NCBI GenBank assembly: GCA_022844125.1
Contig: JALHMI010000008.1
Coordinates: forward strand, 62,001-126,000
Direction: 5' to 3'
Source of the DNA: Pirellulales bacterium
Lineage (GTDB): Bacteria; Planctomycetota; Planctomycetia; Pirellulales; PALSA-1355
Length of the DNA stretch: 64,000 nt
The notes under the pieces are model-generated. The model saw only the letters and a list, made by a program, of their open reading frames with translations. It was not told where the DNA came from and did not search any database. Position 1 is the first letter of the stretch. Every line of letters begins with the position of its first letter. Position numbers and translations under genes: made by a program. Shown piece by piece: positions 1-64,000 of this stretch.

Positions 1-55
1 GGGCCTGCACTGAACCGCTACTCCGGCCCCAACGACCCTACTGCCAGGAACAACG

Positions 56-337
56 ATGAACCCAGCCACGCATACCGTGAAATCGCCGAGCGACGAACTT
101 CCGGCCGACATCCTCGACCTGGTCGCTGCGCTCGAAAAGCTGCCCGCCGAACACCTTGGCCGGATCGAACCGCTGCTGGCTCGCGTTCTGGAAAGCACCA
201 AGCGTCGTCGCCGGATTCTCGGTCTCGTGCAGGACGCCCTCTCGCAACTGCGGCTCGACATGAAGTACTTGATGTTCGATCTCGAAGCCACACGGCGCGA
301 ACGCGACGAACTCCGCCGCGGACACGAGGAGCTCTAA
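56..337 (+). CDS. Small charged helical protein, unknown function
   Basis: A 93-residue protein that I do not assign to a named family. The ATG at 56 follows an AGGA at 46-49. The first half is acidic and leucine-rich. The second half, from about residue 50, is dense in Arg, Glu and Leu and probably forms a long helix or coiled coil, ending in a run of Arg/Glu/Asp. There is no signal peptide, membrane segment or cysteine motif. It precedes the protein kinase gene on the same strand by about 160 bp and may share its transcript, but nothing in the sequence proves a functional link. Confidence 0.6.
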   Translation: MNPATHTVKSPSDELPADILDLVAALEKLPAEHLGRIEPLLARVLESTKRRRRILGLVQDALSQLRLDMKYLMFDLEATRRERDELRRGHEEL

Positions 338-498
338 GCGGCTGCGCTGCAATCGTTGCGGCTCTTGCCCCGGTGGAATAGCATGGGGTTGAGAGCACGA
401 ACATATCAGGGTTTTGCCGCGGCTGGCGGGCGCCGCGGCCTTTCGGAACGGGCTGGAATCTTGGGGCATCTTCGGGCAGACGGGGGGAGTGGCTCGCC

Positions 499-1968
499 AT
501 GGTCGAGCTGACTGCTGAACAGTACGCTCAGCGCGTCTTCGACCTGAACCTCGTTGACGAACGTCAACTCGCCGAGGTCTGGGGCGAGGTCGGTACGCGC
601 CAAGTCACTGCCGAAGAGATGCAGCAGCTCCTCCTCCGCCGCGAACTGCTCACCAACTACCAGACCAAGCTCCTCGAACGCGGCGAAAACTCAGGCTACT
701 TCTACGGCGACTACAAGGTGCTGTACCTCATCGGCACCGGCACGTTCGCCCGCGTATACCGCGCCTGCCATCGCACCACCGGCGAGATCGTTGCCGTCAA
801 AGTCCTCCGCCGCAAGTTCTCGGACAATCCCGAGGAATCCGACCGCTTCGTGCGCGAAGGCCGGATGGGCGCCACGCTCAAGCACCCCAACATCGTCCCG
901 ATCATGGAAGTGCATTCCAAAGGCATGACGCACTTCCTGGTCATGAAATTCGTCGAGGGGCGCAACCTCCGCGAGTTCATCAAGATTCGCAAGAAGTTCG
1001 ACCCGCTGCAGGCCGCCAAGCTCGTCGCCGATATCGCCGCCGGACTGGGCTATGCCTTCACCCGCGGCATCTGCCATCGCGATCTCAAAATGTCGAACGT
1101 CATCGTCAGCAGCACCGGCACCGCCATGCTGCTGGACTTCGGCCTCGCCGGCGCCGACAATAAAAACATCACCGACGATGCCATGCAGAACCCGCGCACG
1201 ATCGACTACGCCGGGCTCGAACGGGCCACCGGCGTCCGCAAAGACGATCCCCGTAGCGACATCTACTTTCTGGGGTGCATCTTCTACCACATGATCACCG
1301 GTCAGCCCCCGCTGGCCGAAACCCGTGACAAGATTCAGCGCCTCAGCCGCACGCGCTTCACCGACATCGTGCCGCTTCTGCAACACGATCCGTCGCTCCC
1401 CAAGCCCATCGTCGCCGTCGTGAATCGGGCCATGGAATTGAAGCCCGAACAACGCTACCAGTCGCCAGCCGAGATGCTGGCCGAACTGAAAGGCGCGATC
1501 AACAAGCTGAACAATCCGGATGCCGCCGCCGGCGACGACGAAAAGGGCGTTGCCGCTGCCGCGCCCGCGCCGCCGCAGCGCACGCTGATGTTTATCGAGT
1601 CAAACGCCGCGCTGCAGGACATCCTCCGGGAGCGGCTCAAGAGCAACGGCTACCGCGTGCTGGTCACGGCCGATCCCGAACGGGCTCTGGCGCGATTTAA
1701 CGGCGAGACCAAGGCCGCCGATTGCGTGATCTTCAGCACAGGCGAACTGGGCGAGTCGGCCCTGGCGGCCTTCAACCGCTTTGCCGAAGGCGAAGCCACG
1801 CGCGAAATCCCGGCCGTGCTGCTGCTGGGCGAAAATCAGCTCGACTGGAAGAGCCAGGCCAAACTGGCCGACCATCGGGCCGTGCTGGCCATGCCCATCA
1901 AGCTTCGCCAGATGCGCGAAGTCCTGGCCAAGCTCGTCCCCCTCGACGCCGCCACCAAAACCGCCTGA
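499..1968 (+). CDS. Ser/Thr protein kinase with C-terminal degenerate receiver domain
   Basis: 489 residues, started at the ATG preceded by GGGGGAG with 8-nt spacing. A short N-terminal extension (1-70) precedes a Hanks-type kinase domain. The Gly loop GTGTFARV is at 79-86, the catalytic Lys at 101 (VAVKVL), HRDLKMSN begins at 193 and DFG at 213, so the kinase looks catalytically complete. A basic/Ala-Pro linker around 340-360 leads to a response-regulator-like fold (about 362-485). In that fold the acidic pair is ES, the phosphoacceptor Asp is Ser (VIFST) and the conserved Lys before Pro is Met, so it cannot be a normal phospho-receiver. It is cytosolic, with no membrane segment, and is probably a signalling kinase whose C-terminus is a docking module. 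Confidence 0.93.
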   Translation: MVELTAEQYAQRVFDLNLVDERQLAEVWGEVGTRQVTAEEMQQLLLRRELLTNYQTKLLERGENSGYFYGDYKVLYLIGTGTFARVYRACHRTTGEIVAVKVLRRKFSDNPEESDRFVREGRMGATLKHPNIVPIMEVHSKGMTHFLVMKFVEGRNLREFIKIRKKFDPLQAAKLVADIAAGLGYAFTRGICHRDLKMSNVIVSSTGTAMLLDFGLAGADNKNITDDAMQNPRTIDYAGLERATGVRKDDPRSDIYFLGCIFYHMITGQPPLAETRDKIQRLSRTRFTDIVPLLQHDPSLPKPIVAVVNRAMELKPEQRYQSPAEMLAELKGAINKLNNPDAAAGDDEKGVAAAAPAPPQRTLMFIESNAALQDILRERLKSNGYRVLVTADPERALARFNGETKAADCVIFSTGELGESALAAFNRFAEGEATREIPAVLLLGENQLDWKSQAKLADHRAVLAMPIKLRQMREVLAKLVPLDAATKTA

Positions 1969-2083
1969 CGAAAACGGTGCCAGATACCGTTTTCTGACCC
2001 GCGCCCGCGCGGATTCCAGTGTTGCTTGCCGCTCTCGCGCAAATTACGATTTTAGCGGCTAGTTACATCAAGGGGTGCGGTCT

Positions 2084-3781
2084 ATGCCGATTCGGGTAAC
2101 GTGCATGAATTGCAGCGCGGAGTTTACGACGCGCGATGAATTCGCCGGCAAGCGCGGCAAGTGCCCCAAGTGCCAGGCTCCGATTGTGGTTCCCGTGATT
2201 TCGCAGACCGCAGAGCTGTCCGAGCCGGCCTCGGCTGCGCCGGTCCAGCCCGTTGTGAGCGCTGGAGGAAATCGGGCGAGGCAACCTGTGGCGCCACGTG
2301 AGCAAGCGATACAGGCAAAGTCGGCCGCACACGCGCAGGAGTTCAAGCCGGCTGCTGGCGGGCCAAGAGCGGCTGTATCAAAAGCTGGTGCAGCATCGTC
2401 AACGCCAACAGCCGTGCCACTCAAGGCTCCGGCCAGGCGAACGCCGGCGAGCAACAGCGCGGCCAGCCGGCAGGAACTGGCCCGACAGCTACTCGGTGCG
2501 TTTCGCGGTGACATTCGCCGGGTGCGGGTGCCGCTCTTGTATCGAATGGGCATCCTGATCGCCGCCGCCGTGATGATCATCTTGCCGGCAGTTTACGTAG
2601 CTCTGATTGCGGCCGCCGGTTGGGGAGTTTACTACCTCGCGGCGAACCACACGGAGATTCTCGAAATGGGGACCGGCCGCGCGCGCCTCGTGGCGCTGGG
2701 ACTCTATGTGGGACCGATCGTTGCCGGCGGAATCATGGTGCTGTTCATGCTCAAGCCGCTCTTTGCAAGGCCAGTGAACACACGCCGCACGCGATCGCTG
2801 ACGCGGCAAGCCGAGCCCGTACTGTTTGGATTCGTGGACCGGATCTGCAAGGCCGTGGGCTCGCGCGAGCCGGTGCGTATCGAGGTCGATAACCAGATGA
2901 ACGCCTCGGCGAGTTTTGACGCGGGCATGTTCAAGCTGGTGCGGAGGCGGCTGGTGCTGACGATCGGTGTGCCGCTGGTGGCAGCACTCAACACGAGCCA
3001 GTTCGCCGGCGTGCTCGCGCACGAGTTTGGGCACTTTACGCAGGGAGCCGGCCTGCGGATGACATATATCGTGCGCTCGATCAACGTCTGGTTCGTGCGC
3101 GTGGTGTACGAGCGCGATGCTTGGGACGAGTGGCTGGAAGAGACGGCCGGAGAGTTGGATTTTCGCATTGGCTGGATCCTGCAGCTTGCGCGCGTGGCGG
3201 TGTTTCTTTCCCGCCGCGTGCTGTGGCTCTTGATGATGGTTGGGCACATTGTGAGCGGCTTCCTGATGCGGCAGATGGAGTTTCACGCCGATGCTCACGA
3301 GGCGCGGCTGGTCGGTCCGCAGGTGTTCGAATCGACAACCCGGCAACTTACGCGGTTGGATCTGGCACATCAGGTGGCGCTATCCGACCTGGGGCAGTTC
3401 GTCGATGCCGGCAAGCTTCCGGACAATTTGCCGCGGTTGGTGCTGGCACGCTCACAGTCGATTCCGAGCAAGTTGGAGGAGACGCTCAACGAGCACGTGG
3501 AATCGGCAAAGACTGGCTGGTTCGATACGCACCCGGCCCCGCAAGCGCGGATTCGACGTGCGGCCCGCGAACGCGACGAACCGGTGTTTGGCGATGAGCG
3601 GCCGGCCAGCGAGATGTTCTCGGACTTTAAGGCGCTGTCACGAGGGGTGACGGCCGATCTGTATCGCGGCTACTTCGGGAGCCGGTTCCAGCCGAGCCTG
3701 ATGTTTCCGACGGAGGAACTTCTGCAGGCCGCGAAGGCACCGCCGTCGCCACCCCCGCCGCCGCTGGAAATCGACATTTGA
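2084..3781 (+). CDS. M48-family membrane metalloprotease with N-terminal zinc ribbon
   Basis: The ATG at 2084 lies just after an AAGGGG stretch; an in-frame GTG at 2075 is the alternative. Residues 1-40 form a zinc ribbon with two CxxC pairs. A low-complexity Ala/Pro/Ser linker follows, then two hydrophobic segments (about 163-190 and 205-225), then an M48 (HtpX/Ste24-type) peptidase domain. HEFGH is at 313-317, and the downstream Glu ligand is E399 in MEFHADAHE, with two further hydrophobic stretches just before it. M48 proteases cleave membrane or misfolded proteins at the cytoplasmic face. The C-terminus is proline-rich. The zinc ribbon resembles those of two membrane proteins encoded at 11.5-14 kb. 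Confidence 0.9.
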   Translation: MPIRVTCMNCSAEFTTRDEFAGKRGKCPKCQAPIVVPVISQTAELSEPASAAPVQPVVSAGGNRARQPVAPREQAIQAKSAAHAQEFKPAAGGPRAAVSKAGAASSTPTAVPLKAPARRTPASNSAASRQELARQLLGAFRGDIRRVRVPLLYRMGILIAAAVMIILPAVYVALIAAAGWGVYYLAANHTEILEMGTGRARLVALGLYVGPIVAGGIMVLFMLKPLFARPVNTRRTRSLTRQAEPVLFGFVDRICKAVGSREPVRIEVDNQMNASASFDAGMFKLVRRRLVLTIGVPLVAALNTSQFAGVLAHEFGHFTQGAGLRMTYIVRSINVWFVRVVYERDAWDEWLEETAGELDFRIGWILQLARVAVFLSRRVLWLLMMVGHIVSGFLMRQMEFHADAHEARLVGPQVFESTTRQLTRLDLAHQVALSDLGQFVDAGKLPDNLPRLVLARSQSIPSKLEETLNEHVESAKTGWFDTHPAPQARIRRAARERDEPVFGDERPASEMFSDFKALSRGVTADLYRGYFGSRFQPSLMFPTEELLQAAKAPPSPPPPPLEIDI

Positions 3782-3865
3782 AGGCGAGCTGCCCGATAAT
3801 GAAGGCTGAACCGGCAAGCGCACGCGGCTCACCGGTCCAGCCTCCGCTCCATTCACCTCGGGCAA

Positions 3866-4657
3866 TCACGACTTGCGTCTACGGTACGCAATGGTTACCA
3901 GTGCCAGGCAGCCGAACGTGCCCAGCACAATCGTGCTCGGTTCAGGCACCAGCGAGAAGCTGATCCGGTATACTTCGAGGCCGGCGGTGAGTTGGCTGTC
4001 GAGCACGTAACCGGCCGCCGTTGTCAGGCCATCAAACGCGGTGACGCCGCTAAAGTCAAAGCTCACCACGCCATTCTGCTCGATCCGCGGGTCGTTGCTG
4101 CCGACGACCAGAAACGCCGCGTTCGCGGCCTCGGTAACCTCGGAACCGGCATCCCAGATGTCCCGACCCCGCTGCGTGATGCTACTGAGGTTCAGGTTGC
4201 CCATGTCGTCGAACAGCATGTAAGCCGTCGGCGAATCGTTGCCAATGAACACGTCGTTGCTCGGCACGACCATCGAAGCAAACGTGAAGTAGCGGTTGAT
4301 CGCGGTGTCGACGTTGAATACCGCCGAAGCCGTCATGCCTGGCAAGAGTGGCCCGGGAGGATCGGGAAGCACGGTGCCGAGTGTGGCCGTGGGGTCGGCC
4401 GCGGCGAAGGCCGGGAACCAGGCTGAACCGGAGCCGCCTTCGGCGACGGAGATAATGGCGGGGCTGGCCGCGGCGCCGCTGTTGAATGCATCGTAGGTGC
4501 CGCCGTGAAAGCCAACGTGCAATGGCGCGAAGGTCACGCTGCTGGCGGGCGCCAGATTTTCCACCGTGACGCGCACTTGAGCCATGTCGGCCAGCGCCGT
4601 GGTATATGCTGCGTTCATCGACAAGACCGTCACGATCAGGCTTGCAATGCGTTTCAT
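3866..4657 (-). CDS. PEP-CTERM secreted protein with spondin-like domain
   Basis: 263 residues. The start at 4657 is chosen because GAGGAGAG lies upstream at good spacing and the protein then begins with a clean signal peptide (MKRIASLIV...ALA). The body (about 22-230) has the pattern of bacterial spondin-domain proteins: VRVTVENLAPASSV, then GFHGGTYDAFNSG, then EGG and PGMTAS. The C-terminus is a textbook PEP-CTERM sorting signal: PEPS, a hydrophobic helix, then YRRRKS. Such proteins are exported, cleaved by an exosortase and tied to the envelope or extracellular matrix. No exosortase gene is in this window. It is transcribed divergently from the downstream sigma factor gene. Confidence 0.88.
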   Translation of the reverse strand: MKRIASLIVTVLSMNAAYTTALADMAQVRVTVENLAPASSVTFAPLHVGFHGGTYDAFNSGAAASPAIISVAEGGSGSAWFPAFAAADPTATLGTVLPDPPGPLLPGMTASAVFNVDTAINRYFTFASMVVPSNDVFIGNDSPTAYMLFDDMGNLNLSSITQRGRDIWDAGSEVTEAANAAFLVVGSNDPRIEQNGVVSFDFSGVTAFDGLTTAAGYVLDSQLTAGLEVYRISFSLVPEPSTIVLGTFGCLALVTIAYRRRKS

Positions 4658-5100
4658 TGGATGTCTCTCCTCGGGTGAAGTGGTACAAGTAGCAGACCGC
4701 AGGCGAGCGCGCGCGACTAGCGCGGCGGTCGCGTTGGCCATCCGCCATCGCGGGTAAGGGTGATTCACGGACGCATACCGATAACGATGCGAAAAGCGAT
4801 TCGCATCAGGAGCTGCATGAAATCAAGGCAGCCCGGCAGGTGTGCATTAGCAAAGTTCCGTGTGCTGAGGACGCTGGCGCACCGCGAAAGACCTCGCGAG
4901 ATGCGGCGTCCCAACTTTTCCCAGGTTGTCCGCATAGCGGGCGGAGGAATTCACTACGCTCCGACTGCGTATGACCCGTTAGTCGCAGATTCACGCTTAG
5001 CGTTACAAACACGCGAAAAATTCTTCCGCCGTTGACTCGCTCCGCGCAAGCGGTGAGGATTGCCATTGGTCGCGCACAAGAGTTTCTGGCGGAGATGAGC
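4658..5100. other. Intergenic region between divergent genes
   Basis: About 440 bp without a convincing gene; the open frames here lack coding character and Shine-Dalgarno sites. It must hold the divergent promoters of the PEP-CTERM gene and the sigma/anti-sigma pair. The only structure I can point to is a perfect 8-bp inverted repeat at 4786-4807. An in-frame TTG at 5032 could extend the sigma factor N-terminus by 23 residues, but it lacks a convincing ribosome binding site. Confidence 0.5.
4786..4807. repeat. Perfect 8-bp inverted repeat, 6-nt spacer
   Basis: GATGCGAA at 4786-4793 is matched by TTCGCATC at 4800-4807. No T-tract follows, so it is more likely an operator-like dyad or a small hairpin than an intrinsic terminator. 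It lies between the divergent PEP-CTERM and sigma-factor genes. Confidence 0.5.
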
Positions 5101-5724
5101 ATGGCGTCAGGGGGGCAATCGGCGAATGATGTCCGGCCCACGGATGCGAGCGCTGCGAGTCAGTGGCTCAGCGAACACGGTGACACGCTGTTTCGGTATG
5201 CTCGCGCGCGCGTGGCGGGTCGCGAGCTGGCCGAGGATCTGGTGCAGGAAACGTTTCTGGCAGCGGTCGCAGCGAGCGCTCCCTATCGGGGAGAATCGAC
5301 CGTGAGGACCTGGCTGATTTCGATTCTGCGGCGCAAGATCGTCGATCATTACCGCCGTGCACCGCGGACGACTGCAGCCGAGCAGTTGCCTGTTGAGTTT
5401 GGGGGAAGCCCGGCGAATTTGTTTACGCCGGAAGGACGGTGGCGTGAGATTCCATCCGAATGGCCAGCGCCGGATGGACAGCTGGAGAAGCAGGAGTTTT
5501 GGGCGGCGCTGCATGGTTGCCTGGAGAAAATGCCCGCTTCGCTGGCGCATGCGTTTCGACTGCGGGAGTTGATGGGGCTCGAGATGCTCGAAATGTGCAC
5601 GTCGCAAGGGCTGAGCGCCGCCAACGTGCGCGTGCGTTTGCATCGCGCGCGGCTCATGCTGCGCGAGTGTCTGGAGCGGAATTGGTTCGGCGAAGCGATC
5701 AACAAGCCGTCGAGGTCGCCATGA
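5101..5724 (+). CDS. ECF-family RNA polymerase sigma factor
   Basis: About 207 residues from the ATG at 5101, which has GGAG six bases upstream; an ATG at 5095 and a TTG at 5032 are alternatives. Region 2 is clear (LFRYARARVAGRELAEDLVQ, then a TWLISILRRKIVDHYRR helix). Region 4 follows from about residue 140, with the pattern of a promoter -35 reader (LREL.G.EMLEM..SQGLSAANVRVRLHRARLMLRECL). The protein redirects RNA polymerase to a stress or envelope regulon. Its stop overlaps the ATG of the next gene (ATGA), which encodes a zinc-binding anti-sigma-like protein, so the two are translationally coupled and probably form a sigma/anti-sigma switch. Confidence 0.92.
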   Translation: MASGGQSANDVRPTDASAASQWLSEHGDTLFRYARARVAGRELAEDLVQETFLAAVAASAPYRGESTVRTWLISILRRKIVDHYRRAPRTTAAEQLPVEFGGSPANLFTPEGRWREIPSEWPAPDGQLEKQEFWAALHGCLEKMPASLAHAFRLRELMGLEMLEMCTSQGLSAANVRVRLHRARLMLRECLERNWFGEAINKPSRSP

Positions 5725-6005
5725 GTCGCGTGCGGCGAGTCTTGCGAATCCTGTCGATGCGCTGCGACGAGTCGATCGAGCTGTTCTCACAGTCCGAAGA
5801 CGAATCGTTGCCGATGATCGATTGGCTGGCGCTCAAGAGCCATCTGCTGTTTTGCAAGCCGTGCCGGCGGATGGCCGGCCAGTTGCGTTTCCTGCGCCAG
5901 GCGCTGAGCAAGGCGGTTACCCGGGCAGAGCAATCCGGCGAGCGGCTCTCGGCCGAGGCGCGAGCGCGGATTGAGCGCGCCTGGCGACAAACTCCAGAAC
6001 CATGA
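5721..6005 (+). CDS. Small anti-sigma-factor-like zinc-finger protein
   Basis: 94 residues, starting inside the stop codon of the sigma factor gene (ATGA overlap). It contains an HxxxCxxC motif (H41, C45, C48) of the zinc-binding anti-sigma (ZAS/zf-HC2) type, with an upstream Cys in the sequence RCDES that could supply the fourth ligand. There is no transmembrane segment, so it would act as a soluble ZAS protein holding the sigma factor inactive, perhaps with redox-responsive release. The peroxiredoxin gene just downstream fits a redox theme, but that is inference. Confidence 0.8.
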   Translation: MSRVRRVLRILSMRCDESIELFSQSEDESLPMIDWLALKSHLLFCKPCRRMAGQLRFLRQALSKAVTRAEQSGERLSAEARARIERAWRQTPEP

Positions 6006-6079
6006 TTGATCGCTGTTAGAAGTCTGTGGATGCTTTCGAAATTCAACTTGAAGTGACCGGTACTTTCAGGAGCCAGACG

Positions 6080-6661
6080 ATGAACCTCAAACAATTGACG
6101 ATATGTGCCGCCCTCCTGCTTGCTTGGACGGGGATGACTGTCGGCGCGACCAATGCTTTCGCCGCCGAAGCAAAGTCCATCCCGCAAGTTGGCGACACGG
6201 CGCCGGATTTCACGCTGAACAATCTCACCGGAGAGCCGGTTTCGCTGGCCGAGCTGCGCAAGCAATCGCCGGTCGTGCTGGTCGTGCTCCGCGGTTACCC
6301 GGGCTACCAATGCCCGATCTGTTCGATCCAGATGGCCGGACTGGTGGCGAAGGCCAAGGACCTGAGCGCTGCGGGCGCCAAGGTTGTGATGGTGTACCCA
6401 GGGCCAGCGGACGACCTCGCCAAGCGCGCGGAGGAGTTCACGAAGTCGAAAGCGCTTCCCCCGGGCTTTCACTTCGTGATCGACCCGGACTACCAGTTCA
6501 CTGAGTCTTACGGCCTGCGATGGAACGCTCCGAAAGAGACGGCCTATCCCTCGACGTTCGTGATCGCCCCGGAGGGCACGGTCAAGTTTGCTCAAGTGAG
6601 CAAGACGCACGCCGGCCGCGCCGCGGTCAAGGACGTTCTGGCGGCACTGAACAGTAACTAG
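6080..6661 (+). CDS. Exported peroxiredoxin/thioredoxin-like (AhpC/TSA family) protein
   Basis: 193 residues from the ATG at 6080, with AGGAG seven bases upstream. Residues 1-29 are a signal peptide (MNLKQLTI...NAFAAEA). The mature part has the AhpC/TSA start (VGDTAPDFTLNNLTGEPVSLAEL). It carries a CPIC motif (C78, C81) after GYPGYQ, then a YPG stretch and a cis-Pro-type YPSTFVI segment. The first Cys would be the peroxidatic or thiol-exchange residue, reducing peroxides or disulfides outside the cytoplasm. It lies about 75 bp after the anti-sigma gene on the same strand and may belong to that regulon. Confidence 0.88.
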   Translation: MNLKQLTICAALLLAWTGMTVGATNAFAAEAKSIPQVGDTAPDFTLNNLTGEPVSLAELRKQSPVVLVVLRGYPGYQCPICSIQMAGLVAKAKDLSAAGAKVVMVYPGPADDLAKRAEEFTKSKALPPGFHFVIDPDYQFTESYGLRWNAPKETAYPSTFVIAPEGTVKFAQVSKTHAGRAAVKDVLAALNSN

Positions 6662-6663
6662 TC

Positions 6664-6790
6664 CCGCCGGCATATTTAACGGGACCGGCCATCGGCCTCT
6701 GGCTACGCTGAGGATCACCGCCAAGCGGTGTTCGCGCGACCGCGCAAAGACGGCGCGCGGCGTGTGATTGGCCCCGTTGACCACCGGCGG
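6664..6790. repeat. Long imperfect hairpin region upstream of hisF
   Basis: Outer arms CCGCCGG (6664-6670) and CCGGCGG (6784-6790) pair, as do AACGGG (6678-6683) and CCCGTT (6773-6778). Inside lies a tight hairpin, CACCGC-CAA-GCGGTG (6716-6730), and more GC-rich complementarity. It sits between the peroxiredoxin stop and hisF. It could be a terminator or processing structure, a repeat element, or a leader RNA. No T-run follows. Confidence 0.45.
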
Positions 6791-6930
6791 GGCCGATCTT
6801 AAAGTGATTGACTGGACCGACCTTGTGCACGCAGGGCTTCCTTCTGAAGCCACGTGACCAGGGCCCTGTCCAGATCGGAACAGTGTCCGACCGGAACTGG
6901 CGCTCCAACTGCTGCCCGCTGCTTTTCTCC

Positions 6931-7704
6931 ATGCTCGCCAAGCGTGTGATTCCCTGTCTCGACGTGCACCACGGCCGGGTTGTGAAGGGGACGAACTTCG
7001 TCAACCTTCGCGACGCGGGCGATCCGGTGGATGTTGCCGCGCGCTATGAGCAGGAGGGGGCCGACGAATTGGTGTTCCTCGACATCACGGCCAGCCACGA
7101 AGAGCGGGAGATTATGCTCGATGTGCTCCGCCGCACGGCCGAGGTGGTGTTCATGCCGCTGTGTGTCGGCGGCGGCATCCGCACGCTCGAAGACATCCGC
7201 GACTTGCTCTTGGCCGGCACCGACAAAGTCTCGATCAATTCCGCGGCTCCGGCGAACCCCGAGTTCGTGCGGCAGGCGGCCCAGCGGTTTGGCAGTCAGT
7301 GCATCGTCGTGAACATCGACCCGAAGCGGGTGCAGAAGGACGGCCGCGAGGTCTGGGAGGTGCACACCCACGGCGGTCGCAAGCCGACGGGGCGCGAGGC
7401 GGTCGAGTGGGCCAAGGAAGTGGAGAGCCTGGGCGCCGGCGAGATCGTGCTCACCAGCATGGACGCCGATGGGACCAAGAACGGATACGACCTGGAGATC
7501 ACCCGAGCGGTGGCCGACGCGGTGTCGATTCCGGTGGTGGCCAGCGGCGGGGCAGGCAGGCCGGAGCACCTGGCCGACGCGATCCAACTCGGTCATGCCG
7601 AGGCAGCCCTGGCAGCCAGCATTTTTCACTACGGAGAATACACGATCGGCGAAACCAAGCGGATTATGCGGGAGCGGGGCATTCCGGTCCGGGAACACCG
7701 GTAG
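6931..7704 (+). CDS. hisF: Imidazole glycerol phosphate synthase cyclase subunit HisF
   Basis: About 257 residues, the usual HisF length, from the ATG at 6931. It begins [12 protein letters not shown] and then [12 protein letters not shown], the first beta-alpha unit with the catalytic Asp (D11). It continues with [10 protein letters not shown] (phosphate site), [17 protein letters not shown], and the second catalytic Asp in [14 protein letters not shown], then [13 protein letters not shown]. HisF condenses PRFAR with ammonia supplied by HisH to make IGP and AICAR in histidine biosynthesis; it is cytoplasmic. No other his gene is adjacent. An upstream in-frame extension lacks family similarity and was rejected as the start. 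Confidence 0.97.
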
Positions 7705-7850
7705 GTTTCGCGTTCAGAACAAGGATCACCCGGGGGTCACTGCCCGGTGGACCGAGATATTGGTGAGGGGGCGGACCTGCTCTGGGGCCAAACGGCCACG
7801 GATCAGGTACAATAAGGGATTGGAACAGACCGGAGAGGAGTACTAGAGAC

Positions 7851-9002
7851 TTGGCTACCACTGTTGACCCGAATCGTCAAAAGAAGCCCGCCGTGCGCCA
7901 TCGCGAGCTGGAAGTCGACAAGTTGTTCTCGGCTTTGGTAAAGCTGGAGGGGAGCGACTTGCATTTGAAAGTCGATGTCCCGCCGCACGTGCGCGTGAAG
8001 GGCAGCTTGCGCCCCCTCAACCGCGGCCCGATCGACGACGAGGAGATGGAGCGGCTGCTGATGCCGATGCTCGACGAGCGGCAGAAGCAGATTTTCGCGG
8101 AGACCGGCGGCGCGGACTTCGCGCACGGAATCCAGGTTGACGGCGTTCGCTGGCGGTTCCGCGTGAACATGCTCAAGCAGATGGGACACATGGGCCTGGT
8201 GGCTCGCCGGGTGAGCAACTGGATTCCTGACTTCGAGGGGTTGAATTTGCCTCCGGGGATGGTTGATCTGTGCAAGTTCGACCAGGGGATGGTGCTCCTG
8301 GCGGGCGTGACCGGTTCGGGCAAGACGACCACGATCGCCTCGATGCTCAACTGGATCAATGCCAACTATCGCAAGCACATCCTGACGCTCGAAGACCCGA
8401 TCGAATTCATCTATACCGAAGACAAGTGCCTGATCAACCAGCGCGAGATCGGGCTGGACGTGAAGGACTTTGAAATCGGCATGAAGCACGCGGTGCGCGA
8501 AGATCCCGACGTGATGCTGGTGGGCGAAATGCGCGATCGCGAGACGTTCATGACGGCCATTCACGCGGCCGAAACGGGCCACTTGGTGTTCGGAACGATT
8601 CACGCCTCGAGCGCTTCGACGACGATCGGTCGTATTCTGGACTTGTTCCCGGCCGAGATGCATCCCGCTCTGCGCAGCGCCATTGCCATGAACATGAAAG
8701 GCATCGTAGCCCAGAAGCTGTTGCCGTCGATCAAGCCGGGCGTGGGCCGCGTGCCGACGGTCGAGATCATGAATTTTACGCCGACGGTACGCAAACTGAT
8801 TCTGGAAGAGAAGGACGACAAGCTGCCCGACGCGATTCGGATGTCGAAGCAGGACGGCATGCAGGACTTTACGATGAGCCTCACGGACCTCGTGCAGCGC
8901 GATCTCGTGGACCGCACGGTGGCTCTGGAAGTGGCTCCCAACGTGGAAGCCTTGAAGATGGCCCTCAAGGGCATTGCCGTTTCGACCCCCGGAATTCTGT
9001 AA
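7851..9002 (+). CDS. PilT-like type IV pilus retraction/twitching ATPase
   Basis: 383 residues, read from a TTG at 7851 with GAGAGGAG ten bases upstream; no suitable ATG is nearby. The PAS-like N-terminal domain (LFSALVKLEGSDLHLKVDVPPHVRVKGSLRPL) is followed by an intact Walker A (GVTGSGKTTT, Lys158), Asp box (ILTLEDPIEF), Walker B (DPDVMLVGEMRD) and His box (GHLVFGTIHA). These are typical of PilT/PilU hexameric motors. There are no pilin, PilC or secretin genes here. Its TAA overlaps the ATG of the next gene by one base, coupling it to a membrane-anchored PilB-like partner, so it may serve a pilus-independent planctomycete membrane apparatus. Confidence 0.92.
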   Translation: MATTVDPNRQKKPAVRHRELEVDKLFSALVKLEGSDLHLKVDVPPHVRVKGSLRPLNRGPIDDEEMERLLMPMLDERQKQIFAETGGADFAHGIQVDGVRWRFRVNMLKQMGHMGLVARRVSNWIPDFEGLNLPPGMVDLCKFDQGMVLLAGVTGSGKTTTIASMLNWINANYRKHILTLEDPIEFIYTEDKCLINQREIGLDVKDFEIGMKHAVREDPDVMLVGEMRDRETFMTAIHAAETGHLVFGTIHASSASTTIGRILDLFPAEMHPALRSAIAMNMKGIVAQKLLPSIKPGVGRVPTVEIMNFTPTVRKLILEEKDDKLPDAIRMSKQDGMQDFTMSLTDLVQRDLVDRTVALEVAPNVEALKMALKGIAVSTPGIL

Positions 9003-10756
9003 TGCTGCGAGCGCTGTTGGTCTTGGCGGGTACGGTGGTCGCCTGGAGCACTGCTGCGCAAACCGTGCTGGCGGCCGATGCGTCGCTCTGGCCGGAGACG
9101 ACATTTTCCCGCGGGACGGGCTTCTACCTCGACCCGTGGAAGATTCTGTCGGTGTGGATTCTGTTTCTGTGCTGGGTCCGCTCGACGGACTGGATCAGCA
9201 CGGACAGCCAGATCATGAAGCTGCGCTGGGCGGTGTGGAATCCCGTGGCGTACTTTACGTTCTTCGTGGCGCTGATGTTGTTTTTTTTGATCCCGAACTT
9301 CTTCATCGGGTTCTTCTTGCTGCTGGTTGCCTACATCGCGCCGCTGACGACCTACGTCATCCAGCGGAATAAGGCGGTGAAGAGTTCGTTCGACAAGGTG
9401 TTCACGGGGCGACATTTCAAGCGCGTGCTGGCGCGAAATCTGGGCGGGATCGGCATCAAGATGGCCGAGGAAGTTGATCCCCGCGAACTCGGCCCGCAGA
9501 TCGAGTACACGGCCCAAGGCGGGGCCACGGACCGCGACAACCAGGTGAACCTGCTCACGATTCGGCAGAGCCCGGCGTACATGCCCTCGCGCGAACTGCT
9601 GCACGATGCGCTGCAGCAGCGGGCGACGCACGTGATGCTCGACTTCACGCCGCAAGCGGTCGGCGTGCGTTATCAGATCGACGGCGTCTGGCACGATCGC
9701 TCGGCGTTGGAACGCGCGGCCGGCGACCCGATTCTCGAGATCTTCAAGACGCTGGCGGCACTCAAAGCTCAGGACCGGCGCTCGCGGCAGAGTGGCAACT
9801 TTGAGATCGCCGCCGACAAGGTCAAGTACGGCGTGAAGATCAGCAGCCAGGGAACGCAAACCGGAGAGCGGGCCCTGCTGCAGTTCGAGCCCGTCAAGCG
9901 GCTCAAGCTCGAGATGGCCGATCTCGGCATGCGCGACAAGATGCGCGAGCAACTGGACGAGTTGCTGGACAAGCCGGGGCTGATCATCTTTTCCTCGATG
10001 CCGGGCGGCGGACTAACCACCACCATCGACCAGGTCCTCTCGCACGTCGACCGGTTTACGCGCAATTTTGTCGAGATCGTGGACGGCGACAAGCCGCAGC
10101 ATGACATCGAGAACGTGCATCTGACCAGGTACTCGGGCTCGGCCGGGCAAACGCCGGCGAGCGTGCTGCCGAAGCTGTTGCGTGAGTATCCCGACGTGGT
10201 GATCGTCCGCGACGTGGCAGACCTGGAGACGCTGACGATTCTTTGCGAGCAGCCGGCCGAAAGTCGGCTGGTCATCACCAGCGCCCGGGCCAAAGAGGCG
10301 GTTGAAGCGCTGCTGCGGATCATGATGCTGAAGATTCCGCCCGCCGATTTCGCTCCGGCCGTCACGGCGGTGCTCAACGTGCGGCTGGTGCGCAAGCTGT
10401 GCGAGAAGTGCAAGGAGGCCTATCCGCCGCCCGCCGAGGTGCTCAAGCAACTCGGCATACCGGCCGGTCGCCTGGAAGCGATCTATCGCACCCCGACGCA
10501 GCCGATCAATCCGAAAAAGCCCGACGAGGTTTGCGATCAGTGCAACGGCGTGGGGTATCTCGGCCGCACGGGGATTTTCGAGCTCTTGAAAGTGGATGAC
10601 AACATTCGCAAAGTGCTGACCACGGCGCCGAAGCTGGAGAATCTGCGTCTGGTGGCCCGCAAGCTCAAGCATCGCGGGTTGCAGGAAGAAGGTCTGCTGT
10701 TGGTGGCCAAGGGCGTGACCAGCATTCAGGAGTTGCTCCGGGTGCTTAAGCAATAG
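9002..10756 (+). CDS. Membrane-anchored PilB/GspE-like ATPase with degenerate Walker A
   Basis: 584 residues. An N-terminal signal-like segment and about three transmembrane helices (within 1-120, including the VAYFTFFVALMLFFLI and FFIGFFLLLVAYIAPL stretches) precede a PilB/GspE-type body. The P-loop reads MPGGGLTTT: the catalytic Lys is Leu338. The Walker B region reads DVVIVRDVAD instead of the usual acidic GE(I/M)RD. The GspE tetracysteine zinc motif is kept (C467xxC470, C511xxC514), followed by GYLGRTGIFELL. It probably does not hydrolyse ATP itself and may be a membrane platform or regulatory partner of the intact PilT-like ATPase encoded immediately upstream. Confidence 0.9.
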   Translation: MLRALLVLAGTVVAWSTAAQTVLAADASLWPETTFSRGTGFYLDPWKILSVWILFLCWVRSTDWISTDSQIMKLRWAVWNPVAYFTFFVALMLFFLIPNFFIGFFLLLVAYIAPLTTYVIQRNKAVKSSFDKVFTGRHFKRVLARNLGGIGIKMAEEVDPRELGPQIEYTAQGGATDRDNQVNLLTIRQSPAYMPSRELLHDALQQRATHVMLDFTPQAVGVRYQIDGVWHDRSALERAAGDPILEIFKTLAALKAQDRRSRQSGNFEIAADKVKYGVKISSQGTQTGERALLQFEPVKRLKLEMADLGMRDKMREQLDELLDKPGLIIFSSMPGGGLTTTIDQVLSHVDRFTRNFVEIVDGDKPQHDIENVHLTRYSGSAGQTPASVLPKLLREYPDVVIVRDVADLETLTILCEQPAESRLVITSARAKEAVEALLRIMMLKIPPADFAPAVTAVLNVRLVRKLCEKCKEAYPPPAEVLKQLGIPAGRLEAIYRTPTQPINPKKPDEVCDQCNGVGYLGRTGIFELLKVDDNIRKVLTTAPKLENLRLVARKLKHRGLQEEGLLLVAKGVTSIQELLRVLKQ

Positions 10757-10767
10757 AGAGAAACGAT

Positions 10768-11406
10768 ATGCTGCTGGGCGCGTTCTTCGTCATTGTGTTT
10801 TTCGCCGTGTTCGCCGCGGTCATGCTGGGCGGCATGTGGAGCAACACGATTACGCTGATCAACTTCATTCTCGCCGGGCTGATCGCCACGAACTATTTCG
10901 AGCCGTTCGCAGACTACCTGGACAAGAACGCACCGTCGTTTACCTACGCTTGGGATTTCATCGCGATCTGGATCCTGTTCGCGCTGACCATGATCATCTT
11001 GCGCGCGGCGACGGATTATCTCTCCCAGGTGAAGGTGCGGTTTTTCATGCCGGTCGAGAAGGTCGGCGGCATCGTGATGGCCATTTGGGTGAGTTGGCTG
11101 GCCGTGTGCTTCACCGCCGCCACGATGCACACCGCCCCGTTGGCCCGGCACTTTCTCGGCGGCGACTTCCAGCCGGCGCCGGATTCGAAGATGTTCTTCG
11201 GCCTGGCTCCGGACCGGATGTGGCTGGCTTGGATGTACAAGGAATCGAGCGGCGCGCTCTCGCGGTTTGGCGGGGCGCGGGCGTTCGATGGCAGGGGCGA
11301 TTTCATCGTCAAGTATTCGAATCGCCGCGGCGAGTTCGAAGATCAGGTGACGTTCATGAAGGCTGGCAGCAAGGCCGGCGCCAACCCGGGCCGTCCCGAC
11401 GGTTAG
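10768..11406 (+). CDS. CvpA-like multi-pass membrane protein
   Basis: 212 residues starting 11 bp after the PilB-like gene, in the same operon. The first 115 residues hold four hydrophobic segments (LLGAFFVIVFFAVFAAVML, ITLINFILAGLIA, AWDFIAIWILFALTMIIL, VGGIVMAIWVSWLAVCF), arranged as in the CvpA/colicin V production family. A polar, Arg/Gly-rich C-terminus follows and is probably on the outside. CvpA proteins affect envelope integrity and secretion; the exact role is not established. Tight linkage to the two secretion-type ATPase genes suggests a shared membrane complex. Confidence 0.82.
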   Translation: MLLGAFFVIVFFAVFAAVMLGGMWSNTITLINFILAGLIATNYFEPFADYLDKNAPSFTYAWDFIAIWILFALTMIILRAATDYLSQVKVRFFMPVEKVGGIVMAIWVSWLAVCFTAATMHTAPLARHFLGGDFQPAPDSKMFFGLAPDRMWLAWMYKESSGALSRFGGARAFDGRGDFIVKYSNRRGEFEDQVTFMKAGSKAGANPGRPDG

Positions 11407-11556
11407 TGCCCGCGCCGCCCAGACGGAAACGGCCGGCGTCGATTGCTGGTGACTCTTTTGTGCATTTCTGCCAAGATGGTCCGCGCGCCAGCGAACTACC
11501 CGCTGGCGCGGCCAATCGCGCGCCCGGCATCCCTGTGGCCCCGACAGGTGAAAGTC

Positions 11557-12573
11557 ATGATCGAATTCCGCTGCCAGCAGTGTGGCGCCACGCTTCGCGT
11601 TCCCCCCGGAACTGAAGGCAAGCAGGCGAAGTGCCCGCAGTGCAGCGCGCTGATGACGATTCCGACGCCGGCGGCTCGTCCGGCCGATCCGTTTCGTCCT
11701 GCACTGCCAGCCGATCCGACGGACTTCTCGGCGCCGCCACCGCGCGAGGGCGCGTTTAAAGAGACGACCGCCTACCCTGACACGGGGGCTGATCCGAACA
11801 ATCCGTTTCAATCGCCGCAATATGCGGGCGCCTACCCGAGCCACGGCCCCGGCAGGCGTGGCTTTTATCCCAGCCCGATCCTGTTCGGCGAAGTCTTTGA
11901 GCGGACCTGGCAGGTCTACAAAGCGAACCTGGGCTTGTTGCTGGGGGGCGGCTTTCTGATCTTTGTGCTGATGGGCATCATCACCCAGGTGGTGAACGTG
12001 CTATTTGGCGTGAACGCCGACCAGTTTCAAGTTGGCTTCCAAGTGCAAGTTGATAACGCGTCGAGCATGTTGCGACAGGTCGCGGCAGGGCTGGTGATCC
12101 AGGTCATCAATGCGTTCTTTTTCCTGGGCTGGATCACGATGACCCTCAAGATGGCCCGCGGCGAGAACGCCTCGCTGGGCGATCTGTTCAGCGTGGTGCC
12201 GATCTATCCGCAAGGCGCAGCCATCCACGTGCTCTTCGCCCTTGGAGCGACCATCGGATTCATGCTCTGTTTCTTTCCCGGGCTATGGTTTGCGCTGGCC
12301 TTTGGACTGACTTTGTACATGTTTGTCGATCAACGGACTGGGACTGTGGAATCGTTCCAGTACTCGTACCGAGCCATGCGCGGCAATATGCTCACCTTGC
12401 TCGGCCTGGAACTCGTCATGCTGGGGCTCATCGTCGCAGGTGTGATTGCCTGCTGCGTTGGGCTCTTCTTGACCTTGCCATTCTGCGGTTTGTTGATGAC
12501 GATCGCCTATCTGGCCGCCACCGGTCAGCTTCCCAGCCAAGGTGAGCCGTCGGCGCCCGACACCACACCGTAA
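11557..12573 (+). CDS. Zinc-ribbon multi-pass membrane protein (paralog 1)
   Basis: 338 residues from ATG 11557. An MJ0042-like zinc ribbon is at residues 4-27 (RCQQCG ... KCPQC), then a Pro/Asp-rich linker to about 105. From there a domain starts FGEVFERTWQVYKANLGLLLGGGFLIFVLM and contains about five or six membrane segments. The layout (cytosolic zinc ribbon, disordered linker, polytopic domain starting with an amphipathic helix) is shared with the next gene. I do not know its function; such domains resemble uncharacterised DUF975- or GDPD-membrane-type proteins. It follows the CvpA-like gene by 150 bp on the same strand. Confidence 0.8.
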   Translation: MIEFRCQQCGATLRVPPGTEGKQAKCPQCSALMTIPTPAARPADPFRPALPADPTDFSAPPPREGAFKETTAYPDTGADPNNPFQSPQYAGAYPSHGPGRRGFYPSPILFGEVFERTWQVYKANLGLLLGGGFLIFVLMGIITQVVNVLFGVNADQFQVGFQVQVDNASSMLRQVAAGLVIQVINAFFFLGWITMTLKMARGENASLGDLFSVVPIYPQGAAIHVLFALGATIGFMLCFFPGLWFALAFGLTLYMFVDQRTGTVESFQYSYRAMRGNMLTLLGLELVMLGLIVAGVIACCVGLFLTLPFCGLLMTIAYLAATGQLPSQGEPSAPDTTP

Positions 12574-12715
12574 TTTCAGCTGGGCGCACAGCATTTCCCG
12601 TGCGGGCGCGGGCGAAGTTGGCGTTACGCGAGCGAGCGAGCTATTCTGGGCAGTCGGTAGTTGCTCCCCACACGGTGGGAACGAAGCCGCCCCCCCGGGA
12701 ACTCCGATCGTGACG

Positions 12716-13969
12716 ATGTCGTTTCGCTGCCCGCAGTGCCAGTCGCCATGCACGGCGCCGCCGGAGATGGCCGGACGCCAGGCGAAGTGCCTGAAATGCG
12801 CGCAGGTGATCGTGATCCCGCATCCGGAGCGCGACCGCTGGCCACCAGGGATGGAACCGCCGGGAGCGAGGCAGCCGGCCTCCCCTGCTGCGCAAGCGTT
12901 GCCGCCGAAGAAATCTCAAGCTGCCCAGCCGCCAACCGCACGACCGGCGACCGCGAACCCAGCGGGCGCGCAGCCCAGTTCGCACGTGCCGCGTGCACAG
13001 CCGGTGGTCAAACCGGTGGCGCCCGTTCAGCCCTTGATCACTGCGCAGCCGCAGGCAGCTCCGGCGATTCCAGTGGCGAAGGCGGTGCCGGTCGTGCCCG
13101 CGGCATCCCCAGCCAAGAGGCCCGCATTGAAGCCGGCGACTCCTCCCGTTGCCGAAACAATTTCGGAGGACCTGGACGATCTGCGCGAGTTTGCATTGGC
13201 CGCGCCCGCGCTACCGGCGTCGACAACTTTGGAGTCGAATCCTTATCGCGCGCCGCAAAACTCCGGAACAGCTTCGGCAGGCGCTGGCCCCGGTGAGATT
13301 CGGCGAATCGCTTACAGTGAAACTCTGGACGCGGTTTGGCAGATATTCAAGTCGCAGGCGGGTCGATTGATTGGCGCCACGGTGCTTAGCTTGCTGGGAA
13401 TCGTCGCGGTCTTGGCGGTGCACCGGGTGTTCCTAGCGGGTATCGGCCTGTTGATGCAAGCACTCGAGATCCGTTCCTTGCCAATCGGCTTTGCATTCGT
13501 GATGTTCGCTCTATTCGGCTTGGTAGCCGGAGTGATGTTCGTCTTCCTCGGCTATCTGCGCTACGTGTTTTTGATTGCCCGCGGTAAACCTGCAGAGCTT
13601 TCAGCCTTCTTCAGCGTGGGGCCGCTGCTATTGCCGGGAGTGCTGGTGTGTTTGTGTTCGGTCGTCGCGGTTCTGGCAGGCAGCCTGCTCATCGTTGGCG
13701 GCCTGATCGCGGGAATCCTGCTCGTGCTGGCCCCAGTCGTGCTAGTCGACAAGGGGTCTAGCGCGTTCAACGCGCTCGCGCTTTCCGCACGAGTGATGTC
13801 GAAGAATTTTCTTCCCGGCTTTCTGCTCCTGATGACGATCGGATTTCCCGGGAATCTCTTGATCGCGCTGACGTGCGGTCTGGGAGTGCTCATCGTGGCA
13901 CCGCTGGAGGTGCTGCTCTGGTCCGTTATCTACCTGCGTGCCACCGGTCGTCGGACGGCCATCGATTGA
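12716..13969 (+). CDS. Zinc-ribbon multi-pass membrane protein (paralog 2)
   Basis: 417 residues from ATG 12716; a GTG two codons upstream is an alternative. It repeats the architecture of the preceding gene: a zinc ribbon (FRCPQCQ ... AKCLKC), then a long Ala/Pro/Gln-rich linker to about residue 195, then a membrane domain starting RIAYSETLDAVWQIFKSQAGRLIGATVLSLLGI with five or six hydrophobic segments. The amphipathic TLDAVWQIFKSQ element matches FERTWQVYKAN of the neighbour, so the pair arose by tandem duplication and diverged. Function unknown. It ends 39 bp from the convergent thiG. Confidence 0.78.
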   Translation: MSFRCPQCQSPCTAPPEMAGRQAKCLKCAQVIVIPHPERDRWPPGMEPPGARQPASPAAQALPPKKSQAAQPPTARPATANPAGAQPSSHVPRAQPVVKPVAPVQPLITAQPQAAPAIPVAKAVPVVPAASPAKRPALKPATPPVAETISEDLDDLREFALAAPALPASTTLESNPYRAPQNSGTASAGAGPGEIRRIAYSETLDAVWQIFKSQAGRLIGATVLSLLGIVAVLAVHRVFLAGIGLLMQALEIRSLPIGFAFVMFALFGLVAGVMFVFLGYLRYVFLIARGKPAELSAFFSVGPLLLPGVLVCLCSVVAVLAGSLLIVGGLIAGILLVLAPVVLVDKGSSAFNALALSARVMSKNFLPGFLLLMTIGFPGNLLIALTCGLGVLIVAPLEVLLWSVIYLRATGRRTAID

Positions 13970-14008
13970 AGCCGATTGGCGCACTCGGAAATCGCGCAAA
14001 AAGACAGC

Positions 14009-14833
14009 TTATCGCTTGGGCGCAATCGTGCCCGTCTCGGGACTGCTGGCCGTGGCGTAGAGCTTCTTGGGAATCCGCCCGGCAAGGTACGCCATGCGGC
14101 CCGCTTCGATGCCGGCTTTCATCGCCCGGGCCATGAGCAGCGGATCCTGGGCGTGGGCGATGCCGGTGTTCAGCAGCACGCCGTCGACGCCCAGCTCCAT
14201 GGCCTGCGTGACGTCGCTGGCGGTGCCGACCCCGGCATCGACGATCACGGGATAGTCGGGATCGCCGTCCTTGAGATACTCGAGACAGATACGAATGGCG
14301 TTCGGGTTGAGGATCCCCTGCCCCGATCCGATCGGGCTGCCGGCTGGCATCACGCTTACGGCGCCGGCCTGCTTGAGCCGCCTGGCAATGATCGGGTCGT
14401 CGCTCGAGTAGCACAGCACCTGAAAGCCGTCGGCCACGAGTTTCTCGGTCGCTTCGAGCGTGGCGACTGGATCGGGGAGCAGTGTTTTGGTATCGCCCAG
14501 CACTTCGAGCTTCACCCAGTCAGCGCCGGGATTCTCCAGTCCGAGCAGAATCTCGCGCCCCAGACGCGCCACCCGCACGGCGTCATCGGCCGAAAAGCAG
14601 CCGGCCGTGTTTGGCAAAAGTGTGTAGCGCTTGGTGTCGATGAAGTCGAGAATGTTTTGTCCCTTGCTGTCGATCAAGCGTTCGCGGCGCACGGCGACCG
14701 TGATGCAGTCGGTGCCCGAGGCGTCGAGCGACTCGGCCATGAGATCGTAGCTGGAGTATTTTCCCGTGCCCACGATGAGCCGGCTGGAGAGCGTGTGGGA
14801 GCCGATGGTGAGAGATTCGGTAGCGATGGCCAT
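14009..14833 (-). CDS. thiG: Thiazole synthase ThiG
   Basis: 274 residues; it starts [19 protein letters not shown] as ThiG proteins do. Conserved segments are [31 protein letters not shown], the Schiff-base Lys region [10 protein letters not shown] (K108), [55 protein letters not shown] and [10 protein letters not shown]. ThiG condenses deoxyxylulose phosphate, dehydroglycine and ThiS-thiocarboxylate into the thiazole phosphate of thiamine. thiS lies just upstream on the same strand, separated by a 105-bp repeat-bearing spacer, so the two probably form one transcript. No TPP riboswitch was recognised. Confidence 0.97.
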
Positions 14834-14843
14834 GTTCAGTCAG

Positions 14844-14935
14844 AAGGGGTTAGAGGTTGGGAGATAGGGATTAGAACGACGTGGGGATGTCGAGGTTTCC
14901 ATCTAACCCCTCATCCTCAAGCCCTATCCCCTATT
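14844..14935. repeat. Repeat-bearing spacer between thiS and thiG
   Basis: The spacer holds GGGGTTAGA (14846-14854) facing TCTAACCCC (14902-14910), and GATAGGG (14863-14869) facing CCCTATC (14922-14928). The order of the motifs means two competing stems rather than one nested hairpin. The G/T/A-rich left half and C/T/A-rich right half look like a dispersed intergenic repeat rather than a gene or a known riboswitch. Confidence 0.5.
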
Positions 14936-14938
14936 CCA

Positions 14939-15157
14939 TCACCCGCCGCCCACCAGCGTCACGACTTCCAACTGATCGCCTGCCGAGAGCAGGTGCTCCG
15001 CATGGCGGGCCCGGGGGATGAGCTCTAAGTTTACCTCGACGGCCACGTGCCGGGCAGTCATTTCCAGCTCTTGTAGCAGGCTGGCGACGGTGCTCCCGGC
15101 GGCGACGGCGCGCGGCTGCCCGTTGACGACGATCTGGAGACGCTCGGGCTCAGGCAT
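14939..15157 (-). CDS. thiS: Sulfur carrier protein ThiS
   Basis: 72 residues with the ubiquitin-like ThiS pattern: a beta strand RLQIVVNGQPRAV, then GSTVASLLQELEM, then VAVEVNLELIPR, then LSAGDQLEVVTLVGGG. The C-terminal GG (followed here by one more G in VGGG) is the adenylated and thiocarboxylated tail that donates sulfur to ThiG. It starts with ATG at 15157, 32 bp after the stop of a hypothetical gene on the same strand, and precedes thiG. Confidence 0.94.
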   Translation of the reverse strand: MPEPERLQIVVNGQPRAVAAGSTVASLLQELEMTARHVAVEVNLELIPRARHAEHLLSAGDQLEVVTLVGGG

Positions 15158-15189
15158 CGCGGTGAGTCTGGTTCAACGGAGAATTCGGC

Positions 15190-15714
15190 TTACGGCTGCT
15201 GATCGCGCACCGGAATGGTGCGGAACTGCCACCGATCCAAAAGCAGCAGATTCTGCCGCAAGGGGATCGGCGAGGTGTAACGACCCGTTACCCAGGGTAC
15301 GCCATAAGCCACGACCTGACCACTGGTCGCTTCGGCCACATAGAGCACGGTTCGCCCGAGTTGTCCCGCCGCGGGGACCTGGCGGAGTGCCGTGTAGCCG
15401 GTCACGATGCGGTAGCTCGGATTCTTCGAGCCTCCGACGGTGATGTCGCGCGAGACGTTGTGCTCCCACCAGGTGTTGAAGCGGCGTGACTGGACGTTCA
15501 TCGAGGCCCCCTTGAGCTCGCCGGTGACCGAATCGAGCACGAAGATCGCCTCGACGTTGTCGTCCAGCGGGCCGGTGGCGATCGCGAAATTGTCCTGGCC
15601 ATGCGTGGCCACGGCGTGCACCGGAATCTGTGGCCAGACACCGGCCACGTTCAGGCCGATCACCAGGCCCACGATCAGTCCGCCCGCCAGCCACAACGAT
15701 CGCGTGCTTGTCAT
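15190..15714 (-). CDS. Hypothetical single-pass membrane-anchored protein
   Basis: 174 residues, unassigned. An N-terminal hydrophobic helix (LWLAGGLIVGLVIGLNVAGVW) acts as a signal anchor. The rest looks like an extracytoplasmic beta-rich domain with NFAIATGPLDDNVEAIFVLDSVTGELKG and LYVAEATSGQVVAYGVPW. Paired phrases of the type 'FVLDSVTGELKG' and 'VAEATSGQVVAYG' look like PQQ/WD-type blades, but there are too few for a propeller. It is the first gene of the apparent thiS-thiG transcript; a role in thiamine synthesis is not indicated by its sequence. Confidence 0.7.
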   Translation of the reverse strand: MTSTRSLWLAGGLIVGLVIGLNVAGVWPQIPVHAVATHGQDNFAIATGPLDDNVEAIFVLDSVTGELKGASMNVQSRRFNTWWEHNVSRDITVGGSKNPSYRIVTGYTALRQVPAAGQLGRTVLYVAEATSGQVVAYGVPWVTGRYTSPIPLRQNLLLLDRWQFRTIPVRDQQP

Positions 15715-15926
15715 CGTAAATCCTTTCCTGCTTCTCCGCAGCGGACGCGCCGCTGGCTGCCTCGCCCCAAGAATGGGCCGGGGATGTTACCTGCAAGCGG
15801 CGGCCGACGCCAGGGGAAGTTCGGCTGGCTAGCAAGAGGGCGACAGCACTCCGGCGGTGTGCTAAAAAAGGAGGCTCCCAACCCGAACAACCAACACGAA
15901 ATCGATCCTGTGGAGTGCTGTGAGCT

Positions 15927-17123
15927 ATGTCCACCAACGGCGCGCTGAATCGAAAATTGCGGATGGCCCTCGTCGGCGGCGGCCAGGGTTCTTTCATCGG
16001 ACGCGTGCATGCCACCGCCGCGGTGCTCGACAACCGCGCGGCGCTGGTGGCTGGCGCCCTCTCGTCAAATCCCGAGCGGGCCAAGGCCTCGGCCCCCGAT
16101 TACGACATTCCGCAGGATCGCGCTTACGGCTCGGTTCGCGAGCTGATCGACAGCGAGCTGAAGCTGCCGGCCGACCAGCGGATCGACTTCGTGAGCGTCG
16201 CCACGCCGAATCACACGCACTTCGAAATCGCCAAGGCCGCGGTCGAAGCCGGCTTTAACGTGATCTGCGACAAGCCGATGACGTTCGACCTGGCGCAGGC
16301 CGAAGAGCTCGCCAAAGTGGTCGACAGGAGCGGCGCGGTCTTCGCCGTCAGCCACAACTACACTGGCTATCCGCTCGTGCGACAAGCCCGCCAGATGATC
16401 CTCTCGGGCGAGTTGGGCGAGATCAACGCGGTGCGCTCGAACTATATGCAAGGTTGGCTTCGCACGCGGATCGAATCGGACGATCAGAAGCAGGCCGCCT
16501 GGCGCACCGATCCCACCAAGAGCGGCGCGGCAGGCTGCTTCGGCGACATCGGCACGCACGCCTATAACCTGGGCCGCTACATGACGGGACTGCTCCCCGA
16601 GTCGATTAGCTGTCACTTGCAGATTTTTGAGAAAGGCCGCAAGCTCGACGACTATGGCACCGCGCTCATCCGCTACGAGAACGGCGCGTTCGGCACGGTG
16701 ACTGCCTCGCAGGTGAGCCACGGGCGCGAGAACGATCTGTCGATTGAAATCGACGGCACGAAGGGTTCGCTCTTCTGGCGGCAGGAGGAACCGAACAAGC
16801 TGCTGTTCCGCCGCAACGGCCATCCGCACGCGATCTACACTCGCGATCCAAACGCACCGTATATGAACGACGCGGGCAAAGCGGCTTGCCGGCTGCCGAG
16901 CGGTCACCCCGAGGCGTTCTTTGAAGCGTTTGCGAACGTCTATCGCGCGGCGTATGACGCGATGGCCGCCCGGGCCACCGGCGGCAAGTTCGAGACCACC
17001 GACACGGTCTATCCGAATGTGAACGACGGGGTCGAGGGGATGTACTTCATCCAGCAGAGCGTGGCCAGCAGCGCCGGCGGCGGCGCTTGGTTGCCGCTGA
17101 AGCATCCGCGAGCGAGAAGGTAA
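15927..17123 (+). CDS. Gfo/Idh/MocA-family NAD(P)-dependent oxidoreductase
   Basis: 398 residues. The N-terminal Rossmann fold begins RMALVGGGQGSFIGRVHATAA. The family motif appears as CDKPMTFDLAQAEEL, the EKP-type segment with Asp-Lys-Pro, followed by VSHNYTGYPLVRQARQMI. A second domain starts at about 150 and carries GAAGCFGDIGTHAYNLGRYMTG with the catalytic His region. It is likely a sugar or inositol dehydrogenase acting in the cytoplasm; the substrate cannot be read from sequence. It is transcribed divergently from the thi cluster. The C-terminus runs VYPNVNDGVEGMYFIQQSV, typical of the family. Confidence 0.93.
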   Translation: MSTNGALNRKLRMALVGGGQGSFIGRVHATAAVLDNRAALVAGALSSNPERAKASAPDYDIPQDRAYGSVRELIDSELKLPADQRIDFVSVATPNHTHFEIAKAAVEAGFNVICDKPMTFDLAQAEELAKVVDRSGAVFAVSHNYTGYPLVRQARQMILSGELGEINAVRSNYMQGWLRTRIESDDQKQAAWRTDPTKSGAAGCFGDIGTHAYNLGRYMTGLLPESISCHLQIFEKGRKLDDYGTALIRYENGAFGTVTASQVSHGRENDLSIEIDGTKGSLFWRQEEPNKLLFRRNGHPHAIYTRDPNAPYMNDAGKAACRLPSGHPEAFFEAFANVYRAAYDAMAARATGGKFETTDTVYPNVNDGVEGMYFIQQSVASSAGGGAWLPLKHPRARR

Positions 17124-17328
17124 CAGGCCAGCGCGTGGCTGGCTGATTAGTGCGGAGTCAATCTTAAGCGCCGGCAGGGACGCTTTCCGCGGCCTGGGGC
17201 AGTGAAGATGACGATAAAAGTGATGACATCGAGGCGCACCTGCCGCTGGTCAGTGCCAGCCCGCTGCTGGAAGAGCCGGACTAGCGGTAGTCAAAGTGAG
17301 CATCGGCGAGCGGCGCGTTGGCTCTGGC

Positions 17329-20300
17329 CTAGGACAAACTGAGAAGCGCATCGAGCAAGAGATCGTCGTCGGCCACGGCAGTTTCGTCGAGCGACTCGCC
17401 CTCTGTGAGTTCCAGCAGCGCTTCGTCGGCGAATTGTGCCGCGGCTTCTCGCGCGGTGGCAATCGCTCGCAGCGGCCCGGTCGCCGGTACCCCGTCAATC
17501 AATTCGCTCGCGTGCGAGCTCGCAGCGGCGCTCGAACCGACGTTTCTGTTGAGTGTTCCAGCGAGCGCACTCACCACGGCAGAGCCCAGTGGATCGGCCG
17601 CTGGTGTGACCGCGAGCGCAGCCGGGCTGGCCGGCGGATCGATGAGCTGCGGCAGCTCGAGCATCAGGAGGATGCCGGAGTTGAAGCGGGCGAGCAGTTC
17701 GTCACCGGCGGAGACCACCCCGTCGCGATTGATGTCGAACCGATTGCCACTGGCGGCGACGGTGCCGCCGGCAGCGCGGATTTGCAGAGCGTCGGCGGCG
17801 CTGGTCACGGCCGCGGCCGCCGAGTTGCGCGTGAACGTATCACCGACCCGGCTGCCGAAGTAGAACACGCTGGACTCGTCGAGAGCGGTGTTCGCGTGGA
17901 AGCCGCCGCGGGCATCGTTGCCGCGCACCGTGACTTCCAGCCAGGTGTTCTTGATCGCGTCGTCGGCAAACACGATCTCCACGCGATCGTGGCCCGCAAT
18001 GCCAGCCCCGGCGCGGACGGTGATGCTGATTGGCACGGGCGCGTCGCTCCAACCCGCGGGATCAGTGCTCGTTCCCATGTGGAAAGTGAAGTCGTCGGCC
18101 GTGATCTCGCCGTGGCCGGATGTAAGGTCGATGAACAGACCGTTGATCCCCTTGGAATAACTCGACACGTTCTCGCCGGTCGTCCGGCCATTGCCGCGAA
18201 TGTACGGCAGTTTGTCGACGGCCAGCGCGGCATCGTCCGCATCGCCGCTCGCGCCGGCCACCTCGTCGAACGCCGAGTTGTTATAGAACAGCCGGGCGGC
18301 GACCGGCGGAGCCAGAATCCAGGGCTCGCTGCCGTGGACGCCGTCATCGCCGGCGAAGTACAGGAGGCCGTTGGCATTGGCCATATATCGAACGAACGCG
18401 GGTCCGTCTGAGATCTCGATGGGCGCGACAAGGAATGTGCCGTCCTCGCTGCCATCGCTGGTCCATAGCTGATCACTGTTTCCGCCGGCCCTGAAATACA
18501 CACGGCCGTCAAGTTCTGTTATCGCCTCCGGAGCGAGACCATGGGTGTTTTCGATAGGGTGGGTTCCGAGCGCCGTTCCATCAGTGATCCACAAATGCCC
18601 GCTATGATAGGAACTAAAAAACAACCGGTCCCCGACCGCTGTCAGGTTCGTCGGATCGCTTCCACTACTGCCGGGCATGAGATCCGCCACTTGCCGCGTT
18701 CCCTCGGGCGTTCCATCGCTGGTCCAAAGCTCCGTTCCGAAGGCTGGATCATGACCGCCGAAGTACAAGCGACCATCGACGACATTCCACTCAGTGCGGT
18801 GTGAAATGTCAGCACTCGCCAGGAACTGAGTGCCGGCAGGCGTTCCGTCCGTGCGCCAGAGGTCTCCGAACAACGTTTCGAAGTAGAGCAGATCCCCAGC
18901 GGCCTGCAGGTTGAAGATCTGTTGTACTTCAGGCGACTCGTTCAATTCTGCCAGTTTCGTATGCGTCTGGCTGACGGGCTCATACTTCCACAGTTCATAG
19001 ACATACCAGTAGGATTCGTTGGCACGTGCGCCGATGTAATACACGTCCTTGCCGACGGCGGTAAAGTGTCCCCAAATGCGATTGTCGAAGAAATACGACG
19101 GAGCCAATGGCTGCGCGCCCTCAACGGCGTGAGTACCTTCGACTGTGCCATCGCTGGTCGACAAGAAAGCGCCGTTCGACGCGAAGTATAGCGTGCCATT
19201 CGCATTTATCAGCGTGACATTCAGTCCGACACTGGAAGTCGTTACCGCGAACGTCCCCTCGGCCGTGCCGTCACTACGCCATAGTCGTTGTCCCCCCTCA
19301 CTGTTTGCGACAAAGAACAGCAGCCCATTGACGTTTGTGAGGTAGCGGGGCGACGAGCTAGAGATGCCCGGTTTGATATCTTTGACCAACACCGTTCCAG
19401 CCTCGGTACCGTCGGTTTTCCAGAGCTCACCTCCGTGTGCAAGGGAATGGGCGGAGAAGAACGTTGTCGCGCCGACGGCGGTGAAAAATGCAGGACCCGA
19501 AGCTCTGAGAGGTTGCTGATTGATGTCGAGAATTCGCTGCGTCCCCGCGTCGGTACCGTCACTGATCCACAACTCGCGACCACTTTCGGAGTCCTCGGCG
19601 CTGAAATACAGGGCTCCGCCGACATTTCGCAGGTTCGAAACGTCCGCGCCATCCGACCCCGGGCGAATATCCTTGACCCGCATCGTGCCGGCCAAAGTGC
19701 CGTCGCTCTTCCAGACTTCGGTGCCTCCTAGCTCAGCACTCCATGTGTTCGATGTGATCTGGAAATAGAGCGTGCCGTTAACGCTAACCATGTTGTGTGG
19801 CTGAATACCGGATTTGCCTGGTACGAGATCATCGACCAGGTGAGTGCCGGCGTTCGTGCCGTCGGTAACCCATAGCTCCTGTCCATAGGCGTTCGTGCTG
19901 CCGGCGAAGAACAACTTGTCGCCAGCGGCTTTGAATCCAGAGATCGACGCGGTGGTCTCCCCCGGTGCGATATCGGTAATCAACGTTGGCTGGCTGCCAC
20001 CGCTCCTTCTATAAAGCTTTGCCCCTTGGCTGAAGTAGAGCGTGCCATTAAAGTTCGTTAGCTCCCACGCAGACCCGAAGAGGCTCTTGGTGCCCGCAGC
20101 CGTGCCATCACTGGACCAGAGCGTGCGGGATGTCCCAGTCGTGAAGTACAGCGTACCGGCTACATTGGTTAGTGACCTGGGCTGCTGGTTGGTGGCGCCG
20201 TTGGCGTAGCCCACGCGAGTCGTGCCCGCGATCGTTCCATCGCTTTTCCAGAGGTCACGACCGTTGCTCTCGGCGGAATAAAACAATAAGCCGCTGACGT

Positions 20301-20883
20301 TCGTGAGGGCGTCTGGTGAACTGCCGGCCGTGCCGATCTTGAAGGTTCCTTCGGCCGTTCCATCGCTACGCCATAGGCGACCGGACGAAAAGAAGATCAG
20401 ATCGCCAACAGCCGTTAGCTTCACGGGTGACGTTCCTGACGGGCCAGGCGTCGCATCCGCCACAAGCACCGTTCCTTGGGTTGTGCCATCGCTCTTCCAA
20501 AGTTCAAAGCCGGTTGCTCCATCATTCGCACTGAAAATCAGCGTTCCATTGAGATTGGCCATGTGCGCGGACATGCCACCTGTTGGACCTGGTGCGATGT
20601 CCGCCAGCATGTACGTCCCCTCCGGCGACCCATCGGTGCGCCAAAGCTCGCGGCCGTGAACGCCATCGTCAGCGGAGAAGTAGCCGATGCCGTTGACCTC
20701 GACCACGGCGCTCGGGTTCGATGATCCGGGGCCACCAAGATCCGCCAACAGCGCCGGCGTGACACTCAGCAGTTGGCGGGGTTCAAGTCCCTCGAATACC
20801 AGTCGCCGCTTGGCATGCCCTCTGCGCCGGGAAACCTCTCCAAAGGCGACGTGTCCAGAGCGGGCGGAGTGTGGCTGGTGCAT
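17329..20883 (-). CDS. Large ELWxxDGT-repeat surface protein with LEPR-XLL motif and dockerin-like end
   Basis: 1184 residues. The N-terminus is basic and carries LEPRQLL at 33-39, the planctomycete LEPR-XLL export-region motif. About fifteen repeats follow, each with a blade like LYFSA.D...G.ELW.SDGT..GT, probably a beta-propeller or solenoid exposed outside the cell. A C-terminal module (about 850-1030) contains SSYSKGINGLFIDL, DDFTFHMGTS and DRVEIVFADDAIKNTWLEVTV. It is followed by a calcium-binding dockerin-like loop DINRDGVVSAGDEL and an acidic tail ending LLLDALLSLS. It is paralogous to the gene just upstream on the same strand. Role likely adhesive or carbohydrate-related, unproven. 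Confidence 0.88.
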   Translation of the reverse strand: MHQPHSARSGHVAFGEVSRRRGHAKRRLVFEGLEPRQLLSVTPALLADLGGPGSSNPSAVVEVNGIGYFSADDGVHGRELWRTDGSPEGTYMLADIAPGPTGGMSAHMANLNGTLIFSANDGATGFELWKSDGTTQGTVLVADATPGPSGTSPVKLTAVGDLIFFSSGRLWRSDGTAEGTFKIGTAGSSPDALTNVSGLLFYSAESNGRDLWKSDGTIAGTTRVGYANGATNQQPRSLTNVAGTLYFTTGTSRTLWSSDGTAAGTKSLFGSAWELTNFNGTLYFSQGAKLYRRSGGSQPTLITDIAPGETTASISGFKAAGDKLFFAGSTNAYGQELWVTDGTNAGTHLVDDLVPGKSGIQPHNMVSVNGTLYFQITSNTWSAELGGTEVWKSDGTLAGTMRVKDIRPGSDGADVSNLRNVGGALYFSAEDSESGRELWISDGTDAGTQRILDINQQPLRASGPAFFTAVGATTFFSAHSLAHGGELWKTDGTEAGTVLVKDIKPGISSSSPRYLTNVNGLLFFVANSEGGQRLWRSDGTAEGTFAVTTSSVGLNVTLINANGTLYFASNGAFLSTSDGTVEGTHAVEGAQPLAPSYFFDNRIWGHFTAVGKDVYYIGARANESYWYVYELWKYEPVSQTHTKLAELNESPEVQQIFNLQAAGDLLYFETLFGDLWRTDGTPAGTQFLASADISHRTEWNVVDGRLYFGGHDPAFGTELWTSDGTPEGTRQVADLMPGSSGSDPTNLTAVGDRLFFSSYHSGHLWITDGTALGTHPIENTHGLAPEAITELDGRVYFRAGGNSDQLWTSDGSEDGTFLVAPIEISDGPAFVRYMANANGLLYFAGDDGVHGSEPWILAPPVAARLFYNNSAFDEVAGASGDADDAALAVDKLPYIRGNGRTTGENVSSYSKGINGLFIDLTSGHGEITADDFTFHMGTSTDPAGWSDAPVPISITVRAGAGIAGHDRVEIVFADDAIKNTWLEVTVRGNDARGGFHANTALDESSVFYFGSRVGDTFTRNSAAAAVTSAADALQIRAAGGTVAASGNRFDINRDGVVSAGDELLARFNSGILLMLELPQLIDPPASPAALAVTPAADPLGSAVVSALAGTLNRNVGSSAAASSHASELIDGVPATGPLRAIATAREAAAQFADEALLELTEGESLDETAVADDDLLLDALLSLS

Positions 20884-21056
20884 GAGTTCTCGAAGGTCTA
20901 AGGCGAGCGATCAGAGTGGGCGCGAGCATGGCCCCCTCGCCGAGGGTGGCGCGGCCAAACTCTATCGGGAGAGTACCCCGCCGATCAATGCGAAGTTGCC
21001 TGTTGGCGTTTGGCAGCGCGGATGTGCTAGCACGCAGACAACGGCGAAAAGAGCGT

Positions 21057-23447
21057 TCAATCCAGAAGCGATCGCTCGAAGAACCTCTTGAGAAGGCTCG
21101 CCCCATGATCCGAGGCCGGCGACGCGCCGCCGCGCGGCGTTCTGTCGCTCACGATTCGCGATTCCACTTGCGGTGTGTCGCATCGTAGTTTCGATGTTTC
21201 AATCGGCCTGCCACGTTCATCCGCCATGCGTGGCAATCTCGTGTTCGTGTCGGGAAGCACGCGTTCCAAGCGTCCCATCGCCAGCGCACTCGCCACCGCG
21301 GCGGCCAGGTCGTCGAACGATTCTGCGAGACCGTCATCCTCTGACGCAAGCGCCGCTGCCAGCGGCGAGGCCGGCGGCGTCCAGGTCAGGTTCCGCGTCA
21401 GGAACCCAGCGTTGGTGCGGGCTGTCAGTTCGTCGCCCGCACCCACGGCCTGGTTGCGGTCGAAGTCATAAGGATTGGTGATCGGCTGCAGAAAGCCGGG
21501 ATTGGCGCGAGCGGCCAGGGCATCCGCAGCCGACGTGCTGACAATCGTCGGCGGCGAGCTAATAAACGTATCGCCGATCTTGTTGCCGAAAAAGAACACG
21601 TCGCTCGAAGACAGCCCCGTGTTCTTGTTGTGTCCGCCAAGCGGATCGTTCCCCTCAACGATCACTTGCAGCCAGGTGTTCTGGATGGCATTGTTGGGCC
21701 AGGTGATCACGACCCGGTCCGAGCCGCCGACGCCGGCTCCATGTCGAATCGAAAAGCCACTGGGCGCGGGTGCATTGGCCCAACTGGAGACGGTGCTGTT
21801 CGTGCCAACTTTGAACGTGAAGTCATCGACCGTCACGCCCGCGGCGTCGCCCAGGTCGACCATGATGCCGTTGATCCCGCGGCTGTAGCTGGTGAACGCC
21901 GAGAGCGGCGAGGTCGTGCTGCCGGTGAACTGCAGGGCGACCTTATCGATTGCGATGGCGTTGTCGTCCGCCGCATTGATGGCCGCATTGTTGCCGTCGA
22001 ACTTCGACTGGTTGTAGAAAATGCGGCGGCCAACCGTGCTCGAGTAGTCTGTCAACGGGATGACCCATGGTTCCACACCGTGCGTGCCATTGTCCGCCTG
22101 GAAGTACAGGCGATCGTTGGATGCAACGAGTCGAGACGGGTTGCTGCTCGCGGCGCCGGGAGCAACGTTCCAGTAAAGGTCGGTCCCGGCGCTCGTGCCG
22201 TCGCTCCGCCACAGTTCGGTTCCATTCACGCCATCGCTGGCCGGAAAGAACAGCAGGTTCCTCACGCCGACCAGCGGTGTGGGAATGCCCGGCATGAAGA
22301 ACAGCACTGAGCTCGCAGGGCCCGGGTTGATGTCGCGGACCAGCGTAGTTCCCGCCGGAGTGCCATTACTCTTCCACAGCTCGTTGCCGCTGGCTCCGTC
22401 ATTGGCAAAGAAAAACAATCGTTCGCCCGCCACCGTCAGGCCAACCGGATTCGAAGAGCCATCGCCCGGCAGGATGTCCTTAACGAGCATGGTCCCTTCG
22501 GGCGAGCCATCGCTCTTCCAGAGTTCGTTACCGGTACCTGGACCGCTGGCGACGAAAAACAGGCTGCCATCGAAGTTGACCAGCGAGGCAGGTGAAGCGG
22601 GGCCGCCATCGACGACCTCTTGCACCGGGATGGTCCCCTCGGGCGAGCCGTCGCTTTTCCAAAGCTCGACGCTGCCCGATTGGTTAGCCGCGAAGAATAG
22701 CGTGCCGTCGACGTTGGTGAGCCAGGCGACTTGCGAGCTGGGAGAAGTACCGGGGCGAATGTCCTTGACGAGCGTGATTCCCCCAGGTGTCCCGTCCGAC
22801 TTCCAGATTTCGACTCCGGTGGTACCGTCGTTGGCGGTGAAGAACAGCGTGCCGCTGACATCCAGCAACGAGCCGGGAGCCGAGCCGATTGGACCGGGTC
22901 GCAGGTCCTGTACCAGCGTCGTTCCGCCCTCAGTGCCATCGCTCTTCCAGAGTTCGGGGCCGTTCGTACCATCGTTTGCCGTGAAGAACACAAGGTTGCC
23001 GACTGTGGTCAGCGAGACAGGGGTCGAACTGCCGGTGGGGTTGATGTCCGTAACGCGCCAGGTGCCCGCTTCCGTGCCATCGGAGCGCCACAGTTCGGCG
23101 CCGCTCGTTCCATCATTGGCGGCAAAGTACAGCACCCCGCCCATGACTGCCCGGGCGCCGGAGACGTACGAGGAACTCTCGCCCGGCGAAATGTCCTTGA
23201 CGAGCACGGTGCCGCCGGGCAGCCCGTTTGCGCGCCATAGCTCATTGCCGCTGGTGCCGTCGTTGGCAGAGAACAGGGTCAGCCCCCCCACTTCCGTGAA
23301 ATTGGCCGGAGATGAGTTGCCGGCTGGATTGATGTCCTTCAGCAGGCCGGCGAAGGTCGAGAGCAGGTTGCGGGTTTCGAGTGGCTCGAGGGTGGCGCGG
23401 CGCACACGCGCAGCACCGACCGCCGTTTGGCGGGGAGGAAATCGCAT
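21057..23447 (-). CDS. ELWxxDGT-repeat surface protein with LEPR-XLL-like motif (paralog)
   Basis: 796 residues from ATG 23447 (GGAG nine bases upstream); a TTG at 23534 would add 29 residues. The N-terminus carries LEPLETRNLLS at 20-30, a LEPR-XLL-like motif. About eight ELW(K/R)SDGT..GT repeats follow, then the same C-terminal module as the neighbouring paralog (SYSRGINGIMVDL, DDFTFKVGTN, DRVVITWPNNAIQNTWLQVIVEGND). The dockerin-like loop is DFDRNQAVGAGDEL. The C-terminal tail is basic and Arg/Ser-rich, unlike the acidic tail of the paralog. It is presumably exported and cell-surface or matrix associated. The two genes are 173 bp apart and clearly arose by duplication. Confidence 0.87.
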   Translation of the reverse strand: MRFPPRQTAVGAARVRRATLEPLETRNLLSTFAGLLKDINPAGNSSPANFTEVGGLTLFSANDGTSGNELWRANGLPGGTVLVKDISPGESSSYVSGARAVMGGVLYFAANDGTSGAELWRSDGTEAGTWRVTDINPTGSSTPVSLTTVGNLVFFTANDGTNGPELWKSDGTEGGTTLVQDLRPGPIGSAPGSLLDVSGTLFFTANDGTTGVEIWKSDGTPGGITLVKDIRPGTSPSSQVAWLTNVDGTLFFAANQSGSVELWKSDGSPEGTIPVQEVVDGGPASPASLVNFDGSLFFVASGPGTGNELWKSDGSPEGTMLVKDILPGDGSSNPVGLTVAGERLFFFANDGASGNELWKSNGTPAGTTLVRDINPGPASSVLFFMPGIPTPLVGVRNLLFFPASDGVNGTELWRSDGTSAGTDLYWNVAPGAASSNPSRLVASNDRLYFQADNGTHGVEPWVIPLTDYSSTVGRRIFYNQSKFDGNNAAINAADDNAIAIDKVALQFTGSTTSPLSAFTSYSRGINGIMVDLGDAAGVTVDDFTFKVGTNSTVSSWANAPAPSGFSIRHGAGVGGSDRVVITWPNNAIQNTWLQVIVEGNDPLGGHNKNTGLSSSDVFFFGNKIGDTFISSPPTIVSTSAADALAARANPGFLQPITNPYDFDRNQAVGAGDELTARTNAGFLTRNLTWTPPASPLAAALASEDDGLAESFDDLAAAVASALAMGRLERVLPDTNTRLPRMADERGRPIETSKLRCDTPQVESRIVSDRTPRGGASPASDHGASLLKRFFERSLLD

Positions 23448-23758
23448 CGCCGGGGACTCCAATGCGAACAGGGAACGAGTTTTCTTGCCGCCCGAATCCT
23501 TCCAGCGGCTGACACCAACCTCATTCTGCTCCAAGGGCTATGTCTACAACGCCCCCTGATTCGGGGCAAGAAAAATCCTGAGAATCCGGGCGAATTCGCA
23601 GCCGGCCGGCCCGGAGCTCTTGGCAACCCCTGCCGCCACGAGACCGGGCTCGGTTCAAATCGGGATCGCGCTGGACCCGTCCCGCGAGCAGTCCTAAAAT
23701 GAGGATCGTGCGTCACCGCCCACACTGTTTCGGCGAATCTGTTTAGGAGTAGGCTCTC
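23448..23758. other. Divergent intergenic region
   Basis: About 310 bp between the ELWxxDGT gene (minus) and the DUF1326-like gene (plus). I see no gene. It should contain both promoters; one sigma70-like candidate for the plus-strand gene is listed separately. A small CCCC/GGGG hairpin lies near 23550-23570. Confidence 0.5.
23672..23700 (+). promoter_or_regulatory. Candidate sigma70-type promoter
   Basis: TGGACC (23672-23677) and TAAAAT (23695-23700) are separated by 17 bp, and they lie about 58 bp upstream of the ATG at 23759. The match to TTGACA/TATAAT is moderate and was found by eye only. Confidence 0.35.
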
Positions 23759-24427
23759 ATGCTTCGCTTTCTCAGCACCGTCAGCGCGATGCTGGCCATG
23801 TCGTTCGTTCCCCCGGCCGCGGATGAGCCCCTCAAGGGCGACTATCTGGAAACGCGGACCTGCGACGTCTATACCGGCCCCTGCTTTGCCAATGGTCAGG
23901 TCGGTCTGTGCGGCAACGACGCGATGATGGCCTGGAACATCGAGCGGGGCACGTACGGCGGCGTGAGCCTCGCCGGCTTGAAGGTCGTGGTCGTCACCAC
24001 CGCCACCGACACGCTCGGCTTCGGCGGCACGCTGAAGATCAATCCCCAAGAAATCCGCTCGCTGATCATCGCCGACATCAAGGCCACCGAAGAGCAGCAC
24101 GAAGCCCTGGTGAAGTTCGCCAAGCAGCATGCCCGGCACGCCGGCGAGATCGTGAAAGTCGTCTCGACCCCGATCGAGATGAGCGCCGATCACTTCGAAG
24201 CCGTGGGCATCTTGAAGGCCGGCGACCTGGCCAGCATCAAGACCCGCCGGCTGAACAAGGGCGATTGCGTCTGCTCGAACGAAGAGACGTTCTACCCACC
24301 GCTGAACGACGTGAAGAACGCCACGCCGGCCTATACCGTGGCCGCCGACTTCAGCGGCCCGGCGCTCGGCACCAAGTGGTCGAACCCCGGCACCCGCAGC
24401 GCGTTCCTGGCGAGCTTTTCGTACTAG
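23759..24427 (+). CDS. Exported DUF1326-like protein
   Basis: 222 residues from an ATG with TAGGAG upstream. A short signal peptide (MLRFLSTVSAMLAMSFVPPAAD) precedes a domain reading GDYLETRTCDVYTGPCFANGQVG and then MMAWNIERGTYGGVSLAGLKVVVV. That Cys-bearing start, followed by a 'W.I..G...G..L.G..V' strand, matches the DUF1326 pattern. Later cysteines occur in KGDCVCSNEETFYPPL. The function of DUF1326 is unknown; metal or thiol chemistry is possible given the conserved cysteines. The gene is monocistronic, closed by a strong terminator. Confidence 0.78.
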   Translation: MLRFLSTVSAMLAMSFVPPAADEPLKGDYLETRTCDVYTGPCFANGQVGLCGNDAMMAWNIERGTYGGVSLAGLKVVVVTTATDTLGFGGTLKINPQEIRSLIIADIKATEEQHEALVKFAKQHARHAGEIVKVVSTPIEMSADHFEAVGILKAGDLASIKTRRLNKGDCVCSNEETFYPPLNDVKNATPAYTVAADFSGPALGTKWSNPGTRSAFLASFSY

Positions 24428-24457
24428 ATCGCTGACCGCAACAGCTTGAAATCACAG

Positions 24458-24487
24458 ACGGCCGCTTCCACACTTGGAAGCGGCCGT
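24458..24487 (+). terminator. Strong intrinsic terminator
   Basis: A perfect 13-bp stem (24458-24470 with 24475-24487) with a 4-nt loop, followed by TGTTGTTTTTG. It lies 31 bp after the stop of the DUF1326-like gene and should end its transcript. Confidence 0.9.
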
Positions 24488-24545
24488 TGTTGTTTTTGTG
24501 GTGGCTCTACTTACAGGTACGGCTAGCGCACGGTGAGGCACCATC

Positions 24546-25331
24546 ATGAGCAGCGCCGATGGGCGAGATCGGGTGTCGCCTGCGCGATTCATCAGCGCCT
24601 GGTTGCTCGTTGGCCTGGCATTGCTGGTGGCGATGCCTGCCATCGATCGCACAGCCGAGGCACTGCTGCCATTCCCATACCACTGGAAGTGGAGCTATTT
24701 TCTCAAACCGTGGGTCGTCAGTCATGCGGCTGTGGGCGTGCTGGTGTTCGGATTGCCCGCGATCTGCGTATTTGCGGCAGCCTGGTGGGTGCGCTCTGCA
24801 AGACCGCTTCATCCAGCAATGTTCTATGCATTGGCAGTTGTTTCGGCGGGGTTTTTTCTCACGTCACGCGGCTGGTACATTCCAATCACGTATCTGGCAA
24901 TTGGCGGCGTATTACATCTTTTGCGTCGCTCTCAGCGCCCGATGCTTTTGCCCCGTACTGCCGCCGAGCTTTTCCTCCGGTTGACTGACGCCTTTCCAGA
25001 GTTTCCCGAATACTGGAAAGCAAACGTCGATCCTCAAACGTTTGGCGACCGCGCGCCGCAATTCAGCGATGTGTTTGACGTGTTCTGCAGTTTCTTCCGC
25101 CAACATGTCTGCGTAGCTGACTTGATTGAACTCGCCAAGCCGCACTCGTTGGCCACGCTAGGGATCCTACTCAACGACTGCGTGGAACTAGCAACGCCCA
25201 AACTGCGTGACGCGACAGCAAATCATTTCCTCCAGCCGCTTAGAAATGACCCCGGTTTCGAACGATTGCGGCCTTTGTTGTGCACCCATACGTGGGAGCA
25301 CCTCGAACCGGCCGAGACGGCTGCGAACTAG
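24546..25331 (+). CDS. Hypothetical membrane protein with C-terminal helical domain
   Basis: 261 residues, unassigned. The first 130 residues contain four hydrophobic segments (FISAWLLVGLALLVAMPAI, VSHAAVGVLVFGLPAICVFAAAWWV, FYALAVVSAGFFL, PITYLAIGGVLHLL). The cytoplasmic C-terminal part (about 145-255) reads FLRLTDAFPEFPEYWKANVDPQTF and then DLIELAKPHSLATLGILLNDCVELATPKLRD. This is a soluble helical domain of the kind found in small immunity-like or accessory proteins. Base composition is less GC-biased than the neighbours, hinting at horizontal arrival. It follows the strong terminator, so it has its own promoter. Confidence 0.65.
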   Translation: MSSADGRDRVSPARFISAWLLVGLALLVAMPAIDRTAEALLPFPYHWKWSYFLKPWVVSHAAVGVLVFGLPAICVFAAAWWVRSARPLHPAMFYALAVVSAGFFLTSRGWYIPITYLAIGGVLHLLRRSQRPMLLPRTAAELFLRLTDAFPEFPEYWKANVDPQTFGDRAPQFSDVFDVFCSFFRQHVCVADLIELAKPHSLATLGILLNDCVELATPKLRDATANHFLQPLRNDPGFERLRPLLCTHTWEHLEPAETAAN

Positions 25332-25549
25332 CCGTTTACCACGAGGCGTCAGCAGCCGTGTCTGACCATCCCCCCACTTAAAACACGGCATTTCCCTGCC
25401 TTTTTGCCAGCCACCCCGCACGCGCCCTATAATCGTGGTGCCCCGGACCGGCTCTTAGGTGGTCCGTCAGGCGTTAGCACCAAACTCCTCGCGAGGCACC
25501 GCTTCGCGAATCCATCCTTGACCGACCTGTGAGTGGAGCTCGAACGATC

Positions 25550-26197
25550 ATGACCAAGTGGCTGGCCGCGGTGGCGGCGATTCTGTTGTGCGGACAATTG
25601 GCACTCGCCGCGGACGAATATCGGATCGAGAAGCTCGAGGATGGTCCGCCGGCCGATGACCTCTCGGCCGACGTGGTGGCCAAGCTCGAATCGACCGGCT
25701 ACAAGGTCGTCGATGCTGACGGCAAAAGCGTCGTCGAAATCTGGCTCGCCAAAGAGCCCGTTGTGACCGACGGCTTCGAGCCGACACTCTCGATTCTGTA
25801 TCCCTTTGAGAGCGGTTCGCTCGTTGGCGCACTCAAGTTTCCGCTGAAGGGTTCCGACTTCCGCGGTCAGGAGATTGCCCGCGGCACGTATACGCTTCGC
25901 TACGGTCAGCAGCCGGTCGATGGCAACCATGTCGGCACATTCGACACGCAGGACTTCTTGCTCCTGCTGCCGGCCGCGTCCGACACCGATCCGGCCACGC
26001 TCCCGGGCACCGATTTTTTCGCGACGAGCGCGGAAGCGGCCGAGTCGACGCACCCGGCGATCATTCCGCTATTGAAGCCGAGCGACGCTGAAGCTCCGTC
26101 GCTGCGCCACATCGAAGAGGCCGAATGGTGGGCCGCTCACCTCGTGGCCGGCAAGACGCCACTGGATCTGATCGTGGTCGGCAAAGCTGCGGAGTAA
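25550..26197 (+). CDS. Hypothetical exported protein (operon partner 1)
   Basis: 215 residues from ATG 25550. A signal peptide (MTKWLAAVAAILLCGQLALA, AD cleavage) precedes a beta-rich domain: SADVVAKLESTGYKVVDADGKSVVEIWLAK, LSILYPFESGSLVGALKFP, then RGTYTLRYGQQPVDGNHVGTFDTQDFLLLLPA. Planctomycete proteins of this sort are annotated only as hypothetical. The C-terminus reads HLVAGKTPLDLIVVGKAAE. Its stop is two bases before the next start, so it is translationally linked to a second small exported protein. Confidence 0.72.
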   Translation: MTKWLAAVAAILLCGQLALAADEYRIEKLEDGPPADDLSADVVAKLESTGYKVVDADGKSVVEIWLAKEPVVTDGFEPTLSILYPFESGSLVGALKFPLKGSDFRGQEIARGTYTLRYGQQPVDGNHVGTFDTQDFLLLLPAASDTDPATLPGTDFFATSAEAAESTHPAIIPLLKPSDAEAPSLRHIEEAEWWAAHLVAGKTPLDLIVVGKAAE

Positions 26198-26199
26198 GG

Positions 26200-26724
26200 A
26201 TGCGAATCGCTTGCGTCTTTTCGCTGTGGATGCTGCTGGCTAGCGCGCTGCTTGCTGCTGAACCCGGCAAGACTGAGCCCGCCGCTGCGAAATCCGACGA
26301 TGCGGCCTCGGGCGACTACGTCACCGAGCGTGTCCGCGGGAAGGTCGTCTGGCTTGACGAGGCGCTCAAGCGGCTGCACGGCATCACCAGCGAACCCGAC
26401 GCGGAGAAGACCCAGGTCGTGCTGGAAACGGCCGACGGACAGCTCTGGCCGCTGGCCCAGGACACGCGGGGACGCTCGTTCGTCGTCGACGAGCGACTGC
26501 GGGACGTCGAGGTGGATCTGCTGGTGCGGCGCTACAAGAGCGCGCCGTTCCTGCAAGTAATCCGCGTGATGCGCCCCACGAAGGACGGTCTGGTGGACGT
26601 CGACTACTGGTGCGATATCTGCGCGATCCCGATGTACATTCTCAAGCCCTGCGAGTGCTGTCAGGGCGAATCGCGGCTGCGCGAGCGTCCGGTCGAAGAG
26701 GTGTTCGACCCGGCAGCGAAATAG
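26200..26724 (+). CDS. Hypothetical exported cysteine-rich protein (operon partner 2)
   Basis: 174 residues from ATG 26200, two bases after the previous stop, with AAGG overlapping that stop. A signal peptide (MRIACVFSLWMLLASALLAAEPG) is followed by an OB-like beta domain (RVRGKVVWLDEALKRLHGI, VVLETADGQLWPLAQDTRGRSFVVDERL, VEVDLLVRRYKSAPFLQVIRV). The C-terminal cluster CDICAIPMYILKPCECCQGE has five cysteines and is likely metal-binding or disulfide-linked. It is the second gene of a two-gene unit; function unknown. Confidence 0.75.
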   Translation: MRIACVFSLWMLLASALLAAEPGKTEPAAAKSDDAASGDYVTERVRGKVVWLDEALKRLHGITSEPDAEKTQVVLETADGQLWPLAQDTRGRSFVVDERLRDVEVDLLVRRYKSAPFLQVIRVMRPTKDGLVDVDYWCDICAIPMYILKPCECCQGESRLRERPVEEVFDPAAK

Positions 26725-27077
26725 CGGCAGGATTTCCGCAGCGTTGCGCCGCTAGCCCTGGCCGAATGCCACCGGTGCTGCGGAGCAGTCACCGGTGCAC
26801 GTCACGACTATTTGAGCTCGCCGCGCAGACCGTGCTGACATTCCCAGAAGCACACGGGTGAGCCACCTGTGGCACTCAGCTCGCATGTTTTGGGAGCACG
26901 GCATGACAATCCGCCTGCCGCATCTTAACCGCGCATTTTCCGCCGCTGGCGTGCCGCTCGCTTGCTTCCCCTGTGGGGCGGCCTTATAACTTCCCCTGGA
27001 TTCCCAGCCAGGAGTCCACCACAACTCAATTGCAATTCCACCGTTTTTCATCCCCAGTCATCCGAAGGGGGTCTCGC
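26725..27077. other. Intergenic region with dispersed-repeat fragments
   Basis: About 350 bp upstream of the dehydrogenase operon with no gene. It holds a hairpin at 26767-26799 built on two copies of CACCGGTG around CTGC/GCAG. It also holds a segment at 26853-26874 (GGGTGAGCC and ACCTGTGGCAC) that matches the core of the terminal repeats of the element at 38.1-38.2 kb. The operon promoter presumably lies in the AT-richer last 100 bp, but I cannot place it. Confidence 0.5.
26767..26799. repeat. Hairpin repeat with two CACCGGTG palindromes
   Basis: CACCGGTG occurs at 26770-26777 and 26790-26797; CTGC (26778-26781) pairs with GCAG (26785-26788) around GGA. The whole forms a near-continuous stem. 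It sits downstream of the small exported gene and has no T-run. Confidence 0.55.
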
Positions 27078-27698
27078 ATGAGCAAGCCCGATGAAACGGG
27101 GCGCGGCAGGTCCGGCGTCAGCCGTCGCGCATTCTTGAAAGGCTCTGGCGCCGCCGCGGCCGCCACGGCCATGACCGGTGCGCCCGGCCTGGAAGCCGAA
27201 GCCCAGGGCGCGGAGCCCGTCGCCGGTCTCACCACGATCACACTCACCGTCAACGGCACGCCGCACAAGGTTGAAGTCGAGCCGCGCACCACGCTGCTCG
27301 AAGCCCTGCGAATGGGCCTTAACCTGACCGGGGCCAAGCCGATCAGCGTCGATGGCGCCAGCGGCGGCAGCCTCGTGCTCGTCGACGACAAGCCCACCAG
27401 TGCGAACACGGTGCTCGCGATGGACATGGTCGGCAAGAAGATCGTGACCGTCGAAAGCCTGATCTCGGGCGACAGAGTCGACGCTGTGCCGATGGCTTTC
27501 GTGCATCACGATGCTTCGCAGTGCGGCTTCTGCACGCCGGGCTTCATCATTGCGGTCAAAGCGTTCCTGGCCAAGAATCCCAAGGCCACGGAGGCAGAAA
27601 TTCGCGCCGGGCTGAACGGCAACCTCTGCCGCTGCGGCACGTATGCCAACATCATTCCCGCGGTCCTCGAAGTTGTGAAAGGAGGCGGCAATGGTTGA
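27078..27698 (+). CDS. Tat-exported small [2Fe-2S] subunit of a xanthine-dehydrogenase-family enzyme, first cluster lost
   Basis: 206 residues from ATG 27078. A twin-arginine signal (SRRAFLKGSG, then an Ala-rich h-region) shows Tat export of the folded complex. The plant-ferredoxin domain (about 50-125) keeps the fold and spacing (C-x4-C-x2-C-x11-C), but every ligand is replaced: Ser90, Ser95, Ser98 and Asn110. The second, helical [2Fe-2S] domain is intact, with CGFC (C149, C152) and CRC (C184, C186). So electrons from the molybdenum site would pass through one cluster only. The downstream large subunit overlaps by 8 bp. The family oxidises purines, aldehydes or N-heterocycles; the substrate is unknown. 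Confidence 0.92.
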   Translation: MSKPDETGRGRSGVSRRAFLKGSGAAAAATAMTGAPGLEAEAQGAEPVAGLTTITLTVNGTPHKVEVEPRTTLLEALRMGLNLTGAKPISVDGASGGSLVLVDDKPTSANTVLAMDMVGKKIVTVESLISGDRVDAVPMAFVHHDASQCGFCTPGFIIAVKAFLAKNPKATEAEIRAGLNGNLCRCGTYANIIPAVLEVVKGGGNG

Positions 27699-29892
27699 GT
27701 ACGTATGGCCGAGTAAAGAGGACAGCTCCGTCCTTGGCAAAAGCATCGACAAGATCGACGGTGTGCCCAAGTGCACTGGCACCGCCAAGTACAGCTACGA
27801 CATCAATCCCGACAAGGTGGCCATCGCCCGCGCGCTCGGCTGCCCGCACGCCCATGCCAAGCTGAAGTCGCTCGACCTCAGCAAGGCCGAGAAAGTTCCC
27901 GGCGTCGTGGCCGTTTCCGCAATGAAGAAAGTCGGAGACGAAATTCAATGGCAGGGCGACCTGATCGCCGTGGTCGTGGGTGACACCGAAGGCGCCGTGG
28001 CCGAAGGCCTCGATGCCATCGTGGCCGAGTACGAACAGCTCGACGTGTTCGTTGAAGATGCAAACCTCGAAGCCGCCGAAGCGGCCGGACGCACCGCCAA
28101 GGCAGGCGGCAAAGTTCAGCTCGAGAAAGAGCCCGACGGGGACGATCCCGACTTCGAAGAGAAGGAGCTCGCCCGGCTGTTCAAGGAATCGGCCGCCGTG
28201 GTCGAAGGTCGCTACGGCATCGCCGCGATCACGCACATGTGCCTCGAACCTCACGGCTCCACCTGCGAGTGGAAGGACGGCAAGCTCACGGCCCATCTCT
28301 CGACGCAGAACGTTTCGGGCACGGCCGGCCAGTTCGCTGCGCCGCTGAAGGTGACGGCCGACGACGTCACGGTGCACTGCGACTACATCGGCGGCGGTTT
28401 TGGCAGCAAGTTCGCCGTCGATCGCTGGGATTCGCTGGCCGCGCAGCTCTCCAAGGATCTCGGCCGCCCGGTCAGGCTGATGCTCGACCGCGACCTGGAG
28501 CTGAAGAACGGTGGCGCCAGGCCATCGGGTTATGCCGAGTCCAAGGTTGGCGCCGACAAGGACGGAGTGATCAAGGTTTGGGATACGCACTTCTTGAGTG
28601 CCGGCGGTTTCGGCGGCGCGCCGGTTAATCAGTCGGTCATTCCCTATGTCATCGTTCCGCCGAACTATCGTCGTCGCGGCACGAACGTGAAAATCAACAC
28701 GGCGCCGGTCCGGGCCTGGCGTGCTCCGAACCATCCGCAAGGCTGTGCCATGACCCAAACGGCGATCGACGACATCGCCGCCAAGCTGGGACTCGATAGC
28801 TACGACGTTTTCGAGCGCAACCTGGTCAATGTCGAAGACAAGGATCGCCGCGGCGTGTATGCCGAAGAAATGAAGATCGCCGCCAAGCTGATCGATTGGA
28901 AGGCCAAGTGGCATCCGCACGGCAAGGGCGATAAAAAAGGCTCGGTCGTCAGTGGTCTGGGCATGGCTCTGCACACTTGGGGTGGCGGCGGACATCCGTC
29001 GACCTGCATGGTCAAGATCCATCCCGATGGCGGCGTCGAAACCTTTATCGGCAGCCAGGATCTCGGCACCGGCACCCGCACCGTGATCGCCATCGTGCTT
29101 GCCGAAACGTTCGGCCTCCCGGTTGAAGCCATCAAGGTCAACATCGGCAGCTCGAAGTATCCGGCCTCGGGTCCCTCGGGCGGCAGCACCACGGTCGGCG
29201 GGGTGAGCGAATCGAGTCGGCATGCAGGGCTCGACGCGCTGGTTCAATTGAACGAGAAGGTTGCTTCGAAGCTCGGCGTTCCGGCCGAGTCGCTCGTGGC
29301 CAAGGGCGGACGCATTCATGCCAAGGACGACGCCGAGAAGGGCCTCTCCTGGAAAGAAGCGTGCAGCCTGCTGGGCATGTCCCCGCTGGAAGTCACCAGC
29401 AAGGGGGCTCCGGGCCGCAATTCGAAGCTTTCCAGCTCCGGTGTGGGCGGCGTGCAGATGGCCGAGGTTGAAGTCGACCGCGAGACCGGCCAGGTGAAGA
29501 TGAAGAAGTTCGTTACCGTGCAGGACATGGGTTTGGTCGTAAACCATAAGACGGCAGTCAGCCAGATCTATGGCGCCATGGTGATGGGCGTGGCTTACGC
29601 CCTGTTCGAAGAACGGCTCATGGATCCTCGCACGGGAGCGTTTCTCAACTCCGAGATTGCCGATTACCGCCTGCCGCGGCTCGGCGACATCGGTGAGTTC
29701 GTGGTCGAGATTTATGAGCCCGAGAGCGAGCGCGCTCGCGGCGTGATTGGTTTGGGCGAGCCGCCGGTCATCGGGCCGGGCGCCGCGATCTCGAATGCCG
29801 TGGCCAATGCGCTGGGCGTTCGCGTGCCGGTGCTGCCGCTCACCCCGAAGCGCGTTCTGGACTCCCTGCAACTTGCGGCGAGGAATGCCTGA
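27691..29892 (+). CDS. Molybdopterin-binding large subunit, xanthine dehydrogenase family
   Basis: 733 residues, with AAAGGAGG upstream inside the previous gene. It begins with the family lead-in SVLGKSIDKIDGVPKCTGTAKYSYDI. The a/b hammerhead and Moco domains follow, with GGGFGSK at 234-240, RAWRAPNHPQ, GSQDLGTGTRTVIAIVLAE, the GPSGGSTTVGGV loop and the catalytic Glu in GLGEPPVIGPGAAISNAV (E690). It has no signal peptide and would be carried out by the Tat leader of the small subunit. It hydroxylates a small organic substrate at a Mo centre. It is shorter than fused eukaryotic XDH because the FeS and FAD parts are separate genes. Confidence 0.95.
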   Translation: MVEYVWPSKEDSSVLGKSIDKIDGVPKCTGTAKYSYDINPDKVAIARALGCPHAHAKLKSLDLSKAEKVPGVVAVSAMKKVGDEIQWQGDLIAVVVGDTEGAVAEGLDAIVAEYEQLDVFVEDANLEAAEAAGRTAKAGGKVQLEKEPDGDDPDFEEKELARLFKESAAVVEGRYGIAAITHMCLEPHGSTCEWKDGKLTAHLSTQNVSGTAGQFAAPLKVTADDVTVHCDYIGGGFGSKFAVDRWDSLAAQLSKDLGRPVRLMLDRDLELKNGGARPSGYAESKVGADKDGVIKVWDTHFLSAGGFGGAPVNQSVIPYVIVPPNYRRRGTNVKINTAPVRAWRAPNHPQGCAMTQTAIDDIAAKLGLDSYDVFERNLVNVEDKDRRGVYAEEMKIAAKLIDWKAKWHPHGKGDKKGSVVSGLGMALHTWGGGGHPSTCMVKIHPDGGVETFIGSQDLGTGTRTVIAIVLAETFGLPVEAIKVNIGSSKYPASGPSGGSTTVGGVSESSRHAGLDALVQLNEKVASKLGVPAESLVAKGGRIHAKDDAEKGLSWKEACSLLGMSPLEVTSKGAPGRNSKLSSSGVGGVQMAEVEVDRETGQVKMKKFVTVQDMGLVVNHKTAVSQIYGAMVMGVAYALFEERLMDPRTGAFLNSEIADYRLPRLGDIGEFVVEIYEPESERARGVIGLGEPPVIGPGAAISNAVANALGVRVPVLPLTPKRVLDSLQLAARNA

Positions 29893-29973
29893 CGCCACGC
29901 GACCGACTGATTCGGATCGCTTGCGTTCGTCGTTCTCACCTCAACCAGATAAGCAAAGCATTCAGGAGCACTC

Positions 29974-30966
29974 ATGAAAGCTTTCGAATATGCCTCGCCC
30001 CGCACCGAGCGGGAAGTCCTCGAACTGCTCTCGGCCGACCGCGGGCACACCGAGATCCTGGCCGGCGGCACCGACCTGATCGGCCTGATGAAAAAGATGA
30101 TCGTCAAGCCCGATCGCGTGGTCAGCTTGAACCGCGTCGACTCGCTGAAGACGATCGACGCCAACTCGACCGCAGTCCATGTTGGCGCGATGGTCACGCT
30201 CGAAGATCTGGCCGACAATCCGATTTGCGAGTTTTATCCCGCGATTCGCCAGGCGATTGGCGAGATGGCCAGCCAGCAGCTTCGCGCGCAGGGCACCGTC
30301 GGCGGTGAACTGTGCCAGCGACCGCGGTGCTGGTTCTTCCGTGACAAGCGGGGCCTGCTGGCCGAGCGCGGCCGGGCGGTGGAGGAAGGCGACAACCGCT
30401 TTCACGCCATCTTTGGCAACCGCGGTCTGGCGAAGTTTTCGGCCCCCTCGCGGCTCGCGCCGGCGCTCATCGCGCTCGACGCTCGCGTGCGAATCCTGGG
30501 ACCGAATCCCGGCGATGAAACGTTGATGCCGCTGGAAGTGTTCTATCGCACACCCAAGAGCGAGCGCGAACGGGAACATACGCTCGAGCCGAACCAGTTC
30601 GTTTCGCAAGTGATCCTGCCGCATCCCGAGGGCCGAGTGAGTGCGTCGTACGAAGTGCGGCACGGCATGGGCCCCGAGTATCCGCTGGTGGCTGCGGCAG
30701 CTTCGGTCCTCGTCACGGGCGGCATCGTTCGTGAAGCCCGCATCGCGTTGGGGCAGGTGGCTCCGACGCCGTGGATTTCGCGCGAGGCGATCGACGCGAT
30801 TGTCGGCCTGCCGATCAACTACGAGACGGCCGAAGCGGCAGGTCAGGCTGCGGTGAGCGTGGCCAGCCCGCTGTCGCACAACGAGTACAAGGTGCAACTC
30901 GCCAAGGTCGCGGTGAAGCGGGCCCTGCTGAAGGCGGCCGGACTCGAAACCGGCGGCCTGTCGTAA
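29974..30966 (+). CDS. FAD-binding medium subunit, xanthine dehydrogenase/CODH family
   Basis: 330 residues, ATG preceded by AGGAG. The FAD site motif is AGGTDLIGLMK (about 28-38), then QLRAQGTVGGELCQRP with TVGG. It carries C114 and C119 in GELCQRPRCWFFRD, a form known from subunits related to 4-hydroxybenzoyl-CoA reductase, where extra cysteines hold a cluster; that comparison is by motif only. C-terminal CO-dehydrogenase-type domain: VRHGMGPEYPLVAAAASVLV and ARIALGQVAPTPW. It accepts electrons from the small subunit and passes them to an unknown acceptor. Third gene of the operon. Confidence 0.93.
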   Translation: MKAFEYASPRTEREVLELLSADRGHTEILAGGTDLIGLMKKMIVKPDRVVSLNRVDSLKTIDANSTAVHVGAMVTLEDLADNPICEFYPAIRQAIGEMASQQLRAQGTVGGELCQRPRCWFFRDKRGLLAERGRAVEEGDNRFHAIFGNRGLAKFSAPSRLAPALIALDARVRILGPNPGDETLMPLEVFYRTPKSEREREHTLEPNQFVSQVILPHPEGRVSASYEVRHGMGPEYPLVAAAASVLVTGGIVREARIALGQVAPTPWISREAIDAIVGLPINYETAEAAGQAAVSVASPLSHNEYKVQLAKVAVKRALLKAAGLETGGLS

Positions 30967-30986
30967 GCGTTAATCCCGCAGCGTAT

Positions 30987-31017
<31 letters not shown>

Positions 31018-31101
31018 TCCCTTTGAATTCACCTTGCAAGTGACTTGCCGAACGGCTCGTTTTTCTTGGCGACCAACCGGTTCGCTGATTTAAACGATTG
31101 A

Positions 31102-31356
31102 ATGTCAAAGGACCAAACCATGCCCTACAGCCGATCGTTCGACGAAGAAGAAGGTCCGGTTCAAATCGTGTGCCGGCATCTGCGGTCGAAGGCCATCTAC
31201 GTCGCCGGCCAGATGGAACCCGGTCTCGAGCAGGAAACGATGGGGAGCGGCCACTGTTGGTGCAACCAAACCCAGCACATCCTGGGGCCCGACGACACCC
31301 TGGTGGACCGTCGCGGTTGCAACAGCGGCCGGGCGTGCTACGAGGCGGTGTTGTAG
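31102..31356 (+). CDS. Small cysteine-containing hypothetical protein
   Basis: 84 residues; an ATG at 31120 (MPYSRSF) is an alternative start. No family recognised. It has five cysteines: one in VCRHLRSKAIYV, then CWC in SGHCWCNQTQ, then GCNSGRACYEAVL. They could bind a metal. Codon use matches the neighbours. It follows the dehydrogenase operon by about 135 bp and might be its last gene. A 23-bp inverted repeat directly after the stop would end transcription. Confidence 0.65.
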   Translation: MSKDQTMPYSRSFDEEEGPVQIVCRHLRSKAIYVAGQMEPGLEQETMGSGHCWCNQTQHILGPDDTLVDRRGCNSGRACYEAVL

Positions 31357-31366
31357 AACAACGCAG

Positions 31367-31438
31367 GCCCCCCGGCAAAGCCGGGGGCTGCCGGTCATCG
31401 GGCCGCCCCGCGAATAGCCCCCGGCTTTGCCGGGGGGC
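31367..31438. terminator. Bidirectional hairpin from two inverted GCCGGGGGC repeats
   Basis: The 23-nt sequence at 31367-31389 recurs as an exact reverse complement at 31416-31438, separated by 26 nt. Each arm is itself near-palindromic (CCCCGGC-AAA-GCCGGGG). It sits between converging genes (a small hypothetical on plus, an isomerase on minus), where it could terminate both. Related single copies occur at 32602 and 36866. Confidence 0.7.
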
Positions 31439-31466
31439 TCCTCTGCCGTAGCAACTCGAATCGGCT

Positions 31467-32465
<999 letters not shown>

Positions 32466-32601
32466 GCCTTGTTTGCTCCTTGCAGCAAGCGAATCCATTG
32501 CGACTGGAGACTATTTTGACATGTCGAGTCCGGCGTGCAACCGCAGGATCTTGGCGGTGGCCGGGTTGGTCGGACGCTGGCAGCGTCGCCAAAAGAAAGA
32601 A

Positions 32602-32623
32602 CCCCGCCGGCAGAGCCGGGGGC
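32602..32623. repeat. GCCGGGGGC palindromic repeat copy
   Basis: CCCCGCCGGCAGAGCCGGGG followed by GCT; same family as the copies at 31367, 31416 and 36866, with one internal change. It lies in the divergent region upstream of the oxidoreductase start. Confidence 0.7.
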
Positions 32624-32690
32624 TATTAAGCACATCCCGTCAGGCGTTACCTTGATGGGCTCACGCCAGCTTCACCCCGCAAACTATCCC

Positions 32691-33809
32691 ATGCCCACCA
32701 AGACCTCGCAGCCCATCCGCATCGGCATCATCGGCTCCGGTGCCGTCAGCGACTATCACCACGTGCCCGCCATCCGGCTCGATCCCCGGGCCACGCTCAC
32801 GGCTGCCTGCGACGCCAACGCCGACCTGCTGGCCAAGCGTAAGAACGAGTGGGACGTGAACCTCGTGAGCACCGATCCCGAGGTGATCTGCGCGAGCCCA
32901 GACGTGGACGCCGTGATCATCGCCACGCCGAATTTCACCCACCGTGCGATCGCCGAATCGGCCGCCCGGCACGGCAAGCACATCATGTGCGAAAAGCCGC
33001 TGGGTCTGAACGCGGGCGAAGTCCGCTCGATGTACGAAGCAGCTCGCGACGCGAACGTCGTCCATATGACGGCCTTCACCTACCGCTTCGCGCCATCGAT
33101 GCGGTACCTCAAGCACCTGGTCGGCGGCGGCGCGCTGGGCGAGCCGCGGCATTTTCGCAGTCAGCGGTTTCTCGATTGGCCCGAGACCAGCTGGGGCTGG
33201 CGGCAGTACCAGCATCTGGCCGGGGCTGGCGATCTGTTCGACATGACGATCCACCGGATCGACTTCGCGCAGGACTTGCTGGGGCCAATCGCTCGGGTCA
33301 CAGGGGCCCTGGCCCGATTCGCGCCGCGCACGCGGACGGTCGACGGCAAGCCGTGCGAGCCATCGAACGTGGATGACTGGTCGAGCATCCTGGGCGAGTT
33401 CACCTGCGGGGCGACCGGCGTCTGGGAGGGCACCACGCTAGCAAAGGGCTACGGCCGCGACGGATTCGGCCACGAGTGGGCCGAGATCAACGGCTCCGAG
33501 GGCTCGGCCGTCTACCAGCTTCACGAGCCCAACACGATCCTGGTCGGCAAGACCGGCCAGGACCTCGCGCCGGTCACCGTGCCTGCCGAATTCCTTAAGC
33601 CGGCGGAAAGTCCCCGCAATCCGGCAGACGGCAAGCCGGCCACGGTTTTCCGCTACGACCTGGTGTGGGAATTCGTCTCGGCAATCGTCGAGGGTCGCGG
33701 CGCCGTGCCCGACTTTTACGACGGCCTCAGGGCCCAGCGTGTGGCCGACGCCGTGATCGAGTCGTACGCCCAACGGCGCTGGTTGGAGCTGGGCGAAGAG
33801 CCGCGCTGA
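32691..33809 (+). CDS. Gfo/Idh/MocA-family oxidoreductase
   Basis: 372 residues from ATG 32691, chosen because the Rossmann fold begins soon after (IRIGIIGSGAVSDYHHVPAIRL); an ATG at 32655 would add 12 residues. The family segment is HIMCEKPLGLNAGEV (EKP), then MTAFTYRFAPSMRYLK. The substrate domain has GAGDLFDMTIHRIDFAQDLLG with the catalytic Asp/His, and DWSSILGEFTCGATGVWEGTT. It probably oxidises a sugar or cyclitol with NAD(P). The divergent isomerase gene suggests a shared catabolic route. Confidence 0.93.
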   Translation: MPTKTSQPIRIGIIGSGAVSDYHHVPAIRLDPRATLTAACDANADLLAKRKNEWDVNLVSTDPEVICASPDVDAVIIATPNFTHRAIAESAARHGKHIMCEKPLGLNAGEVRSMYEAARDANVVHMTAFTYRFAPSMRYLKHLVGGGALGEPRHFRSQRFLDWPETSWGWRQYQHLAGAGDLFDMTIHRIDFAQDLLGPIARVTGALARFAPRTRTVDGKPCEPSNVDDWSSILGEFTCGATGVWEGTTLAKGYGRDGFGHEWAEINGSEGSAVYQLHEPNTILVGKTGQDLAPVTVPAEFLKPAESPRNPADGKPATVFRYDLVWEFVSAIVEGRGAVPDFYDGLRAQRVADAVIESYAQRRWLELGEEPR

Positions 33810-33929
33810 TCGCGCGCAGGCCACCTGGCGCCCGGCCGCGCGTTGGCGTATTCAATCGCGCGAACGTTCGGTAAGATTCCGTGCATGGCTCAAACACCGA
33901 ACCGGGGCACCCTGCTGCGGCATACCCTG

Positions 33930-34901
33930 ATGGGGATGCAGATTACGGCGACCGGCAGCTACGCCCCGCCCAACGTCGTGACGAACGAGGACCTCGTCCC
34001 GCTTGGTCTCGATCCCGAATACGTTTTTCGCCGCACGGGCATTCGTGAGCGCCGGCATGCGCCGCCCGAGATCGCCACGAGCGACATGTGCTACTTCTCG
34101 GCCCAGCAGTGCTTCGAGAGGTCTGGCGTTTCGCCGGCGGACATCGACCTGCTGGTGGTGGGCACCGTCTCGCCGGACTGGCATATCGCCTCGACCGCGG
34201 CGGTGCTGCAGGACCGGCTGGGAATGCGCTGCGGCGCGATCGAGATCGCTTCGGCCTGTGCGGGCTTCATGTACGCCCTGAGCACGGCGGCGCAGTACAT
34301 CGCCACCGGGGCCAGCCAGCGGGCGCTCGTGATGGGAGCCGACTGCTGCTCGCGCGTGATCCACAAGGAAGTGCCGAAGACGTTCCTGTTGTTTGGCGAT
34401 GGCGGCGGGGCCGTGATCCTGGAGAAAGGCACCCAGCAGCAAGGGCTGTTGGCCTACTGCCTGGGGGCCGAGGGCGCGGGGGCCGAGCAACTGTACATCA
34501 AGATGGGCGGTTCGCGCGAGCCGGCTTCGCACGAGGGGATCGACCGGCTGGACCACTCGCTCTACATGGACGGCAAGGCCGTCTATAAATGGGCCACGCG
34601 CGTCCTGAGCGAGAGCATCATCGACGTGCTGGAGCAGGCCCAGCTCAAGCTCGAAGACATCGACCTGTTCGTACCGCACCAGGCCAACCTGCGGATCATC
34701 GAGGCCTCGGCTGACTACCTGGGCATCGACCGCGATAAGATCATCATCAACGTCGACCGCTACGGCAACACTTCCGGTGGCAGCGTGCCGCTCGCTCTCG
34801 ACGAAGCCTATCAGGCCGGCCGGATCAAGCCGGGCGACAAGGTGCTGATGAGCGGCTATGGCGCGGGATTGAGCTGGGGCACGGCGATTTTCGCGTGGTA
34901 A
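33930..34901 (+). CDS. FabH-like 3-oxoacyl-ACP synthase III
   Basis: 323 residues. The start MGMQITATGSYAPP is typical for KAS III proteins; upstream in-frame starts at 33885 and 33843 lack support. The catalytic triad is present: Cys110 (IEIASACAGFMYAL), His250 (DLFVPHQANLRIIEA), Asn280 (VDRYGNTSGGSVPLAL). LLFGDGGGAVIL and the glycine-rich end SGYGAGLSWGTAIF are also typical. It starts fatty acid (or a related polyketide-like) chain synthesis by condensing acyl-CoA with malonyl-ACP. It is alone, without other fab genes, so a specialised role is possible. Confidence 0.93.
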   Translation: MGMQITATGSYAPPNVVTNEDLVPLGLDPEYVFRRTGIRERRHAPPEIATSDMCYFSAQQCFERSGVSPADIDLLVVGTVSPDWHIASTAAVLQDRLGMRCGAIEIASACAGFMYALSTAAQYIATGASQRALVMGADCCSRVIHKEVPKTFLLFGDGGGAVILEKGTQQQGLLAYCLGAEGAGAEQLYIKMGGSREPASHEGIDRLDHSLYMDGKAVYKWATRVLSESIIDVLEQAQLKLEDIDLFVPHQANLRIIEASADYLGIDRDKIIINVDRYGNTSGGSVPLALDEAYQAGRIKPGDKVLMSGYGAGLSWGTAIFAW

Positions 34902-34913
34902 CCGATTCTTCAT

Positions 34914-34943
34914 TTGGTCGGCACGCCGGCTGACATATATACT
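34914..34943 (+). promoter_or_regulatory. Candidate sigma70-type promoter for the M3 peptidase gene
   Basis: TTGGTC (34914-34919), an 18-bp spacer and TATACT (34938-34943), about 70 bp before the ATG at 35015. A 6-bp stem (TTGGCT/AGCCAA, 34944-34963) follows immediately in the leader. Confidence 0.5.
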
Positions 34944-35014
34944 TTGGCTGATTCCATAGCCAATTTGCGCGCGTCCTTCGGCCGCGCTTTTCATCAAGCA
35001 CTCACGCGAGCACC

Positions 35015-36820
35015 ATGATTGCTAAAGTCAAAACGCTGCCGCCCCGCGCCAAGGTCAAGACTGAAGACACCTGGGATCTCGAAAGCCTGTTTGCTTCGGA
35101 TACGGCCTGGGAAACGGCTTTCAAGAAGTGGGAAAAGCAGATCGACAGGTATGAGGACTATCGCGGCAAGCTCGGCGACGACGCCAAGACGCTGGCCGCG
35201 TGCCTGAAGTTCGACACCGAGTTCGAACGCGCTGGCGAAAAGCTCGGTACCTACGCCTTCCTCAAGACGACCGAGGACATGGCCAATAGCACTTACCAGC
35301 GCATGCAGGGACGCTACCGCAATGTTGCCAGCCGCGCGGGCCAGGCGGCCAGCTACATCCGGCCCGAGATCATGGACATTCCCGAAGCGACGATGCAGAA
35401 GTTTCTCGCATCGAAGGTGCTGGCCGAATTCAAGCTGCTGCTTGAGCAACTGCTCCGCTACAAGGCCCACACGCTCAACAAGGGCGAAGAAAAGCTGCTG
35501 GCAATGCAGGCCGAGATGTCGGATGCGGCCAACCAGATTTTTCGCCAGTTGACCGATGCGGACATGAAGTGGGGCACGATCAAGAACGAACGGGGCGAAC
35601 TGGTCGAGCTGAGCAACTCCACGTTCAGCTCGTTCCTGCAATCGCCTGACCGCAAGGTCCGCAAGAAAGCCTTCCACGAGTATTACACGCAGTTCAAGTC
35701 GCACGAAAACACGCTGGCCGCGGCGCTCTCAGGCTCCGTGCAGCGCGATGTGTACTACGCCCGGGCAAGGAATTACCCGAGCGCCCTCGAGGCCTCGCTG
35801 TTTCACGACAAGGTGCCGGCGTCGGTGGTGACGAACTTGATCGGCTCCGTGCACAAGCATCTGCCGGCGCTGTACCGCTACTACGACTTGCGGCGGCGGA
35901 AGATGGAGCTGCGCGACATCCATCACTACGATACCTATGTGCCGATCCTCAGCGAGCTCAAGAGCAAGCACACCTGGCAGCAGGCCGTCAAGCTGGTGAT
36001 CAAGGCGATCGAACCCTTGGGCAGCGAGTACTGTGGCATCCTCGAACGCGGTTTGAACGGCCGCTGGAGCGATCGCTATCCGAACCAGGGAAAACAGAGC
36101 GGCGCCTTCAGTTGCGGATCGTTCGACGGCGATCCCTACATCCTGATGAACTATCAGCCCGACGTGCTCGACCACGTGTTCACGCTCGCCCACGAGGCGG
36201 GGCACTCGATGCACAGTCACTACTCGGCCAAGCATCAGCCCTTCCAGTATTACAACTACACGATCTTCGTCGCCGAAGTGGCCAGCACGTTCAATGAGCA
36301 GTTGCTCGCTCGGCACATGATGAAGAACGCCAAGAGCGACAAGGAACGAGCATTCCTGATCAATCGCGAAATCGATTCGATCCGAGGGACAATCCTGCGG
36401 CAGACGATGTTCGCCGAGTTCGAGGGAGTCACGCACGCCCTGGCCGAAGCCGGCGAACCGCTCACGGTCGAGCGAATCAAGAGCGAGTATCGCAAGCTGC
36501 TCGAACAGTACTTCGGACCGGACTTCACACTCGACGACGAGCTCTCGCTCGAGTGCCTGCGGATTCCGCATTTCTATCGGGCGTTCTACGTCTACAAGTA
36601 CGCGACGGGACTTTCGGCCTCGATCGCGCTGGTGGAGCGTGTGACGAACGGCGGTAAAACCGAACTGAACGACTATCTCGGCTTTCTCAAGGGGGGCTGC
36701 TCGAAGTACCCGCTCGATCTGTTGCGTGGCGCCGGTGTTGATATGGAACAGCCCACGGCCGTTGACACGGCGCTCGACTATTTCGAGCGATTGGTCGGCG
36801 AGCTGGACGAATTGTTGTAA
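35015..36820 (+). CDS. pepF: Oligoendopeptidase F (M3B family)
   Basis: 601 residues, the normal PepF length. N-terminal helical region with DTWDLESLFASDTAWETAFKKWEKQI, then LLRYKAHTLNKGEEKLLA. Catalytic zinc site HEAGH at 393-397 in FTLAHEAGHSMHS; the third ligand is E421 in FVAEVASTFNEQLL. The C-terminal FYRAFYVYKYATGLSAS closes the substrate channel as in the family. Cytoplasmic zinc metallopeptidase that trims oligopeptides of roughly 7-17 residues. A plausible promoter lies 70 bp upstream. Confidence 0.95.
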   Translation: MIAKVKTLPPRAKVKTEDTWDLESLFASDTAWETAFKKWEKQIDRYEDYRGKLGDDAKTLAACLKFDTEFERAGEKLGTYAFLKTTEDMANSTYQRMQGRYRNVASRAGQAASYIRPEIMDIPEATMQKFLASKVLAEFKLLLEQLLRYKAHTLNKGEEKLLAMQAEMSDAANQIFRQLTDADMKWGTIKNERGELVELSNSTFSSFLQSPDRKVRKKAFHEYYTQFKSHENTLAAALSGSVQRDVYYARARNYPSALEASLFHDKVPASVVTNLIGSVHKHLPALYRYYDLRRRKMELRDIHHYDTYVPILSELKSKHTWQQAVKLVIKAIEPLGSEYCGILERGLNGRWSDRYPNQGKQSGAFSCGSFDGDPYILMNYQPDVLDHVFTLAHEAGHSMHSHYSAKHQPFQYYNYTIFVAEVASTFNEQLLARHMMKNAKSDKERAFLINREIDSIRGTILRQTMFAEFEGVTHALAEAGEPLTVERIKSEYRKLLEQYFGPDFTLDDELSLECLRIPHFYRAFYVYKYATGLSASIALVERVTNGGKTELNDYLGFLKGGCSKYPLDLLRGAGVDMEQPTAVDTALDYFERLVGELDELL

Positions 36821-36864
36821 GTGGCGGGCGTCGGGTCTAGCATTGAGCCCAGCGTTGCGTCGGG

Positions 36865-36889
36865 AACCCCGCCGGCAAAGCCGGGGGCT
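36865..36889. repeat. GCCGGGGGC palindromic repeat copy
   Basis: A copy of the CCCCGCCGGCAAAGCCGGGG family, between the pepF stop and the next isomerase gene. It might act as a transcription stop for pepF; no T-run follows. Confidence 0.7.
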
Positions 36890-36928
36890 GTTGCGATCAG
36901 CGGACTATGACACTTGAAAGAGGCCACC

Positions 36929-37687
36929 ATGCAACTCGGACTTGTCACCTACCAGTGGGGCGCCGATTGGGATCTGCCCACGCTGATCAAAAACTGCCAG
37001 GAGACGGGCTTTGCCGGGGTCGAGCTCCGCACGACGCACAAACACGGCGTTGAACCTTCGCTCGATGACTCTCAGCGGCAGGACGTGGCCAAGCGCTTCG
37101 GCGATAGCGGCGTCACGCTCGTCGGCCTGGGTACGGCCTGCGAGTACCATTCGCCCGATCCGGCCGAGCTCAAAAAGAACATCGAAGAGACCAAGGCGTT
37201 CATCAAGCTCTGTCACGATTGCGGCGGGAGCGGCGTGAAAGTCCGCCCGAACGCACTGCCGGCCGGCGTGCCGCAGCAGAAGACAATCGAGCAGATTGGC
37301 CGCGCGCTCGACGAGGTGGCTTCCTATGGCGAAGGCTATGGCGTTGAAATTCGTCTGGAGATTCACGGCCGTGCGACTTCCGAGATTCCCGTGATCCGCA
37401 AGATCATGGACGTCTCCCAGCATCCCGGCTCGCGGCTGTGTTGGAACTGCAACGCCGCCGATTTGGCCAAACCTGGCCTCGCCCCGAACTTTGGGAGCGT
37501 GCAGGATCGGATCAGCACGATCCATATCCACGAGTTGATTTCCGACTACCCCTGGGTCGAGCTCTTCGGCTTGCTCAAGGGTGCGAATTTCGATGGCTGG
37601 ACGCTGCTTGAGGAAGGCAACGCCACGAGCGACCCGATCCGCGTGATGAAGTACTACCGGCTGCTATGGGAACGGATGACGGCGTAG
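36929..37687 (+). CDS. Sugar phosphate isomerase/epimerase
   Basis: 252 residues from ATG 36929 (AAAGAGG upstream); an upstream in-frame start would add five residues. TIM-barrel pattern: QLGLVTYQWGADWDLPTLIKNCQETGFAGVELRTTHKHGVEP, then CGGSGVKVRPNALPAG, IRLEIHGRATSEIPVI, RLCWNCNAADLAKPG, ISTIHIHELIS and WTLLEEGNAT. The Glu/His positions typical of metal ligands are present, though an Asn (NCNAAD) replaces the usual Asp of the FDPSH motif. Cytoplasmic, substrate unknown. A cupin gene follows 30 bp downstream and may act on the same pathway. Confidence 0.88.
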   Translation: MQLGLVTYQWGADWDLPTLIKNCQETGFAGVELRTTHKHGVEPSLDDSQRQDVAKRFGDSGVTLVGLGTACEYHSPDPAELKKNIEETKAFIKLCHDCGGSGVKVRPNALPAGVPQQKTIEQIGRALDEVASYGEGYGVEIRLEIHGRATSEIPVIRKIMDVSQHPGSRLCWNCNAADLAKPGLAPNFGSVQDRISTIHIHELISDYPWVELFGLLKGANFDGWTLLEEGNATSDPIRVMKYYRLLWERMTA

Positions 37688-37717
37688 CCGCGCGACGAAT
37701 GAAAGCAGGATGCATCC

Positions 37718-38062
37718 ATGGCTGAAACGCCAAAACCGTACCTTGGGAAGTTCCTGGAAAATTTGCCTTCAAGCGTCGCGGAAGAATCGCTGGAAGTGCT
37801 GGCCGAAGGGCGCAGCGTCCGCGTCGAGCGAATCGTATCGCACGGGCAAGCATCGCCAGACAGATTCTGGTACGACCAGCCGCAGACGGAGTTTGTGCTC
37901 TTGTTGACTGGCCGGGCGCTAATCCAGTTCGAAGGGGAAGACGAGCCGCGCGAACTGACGCCCGGCAACTATCTTGTCATTCCTGCGCACTGCCGACATC
38001 GCGTGGCCTGGACGACGATCGAAGAGCCGAGCGTCTGGCTGGCGGTGCACTACGACGAGTGA
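37718..38062 (+). CDS. Small cupin-domain protein
   Basis: 114 residues. Single cupin barrel: FWYDQPQTEFVLLLTGRALIQFEGEDEPRELTPGNYLVIPAHCRHRVAWT. Motif 1 has only Gln/Glu (QPQTEFV) where many metal cupins have two His, while motif 2 keeps PAHCRHRV. Related cupins are sugar isomerases or ligand-binding proteins. It follows the isomerase gene by 30 bp and is probably co-transcribed with it. Confidence 0.85.
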   Translation: MAETPKPYLGKFLENLPSSVAEESLEVLAEGRSVRVERIVSHGQASPDRFWYDQPQTEFVLLLTGRALIQFEGEDEPRELTPGNYLVIPAHCRHRVAWTTIEEPSVWLAVHYDE

Positions 38063-38080
38063 TCGACTGGGATTCTGGAT

Positions 38081-38241
38081 GGTGCCACGAGTGGCCGCGA
38101 GCGCGGCTCACCCGTGCTCAGGCTGGCGCTTCACGACGACGTTGCCCTTCAGGGCGGGCTGTTCGTGCCCTGGTCGCTGCCCGCGAGTGCTGGTCACCGA
38201 ACGATTCACAGGTGAGCCGCGACGCGGCCACCTGTGGCACC
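38081..38241. mobile_element. MITE-like element with 31-32 bp terminal inverted repeats
   Basis: The left end (38081-38112) and right end (38211-38241) are reverse complements over 31-32 bases with only a few differences. They both run from GGTGCCAC through a GGCCGCG segment to GGCTCACC. The 98-bp interior has no open frame and no transposase. No target duplication is obvious. A shorter relative of the repeat core lies at 26853-26874. It could be a non-autonomous miniature element or a large structured intergenic repeat. Confidence 0.6.
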
Positions 38242-38271
38242 GAAACGGGCCGAAAGTACCACAGGTTGGCG

Positions 38272-39297
38272 CTACGGCGCCGGCTTGATCGTCGTGATCC
38301 AGAGGAAGGGCCGGTCGGACTCGTCGACGCGGAGTTCATAGCGCATGCCGGCTTGCGAGAGCACTTTGCCGAGCACCTGGCTGTAAGAGAGCCGCTTGCC
38401 GGGAACCTCAGCGGGAGCGCTCGCTGGATCGGCCCCGTGCAAGGCCATTGCGTTGCGATCGTAGATGATCGGCACATTCAGCCGAGCCTGGATTGCCGTG
38501 AGTGCCTCGGAAACCGGAATCTCGCTGATCTCGACGTTCAGCACATCGAACATTGCCGGCAGCACTTGCACGGCGCGCTGCTGCGGGGTGAAGCCGATGG
38601 ACCAGGTTTGCTCTCCCTTCACCGGCGGGCCAATGCGATATTCGATCTTGCCATTCGCTTGCCGCGCGGGTGCAAAGACCAACCCTGCCGGCCGGGCGAT
38701 GGCCGCGAGCGCGGTGCCGCTGGTAATGCCGCGAAGTTCGTCCTCGAGCGTTACACGCGCGAGTTCGCCACCCGCGCCGGGAGCGAGCCGCACCGGCCCA
38801 CGCAGCGATTTCGCAATCGCGCTCACGGCCTGATCCGCGGTCATGCCGACCGTTGAAACGCTCACCGGCCGCCGCAAGTCGTCGTGAATGTGTTCGATCT
38901 GCGAAGGCGTCATGCCGAAGGCCGCCCGCGGAGCGGTGACGCCTTCGACGCCGTCGGTCCCCAGGTTGTTGAGCCAGGTTTGAATGCGCCCGGAGTCGCG
39001 CATGCCAAACTTTCCGCCGGGCACCTGCAGCGTGTTGTCGGTGCCGAGGATGCCGGTGACGCGAAAGGATTTGCTCGAACCGGTGCCCGTGGTCTCGATG
39101 CCCATTTCTTCGCCGGGGTTACCGGAGCGAATCTGGAGGTTCGTGATGCCGAGCTTGGTGAGCGCTTCGTACCACTGGTGTGCGGCCGTGGGGGCGAGGC
39201 CGGGCTGGGTGAGAATCTCGAGGTTCACACGCGGGGCAGCGGCGACCGCCTGGCCGGTTGCCGATACCAGCAGCACGCCCATGAGAAGCTGTCGCAT
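38272..39297 (-). CDS. Exported protein with secretin/TonB N-terminal (STN)-like domain
   Basis: 341 residues from ATG 39297, which yields a signal peptide (MRQLLMGVLLVSATGQAVAAAP). The mature N-terminus reads VNLEILTQPGLAPTAAHQWYEALTKLGITNLQIRSG. The C-terminal part (about 250-340) has VLNVEISEIPVSEALTAIQARLNVPIIYDRNAM and then KRLSYSQVLGKVLSQAGMRYELRVDESDRPFLWIT. Those two beta-alpha-beta repeats resemble STN/secretin N1-type domains. Probably periplasmic; the function is unknown and no secretin barrel is attached. The downstream end faces the MITE-like element. Confidence 0.75.
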   Translation of the reverse strand: MRQLLMGVLLVSATGQAVAAAPRVNLEILTQPGLAPTAAHQWYEALTKLGITNLQIRSGNPGEEMGIETTGTGSSKSFRVTGILGTDNTLQVPGGKFGMRDSGRIQTWLNNLGTDGVEGVTAPRAAFGMTPSQIEHIHDDLRRPVSVSTVGMTADQAVSAIAKSLRGPVRLAPGAGGELARVTLEDELRGITSGTALAAIARPAGLVFAPARQANGKIEYRIGPPVKGEQTWSIGFTPQQRAVQVLPAMFDVLNVEISEIPVSEALTAIQARLNVPIIYDRNAMALHGADPASAPAEVPGKRLSYSQVLGKVLSQAGMRYELRVDESDRPFLWITTIKPAP

Positions 39298-39613
39298 CCG
39301 GTTTCCCGATCCGTATACGGTCGTCGTACGAATACCTGTGCCCACTAGGGTTAACTATACCACCTGCACCGTGCCGGGCGCCTGGGGAGTGCCGTCGGGT
39401 GCGATGACTGGGACGGCACAAGCAGCGAAAACACTAGGTTGTGTAACGATTTTGCTTGCGTGGGGCGGCGGGATCGCTTGACGGCCAGCTCTCCCAGATG
39501 GGCCGATCGGCGAAACGCGGTTATACTTTCCCAGACCTGCGACGATGCGCGCTTCGTGGAGTGAGTCGCGCCGCTTGCCAGGTCTGAGAAAAATGGTTCG
39601 GAGGTCATTCGAT
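39298..39613. other. Divergent intergenic region
   Basis: About 315 bp between the STN-like gene (minus) and a small exported gene (plus). No gene seen. A lone TATACT at 39522-39527 is a possible -10 for the plus-strand gene, but no -35 at normal distance was found. Confidence 0.4.
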
Positions 39614-40213
39614 ATGAACGTGCGACATTGGTCGGCGATGGCAGCCCTGTTGGCAATTGGCATCGTGGCGGGTCGCACGACGGGCTCCGCCGCTCAAGAC
39701 GACAAGCCGAAGTACGACTTTGGCCAGCTCACCGTCCAAGTGGCGGAAGCCAAGCTCAAGCTCGCCCAGATGAACCTCGAGCGAATGCAGGAGCTGAACA
39801 ACAAGGTTCGCGGCACGCTGATCACGGGTATGGTCGAGCAGTTTACCGAGGAGGTGGAGCTTGCCGAGCGCGAGCTCAAGGCCGCAAAGAGCAATCCGGG
39901 CGGCGATCCGTTCACGGCGACCGTCGAGCGGATGCGGCTCGCGTTGCGTTCGGCAATGGATCGCGAAAAGCGGGCTTTGGCCACCTATGAAAAGGCGCCG
40001 GACATCGTCACCAAAGGCGACATCGAACGGCTGCGGCAAGTGGCCGTCGTCGCGGACCTGCAGTTGCAACGCGGGCTGGCGCTGGATGGGGCTGACTCGA
40101 CCAAGCAGCTCCAGTGGCAGGTCGACGTGTTCGCCAGCGAACTCGACCGCGTGCGGGTGTACAGCTACTTGCTCGGCCAGAACCGGTTCGGCGAATTCGC
40201 GCCGGGATTGTAA
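39614..40213 (+). CDS. Exported coiled-coil protein, hypothetical
   Basis: 199 residues from ATG 39614. A signal peptide (MNVRHWSAMAALLAIGIVAGRTTGSAAQ) precedes a nearly all-helical, highly charged body: LTVQVAEAKLKLAQMNLERMQELNNKV, EEVELAERELKAAKSNPGG, MRLALRSAMDREKRALATYEKAPD, IERLRQVAVVADLQLQRGLAL. Heptad-like Leu/Ala spacing indicates a coiled coil in the periplasm. No family assignment. A perfect hairpin lies just downstream. Confidence 0.75.
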   Translation: MNVRHWSAMAALLAIGIVAGRTTGSAAQDDKPKYDFGQLTVQVAEAKLKLAQMNLERMQELNNKVRGTLITGMVEQFTEEVELAERELKAAKSNPGGDPFTATVERMRLALRSAMDREKRALATYEKAPDIVTKGDIERLRQVAVVADLQLQRGLALDGADSTKQLQWQVDVFASELDRVRVYSYLLGQNRFGEFAPGL

Positions 40214-40235
40214 GGGCGACGTTTGGCAATCGAAG

Positions 40236-40274
40236 GCCCCAGCGGAGCGCTCCTCTAGCACGCTCCGCTGGGGC
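40236..40274 (+). terminator. 14-bp perfect hairpin, likely terminator
   Basis: GCCCCAGCGGAGCG (40236-40249) pairs perfectly with CGCTCCGCTGGGGC (40261-40274) around an 11-nt loop, followed by ATTTCG. The T-run is short. It lies 22 bp after the coiled-coil gene stop. Confidence 0.65.
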
Positions 40275-40406
40275 ATTTCGCTGCGCGGTACACGCCCCCC
40301 GGCGTCGATATTCATTGGAACGAATCTCACTCTGCATTCTGCGGTAATTCTGCTAGCATGACGCGCGACGGCGCCACGCGATAACCCCAGGGATCGACTG
40401 CTTGCC

Positions 40407-41642
40407 ATGGAACGGCTCATCAGCTTTGGCGGCTTGTTCGTGATGTTGTTTCTGGCATGGCTGATGAGCAGCCGGCGGCGCGAGGTTCCCTGGCGGATCA
40501 TTGCGACGGGCCTGGTGCTGCAATTCTCGCTGGCCGCCTTCGTGTTTCATACCACCATCGGAGAGCGATTCTTTGCGGCGCTCGCCGAAGGGTTCACCGG
40601 GATGCTCGCGTTTGTCGAGTCAGGCAGCGCGATCGTCTTCGGGTTGCCGGGTGACGATGGCCAGCCGAACTTGAGCCTGTTGCGATCGTTCGCCTTTGGC
40701 ACGTTGCCGACGATCATCTTCTTCGCTTCGCTGATGGGCATTCTCTATCACCTGGGCGTCATGCAGCGCTGCGTGCAGGTCGCAGCCTTCGTGATGCGCA
40801 AGACGATGCGGCTCTCCGGGGCAGAAAGCCTGGCCGTCGCGGCAAATGTGTTCTTCGGCCAGGTCGAAGCGCCGCTCGTCGTGCGGCCTTATCTGGCAGG
40901 CATGACGAAATCCGAGTTGATGACGATCATGCAGGCCGGTTTCGCCACGATTGCCGGCGGCGTGATGGCGGCTTACGTCCAGATGGGGATCGATGCGAAA
41001 CATCTGATCACCGCTTCGGTGGTGTCCGCTCCCGCGGCCGTGATGATCGCCAAGGTCATGCAGCCCGAGGTGGACGAGCCCGCCACGCTGGGCACGGGGG
41101 CTGCGGCGGTTGAATCGCCGAGCATCAACCTGATCGATGCGGCCGCCAGCGGAGCGCTACTGGGGCTTCAGTTGGCCCTGCAGATTGGGGCCATCATCAT
41201 CGCATTTTTGGCGCTGATTGCGATGTGTGAGTTCCTGTTTCAGTGGGCGATGGGGCTCGTGGGACTTGACCTCACGCTGCGCGGGGTGCTCGGCTGGGCA
41301 TTCGCTCCGCTGGCCTGGGTGATGGGCATCGAAGCTGCCGATTGCCGCGTTGCCGGCGAGCTCCTGGGCGTGCGCACAATCAGCAACGAGTTTATCGCCT
41401 ATCAGGAACTCGGCACGCTGCTCAAGAGCTCCGAATCGCAGCTCAGTCCACGAACCGTAACGCTGCTGACCTACGCCTTGTGCGGATTCGCCAACTTTGG
41501 CTCGATTGGCGTGCAGCTGAGCGGGATCGGCGCGGCGGCCCCCTCGCGCCAGCATGACCTGGCACGTCTGGGGCTGCGCGCCATGGCCGGCGGCATGCTG
41601 GCATGCTTCATGACGGCCTGCGTGGCGGGCGTGCTGCTTTAG
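40407..41642 (+). CDS. Concentrative nucleoside transporter (CNT/NupC family)
   Basis: 411 residues. Start MERLISFGGLFVMLFLAWLMS, then about eight to ten membrane helices. Family motifs: SLMGILYHLGVMQ, VFFGQVEAPLVVRPYL (the core Q/E binding loop), GGVMAAYV, ISNEFIAYQEL and the signature GFANFGSIGVQLSGIGAAAPSR. CNTs import nucleosides with Na+ or H+ across the inner membrane. The protein lacks long extra domains and is of normal bacterial length. There is no nucleoside-catabolic gene next door. Confidence 0.94.
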   Translation: MERLISFGGLFVMLFLAWLMSSRRREVPWRIIATGLVLQFSLAAFVFHTTIGERFFAALAEGFTGMLAFVESGSAIVFGLPGDDGQPNLSLLRSFAFGTLPTIIFFASLMGILYHLGVMQRCVQVAAFVMRKTMRLSGAESLAVAANVFFGQVEAPLVVRPYLAGMTKSELMTIMQAGFATIAGGVMAAYVQMGIDAKHLITASVVSAPAAVMIAKVMQPEVDEPATLGTGAAAVESPSINLIDAAASGALLGLQLALQIGAIIIAFLALIAMCEFLFQWAMGLVGLDLTLRGVLGWAFAPLAWVMGIEAADCRVAGELLGVRTISNEFIAYQELGTLLKSSESQLSPRTVTLLTYALCGFANFGSIGVQLSGIGAAAPSRQHDLARLGLRAMAGGMLACFMTACVAGVLL

Positions 41643-41818
41643 GAGCGTTCCCAAGGTCCAGCGGAAGGTATTGCCCTGGCTTTTGCGGAAGGAGCCAAAA
41701 AAGCCGCGACCGTGCTGCGACTTACGCCGTGAATTCGCATCGCTCCGTTTGTGCACGGCGTGCTAAACTTGCGCGTAGAGCCTGCCAACCACGCCTAGCA
41801 CGACGCTTCCCGCTGCTC

Positions 41819-44023
41819 ATGAAGATCCTGCCGACCAAGAATGCCCGCCGCCGTATCAGCATCGCGCGCGACGACAACGGAGTGCCGCATATCTCGGCCG
41901 GCTCCTGGCGCGCCGCGCTCTATGGTCTGGGCTACATGCACGGCATCGATCGTCCCACCCAACTCCTGTTCTCGCGGGCGATCGCCAGCGGCCAGTCGGC
42001 CGAACTGATTGCCGATAAGCCGGAACTCGTGGAGATGGACCGCTTTTTTCGCCGGGTGGGGCTATACCTGAACCTCGACCAGGAAGTGGCCGATCTGGAC
42101 GATGAGACGTTCGATCAGCTCACCGCCTATTGCGAGGGGGTGAACGACGGGATGAAAGACTCCGGCCGCTCGCTGCCGATGTGGGCCACCGGTTTCGTGC
42201 CGCAGCCCTGGAACCAGAAAAGCGTGCTGTTGATGGGCCATCTGCTCAGTTTCGGCGGTCTGGTCGTTGGCCAGCAGCAGAACGAGCGGATTCTGATCGA
42301 CCTGATCCAGGCTGGCGTGCCCGATGCCAAGTTGCGCGAGCTGTTCAGCCCGCTGCTGGACGATTGCGACTTCGAACTCATGCGGAAACTGAAGATCGCC
42401 AGCCAGCTTTCAGACGAAGCGCTCGAACTGATCGCCGACTTGCCACGGCTGGCAGGCAGCAACGCCTGGGCCGTGGGCCCAAAGCGCAGCGGGACGGGTG
42501 GCGCGCTGCTGGCCTCGGACCCACACCTTGAAGTTAACCGCCTGCCGGCCATCTGGTACGAGGCCGAGTTGCACTGGGACGACAAGTACGTGATTGGCGC
42601 CACGCTACCGGGCTGTCCGCTGTTTGCCGTGGCCCGGACGCGCGACGTGGCCTGGGGCGTCACGTATCTCAAAGGCGACACGTTCGATCACTTCGTTGAA
42701 GACTGCCGGCAGTCCGAAAGTGGCGTCTGGCAGTATCGCCGTGACGATGGCTGGCACGACTTCCGCGTACGCGTGGAAACCATCGTTCACAAAGGCGGCA
42801 CGCCCGAGGTGCTGCCGATTCTGTTCAACGAACTCGGCACGCTCGAAACGCAGCCCAAGCCGGGTGAGCCGGGCTACTACCTGCTCAACGCCTGGGTCGG
42901 CGATATGAAAGGATCGGGCCGCTCCATCAGCACCTGGCTCGATTTCGTGGCAGCGCCGGACGCGCTCACGGCGATGGACGTGGCCCGCGAGTGTCCGCTG
43001 CCGACGCTGGTCTGGATATTCGCCGATCGCGAGGGTCACATCGGGATGCAGGCCGGTGGCTGGTTTCCGCGGCGCGGCCACAATCATCACGGCATGCTGC
43101 CGATTCCGGCCTGGGACAAGCGAAACCATTGGCGCGGCCTGCTGCCCAGCAGCGTGCTGCCGCGCGTGTACGATCCGCCGGAAGGCTACGTCGCCACGGC
43201 CAACGAGAATATCAATCAGCCGGGCGGCCCGATGTTGGTCACGCAGCCGGTGCCCGACTACCGCAAGCGGCGGATTGACGAGCGGCTGGCGGCGATGAAT
43301 CCGGCGACGGTGGCGGACATGCAGTCGCTGCAGTACGACGTCGTGAGCACGCAAGCCCGCGACCTCTTGGCCGTGTTTCTGCCGCACATGCCCGACGGCG
43401 CGTTCAAAGATCGCCTGGCACGGTGGGACTGCAGTTACACTCCGGACAGTCACGAGGCGACGCTCTTCTCCCACTTGTATCGCAATGTGCTGCTTGAGAC
43501 GTTTGGGCACGAGCAGAACATCGGCTGGCGGCGTATGATGTACCTCTGCAGCCGCGTGGGCTTCTCGACGATGGTGCTCACGGCGATCGATAAGTTACTG
43601 CTGAGGCAGGATTCGCTGTGGTGGAAGGGGCGCGACAAGGCGAACCTGATCCGCCGTGCCGCGGCGGCGCTAGCCAAGGAGCAAGACGCCCCCTGGTCAA
43701 GCATCAACAGCTTTCAGTTCACGAACCGGTTTGTCGAAAGCCGGGTGGTGGGGCGCGCGTTCGGATTTCATACGCCGTCGATGCCGATGCCCGGCTGTTA
43801 TGCCACGCCATTTCAAGGGCATCTCTTGCGAGCTGCGCGGCGCGAAGCATCGTTCGCACCGAGCTACCACTTCGTCACCGACCTTTCGACCGACGAAGCC
43901 TGGACGAATCTGCCTGGCGGCCCCAGCGAGAGCATCGTGAGCGGCTTCTACAAGAATGACATTCCCCGCTGGCACGCCGGTGTTTACAAGCGCCTGGCCG
44001 TGGAGAAGGTGCCGGGCGAGTGA
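41819..44023 (+). CDS. Penicillin acylase-family (Ntn) hydrolase without signal peptide
   Basis: 734 residues from ATG 41819. The first domain begins ISIARDDNGVPHISAGSWRAALYGLGYMHGIDRPTQLLFSRAIASGQSAEL, as in the penicillin G acylase/acyl-homoserine-lactone acylase family. The autocatalytic site is AGSNAWAVG with nucleophile Ser214, then GTGGALLASDPHL, LPAIWYEAEL. Further blocks: LPGCPLFAVARTRDVAWGVTYL, VATANENINQPGG. Most family members are exported through a Sec signal, but here the start is polar and basic with no h-region, so a cytosolic location is likely unless a different start is used. It hydrolyses an amide such as an acyl-amino compound. Confidence 0.92.
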   Translation: MKILPTKNARRRISIARDDNGVPHISAGSWRAALYGLGYMHGIDRPTQLLFSRAIASGQSAELIADKPELVEMDRFFRRVGLYLNLDQEVADLDDETFDQLTAYCEGVNDGMKDSGRSLPMWATGFVPQPWNQKSVLLMGHLLSFGGLVVGQQQNERILIDLIQAGVPDAKLRELFSPLLDDCDFELMRKLKIASQLSDEALELIADLPRLAGSNAWAVGPKRSGTGGALLASDPHLEVNRLPAIWYEAELHWDDKYVIGATLPGCPLFAVARTRDVAWGVTYLKGDTFDHFVEDCRQSESGVWQYRRDDGWHDFRVRVETIVHKGGTPEVLPILFNELGTLETQPKPGEPGYYLLNAWVGDMKGSGRSISTWLDFVAAPDALTAMDVARECPLPTLVWIFADREGHIGMQAGGWFPRRGHNHHGMLPIPAWDKRNHWRGLLPSSVLPRVYDPPEGYVATANENINQPGGPMLVTQPVPDYRKRRIDERLAAMNPATVADMQSLQYDVVSTQARDLLAVFLPHMPDGAFKDRLARWDCSYTPDSHEATLFSHLYRNVLLETFGHEQNIGWRRMMYLCSRVGFSTMVLTAIDKLLLRQDSLWWKGRDKANLIRRAAAALAKEQDAPWSSINSFQFTNRFVESRVVGRAFGFHTPSMPMPGCYATPFQGHLLRAARREASFAPSYHFVTDLSTDEAWTNLPGGPSESIVSGFYKNDIPRWHAGVYKRLAVEKVPGE

Positions 44024-44079
44024 GCGCGTTCGAGTCGGGTGCTGTGCCGCCAATCTCTGAATGAGGTCAGGAGCAACTG

Positions 44080-44859
44080 ATGCACCTAATGGCAGAATTT
44101 TGCATCGCCGATCCGCTCTTCGATCCTTCGCAGTTCGACATCCTTCAAGAGGTCGTCGTTGAGGTCCTGCCGACCTGGGCCGAATCAATGCGACTAGAGG
44201 TCGGCGAGGATCATGCCTTGCCGGTTCATCGTGGTGAGCGCGGGCACGAGGTGCTCATGAGGTTGCCGGCGACGCGGCGCGGCCTAGGATCGGCTAGTTT
44301 GGAGAGCGACGCCGGTGGAGTGTCTTTCTTTCTCGGTCATAGCGAACGAACAGTTCCCATCGAAAGTAACTACATTGCCGTCGAAATCGTTGATGTCGAG
44401 TCCGTTGAATCGCGGCCGTGCGACTTCATTCTTGCCAAACTGTTTGACGCGTTTACTGACAGACTCCCAGTCCGATACGCCCATGCCGAATTGCACGACG
44501 AGTACGACTGGAGCAACATGGAAATCACGCCGGAGTGCGCTCGCGCGATCGGATTCGCGTACCATCAGCATCTGCCTGGCCTGTATTGGCTGAATCACTT
44601 TGGGAGCGATTACTGCGAGTTCATGGGCCGCGATCGAGTGCTGTCGGCGCCTGCTTATGAAGTGTGGGAGAGCGGACAGGGGGTCAGCATTCGGCTATCA
44701 GAATTGCCCGTCACCTGGAATGAACCCGACTATCACCGGCAAAAGAAGGCGGTCATTGAGCATCTCGGCAAGCCGTACTTTTTTTCGCGGTTCGAGAGGG
44801 ATCGCGAGTACTTGGCGCCCGATTTCTTCGAGATTGTGAAACAGCGTAGAAGATTATAA
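44080..44859 (+). CDS. Hypothetical protein, immunity-like
   Basis: 259 residues with AGGAG upstream. It is soluble with no signal or membrane segment. Aromatic and acidic stretches: IADPLFDPSQFDILQEVVVEVLPTWAESMRLE, RPCDFILAKLFDAFTDRLPVRYAHAELHDEYDW, then HQHLPGLYWLNHFGSDYCEFMGRDRV. The 'LYWLNHFG...Y...MGRDR' phrase resembles SUKH/Imm-type immunity or DUF-type proteins, but I cannot name a family. Codon use is slightly less GC-biased than neighbours, consistent with horizontal acquisition. No toxin-like gene is adjacent. Confidence 0.6.
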   Translation: MHLMAEFCIADPLFDPSQFDILQEVVVEVLPTWAESMRLEVGEDHALPVHRGERGHEVLMRLPATRRGLGSASLESDAGGVSFFLGHSERTVPIESNYIAVEIVDVESVESRPCDFILAKLFDAFTDRLPVRYAHAELHDEYDWSNMEITPECARAIGFAYHQHLPGLYWLNHFGSDYCEFMGRDRVLSAPAYEVWESGQGVSIRLSELPVTWNEPDYHRQKKAVIEHLGKPYFFSRFERDREYLAPDFFEIVKQRRRL

Positions 44860-44917
44860 GGCAGAGCGGCCGATCACCACTGGCCCTAACCCCTGCAAAA
44901 GCGGCCCTGCCACTGGT

Positions 44918-45964
44918 ATGCTGGCCCGTATGACCGAACAGCGAGGGGAATTCGACGGAGGACAGCAGCCGCGCATTGAGCACGAGCAAGTGCCCGCGCA
45001 CGGCGAATCGTCCGAGTGGTTCGAGTCGAAGGTGCCCCAGCCGCAAGCCAGCGAGCGCCTGGTCCGGGCGATGCACCGCGAGCTCTCGGCAGCCGAGTTC
45101 ACAGCCCGCCGGCGGCAGCGGCGCGTGTTCCTGCCCGTGTTCCTGTTCCTTGCTACGTGCGTGTCGACGTTCATCGCCGGGGCGCTCAACTGGGATCCCG
45201 GTACATACATCGCCACGGATCTGGCCGGACGGCAGATCGCCGCCGGCTGGCAGCAGGGGCTGATCTATGCCGCGGCCGTGATCGGCATCCTGCTCACGCA
45301 CGAGATGGGGCACTTCCTGCAAACACTTCGCTATCGCGTGCCTTCGAGCCTTCCGTTTTTTATTCCCGTCCCCTTTTTGCTCACCGGCACGATGGGCGCG
45401 GTCATCGGCATGGAAGGCTCGCGTGCCGATCGCAAGCAACTCTTCGACATCGGCATCTCCGGCCCTTGGGCCGGGCTGCTCGTGGCGCTGCCGATCACCT
45501 GGTTCGGCATCCAGCAGGCGGACGTCATGAAGCAGTCCGGGCCGATCGTCTTGGGCGATCCGCTGATCTTCAAGTTGATGGCGCACTACCTGCGGCCGGA
45601 CATCGCCGCCGACGCGATCCTGAACAAGAATAACCCGCTGCTCATGGCCGGCTGGGTCGGCATGTTGATCACGGGGCTGAACATGCTGCCGATCAGTCAG
45701 CTCGACGGCGGCCACGTGATCTACGGCCTCTTCGGCCGCCGCGCAATCTGGGTGGCCCGGGCGTTCATGGTCGCTGCGATGCTCTACATCGTGCTTGACG
45801 AGCACTACAACTGGGTGCTGATGCTGGTGCTCGTGATCATGCTGGGGGTCGATCATCCGCCGACGCGCGACGATCGCGTGAAGCTTGGCTGGGGACGCTG
45901 GGCATTCGGATTCCTGTCGCTGGCGATCCCGGTGCTGTGCTTCACGCCGGTCCTGATCTCGTAG
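44918..45964 (+). CDS. M50 site-2-type intramembrane metalloprotease
   Basis: 348 residues from ATG 44918; ATG 44930 is also possible. A cytosolic N-terminus (1-70) rich in Glu/Gln leads to about six membrane helices. The zinc site is THEMGH in GILLTHEMGHFLQTL (H128-H132). The second ligand motif LDGGH follows MLPISQLDGGHVIYGLFGRRA at about 262. The SLPFFIPVPFLLTGTMGAVIGM stretch and a GPWAGLL motif are typical of site-2 protease homologues of the S2P-metalloprotease/RseP class. Likely cleaves membrane-bound regulators inside the bilayer; the partner is unknown. Confidence 0.93.
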   Translation: MLARMTEQRGEFDGGQQPRIEHEQVPAHGESSEWFESKVPQPQASERLVRAMHRELSAAEFTARRRQRRVFLPVFLFLATCVSTFIAGALNWDPGTYIATDLAGRQIAAGWQQGLIYAAAVIGILLTHEMGHFLQTLRYRVPSSLPFFIPVPFLLTGTMGAVIGMEGSRADRKQLFDIGISGPWAGLLVALPITWFGIQQADVMKQSGPIVLGDPLIFKLMAHYLRPDIAADAILNKNNPLLMAGWVGMLITGLNMLPISQLDGGHVIYGLFGRRAIWVARAFMVAAMLYIVLDEHYNWVLMLVLVIMLGVDHPPTRDDRVKLGWGRWAFGFLSLAIPVLCFTPVLIS

Positions 45965-45973
45965 CACCCGCGC

Positions 45974-46522
45974 CTACGAGCCCAACGAATATCGGTAGAT
46001 CGCCCAGACGTCGCAGCGGGCGTGCGGTTCGTCGGGGTACTCCGCGGCCAGGCAGGCCTGGATTTCAAGTGCCCGCTCGTGGTCGCCGATCAGACCCAGC
46101 GGATTGAGCTCCTGATTGGAGAAAGATCGCTCGAATCCGCCGCAATTCACCAGCGCGCTGATTCCACCCGCTTCGGCCTCGAGCAGGTCGAATCCGCAAA
46201 ACTCGAAGCGCGGGTCGCGCATCTCCGCGACTTCGACCGCGCTGGGAGACTGCATCACTCCCAGCACCTGGAAACAGCGCCGGGCCGCCGCTCTGCGCAG
46301 CACGTGTTCCAGGTTGTGAAACAGGTCCGTCTTGAAGTCCTCGTGGACGTTGTACTCCCAGTCTTCCGTCGTGAGCGATTCAAAAAAGTTGGGGCACAGC
46401 AACTGATCGAGTGACACGACTTCCCGAAGCTGCTCGAGCCCAGACCAGGCGATATAGTCGCGCCAACGCTCGCCCGCACACTCGGGATCAAAACGATGAA
46501 CCGCGGTATGGTAAAGCGGCAT
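45974..46522 (-). CDS. Hypothetical soluble protein
   Basis: 182 residues, unassigned. Aromatic-rich start (MPLYHTAVHRFDPECAGERWRDYIAWSGLEQLREVVSLDQLLCPNFFESLT), then EYNVHEDFKTDLFHNLEHVL and FEFCGFDLLEAEAGGISALVNCGGFE. The pattern resembles small planctomycete proteins annotated only as hypothetical. There is no signal peptide; several His, Asp and Cys residues could bind metal. It is convergent with the M50 gene, 9 bp away. Confidence 0.7.
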   Translation of the reverse strand: MPLYHTAVHRFDPECAGERWRDYIAWSGLEQLREVVSLDQLLCPNFFESLTTEDWEYNVHEDFKTDLFHNLEHVLRRAAARRCFQVLGVMQSPSAVEVAEMRDPRFEFCGFDLLEAEAGGISALVNCGGFERSFSNQELNPLGLIGDHERALEIQACLAAEYPDEPHARCDVWAIYRYSLGS

Positions 46523-46684
46523 GGCAGTGCGGGTGTGCAGGCGGGGGGATTCAGCGGCGCGATGGCATCCGATGCCTTCGCGGTCGGTTAGAGGTTCAAC
46601 TACGGGCAGGCTTCAACGCGCGCCGGGGGGAGCGTCGAACGATTGCGGCAGGTTCAGGCGGGAATCTTCAGTCGGCCGGGACTC

Positions 46685-48163
46685 TCAGGTCAGCCCCGGG
46701 ATCGGATCGGCGTGATATACAAAGTGCGGGCGGTTCGTATGGTCGTGCCAGGCCAGTTCGCGCGGAATGCCCAGTGCGCTATAGATCGTGGCGGCCAGGT
46801 TCTCGGGCGTCTGCGGGCTGGCGCTCGGTAGGGCGCCGATCTTGTCTGTGGCGCCAATGACGCGGCCGCCTTGAATGCCGCCGCCGGCGAGCCACACGGT
46901 TTGCGTGCCCCAGTGGTCGCGGCCTGGCTTCTCGTAGTGGGCCGGCAGATGCGAGATCTTTGGCGTGCGCCCCATCTCGCCGGCCATCACCAGCAGCGTG
47001 TCCTCGAGCAGACCGCGATCGCGCAAGTCGTCCAGCAGCGCGGACACGGCGCGGTCTGTCGGCGGGAACAGGAAGTCTTTCAGCGTCGGGAAGTTGTTGC
47101 CGTGCGTGTCCCAGGTTTCGTCGTTCCCCAGGTTCACTTGCACGAACCGCACGCCCGACTCGACGAGTTGCCGTGCGATCAAGAGCGACCAGCCAAAGGT
47201 GTTGCGGCCATAGCGGTCGAGCACCTTGGGATCGGCGTTATCGATGCGGAACGCGGCCTGGGTCTTTTTGTCGGCGAGCAGCGAGATGGCTTTCTGTCGC
47301 TCGCGATCGAAGGCACCACTGGCGGCCGCTTGTTCGAGGGCCAACGCCTGCTGTCCCACGGAATCCAGAAGCTGCAACCGCCGATCGAACCGCCGCGGAT
47401 CCATGTCCGCCTGCAGGGTCAGGTTCGGCGCTTCGAACGTCATGTCCTTGGGGTTCAACTTGCCCGTCGCGTGATGGAAGCCATACTCCGGCCACGCGCC
47501 ATAGGCGGTGCTGCTGAAGCGGGCGTAGCTGATGAACATTGGATTGCGATGAGGACCCATCTCGCCCGCGAACTGGCCGGGAATGACGCGCCCTTCGCGG
47601 TGGATCAGCACTTCCGGCAGCACCACGGACGGCGGCACGTTGTTCTTGGGTGGGCAAACCGCATTCGCCACCGCGGCCATCGACGGCCAGTCGCTGGGCT
47701 TCGGCTTCGAGGCATCGAAACCCACCGGCAGCTTGTTGCGGCCCGTCAGCATCAGCAGATGCCCCGCCGAGTGTTCGGGCTGTTCGTGATGCATGGAACG
47801 GACGAGCGACCACATTTCGCTCCGCTCCGCCAGCATGGGCAGGTGTTCGCAAATCTGCAGACCCGGCGTGCGGGTGGCGGCTGGGTTGAACTCGCCGCGG
47901 ATGCCGTCGGGAGCGTCCGGCTTCATGTCGAAGCTGTCGTGCTGCCCGAGTCCGCCTGAGAGGAAGATGTAGATGACGTTCTTGGCCCGCGGCGTGCTCG
48001 TGCCGGCAATGTCACCGGTGGCGGCCAGAGCCCGGAGTCCGGCCACGTGGTTCATTCCCAGGCCGAGCAGTCCGACGGCGCCGGCCTGAATGGCAGTGCG
48101 GCGGCTGAGTCGCAAGTGCTGCGGAGCACTGGCTTGGTGGTTGGGCATGGCCAAGGCACTCAT
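46685..48163 (-). CDS. DUF1501 protein with twin-arginine leader
   Basis: 492 residues from ATG 48163; ATG 48148 is an alternative. The N-terminus has LRLSRRTAIQAGAVGLLGLGM, a twin-arginine signal. The body follows the DUF1501 plan: KNVIYIFLSGGLGQHDSFDMKPDAPDGIRGEF, TRTPGLQICEHLPMLAERSEMWSLVRSM, HSAGHLLMLTGR, QVNLGNDETWDTHGNN, MAGEMGRTPKI and DHWGTQTVWLAGGGIQGGRVIGATDKIG. This alkaline-phosphatase-like superfamily is abundant in Planctomycetes, often next to cytochrome-bearing DUF1553/DUF1549 partners, which are absent here. Function unproven; likely a periplasmic phospho- or sulfo-hydrolase relative. Confidence 0.93.
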   Translation of the reverse strand: MSALAMPNHQASAPQHLRLSRRTAIQAGAVGLLGLGMNHVAGLRALAATGDIAGTSTPRAKNVIYIFLSGGLGQHDSFDMKPDAPDGIRGEFNPAATRTPGLQICEHLPMLAERSEMWSLVRSMHHEQPEHSAGHLLMLTGRNKLPVGFDASKPKPSDWPSMAAVANAVCPPKNNVPPSVVLPEVLIHREGRVIPGQFAGEMGPHRNPMFISYARFSSTAYGAWPEYGFHHATGKLNPKDMTFEAPNLTLQADMDPRRFDRRLQLLDSVGQQALALEQAAASGAFDRERQKAISLLADKKTQAAFRIDNADPKVLDRYGRNTFGWSLLIARQLVESGVRFVQVNLGNDETWDTHGNNFPTLKDFLFPPTDRAVSALLDDLRDRGLLEDTLLVMAGEMGRTPKISHLPAHYEKPGRDHWGTQTVWLAGGGIQGGRVIGATDKIGALPSASPQTPENLAATIYSALGIPRELAWHDHTNRPHFVYHADPIPGLT

Positions 48164-48314
48164 TGCAACGCGAGGGGTGGGCAGGCAGGTGAACTTCAAT
48201 TCGGCAGGCACGAACCGCTCTCCAGCGTACCCATTTACGGGCGCTGATGCAAGAAAACCTCTGACCGCTCAGGGCAGTTCACTTTCTCAAGCTGGGACAA
48301 CGGCTTTGAATCCT

Positions 48315-48378
48315 AACCCGACGCGTAAGCGCGTAAGCGAGGCGCCCGTCTAAGTTTGCCTCGCTGACTTGTCGGGTT
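48315..48378. repeat. Long imperfect hairpin with tandem GCGTAAGC
   Basis: AACCCGAC (48315-48322) pairs with GTCGGGTT (48371-48378), and GCGAGGC (48337-48343) pairs with GCCTCGC (48358-48364). The left arm carries GCGTAAGC twice in tandem (48323-48338). It resembles dispersed repeats common in planctomycete intergenes. Could act as a terminator for either side. Confidence 0.6.
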
Positions 48379-48444
48379 GCGAGGACATCGTCGCCAGCCA
48401 GACTTAAAAGTGAGTAGCCTTGTCGGAGGCGGCCGGACAGAAGA

Positions 48445-48464
48445 TCTTCTAAAAATCTAGAAGA
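48445..48464. promoter_or_regulatory. BlaI-type operator 1 (palindrome)
   Basis: TCTTCTA (48445-48451) and TAGAAGA (48458-48464), a perfect 7-bp dyad around AAAATC, its core TCTAAAAATCTAGA. It lies about 80-100 bp upstream of the regulator start, close to where a repressor would block the promoter of the BlaI/M56 pair. Confidence 0.75.
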
Positions 48465-48491
48465 CCGAGATTGACTTGCATGCGGGATATC

Positions 48492-48505
48492 TCTAAAAAA
48501 TTAGA
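48492..48505. promoter_or_regulatory. BlaI-type operator 2 (palindrome)
   Basis: TCTAAAAAATTAGA matches the core of operator 1 (TCTAAAAATCTAGA) at 12 of 14 positions and is a 5-bp dyad around AAAA. Its centre is 44 bp from that of operator 1, roughly four helical turns, so two repressor dimers could sit on the same face and cooperate. Confidence 0.75.
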
Positions 48506-48542
48506 AGTTTGATTGCGAGGCGAGTTTTTTTGGGAGGACAGC

Positions 48543-48941
48543 GTGGCCCGTCGTGAATCGGACTATCCCACCGAGCTGGAGCTCGAGATTCTCAAGGTCC
48601 TGTGGGCCGAGTCGCCCCTGCCCGTCCGCGAAGTGCGCGCGCGGCTGGAGCGCGACGCCGGCCGGCCGCTGGCCCACACCTCGGTGATCACGATGCTCAA
48701 CATCATGGTTCGAAAGGGTTACCTCCGCCGCCGCAAGGAAGGCAACGCGTTTTTGTTTTCGGCCAAGCTCGAGCAGCAGACGCTGCGGCGTGGCGTGTTG
48801 GGCGATCTGGCCGCACGGCTGTTTGGCGGTTCGCCCGCCGAGATGGCGTTGAACATCATCGAGTCGGCCGAGATCGACGCCGAAGAACTCGCCGAGCTTC
48901 GCAAACTGATCAACCGCAAGAGCAAGGAGCAGCAGTCATGA
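48543..48941 (+). CDS. BlaI/MecI-family transcriptional repressor
   Basis: 132 residues from GTG 48543, with GGGAGGA six bases upstream. Winged-helix fold: PTELELEILKVLWAESPLPVREVRARLE, then HTSVITMLNIMVRKGYLRRRKEGNAFLFSAKLEQQTLRRGVLGDLAARLFGG and an acidic dimerisation tail (AEIDAEELAELRKLINR). BlaI represses its own operon and is inactivated when the M56 partner senses a signal. The start codon of the M56 gene overlaps its stop (ATGA), so the pair is coupled. Two palindromes upstream fit its operator type. Confidence 0.94.
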   Translation: MARRESDYPTELELEILKVLWAESPLPVREVRARLERDAGRPLAHTSVITMLNIMVRKGYLRRRKEGNAFLFSAKLEQQTLRRGVLGDLAARLFGGSPAEMALNIIESAEIDAEELAELRKLINRKSKEQQS

Positions 48942-49864
48942 CGCGCTGGATCGCTCTCGTTGAGGCATGGGCCACAGATGGTGCGCTCGCCGAGCGGTTG
49001 TGCCTGACGCTCGCCCATTCTTTGTGGCAGTTTGCGCTATTGGCCCTGGTGGCTTGGAGCGTGAACCTGGCGGGCAATCGGTTATCGCACGCGGCCCGTT
49101 ACAACGTTTGCTTGCTGCTCCTCGCGATTGGGCTGTTGGCCGCGCCGATCACCTGGGCGTCACTGCCGGACTACACCTATTCGAATGCCGCCCAGTCGGT
49201 TGTCGTGGCTACGGATACGGTCTCAATGCCGCCTTCAAATGGGTCACCGGTAAGGGGGGCGGCCGCAGCGCCACCAGGGCAATCGGCCGAAAGTATACAT
49301 GACAGATTGCCGAAGCACGTGGATGCGATTGCTGCCGCCGGCTTGGCAACCGAAGGAGTAGCCGTGAATGCAGCGGGCGCTCGGGCGAAATTAAGCTGGC
49401 GAAGTGCGGCACGGGCCCGCGCCAGTCGGTGGATCGTGGCGCTGTACGCCGGTGGCGTGTGCCTGATGATCGCCCGGCTGCTGCGCGGGATGTGGCTCAA
49501 TCATCGCCTGGTCCGTGGTTCGCAATCGCTGGCAAGTCATCCGCTTAAGCTGGCAATGGAAACTCTGGCCGCTCGTTGGCGGCTGCGCTTGTTGCCACGC
49601 CTCGCGGTCGCCAGCGAGGTGGCGATGCCCTGCGTCATGGGCCTGGTGCGGCCGACGATCGTTTTTCCGCTGGCGGCGCTCAACAGCCTCTCGCCCGGCG
49701 AACTCGAGATGATCCTTGCCCACGAACTCGCCCACGTCCGCCGCCGCGATCTTTGGGCGCACCTGCTTCAGCGGCTGGCCGAGGCCGTGCTGTTCTTCAA
49801 TCCCGGCGCGTGGTACGTCAGCCGTCGGATCAGTTTGCTCCGGGAGTACTGTTGCGATGAATAG
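48938..49864 (+). CDS. M56 (BlaR1-type) membrane metalloprotease, ended by in-frame TAG
   Basis: 308 residues, ATG inside the BlaI stop. It has four membrane segments in the BlaR1 style (CLTLAHSLWQFALLALVAWSVNL, YNVCLLLLAIGLLAAPITW, and IVALYAGGVCLMIARLL). An exposed Ser/Pro/Ala-rich loop lies between the second and third segments. The zinc site HELAH is at 262-266 in MILAHELAHVRRRDLW, and the third ligand region is REYCCDE. Codon 309 is TAG (49862-49864), but the same frame continues open with ACDRKPAEETAVRIRYAQVL, exactly the expected next part of the M56 domain. So the protein is truncated unless the stop is read through. Confidence 0.9.
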   Translation: MTRWIALVEAWATDGALAERLCLTLAHSLWQFALLALVAWSVNLAGNRLSHAARYNVCLLLLAIGLLAAPITWASLPDYTYSNAAQSVVVATDTVSMPPSNGSPVRGAAAAPPGQSAESIHDRLPKHVDAIAAAGLATEGVAVNAAGARAKLSWRSAARARASRWIVALYAGGVCLMIARLLRGMWLNHRLVRGSQSLASHPLKLAMETLAARWRLRLLPRLAVASEVAMPCVMGLVRPTIVFPLAALNSLSPGELEMILAHELAHVRRRDLWAHLLQRLAEAVLFFNPGAWYVSRRISLLREYCCDE

Positions 49865-49897
49865 GCCTGCGATCGCAAACCTGCCGAGGAAACCGCC

Positions 49898-52798
49898 GTG
49901 CGCATCCGGTATGCCCAGGTGCTGTTGCGGCTGGTGGAATGTCAGTTCGCGCAGTCGAAGCGTGGGACGGTGGAACAACTGGCGTCGCTGGCCGCGGTCG
50001 GAGCCTCGCCGAGCCATCTGCGCCGTCGCATAGCGGTGCTGCTGGGTGAACCCCTGCGCGAACCCCTGCGTATTTCGCGAGCGGGGCTGATGACCTTGAT
50101 GTTCCTCTCCGTCGTGCTGTTTCTGGCGCCGGCGATCGTGGTTTCCAGCGGACAGGAGGCCGCGGAGAAGAAGCCCGTGAATGAGTCCGAGTCGTTGCCC
50201 GAGAAGGCAACTTCGAAGCGGACGGAGTCGCCTGTCGACGGGCGTGTCAGCAAGAAACACTCCAGTGGGGTCGAGGTAGAACTGCTCGCGATCGGCACCC
50301 GCGGCGAACCGGCGCAGCGCTGGTGGCGACCGAACGGCGCTTTGCTCGACGGCGAGCCATATCACGTGAAGGACTTTGAGCGTTACAGCTTTCCAGGTCC
50401 GCTGACGCGCGAAGTGGTGTTCACACTGGAAAACTTTCCGGAAGAAGCCGGTTGGAAATGCCGGACGCGCCCGCAAGGCGCTTCGATGGGCACTGGGGGC
50501 GTGGCTGATGCGGAAGGCAATCGACTGCGGCACCACCATGCGCTGATCTCCTCGTTGCCGGACAACGCCGCATCGTTCGGCTTTGAGGTGGGCGTCGCCG
50601 CGGGCGAATGGAAAACTGTGGCCACCTACGACCTTCCGTCCGGGAAAACATCGCGCGCAAACGGAGGGGCAGTCTTTGCGGGGCCGTACGTTTCTCTCGG
50701 AGGCCGAGCTGTGCTCACTGTCTCGCATCGATTGGAGGAACAGGTTCGATTGGTGACCGTTTACAAGGGAGGCGTTCGCAGTCCCGAATTGGCATGGGTA
50801 CAGCATGGGGCCGGCGAAAGTATACTCGTCAGTCAGTTTGAGTTGCGCTCGCAAGATCAAATCGAACGCGTCGAGTTCCAGTCGCGCCCGTATGAGTGGG
50901 TTGTGTTCGACAACCTGCCAACACAACCTGGCGATTCACATATTGATGCGGAACGCGCAGCGGCTCCAGCCGTCAAAGTCCTGGCCATCGGCTACGGCGA
51001 TGCCGTCGATAAACCCGCATCGCGTTGGTGGAATGCTGACGGCACTCCGCGCGAAGCTCCGCAAAGCCAGTTCAATGGCCAGCGCAATCCACAGATGCTT
51101 TCCGATCCCCGGGCCCGGCAGATCGTCATCGAGCTTCTTGACTATCATCCCGGCTCAGCCGTGCGCTTCGAGATCAAATCTAAGAGCGGCTGGTCACGCG
51201 GCGAACTCTCAGCAAGCGAGCTCGATGCGCCCAAGGGGCAGCCGAAGGTCCTGCACGAGGTGCACACAATTGCTGACGATGACGAGGTGTTCACCCTCCG
51301 CGTCGGCCGAGCCGACGGTGAGTGGAAGACGGTCTACTCGGGCGATGCGGGCGCCGTGGCGCAAGGGAACAAGGAACTCAAGGGCGTCGTCTTCTCCGGT
51401 GCGTTCGCCCAAGGCGCGGGCAGTGCCGTCGTCGTTTCACATAACTGGCACGGACAGAACACGCGGCTGATCGCGATCGACAACTCCGGCAAGCGGCACA
51501 CAGGCAAGTTCTCAGCGCAACTCGCCGCCGCTGAAACCGTGAACCAGACAATTTTTGAGTTCGCGGATATGAAGCCTGACGGCATCGCCGAGTTTGATAT
51601 TCAGGTGCAGGACTTTGCCTGGACCACGATCGACGATCTGCCGGCCAATCCTAAGCCTCCGGCCGACGCCAAGGCCACGATCAGCGGACGAATCAAATTG
51701 GCCGACGGCTCACCGGCGACAGAACCGGGCACGCTGTACTATCACCTCAGTCCCCGTGACAACCCGACCATCTCGGGCATCGCAGGACAAGTGGGCCGCG
51801 TAAAGGACCACTACTCATTTGAAGTCCCGGCGGGCACCCTTTGGCTTGCCCATTTCACGGAGCAGCATGCGCCCGCGGTCGTAGGCTTCTTGGAAGTCGA
51901 AACGGGCGAGCGGCTTTCGGACGTGGATTTAGTTCTTGAGCCCGGCTTGAACGCGAAAGTGAAGTTCGAAGATGAAGACCACGAGCCGATTTCTGGTGCG
52001 CAGCTAACCATGGTTCCGTGCGTCGGCGAGGATACATTCGGTCAAGCGATTGCGCACGCTGGAAGCAGTGATGGGTCCTTGGTGGTCCCCCATGTCGCGG
52101 AGAACGCGGCGTATAGGCTTATCGTGCGCGCTCCGGGGCACCAGCCCTTTCACATGACTCCTGTGCAATGGTCGGCAGCTTCCCGCTCTCCTTTTCCGCT
52201 GACCATGCGCAAATCGCGACCTGCCACCGGCAGACTCCTGCGGCCGGATGGTAGTCCCGCCGTGGATGCGATTCTGAAGACCCGGGTTGGCGTGTCTGGG
52301 CGTCACATTGTTGATGAGTTCAAACCTAAGGACGTTCAAGTCGACGTGGAAGGTCGCTATTCGATGGATGAGCTTATCGACAGGGTGCACTATCTTGTAC
52401 TGGCGGAGACCACTGACGGCGGTAGGGTCATATTGCCTCCGGTTGTGGCGGGACAGGAGGGTTTGCTGGTCAAGATTCCCGACCGGCCAGTTGTGAAGAT
52501 TCGCGTGATTGGTGATCTCAAGAAGCTCAACGACCAGCAACAGGGCGGGCCCTTACTTCGCGTGCGGCAACACTACGAGTTCAAACCTGCCGTGGGGACC
52601 GAACTGCGAGACACGATAAGTGAGGATGTTCCGGTCGAAACCACGGACGCCGGCGGGATGGCGGTCTACCGTGGACTGATCGACGCGCCAATCGAGATCA
52701 TCGCCGGTGGAAAGACTTACGAGTTCGACGGCTCGGAGAGCGAGGTCACGATCAATCTCGACGAGCCGAATAAGATTCTGTACCAGAACCGGTATTGA
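49898..52798 (+). CDS. Continuation of the M56 gene: transmembrane helix, duplicated sensor-like domains and carboxypeptidase-like domains
   Basis: 966 codons in the same frame as the M56 gene, openable from GTG 49898 with GAGGA (49886-49890) seven bases upstream. Residues 1-55 look like the missing M56 tail (RYAQVLLRLVECQFAQSKRG). A membrane helix at about 62-85 (AGLMTLMFLSVVLFLAPAIVV) follows. Two homologous repeats start at VEVELLAIGTRGEPAQRWWRPNG and VKVLAIGYGDAVDKPASRWWNADG. Carboxypeptidase-regulatory-like beta domains (ATISGRIKLADGSPATEPG, RPATGRLLRPDGSPAVDAILK) end the protein. These domains would be extracytoplasmic sensors. Expressed either by readthrough of the TAG or by reinitiation at the GTG. 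Confidence 0.8.
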   Translation: MRIRYAQVLLRLVECQFAQSKRGTVEQLASLAAVGASPSHLRRRIAVLLGEPLREPLRISRAGLMTLMFLSVVLFLAPAIVVSSGQEAAEKKPVNESESLPEKATSKRTESPVDGRVSKKHSSGVEVELLAIGTRGEPAQRWWRPNGALLDGEPYHVKDFERYSFPGPLTREVVFTLENFPEEAGWKCRTRPQGASMGTGGVADAEGNRLRHHHALISSLPDNAASFGFEVGVAAGEWKTVATYDLPSGKTSRANGGAVFAGPYVSLGGRAVLTVSHRLEEQVRLVTVYKGGVRSPELAWVQHGAGESILVSQFELRSQDQIERVEFQSRPYEWVVFDNLPTQPGDSHIDAERAAAPAVKVLAIGYGDAVDKPASRWWNADGTPREAPQSQFNGQRNPQMLSDPRARQIVIELLDYHPGSAVRFEIKSKSGWSRGELSASELDAPKGQPKVLHEVHTIADDDEVFTLRVGRADGEWKTVYSGDAGAVAQGNKELKGVVFSGAFAQGAGSAVVVSHNWHGQNTRLIAIDNSGKRHTGKFSAQLAAAETVNQTIFEFADMKPDGIAEFDIQVQDFAWTTIDDLPANPKPPADAKATISGRIKLADGSPATEPGTLYYHLSPRDNPTISGIAGQVGRVKDHYSFEVPAGTLWLAHFTEQHAPAVVGFLEVETGERLSDVDLVLEPGLNAKVKFEDEDHEPISGAQLTMVPCVGEDTFGQAIAHAGSSDGSLVVPHVAENAAYRLIVRAPGHQPFHMTPVQWSAASRSPFPLTMRKSRPATGRLLRPDGSPAVDAILKTRVGVSGRHIVDEFKPKDVQVDVEGRYSMDELIDRVHYLVLAETTDGGRVILPPVVAGQEGLLVKIPDRPVVKIRVIGDLKKLNDQQQGGPLLRVRQHYEFKPAVGTELRDTISEDVPVETTDAGGMAVYRGLIDAPIEIIAGGKTYEFDGSESEVTINLDEPNKILYQNRY

Positions 52799-52807
52799 AT
52801 AAGGCCG

Positions 52808-54778
52808 CTAGCCGGTCAGCCGCTCCAGCTCCGCAGCCATCCGCGCGAACACCTCGGTCCAGTCGCCCAGCCGGCGCTGTCGATACAGCCGCAGCGTCGC
52901 ATACCAGGGCGAGTCTTCGCGATCGAGCAGCCAGCGCCAGTCGGGCACGAGGTTGAGCGCGACCCAAGTGGGCACGCCCAGTCCGCCGGCCAGGTGCGCC
53001 ATCGAGGTGTCGCTCGTGATCACGAGGTCCAGGTGCTGCATGATCGCGGCGGTGTCCATGAACGCCCCGCCACTGGCGTCGAGCCGCTCACCGAAGTCGA
53101 CCACGTTCCAGTCGGCCGCGACGGTGGCAAGCTGCTCACTCCCCTCCCCTTTTTGCAGGCTGAAGAGTTGTACGCCCGAGAGCGCCGCTAGCGGAGCGAA
53201 TGCCCCAAGCGCAATCGAACGCTCGGCGTCGTAGGGCGCGTGTGGATTCCCCTGCCAGGCGATCCCCACGCGCAGCTTGCCGTATGAGCGGATCTCGTCG
53301 CGCCAGGCTTCCACGCGCGCCTGGTCCGCGAAAATGTACGGAATGCTGGCCGGAATCGTCTCGAGCGTGGTCCGCATCCGGTGCGGCATACTGAGCAGTG
53401 GCACGCAGCCATCGGCCGCAGGCGCAGCATCGCTCGGCGTGATCCACTGGCTCACGCCGGGCGTGTGGGCGAGGATCGGATGCAGGGCGGCCGAACATTC
53501 GACAATCACCCGCGCTCCCAGTTCGGCCAGCGGCTGGGCGTAACGAATGAACTGCAGCGTATCGCCAAGCCCCTGTTCGCTTATGAGCACGATCGTCTTG
53601 CCCTCGGGCGACGAGCCATCCCAGATCGTCCAGCGCGGGCGGAACGCTGGAAAGTCGCGCGACTGGAACCGCCACTCGTACTCCGAGAGCCCTTCGGCAT
53701 AGCGCCCCAGTAGCAGCAGCGCGCTGGCCCAATTGTGATGGGCCTCGGGATAGTGCGGCGTGATGGCGAGAGCCTGCTCAAAATGCCTGAGCGAGTCCGC
53801 GACCCGCCCCTGCCGCAGCACCGCGATGCCCAGGTTGTAAGGAGACTGGGAGCTCGTGGGATTGAGCTGCTGGGCGCGGCGATAGGCAGCTTCCGCTTCG
53901 GAGAACCGCCCTTCACTCGCCAGCAGGTTTCCCAAGTTGTTGTGGGCCTGTCCCAGTTCGGGTTTCAGCCGCAAGCATTCGGCAAGCGCCGCCCCGGCTT
54001 CATCGTTCCGTTTCAGCCCGGCGAGCGCGCTGGCCAGGTTCAGGTGGGCCTCGGCAAACAGCGGCCGCATGGCGACTGCTTGCTGCGCCGCCTCGATCGC
54101 CGCGGCATAATCGCGTTTGTCGATGTGAAGTTGCGCGAGGTTCACGTAGGCTTCGGCCGAGTCGGGCTTAAGCTCGAGCACTTCGCCGTAGGCCGCGATT
54201 GCTTCCGCCACTTGCCCCGCCTGCGCGAGCGCGGCCGCCAGGTTGAAGCGAACTTCGGGATCGGAGCTCTTGAGCCGCGCTACTTGTCTGAGATGCGGCA
54301 CGGCTTCGGTCATGCGGCCTGCGGAACTGAGCAGACGCGCCGCCTCTCGATGCGCGCGGAGTGAATTGGGATCGAGATGCGCAGCCGCGCGATAGGAATC
54401 GATCGCCGTAGCTGCATCGTCAGCACGTTCCAGGGCGGCCGCCAGGTTCAGGTGTGTTTGCGGATTGTTGGGACTGATCGCGGCCGCGCGACGGAAGCTT
54501 TCGACCGCTTCGGCCATCTTGCCTTGCTTGGCGAGCAAGACGCCCAGGTTGTCGTGGGCCGAAAGGTGATTGGGTTCCAGGCGGATCGCTTCCTGCAAAT
54601 GCGTGGCGGCCTCATCCCATTTCTTCAGATTAATGCAGGCCGCGCCGAGCAGGCTGAGAGCGGCAGCGTTCGCGGGATCGGTGTGGAGTGCCTGCCGATA
54701 AATCGCGTACGCCGCTTGCACCTGTCCCGCCTGATGCAGTTGGATGCCGGTGGAAAGCAGATCGGAATCGATGCTCAT
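52808..54778 (-). CDS. TPR protein with C-terminal GT-B glycosyltransferase-like domain
   Basis: 656 residues from ATG 54778; earlier in-frame starts would add unlikely sequence. About ten TPR repeats span 10-370, for instance GAACINLKKWDEAATHLQEAIRLEPNHLSAHDNLG and NLAAALAQAGQVAEAIAAYGEVLELKPDSAEAYVNLAQL. From about 400 there is a domain of the GT9/ADP-heptose-like type: EGKTIVLISEQGLGDTLQFIRYAQPLAELGARVIVEC, LRVGIAWQGNPHAPYDAERSIAL, VITSDTSMAHLAGGLGVPTWVALNL. Such proteins are abundant in Planctomycetes and may glycosylate proteins. No signal peptide. Stop is 10 bp past the convergent M56-like gene. Confidence 0.9.
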   Translation of the reverse strand: MSIDSDLLSTGIQLHQAGQVQAAYAIYRQALHTDPANAAALSLLGAACINLKKWDEAATHLQEAIRLEPNHLSAHDNLGVLLAKQGKMAEAVESFRRAAAISPNNPQTHLNLAAALERADDAATAIDSYRAAAHLDPNSLRAHREAARLLSSAGRMTEAVPHLRQVARLKSSDPEVRFNLAAALAQAGQVAEAIAAYGEVLELKPDSAEAYVNLAQLHIDKRDYAAAIEAAQQAVAMRPLFAEAHLNLASALAGLKRNDEAGAALAECLRLKPELGQAHNNLGNLLASEGRFSEAEAAYRRAQQLNPTSSQSPYNLGIAVLRQGRVADSLRHFEQALAITPHYPEAHHNWASALLLLGRYAEGLSEYEWRFQSRDFPAFRPRWTIWDGSSPEGKTIVLISEQGLGDTLQFIRYAQPLAELGARVIVECSAALHPILAHTPGVSQWITPSDAAPAADGCVPLLSMPHRMRTTLETIPASIPYIFADQARVEAWRDEIRSYGKLRVGIAWQGNPHAPYDAERSIALGAFAPLAALSGVQLFSLQKGEGSEQLATVAADWNVVDFGERLDASGGAFMDTAAIMQHLDLVITSDTSMAHLAGGLGVPTWVALNLVPDWRWLLDREDSPWYATLRLYRQRRLGDWTEVFARMAAELERLTG

Positions 54779-54996
54779 AACGAAATGCGATGGAACTGGC
54801 CAGGCGAGGTGTGGAAGCAACCTGAAGTGGCGTTCCTTCCAGTATACGCTGCTGCGACCGCTCGGGGCTGCATGGGGAGGTTGCAAAACAGGCCGTTTTT
54901 TGCACGACTGGGTCGCGGGAGCTAGACTTCGAAGTACTATCTGGCCCCGCGGTCGCCGCGAAAGAGTTCCGCATATCTCGCCGAGTTCACGCCGTC

Positions 54997-57393
54997 ATGT
55001 CCACCGCGCCCCTGCGACCCGCGTTCGGAGCTCCCGGCATCGAGCCGCGGTGGACGCGCAGCGACAAGTCGGCCGTCGGCACGGCATACTTCGCCGGCAG
55101 CCGGCTCTGGTTCACGCTGGCGGCGGGCATCGTCAGCGAGGTCTACTATCCAACGATCGATCGGCCGCAGATTCGCGACTTGCAGTTCCTCATTACCGAT
55201 GGCGAAACGTTCTTTCACGATGAGCGCCGCGATACGGAATGGACGCTCGAGCAACTCTCCGACCATTCGCTGGGGTTTAAGCTCACGAATACCTGCCGCG
55301 AGCAGGACTACCGGATCGTCAAGGAGATCATCTGCGATCCGCACTACTCCTGCCTGTTGGTCAACACGCGGATCGAAGGGGACGAAAGTCTGCTCGAGCG
55401 ATTGAAGTTGTATGCCCTGCTCGCGCCCCATCTGGAAGGTTGCGGCTGGGGCAATAGCGGATATGTCCATACGATTGCCGATCGCAAGATGCTCGTCGCC
55501 ACTCGGGGCAATACCTGGCTGGCGATGGGGGCTTCGGTTCCGCTGCTCAAATGCTCGTGCGGCTATGTCGGCACCAGCGACGGCTGGACGGACCTCGCCC
55601 AGGACAATCGGCTCGACTGGGAATTCGACGCGGCCGAGAACGGCAACATCGCGCTGATTGCCCAGGTGGATCTCAGCCAGACGCGCGAGTTCACGCTCGG
55701 CGTCGCCTTTGGCGATACTTATCACAATGCGACGACCACGCTCGCGCAGTCGATTGAAGTGCCGTTTGCAGGGCATCGCGAACGGTTCATCGAACAGTGG
55801 CAGCGGACCTGCGGGCACGTCTCGCCCATGAAGGGTGCCTGCGGCGACACCGGTTCGCTGTACCGCCGCAGCCACAGCCTGTTGCTTGCGCATGAGGACA
55901 AGACCTATCCCGGCGCGCTGATCGCTTCGCTCAGCATCCCCTGGGGCGAAGCGAAGGGGGACGACGACCTGGGTGGCTATCACCTGGTCTGGCCGCGCGA
56001 CATGGTCCACTCGGCCACCGCACTGTTGGCCACGGGCAACAAATCGACCCCGTACCGTTCGCTGATCTACCTGGCCTGCTCGCAATGCCCCGACGGCGGG
56101 TTCTACCAGAATTTCTGGATCAACGGCGAGCCGTATTGGACCGGCGTGCAATTGGACGAAGTCTCGTTCGGCATGCTGCTCGCGTGGCGCGTGCAGGAAG
56201 CCGAAGCTTTGCAGGGCTTCGACCCGTACCCGATGGTGCTCCGGGCCGCGGGCTACCTGGTCCGCGAGGGCCCGGCCACGCCGCAGGAGCGCTGGGAAGA
56301 GAATAGCGGTTATTCGCCGTCATCTCTGGCGGCGAATATCGCGGCGCTCGGATGCGCTGCCGAGATGGCCCGGTTGCGTGGCGACCAGCACACGTCGGAC
56401 TACCTCTGGCAGTACGCCGACTTTCTGGAGTCGCACCTGGAAGGCTGGTGCGTTACCACCGAGGGCACGCTCGTGCCGGGGATCTCGAAACACTACATCC
56501 GGATCCTGCCGGTCGACATTGGCAATCCGTGCCCCTTCGAAGATCCTAACCGAGCGATTGTGCTCATCAAGAACCGCGCGCCCGGCGAACAATACCTGTT
56601 TCCGGCCAAGGACATCGTGGATGGCGGCTTCTTGGAACTGGTACGCTATGGCATTCGCAGTGCGACCGACCCGGTGATCGAAGACACGGTGCAGGTCGTC
56701 GACAAGTTACTGAAAGTCGAGACGCAGTTCGGGCCCTGCTGGCGGCGCTACAATCACGACGGTTACGGCCAGCGTGACGATGGCGGCCCCTTTAACGGCT
56801 TCGGTCGCGGACGCGGTTGGCCATTGCTCACTGGCGAGCGCGGGCACTATGAGTTGGCGGCGGGTCGCGATGTGATGCCGTACATTCGGGCCATGGAAGG
56901 CTTTGCCCGCTGGGGTTTGCTGCCCGAGCAGGTTTGGGACGCCGACGATTTGCCCGAGAAGCGGCAGTGGCGCGGGCTGCCGACGGGGGCCGCGATGCCG
57001 CTGGTCTGGGCGCATGCCGAGTACCTGACGCTGCTGCGGAGCGTGGCTGACGGGCGGGTCTACGACTACCTGCCGCATGTGGCCCAGCGCTACATCGGCG
57101 GCAATCGGACTCACGATGCGATCGAATTCTGGAAGCCCGACCGGCATGCGATTCGGGTGCAGGCCGGGCACACGCTGCGTGTGCAGGCGCCTGGCTCGTT
57201 TTGTCTGCGCTGGTCGACCGACGAGTGGCGCACGGTGCACGATACTCCCGGCCGAGCCACGGCGCTGGGCATCGCTTACGTGGACCTGCCGATCGAGCGG
57301 CGCCAGAAGTCACCGGTGCGGTTCACGTTCCGCTGGACGCACCCCGACCGCTGGGAAGGCCGCGACTACGAAGTGGCGGTTGTGCCGGCGTAG
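54997..57393 (+). CDS. GH15 glucoamylase-type glycoside hydrolase
   Basis: 798 residues. N-terminal beta-sandwich GH15-associated domain (RWTRSDKSAVGTAYFAGSRLWFTLAAGIVSEVYYPTIDRP; TIEGD.., VDLSQTREFTLGVAFG). The (alpha/alpha)6 barrel starts about residue 290 (YPGALIASLSIPWGEAKGDDDLGGYHLVWPRDMVHSATALLATG). The catalytic acid is in RWEENSGYSPSSLAANIAAL and the catalytic base in FGRGRGWPLLTGERGHYELAAGR. A C-terminal beta domain follows. It removes glucose from the non-reducing ends of starch/glycogen-type glucans or a related substrate. No signal peptide is visible, so it is probably intracellular. Confidence 0.94.
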   Translation: MSTAPLRPAFGAPGIEPRWTRSDKSAVGTAYFAGSRLWFTLAAGIVSEVYYPTIDRPQIRDLQFLITDGETFFHDERRDTEWTLEQLSDHSLGFKLTNTCREQDYRIVKEIICDPHYSCLLVNTRIEGDESLLERLKLYALLAPHLEGCGWGNSGYVHTIADRKMLVATRGNTWLAMGASVPLLKCSCGYVGTSDGWTDLAQDNRLDWEFDAAENGNIALIAQVDLSQTREFTLGVAFGDTYHNATTTLAQSIEVPFAGHRERFIEQWQRTCGHVSPMKGACGDTGSLYRRSHSLLLAHEDKTYPGALIASLSIPWGEAKGDDDLGGYHLVWPRDMVHSATALLATGNKSTPYRSLIYLACSQCPDGGFYQNFWINGEPYWTGVQLDEVSFGMLLAWRVQEAEALQGFDPYPMVLRAAGYLVREGPATPQERWEENSGYSPSSLAANIAALGCAAEMARLRGDQHTSDYLWQYADFLESHLEGWCVTTEGTLVPGISKHYIRILPVDIGNPCPFEDPNRAIVLIKNRAPGEQYLFPAKDIVDGGFLELVRYGIRSATDPVIEDTVQVVDKLLKVETQFGPCWRRYNHDGYGQRDDGGPFNGFGRGRGWPLLTGERGHYELAAGRDVMPYIRAMEGFARWGLLPEQVWDADDLPEKRQWRGLPTGAAMPLVWAHAEYLTLLRSVADGRVYDYLPHVAQRYIGGNRTHDAIEFWKPDRHAIRVQAGHTLRVQAPGSFCLRWSTDEWRTVHDTPGRATALGIAYVDLPIERRQKSPVRFTFRWTHPDRWEGRDYEVAVVPA

Positions 57394-57662
57394 CATCGGA
57401 CTTCTTCGGCCTGTGCCGCATGTGCGGGCGGCGCGGCTGCCGGTCGTGTGTGGCTCGACAAGCGCGACTGTTGCGTCCGCTACGTGTGGCAACTCAGCGT
57501 CGCCGCTACAGCGCGCACAGACCGTATTTCGGTTGGCCCGTTCGAGTTCGGCGCTGCGGCGGTCCGATCAATACTTCGCGGTCGGCGGCCGTGGCAGCGA
57601 ACCGGCGGAGGTTCCTTCCACCGACCCCCGCCTACCGAACTCGAACTGGGGAGATGGATCGC

Positions 57663-58307
57663 GTGAGCCGATTGAGCATCCTGTTGCCGGTTTATAACGC
57701 ACAGCCCAACCTGGAAGCCGACGTGGTCGAGATGCTCGAGGTGCTCGCCGACGTGGCGCGCGACTTCCAGCTATGGATCATCGACGACGGCTCGCTCGAC
57801 GAAACGTCCGACGTGGCCCGGCAGTTGGCCGCCGGCTATCCGCAGGTTTGCCTGTTGCGGCATCCGGTCCGGTTGGGCCTGTGCGAAGCGATTCAGACCG
57901 GCCTGGACCATACGCAAGGCGACGTGATCCTGGTCGGCGACGAGGACTATTGCCTGGACCCCGACGATCTTCGCACGCTCTGGCAGATGCGCGACACGCA
58001 GTGGCAGCTCAGCCGGCAGGAGGCGCTGCCGATTGCCAATCGGCCGTCGATCGCCCGGCTGCTGGCCTGGCGTCCGCGCGCTTCGCAGGCCCGGCGCGGG
58101 TTCCAGATCATCTCGCGTCAGGCATTCGAAAAGTTCCGCCTGCAACAGGCCGTCGACACCGTGCATCGGCTCGACATCGGCTGGCACGGCAGCACGCCTC
58201 AAGGTCCCGAATGGCCCAAGTTCCATGCCGGTGCGGACCGCATGAGCACCGGCTGGACCGAGGATCACCTGCCGATGTTTGGCGGCGGCGACTACGCGGC
58301 CTTCTGA
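57663..58307 (+). CDS. GT2-family glycosyltransferase, short form
   Basis: 214 residues from GTG 57663, with GGGGAG at the right distance; the ATG at 57654 is directly adjacent to that site and so less likely. A GT-A fold: SRLSILLPVYNAQPNLEADVVEMLEVLADVARDFQLWIIDDGSLDETSDVARQLA, then HPVRLGLCEAIQTGLDHTQGDVILVGDEDYCLDPDDLRTLWQM. The metal motif is DED/DPDD rather than a simple DxD. The protein is shorter than most GT2 enzymes and lacks membrane helices. Its 3' end overlaps by 16 bp with the convergent GT2 gene. Confidence 0.88.
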   Translation: MSRLSILLPVYNAQPNLEADVVEMLEVLADVARDFQLWIIDDGSLDETSDVARQLAAGYPQVCLLRHPVRLGLCEAIQTGLDHTQGDVILVGDEDYCLDPDDLRTLWQMRDTQWQLSRQEALPIANRPSIARLLAWRPRASQARRGFQIISRQAFEKFRLQQAVDTVHRLDIGWHGSTPQGPEWPKFHAGADRMSTGWTEDHLPMFGGGDYAAF

Positions 58308-59122
58308 CCCGACTTGTCGGCTGGCTCGTGCACGATCAGATCGCCGCCGTCGGCAGTGCCGTCGTAACTCGCGCCCGGCCGCAGGTAGCGCCAATAGATC
58401 CGCGCGAGCTCGAAAGAAGCCTTGGCGAAGTCGCGTCCTTTGACGTTCGATCCCGCTACGTCGCGCCAGGCGTCCAGCGGAAACTCGTAGATCGCCTCGC
58501 GCAGCACGCTGCGCATCGCGCTGGCCCGCAGCCGCTTCATCCGGGCGAACATCTCCACATCGAAGATCCACCGCGTGGAGAAAGACTGCCCCAGCACGGC
58601 GGTCAGCTCCGGCGTGACGCGAAACAGCTTCGCCCCGCACTGCGTGTCGAAGATCTTCACACCGAGCGCCAGGGAGGCCACGTTCGCAAAGACGCGGCCC
58701 AGCCAGTAGCGGAGCGGCTGCCGATCGATTGCGTGCCCCAAGAGCCGCATCCGTGTGCCGATCACGCAATCGATGTGCGGTTTGCCTTCGAGAAGCTTGC
58801 AAAAGGGCTCGATGTCGGCGAGCGGCGTGGCGAGGTCAGCGTCCCAGAAACCTACGTAGTCCGCTCCGGATCGCACGGCCAGCAGCATCCCCAGGCGGAC
58901 GGCTTCGGCCTTGCCGCGGTTTTGCCCCAAGTGCAAGAAGCTGAAGTCTCGCGGGTTGGCCCGGTTCAGGTGCTCTAGCAGTTCCAGGGTTTCATCGCGG
59001 CTGCCATCGTTGACGAACAGCAACTCGGCGGCGCCACTGCGGCGGCCGAAATCTTGAATCGCGCGCATGTTGAGCCGCCGTGCTTCGTTGTAACACGGCA
59101 CGACCACGATAGCTCGCGGCAT
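58292..59122 (-). CDS. GT2-family glycosyltransferase (dolichyl-phosphate-sugar type)
   Basis: 276 residues. Rossmann-like GT-A domain: RAIVVVPCYNEARRLNMRAIQDFGRRSGAAELLFVNDGSRDETLELLEHL, LHLGQNRGKAEAVRLGMLLAVRSGADYVGFWDADLATPLADIEPF (DxD as DAD). Then a QPLRYWLGRVFANVASLALGVKIFDTQCGAKLF segment and YEFPLDAWRDVAGSNVKGRDFAKASFELARIYWRYLR. This matches polyprenol-phosphate hexose synthases, which load sugar onto a lipid carrier, but the protein has no C-terminal membrane helices. Converges with the neighbouring GT2 gene. Confidence 0.9.
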   Translation of the reverse strand: MPRAIVVVPCYNEARRLNMRAIQDFGRRSGAAELLFVNDGSRDETLELLEHLNRANPRDFSFLHLGQNRGKAEAVRLGMLLAVRSGADYVGFWDADLATPLADIEPFCKLLEGKPHIDCVIGTRMRLLGHAIDRQPLRYWLGRVFANVASLALGVKIFDTQCGAKLFRVTPELTAVLGQSFSTRWIFDVEMFARMKRLRASAMRSVLREAIYEFPLDAWRDVAGSNVKGRDFAKASFELARIYWRYLRPGASYDGTADGGDLIVHEPADKSGQKAA

Positions 59123-59255
59123 GAGAGAGACGTCCTTGTCTCGAATGGCAGTGGCAAAACACGTCGGCCGCGTTTCATTACGCGGAGCAGCCGGTCGGTT
59201 CGTATACTACGCCGAGGCATCCGGAGGCAAGGTCAGTCGGACGAAGCTAGCAATG

Positions 59256-59714
59256 CTAGACCCGCGGACCTGCGGCGTCTTCCATCTGTGCGATGTACTG
59301 CCGGAGCCGCTCGACCTCGTCGGTTACATGGTGGAGCTTGAGCATGTTCTCCACCCGCTTGAGCAACTCGAGCTTGTTGACCGGCTTACTCAGGAAATCG
59401 TCGGTGCCGGCTTCCACCGCCCGTTCGATATCGCCCAGCTCGTTGAGCGCCGTGACCATCAGGATCATGATCGTGCGGGTCTCGGGATCGCCCTTGAGCT
59501 TTTCGCACACCTCGAAGCCGCTCAATTTCGGCATCATTACGTCGAGCAGGATCAGGTCGGGCTGGAACGAGGCGACCTTGTCGAGCGTGTCGCGGCCATC
59601 CACGGCCACGGCGATGTCGACGTCCAGCCCGCTCAGATAAGCTTCGAGCAGCTCGACGTTGGGACCGTTGTCGTCGGCAATCAGGATCCGGCTCTTTTGC
59701 GGGGACTGGGCCAT
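59256..59714 (-). CDS. Stand-alone receiver-domain response regulator
   Basis: 152 residues. A complete receiver: acidic pair D14, D15 (LIADDNGPNVELLEAYL), phosphoacceptor D58 (DLILLDVMMPKLSGFEVCEKLK), T88 (MVTALNELGDIERAVEAG), K110 (FLSKPVNKLELLKRVENML). A short C-terminal coiled-coil tail (VTDEVERLRQYIAQMEDA) follows in place of an output domain. It would act through partner proteins. Phosphorylation partner unknown; no histidine kinase gene is adjacent. Confidence 0.95.
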   Translation of the reverse strand: MAQSPQKSRILIADDNGPNVELLEAYLSGLDVDIAVAVDGRDTLDKVASFQPDLILLDVMMPKLSGFEVCEKLKGDPETRTIMILMVTALNELGDIERAVEAGTDDFLSKPVNKLELLKRVENMLKLHHVTDEVERLRQYIAQMEDAAGPRV

Positions 59715-60230
59715 GACGTTCGCGATTCTCGACTAGACGGGGGAGCTGCCAGCGTTCCTTAGCCGGCAATCCACGGATTATAGGTCGAATCGCCTCGGCG
59801 GAGAATGGGAATCCTCACCGTGCTCGTCGCCGGCCGCCGCACGAGCGCAAACAAACGCGAGGACAGTCGCTTCGGCGCCGACTCGAACGAGTCGTGTTTT
59901 CAAGCGTAAAGTCTTCGTCTTAACCATTCCTTCGCATCGCAGTACGAAAGACGGTTTTTGAAGTTTCACATCTTGATTCGCCGAAGTGCTGTCCTCGCTG
60001 CTGATATGCTTCAAGCAAGCGGCGTGCCGCCAGTGGGTCTGAGTCCACCAGCAGCGCATTGCCCATTACGTAAATTCAAGCTCCCTTCGAGCTTAGCTCC
60101 ACTTCACCGCCTGCGAGAAACCCTTTACGTTGCGGTGACGGTGCGGCGACCTGGTCGCCACGCGTTCGCGCACGGTGCCACACGCGCGCAGGGTTGTGGG
60201 ATTTAGTCCAACCAATGCCGAGAGATCGCT
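59715..60230. other. Intergenic region, no gene recognised
   Basis: About 515 bp between the receiver gene and the glyA 3' end, both minus-strand. A small minus-strand frame (59778-60059) opens with aromatic residues but lacks domain features. I could not identify a terminator, tRNA or repeat. It may contain the receiver gene promoter, which would lie upstream of 59714. Confidence 0.5.
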
Positions 60231-61499
60231 TCACACCTGGTCGGTGTCGACCTCGGCCATTCGCATGGCCGGCACCGGGAAGCTTTCGCACAGATCGAAC
60301 ACCTCACCGCGAATCTCGGTGTGCAACCGCTTGTCGTCCGGCGCCTTGAGTGCGGAAAACATCCAGCCCGCGATCTTCTTCATCTCGGCGGTGCCCATGC
60401 CGCGGCTGGTGAGGGCGGGCGTGCCGACCCGAATGCCCGAGGGATCCATCGGCTTTCGCTGATCGTACGGGATCATGTTCTTATTGACCGTGATGCCCAC
60501 GGCGTCCAGCACGGCCTCGGCCTGCTTTCCGCCGATGCCCAACGGGCTGACGTCGATCAGCATCAAATGGTTGTCCGTTCCGCCGCTGACCAGTCGCAAG
60601 CCGCCGGAGAGCAGCGCCTCGGAGAGCGTCTTGGCGTTGTCGATCACTCCCTGTGCGTAACGCTTGAAGTCCGGGCGCAATGCTTCACCAAAACAGATTG
60701 CCTTGCCGGCGATGACGTGCATCAGCGGACCGCCCTGGATGCCTGGGAACACCGAGCGGTCGAGATCCTTGGCGTACTCGGCGCGGCACATCGACATACC
60801 GCCGCGCGGGCCGCGGAGTGTCTTGTGCGTGGTCGTGGTCACGAAGTCGGCCACCGGCACGGGATTGTCGTGCAGCCCCGCGGCCACCAGGCCGGCATAA
60901 TGGGCCATGTCGACGAACAGCTTGGCGCCCACGTCTTTGGCGATCTCGGCAAACTTGCCGTGCGGAATCTCGCGCGGATAGGCGCTCGCTCCGGCGACGA
61001 TCAGCTTTGGTTTGTGCTCGCGGGCAAGCTTGGCTACCTGGTCGAAGTCGATTCGATGATCGGATTCGCGCACGCCGTAGCTGATGAAGTTGTACAGGAT
61101 GCCGGAGATGTTCAGCTTCATGCCGTGGGTCAGGTGACCACCATGCGCCAGGTCGAGTCCCAGCACCGTGTCGCCCGGCTGAATGGCCGTCAAATAGACC
61201 GCCATGTTGGCCTGGCTGCCGGAGTGCGGCTGGACGTTCGCATGCTCGGCACCGAAGAGCTGCTTGGCACGATCGCGGGCGAGGTCCTCGACCACGTCGA
61301 CGTGTTCGCAACCGCCGTAGTATCGCCGGCCGGGGTAACCCTCGGCATACTTGTTCGTCAGCACGCTGCCCACGGCCTGCATCACCGCGGGGCTGGTGTA
61401 ATTTTCGCTGGCGATCATCTCCAGGCCGTCCTGCTGCCGGTCCGTTTCGGCGGCGATCGCGGCCCAGACTTCGGGGTCTTCTTCGAGAATGAAATTCAT
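60231..61499 (-). CDS. glyA: Serine hydroxymethyltransferase
   Basis: 422 residues, the usual length. Blocks in order: [54 protein letters not shown], then [40 protein letters not shown], the PLP lysine in [15 protein letters not shown] (K226), and a [11 protein letters not shown] segment. The C-terminal end reads [26 protein letters not shown]. It interconverts serine and glycine, providing methylene-tetrahydrofolate. Cytosolic, monocistronic on the minus strand. Confidence 0.97.
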
Positions 61500-61614
61500 G
61501 TCGGCTGCTACCTGGCGTGGGACACTCGAAACACGTGGAATAGGGTATTGTCGGGCTGAAGGGGCGGATCGTCAATCGGCGGTCGCGGGACTATGGGCAG
61601 TACCCGAGGACGGC

Positions 61615-62883
61615 TTATGGCGACGCGGAAACTTCCACCTCGGCCGCGCCACTGTTGTCCGCCAGCCGGCCTGCGGAATCGTTGATCCGGAAATAGACCG
61701 TCCCGGACTCTTTAGGTTCGAGGGTCGCATCGAGCCCCACGGCGATGGGCTGGATCAGCCCGCTAAAACGAGCGCTTGCCGTATCGTCGTCGTTGCGGAC
61801 GGCCGCCAGTAACATTCCGAGCGGTTGTCCCGCGTGATACTCGATCGTGATGCCGCCCGGCTCGCTCAGCCAAGGCCGCTCGCCGCCCGCCACCTGATAG
61901 CGGCCCCGCGCGCGAATGGTGTACTTCTTGCCTGCTTCGACGGCGACTCCGCTTGATTGCCAGCCCCGATCTGCGGCGACCGGCACTTGCGCTGGGCCCG
62001 CGCCGAGTGGCGAGCCCGACTTATGCTCGACGTTCATGCGCTCGAAGTCAAACCCGTAGTCGAGGTTCGCGATGAAGAGCTGCCAGTCTTCGTCGAGCGT
62101 TTGACGATCGCCGGCGAAGGCCGCGACGACGCGGTCTTGAAAGTCCGCCTGGTTCACTTGTCTCGCAAGCGCATGAAAGCGATCGCGGTACCTCGGATGA
62201 TGTTCGAAGAAGGCCGCGGCGGCCCAGCACCAGCCGTATTGTTCGACCGTGCCATGTAACGTGCCGCTAAGGTTGAAGAGTTTCTCAATCGTCAGCGCTT
62301 TTCTTTTGGCAAAGTCTCCTTGCACCGCTTCGATCCGCCCCCACTTCGGCACATCGTCGCGGTTGGCAGGAATCACGTTCAGCAGGAGCTTGTCGCCGTC
62401 GAGCCTGTGCGTGCCCAGGAGTTCGGCTGTGCCTTCACCGTACCAGGCTGGCCCGGTGCCGCCGAGGACCGTCATGGCAAAGACATGTGTCCCTTCGTGC
62501 AGCATCAAATTCCGGCGAAAGTAGGCGCTCGTCTGATCAAATAGCCAGAAGTTGCCCTCCAGCGCGTAGCCCGTCGCGAATTCGGGCACGTCCTTTGAGA
62601 TCAGGCCCGCGGCTTCGAACCGCTCGCGTGATCGCATCAAGAATCCGCGTACGTGCCAGTCGGCGTGCTGGGCCGGATCGACGCCGAAGTATGCGCACCA
62701 CTGTGGAAACGCCTGATCGAAATAGCCCGGCAGCGTGTCCACTTCAGCATCGGGTGGCAGGTCGGTCACCAGCGTCAGGTGCTTGGACGTAAGCGTGCGG
62801 AGCGTGGGATCGTCGGCGCGTGCCGAATTGGCCTGCGGCGCGAAGGCCGCCAGCAGTGCAAGAATGAGTGCCGAGCGAAACAT
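61615..62883 (-). CDS. Exported gluzincin-like protein with C-terminal beta-sandwich domain
   Basis: 422 residues from ATG 62883. Signal peptide MFRSALILALLAAFAPQANSARAD. The first domain (25-260) contains HEGTH in RRNLMLHEGTHVFAMTV, with a second Glu in WYGEGTAELLGTHRL, matching a peptidase-MA-like (gluzincin) zinc site. An all-helical region follows (EHHPRYRDRFHALARQVNQADFQDRVVAAF). The C-terminal domain (about 300-420) reads GVAVEAGKKYTIRARGRYQVAGG, then YHAGQPLGMLLAAVRN and DNSGAAEVEVSA, like lectin/PA-IL-type or carbohydrate-binding beta-sandwiches. Likely a periplasmic or outer-layer peptidase-like protein with sugar-binding ability; activity untested. Confidence 0.8.
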   Translation of the reverse strand: MFRSALILALLAAFAPQANSARADDPTLRTLTSKHLTLVTDLPPDAEVDTLPGYFDQAFPQWCAYFGVDPAQHADWHVRGFLMRSRERFEAAGLISKDVPEFATGYALEGNFWLFDQTSAYFRRNLMLHEGTHVFAMTVLGGTGPAWYGEGTAELLGTHRLDGDKLLLNVIPANRDDVPKWGRIEAVQGDFAKRKALTIEKLFNLSGTLHGTVEQYGWCWAAAAFFEHHPRYRDRFHALARQVNQADFQDRVVAAFAGDRQTLDEDWQLFIANLDYGFDFERMNVEHKSGSPLGAGPAQVPVAADRGWQSSGVAVEAGKKYTIRARGRYQVAGGERPWLSEPGGITIEYHAGQPLGMLLAAVRNDDDTASARFSGLIQPIAVGLDATLEPKESGTVYFRINDSAGRLADNSGAAEVEVSASP

Positions 62884-62996
62884 GGCGATCGAGCGGAAAG
62901 ATTCGTGGGCGAGCCAAACTCCATTGTAGTTGGCGCGTTCCAGGATTGGGTGCGGCCCCATCGCAACCGGCAAAAACCGCACAAGCCGAAGGCTCT

Positions 62997-64000
62997 CTAG
63001 AGGGCCCGGCGGAATCGCTTCGGCGGGCGACCGCCGCGGCCCAGTTTCGGCGGGGACGGCTTGGGGGGTGCCGGAGCGGCTTCTTCGGCCGCAGTCCCAT
63101 CGGTAATGGGCTCGGTCGGGGCCGGTCGGCCGGCGCTGGCGGCCACTCGCACCGCTTCAAAGCCCGGCACTTCGTCCCGCTTGAGCAGCTTGTTGATCCG
63201 CATCTCGATTCGCGTGAGCTCATTGCCTTCTTCGGGCGTCACGAACGTATAGGCCACGCCCTCGCGTCCCATGCGGCCCGTGCGGCCCACGCGGTGGACG
63301 TAGTCGTCGCAGAACTGCGGAATGTCGTAGTTGTAGATGTGCGAGATGCTGCTCACGTCGATCCCGCGGCCGACGACGTCGGTGGCCACCAGAACCTTGA
63401 CCTTGCCTTCGCGAAACGCCGACATCACGCGGTCGCGAGCGCTTTGGGCCAGGTCGCCGTGAATGCAGGCCACGTCCTTGAACCGCTTCTGCAGCCGGCG
63501 GTCCACCTTGTCGGTCCCCCGCTTGGTGCGGCAAAACACGATCGCCTGATGCGGTTCATCACGCTTGATCAGATGCTCGAGCAGGTCGAACTTCCGGTCG
63601 CCGTCGACCGTGCAATAAAATTGCTCGATCGTTTCGACCGAAACGTCGGTCGGCGAGAAGTTCAACGACTCGGGGTTACGCATGTACGAGCGGGCCAGTC
63701 GTTCGACCGGCGGCGGCACCGTCGCACTCAAGAGCAGCGTCTGCCGCTCGCGCGGGCAGCGACGCAGAATTTTTTCAATGTCCGGGCGGAAGCCGATATC
63801 CAGCATCCGGTCGGCTTCATCGAGCACGACCATCTGCAGGTCGTCGAGCTTCAGCGTCCCGCGGCCCATGTGGTCGAGCACGCGGCCCGGCGTGCCGATG
63901 ACGACTTCGCAACCGCGGGAAAGTTTGTCGATCTGCCCGCGAATCGGCTTGCCGCCATAGACGGCCACCGAGTGGATTTTCTGGCCGTGGGCCAGCTTGA
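62997..64000 (-). CDS. DEAD-box RNA helicase, N-terminus beyond the window
   Basis: The 3' part (about 334 codons) of a DEAD-box helicase running off the right edge; the frame stays open to base 64000 with KLAHGQKIHSVAVYGG. Motifs: VIGTPGRVLDHMG (Ib), VVLDEADRMLDIGF (II, DEAD), LLLSATVP (III), AIVFCRTKRGTDKVDRRLQKRF (IV), ACIHGDLAQSARDRVMSAFREG, VLVATDVVGRGIDVSSISHIYNYDIP (V), YVHRVGRTGRMGREG (VI). A basic, Pro-rich C-terminal tail (KLGRGGRPPKRFRRAL) should bind RNA. Motif I and the Q motif are outside the window. It unwinds RNA in ribosome assembly or decay. Confidence 0.95.
   Translation of the reverse strand, partial: KLAHGQKIHSVAVYGGKPIRGQIDKLSRGCEVVIGTPGRVLDHMGRGTLKLDDLQMVVLDEADRMLDIGFRPDIEKILRRCPRERQTLLLSATVPPPVERLARSYMRNPESLNFSPTDVSVETIEQFYCTVDGDRKFDLLEHLIKRDEPHQAIVFCRTKRGTDKVDRRLQKRFKDVACIHGDLAQSARDRVMSAFREGKVKVLVATDVVGRGIDVSSISHIYNYDIPQFCDDYVHRVGRTGRMGREGVAYTFVTPEEGNELTRIEMRINKLLKRDEVPGFEAVRVAASAGRPAPTEPITDGTAAEEAAPAPPKPSPPKLGRGGRPPKRFRRAL

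Follow-up and report, generated by a model that had tools for sequence, protein, structure and literature searches.

Why does the frame of a BlaR1-type protease gene carry a single stop codon inside its protease domain and then stay open for almost three kilobases? The gene lies in a 64,000-nucleotide stretch of planctomycete DNA, referred to below as the window. The initial annotation of this locus offered four explanations: a fresh mutation, a sequencing error, programmed readthrough, or a protease split from a separately made sensor. Our analysis indicates that a fresh mutation fits best and that readthrough is unsupported, with error and gene splitting as minor rivals. The features on which the argument depends are the following:

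48543-48941, + strand: BlaI/MecI-like repressor (Penicillinase_R; PF03965, E 9.6e-27 on 48513-48938), with no interruption
48938-49864, + strand: N-terminal part of the M56 protease, 308 residues up to the TAG, with H262-E-x-x-H266, D271 and E303-x-x-x-D307
49862-49864, + strand: in-frame TAG (codon 309), close to the C-terminus of a predicted helix, 289-311, in which the third zinc ligand lies
49865-52798, + strand: open continuation of 977 codons plus TGA, with the remainder of the M56 domain (invariant Y325, R362-R364), the last helix and the sensor
49886-49900, + strand: GAGGA and GTG, a possible restart site (966-residue ORF)
50252-50941, + strand: sensor-like domain, copy 1
50957-51652, + strand: sensor-like domain, copy 2
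51971-52189, + strand: weak carboxypeptidase-regulatory-like stretch, below the Pfam cut-off

The M56 frame opens at ATG 48938, and the TAG ends it directly after the motif REYCCDE. Past the TAG, the unshifted frame reads ACDRKPAEETAVRIRYAQVLLRLVE... up to a TGA at 52796-52798. The open frame is as first described, but the 978 open codons claimed for it include the final stop; the sense codons number 977. Over the stretch after the TAG there is no stop in the M56 frame, against 11 to 37 in each of the other five frames. The open frame is therefore not a product of chance, an explanation also excluded by the relatives, which align across the TAG and along much of the C-terminal part. Directly upstream lies the repressor gene, whose stop codon overlaps the M56 start (ATGA). 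Its own start is a matter of choice, GTG 48543 as listed above or TTG 48513 according to the ORF caller.

Both the letters and Pfam confirm that the TAG lies inside a BlaR1-like M56 protease. With the TAG read as X, the Pfam M56 model (PF05569) scores 108.2 bits against a cut-off of 31 on residues 149-367. This match spans the TAG at residue 309, in agreement with the proposal that the frame after the TAG is the expected M56 continuation. The gluzincin motifs are present, H262/E263/H266 and E303/D307 being invariant across a 17-row alignment. For BlaR1, PMC9834060 gives H201ExxH, Asp210, E242xxxD, Tyr261 and, on a domain-swapped helix, Arg294'. Going by order and spacing, the equivalent residues in this protein are H262ExxH266, D271, E303xxxD307, Y325 and R362-R364, and we infer that the last two probably correspond to Tyr261 and Arg294'. 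A structure model was calculated from the 17-row alignment with the TAG read as Leu and the sensor part left out (mean pLDDT 76.3, pTM 0.69). Its best match is S. aureus BlaR1, with a VIA Z of 18.7 to 8exs_A (rmsd 3.6 A, 248 residues aligned) and a Foldseek E of 2.1e-6 to 8ext_A; whole-model TM-scores for BlaR1 chains are just 0.35 to 0.47, those of the four full chains lying between 0.37 and 0.47. A search of PDB sequences gave no match at E 0.01. According to the model, the protease part has a BlaR1-like fold, and the alignment and model comparison suggest that the region after the TAG corresponds to BlaR1 helices.

The C-terminal region largely agrees with what had been proposed for it. The model predicts a further helix at residues 381-410, which we take as the last membrane helix. 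The two sensor-like domains are indeed duplicated, with 65 of 232 columns identical between the copies (E 3e-17). The suggested carboxypeptidase-like domains correspond to a weak match to PF13620 (E 0.023), which at 15.5 bits falls short of the cut-off of 32.3. By Pfam, no transpeptidase family was found in the joined protein (E to 0.001) or in its C-terminal 851 residues (E to 0.1).

Relatives of the gene consistently have a sense codon where the TAG stands. Searches of the order scored the best 3 to 8 candidates per genome; in the order-wide search, with the best 5 scored, 156 of 296 genomes gave some match. The 16 close relatives, namely the fetched order matches that carry REYCCDE (L033 to L048; 35 to 41% identical in the alignment), all have a sense codon at this position (Met in 7, Leu in 5, and Trp, Val, Glu and Ile in 1 each). 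So do all 13 of the other, more distant order matches fetched (L049-L061). None of these relatives is a sister species. As judged from the alignment, the position tolerates many residues. A second, named collection, of which 80 of 104 loci were kept and some records overlap the first set, contains 26 REYCCDE-type motifs, none with a stop at the TAG codon. Relaxing the motif made 78 of the 80 loci readable, and none of these has a stop there either. The motif was unseen in the remaining two of L197-L276, L220 (the broken G102 stretch described below) and L272 (taken as the G167 gene), and likewise in 3 of the 20 loci L013-L032. One locus of the second collection, L216 (JALTNS010000183.1), is a contig labelled Rhizobiaceae, yet its M56 gene belongs to the planctomycete type seen here and is 49% identical in the matched part; the stated coverage is 1.3 and the contig is probably mis-binned.

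The initial annotation had allowed that the continuous gene might be absent from all relatives. It is present: relatives have the M56 part and the long C-terminal region in a single frame. Counting the source genome, 26 of 296 genomes contain relatives of the C-terminal region, several of which share a frame with an M56 relative. Given the relatives' sense codons and long shared frames, the fused form is therefore probably the common one and the TAG derived. The source genome is the only one of its genus among those compared, which left no sister gene for a dN/dS estimate, and in the three other genomes of the family we found distant M56 genes only (best matches 28 to 37% identical).

The lack of a second stop over 2.9 kb had been read as an argument for selection. 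This argument fails. Given the codons that actually follow the TAG, 3.1 to 3.5% of random substitutions there would create a stop, so that a second one should appear after about 29 to 33 substitutions, near 1% divergence. Because some 30 random changes would precede the next stop, the lone stop shows only that the lesion is young. Before the lesion, the frame was evidently under selection. Among columns that are invariant in the 16 other rows, this gene has changed at 0 of 16 after the TAG and at 3 of 41 before it. The ratio of conservation after to before the TAG is 0.828, compared with 0.875 (sd 0.046) in the 16 others, or about 1 sd low, and gives no clear sign of relaxed constraint. GC3 is still coding-like, 0.77 in the first 100 codons after the TAG and 0.68 farther on.

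Based on these observations, we suggest, with a probability of roughly three in four, that a nonsense codon has recently arisen, either as a fixed mutation or as a strain variant, in the protease-sensor gene of what is otherwise an ordinary BlaI/M56 sensor-protease pair. The gene is most likely a broken copy, not a new mechanism. In favour of a nonsense mutation, the TAG falls within a conserved domain that is kept in relatives. Against such a mutation, everything after the TAG looks intact and a plausible restart site follows. Translation of the M56 frame would stop after codon 308. The resulting product would keep the HExxH and E-x-x-x-D zinc motif but end before Y325 and R362-R364, the conserved Tyr and Arg, and would also be missing the dimer helices, the final membrane helix and all of the sensor. 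Because these elements follow the TAG, regulated protease activity is predicted to be lost. The truncated product would most likely be unable to cleave the BlaI-like repressor on signal, while the repressor gene itself is uninterrupted. There are ten M56 matches in the genome and only this one contains a stop; loss of one such gene may be tolerated, with nine stop-free matches remaining. We infer both the loss of function and the recency of the lesion.

Alternatively, the TAG could be an error made in base calling or assembly, or could stem from a minority variant that entered the consensus, with the gene intact in most cells. A single base would suffice for this, and the frame is otherwise uninterrupted. 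However, the contig is 367,727 bases long and the genome is rated 100% complete and 2.06% contaminated in 27 contigs, which suggests good coverage, and the other nine M56 matches carry no stop. We consider an error of this kind unlikely.

A GTG at 49898-49900, preceded by GAGGA at 49886-49890 with seven bases between, is present as reported, raising the question whether the gene is now split. In that case an N-terminal fragment would be made separately from the last helices, anchor and sensor, and the two may assemble. The predicted restart product of 966 residues begins four residues before the invariant Y325 and holds all later helices; the rest of the frame is uninterrupted, and PMC9834060 describes helices 9 and 10 of BlaR1 as domain-swapped. 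Across 760 kb of the genome, Shine-Dalgarno-like words precede 76 of 234 ORF starts, and they also occur ahead of 22 of 234 random in-gene positions. Moreover, the GAGGA is accounted for by Glu-Glu codons of the frame, the 16 close relatives have a sense codon in place of the TAG within a single frame, and none of the relatives examined is split at this place. Restart at GTG 49898 is possible and the site is plausible, if weakly so, and it could be a chance occurrence. We regard a functional split gene as improbable, more so than an error.

Other M56 genes of the order also carry lesions. In an alignment search of 396 genomes, 3 of the 150 matches listed (counted by eye) have an in-frame stop, in each case TAG; they are this gene and one gene each in the genomes G390 and G167, with the TAGs at differing places. 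The latter two (L277 2302 in G390, L278 2252 in G167) are distant M56 genes, each broken by one in-frame TAG beyond which the frame stays open for long; the TAG of L278 comes directly after HELAHVRR. In a Pfam M56 search of 296 genomes, 1 in-frame stop was found among the 150 matches listed (counted by eye), which do not include this gene; it is a TGA that interrupts an M56 gene of G149 (L156, G149:C1:1498500-1503500). In an orthologue from G197 (L034 2755, G197:C160; also L204), the sensor part is interrupted by a TAG, and a frameshift comes after it. The second M56 copy of G102 (L062 near 2085, G102:C101; also L220) has a frameshift in the protease domain, before REYCCDE. The TAGs of G167 and G390 do not appear to be conserved, with 0 stops in 20 + 8 other matches that are only 29 to 48% identical, and G368, the one other genome of G390's genus searched, gave no match at E 1e-30. 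Such scattered, unshared lesions fit gene decay or metagenome assembly errors better than a conserved mechanism.

Regulated or leaky readthrough of the UAG would give some full-length receptor. This idea agrees with the uninterrupted downstream frame, with the TAGs that three further M56 genes of the order carry, and with PMC7918605, which reports in-frame stops under purifying selection as widespread in bacteria; the same paper assumes the vast majority of such cases to be without functional recoding. In none of the relatives examined is this codon a stop (0 of the 16 close ones, 0 of 13 others and 0 of 26 motifs of the second collection), and the TAGs of G390, G167 and G197 sit elsewhere. 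The five in-frame-stop cases, which are those noticed among the listed matches of different searches, include four TAGs. This is unsurprising, as 46 to 49% of random nonsense changes in these genes give TAG, and the excess is not significant (binomial P about 0.16).

The genome itself provides no sign of a decoding apparatus. A CTA anticodon was found at none of its 46 tRNA places (Rfam search, with ARAGORN run on all 46), nor was TCA or TTA; the ARAGORN tally of 59 tRNAs reflects overlapping loci, and the absence of these three anticodons is all that we take from it. A loose CTA-tRNA pattern gave 17 matches, compared with 82 for the reversed control; 3 of the 17 lie in known tRNA genes, and two of the other 14 were run in ARAGORN and are no tRNA genes. 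Three stretches around the stop were folded as RNA, and none is more stable than its shuffles (z 0.30, 1.12 and 1.10). Stop usage was counted in 760 kb of the 6.44-Mb genome (G000 C1:1-400000 and C8:1-360000), in which a simple codon-usage caller gave 584 genes. TAG is the commonest stop (243 of 584), followed by TGA (181) and TAA (160). Coding-like run-on of at least 60 codons follows 25 of 243 TAG, 19 of 160 TAA and 7 of 181 TGA stops, so that run-on is no more frequent after TAG than after TAA, and the best 12 run-ons listed for TAG, like those for TAA, are each covered by another called gene.

Genome-wide UAG suppression is rejected, given the missing CTA tRNA and TAG as the commonest stop, and so is pyrrolysine decoding, for which the best synthetase (PylS) match in the genome reaches 27.7 bits, far below the cut-off of 178.15. 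We found no support for programmed readthrough and think it very improbable. We give equally little credence to the idea that the TAG is tolerated by design, with two proteins made via GTG 49898 or with low-level readthrough joining them. If it were so, a small or separately controlled share of the receptor would be full-length, and the TAGs scattered over other M56 genes of planctomycetes would count as additional examples. Either restart or readthrough, if true, would make this a bipartite BlaR1-type receptor.

A recent nonsense mutation thus remains the preferred reading. As a mechanism, the interrupted gene matters little. It shows cleanly what a nonsense mutation looks like while still young, namely a lone in-frame stop ahead of a long stretch of open frame, and it records that some genes for the numerous planctomycete receptors of BlaR1-like type are interrupted. 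In the literature on BlaR1, M56 and BlaI, and on readthrough and pseudogenes, we found no description of this gene.

An in-frame TAG with an open continuation is a trait shared with the bacterial in-frame-stop genes of Belinky et al. 2021 (PMC7918605). The main evidence of that study is stops common to orthologues, whereas none is shared here. The closer comparison is with the BlaR1/MecR1 and BlaI/MecI systems. Both have HExxH and E-x-x-x-D, a repressor directly upstream, and a large C-terminal region after the last helix. Unlike in BlaR1/MecR1 proper, no penicillin-binding or transpeptidase sensor was found here by Pfam, the one method applied; in its place are a duplicated domain without a Pfam match and the weak carboxypeptidase-regulatory-like stretch, and the gene is interrupted by TAG. 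The M56 gene of Adhaeretor mobilis HG15A2 (L208, NZ_CP036263.1) likewise has REYCCDE, the M56 domain and a long frame beyond it (749 codons), but it has a Leu codon at the TAG position and is uninterrupted.
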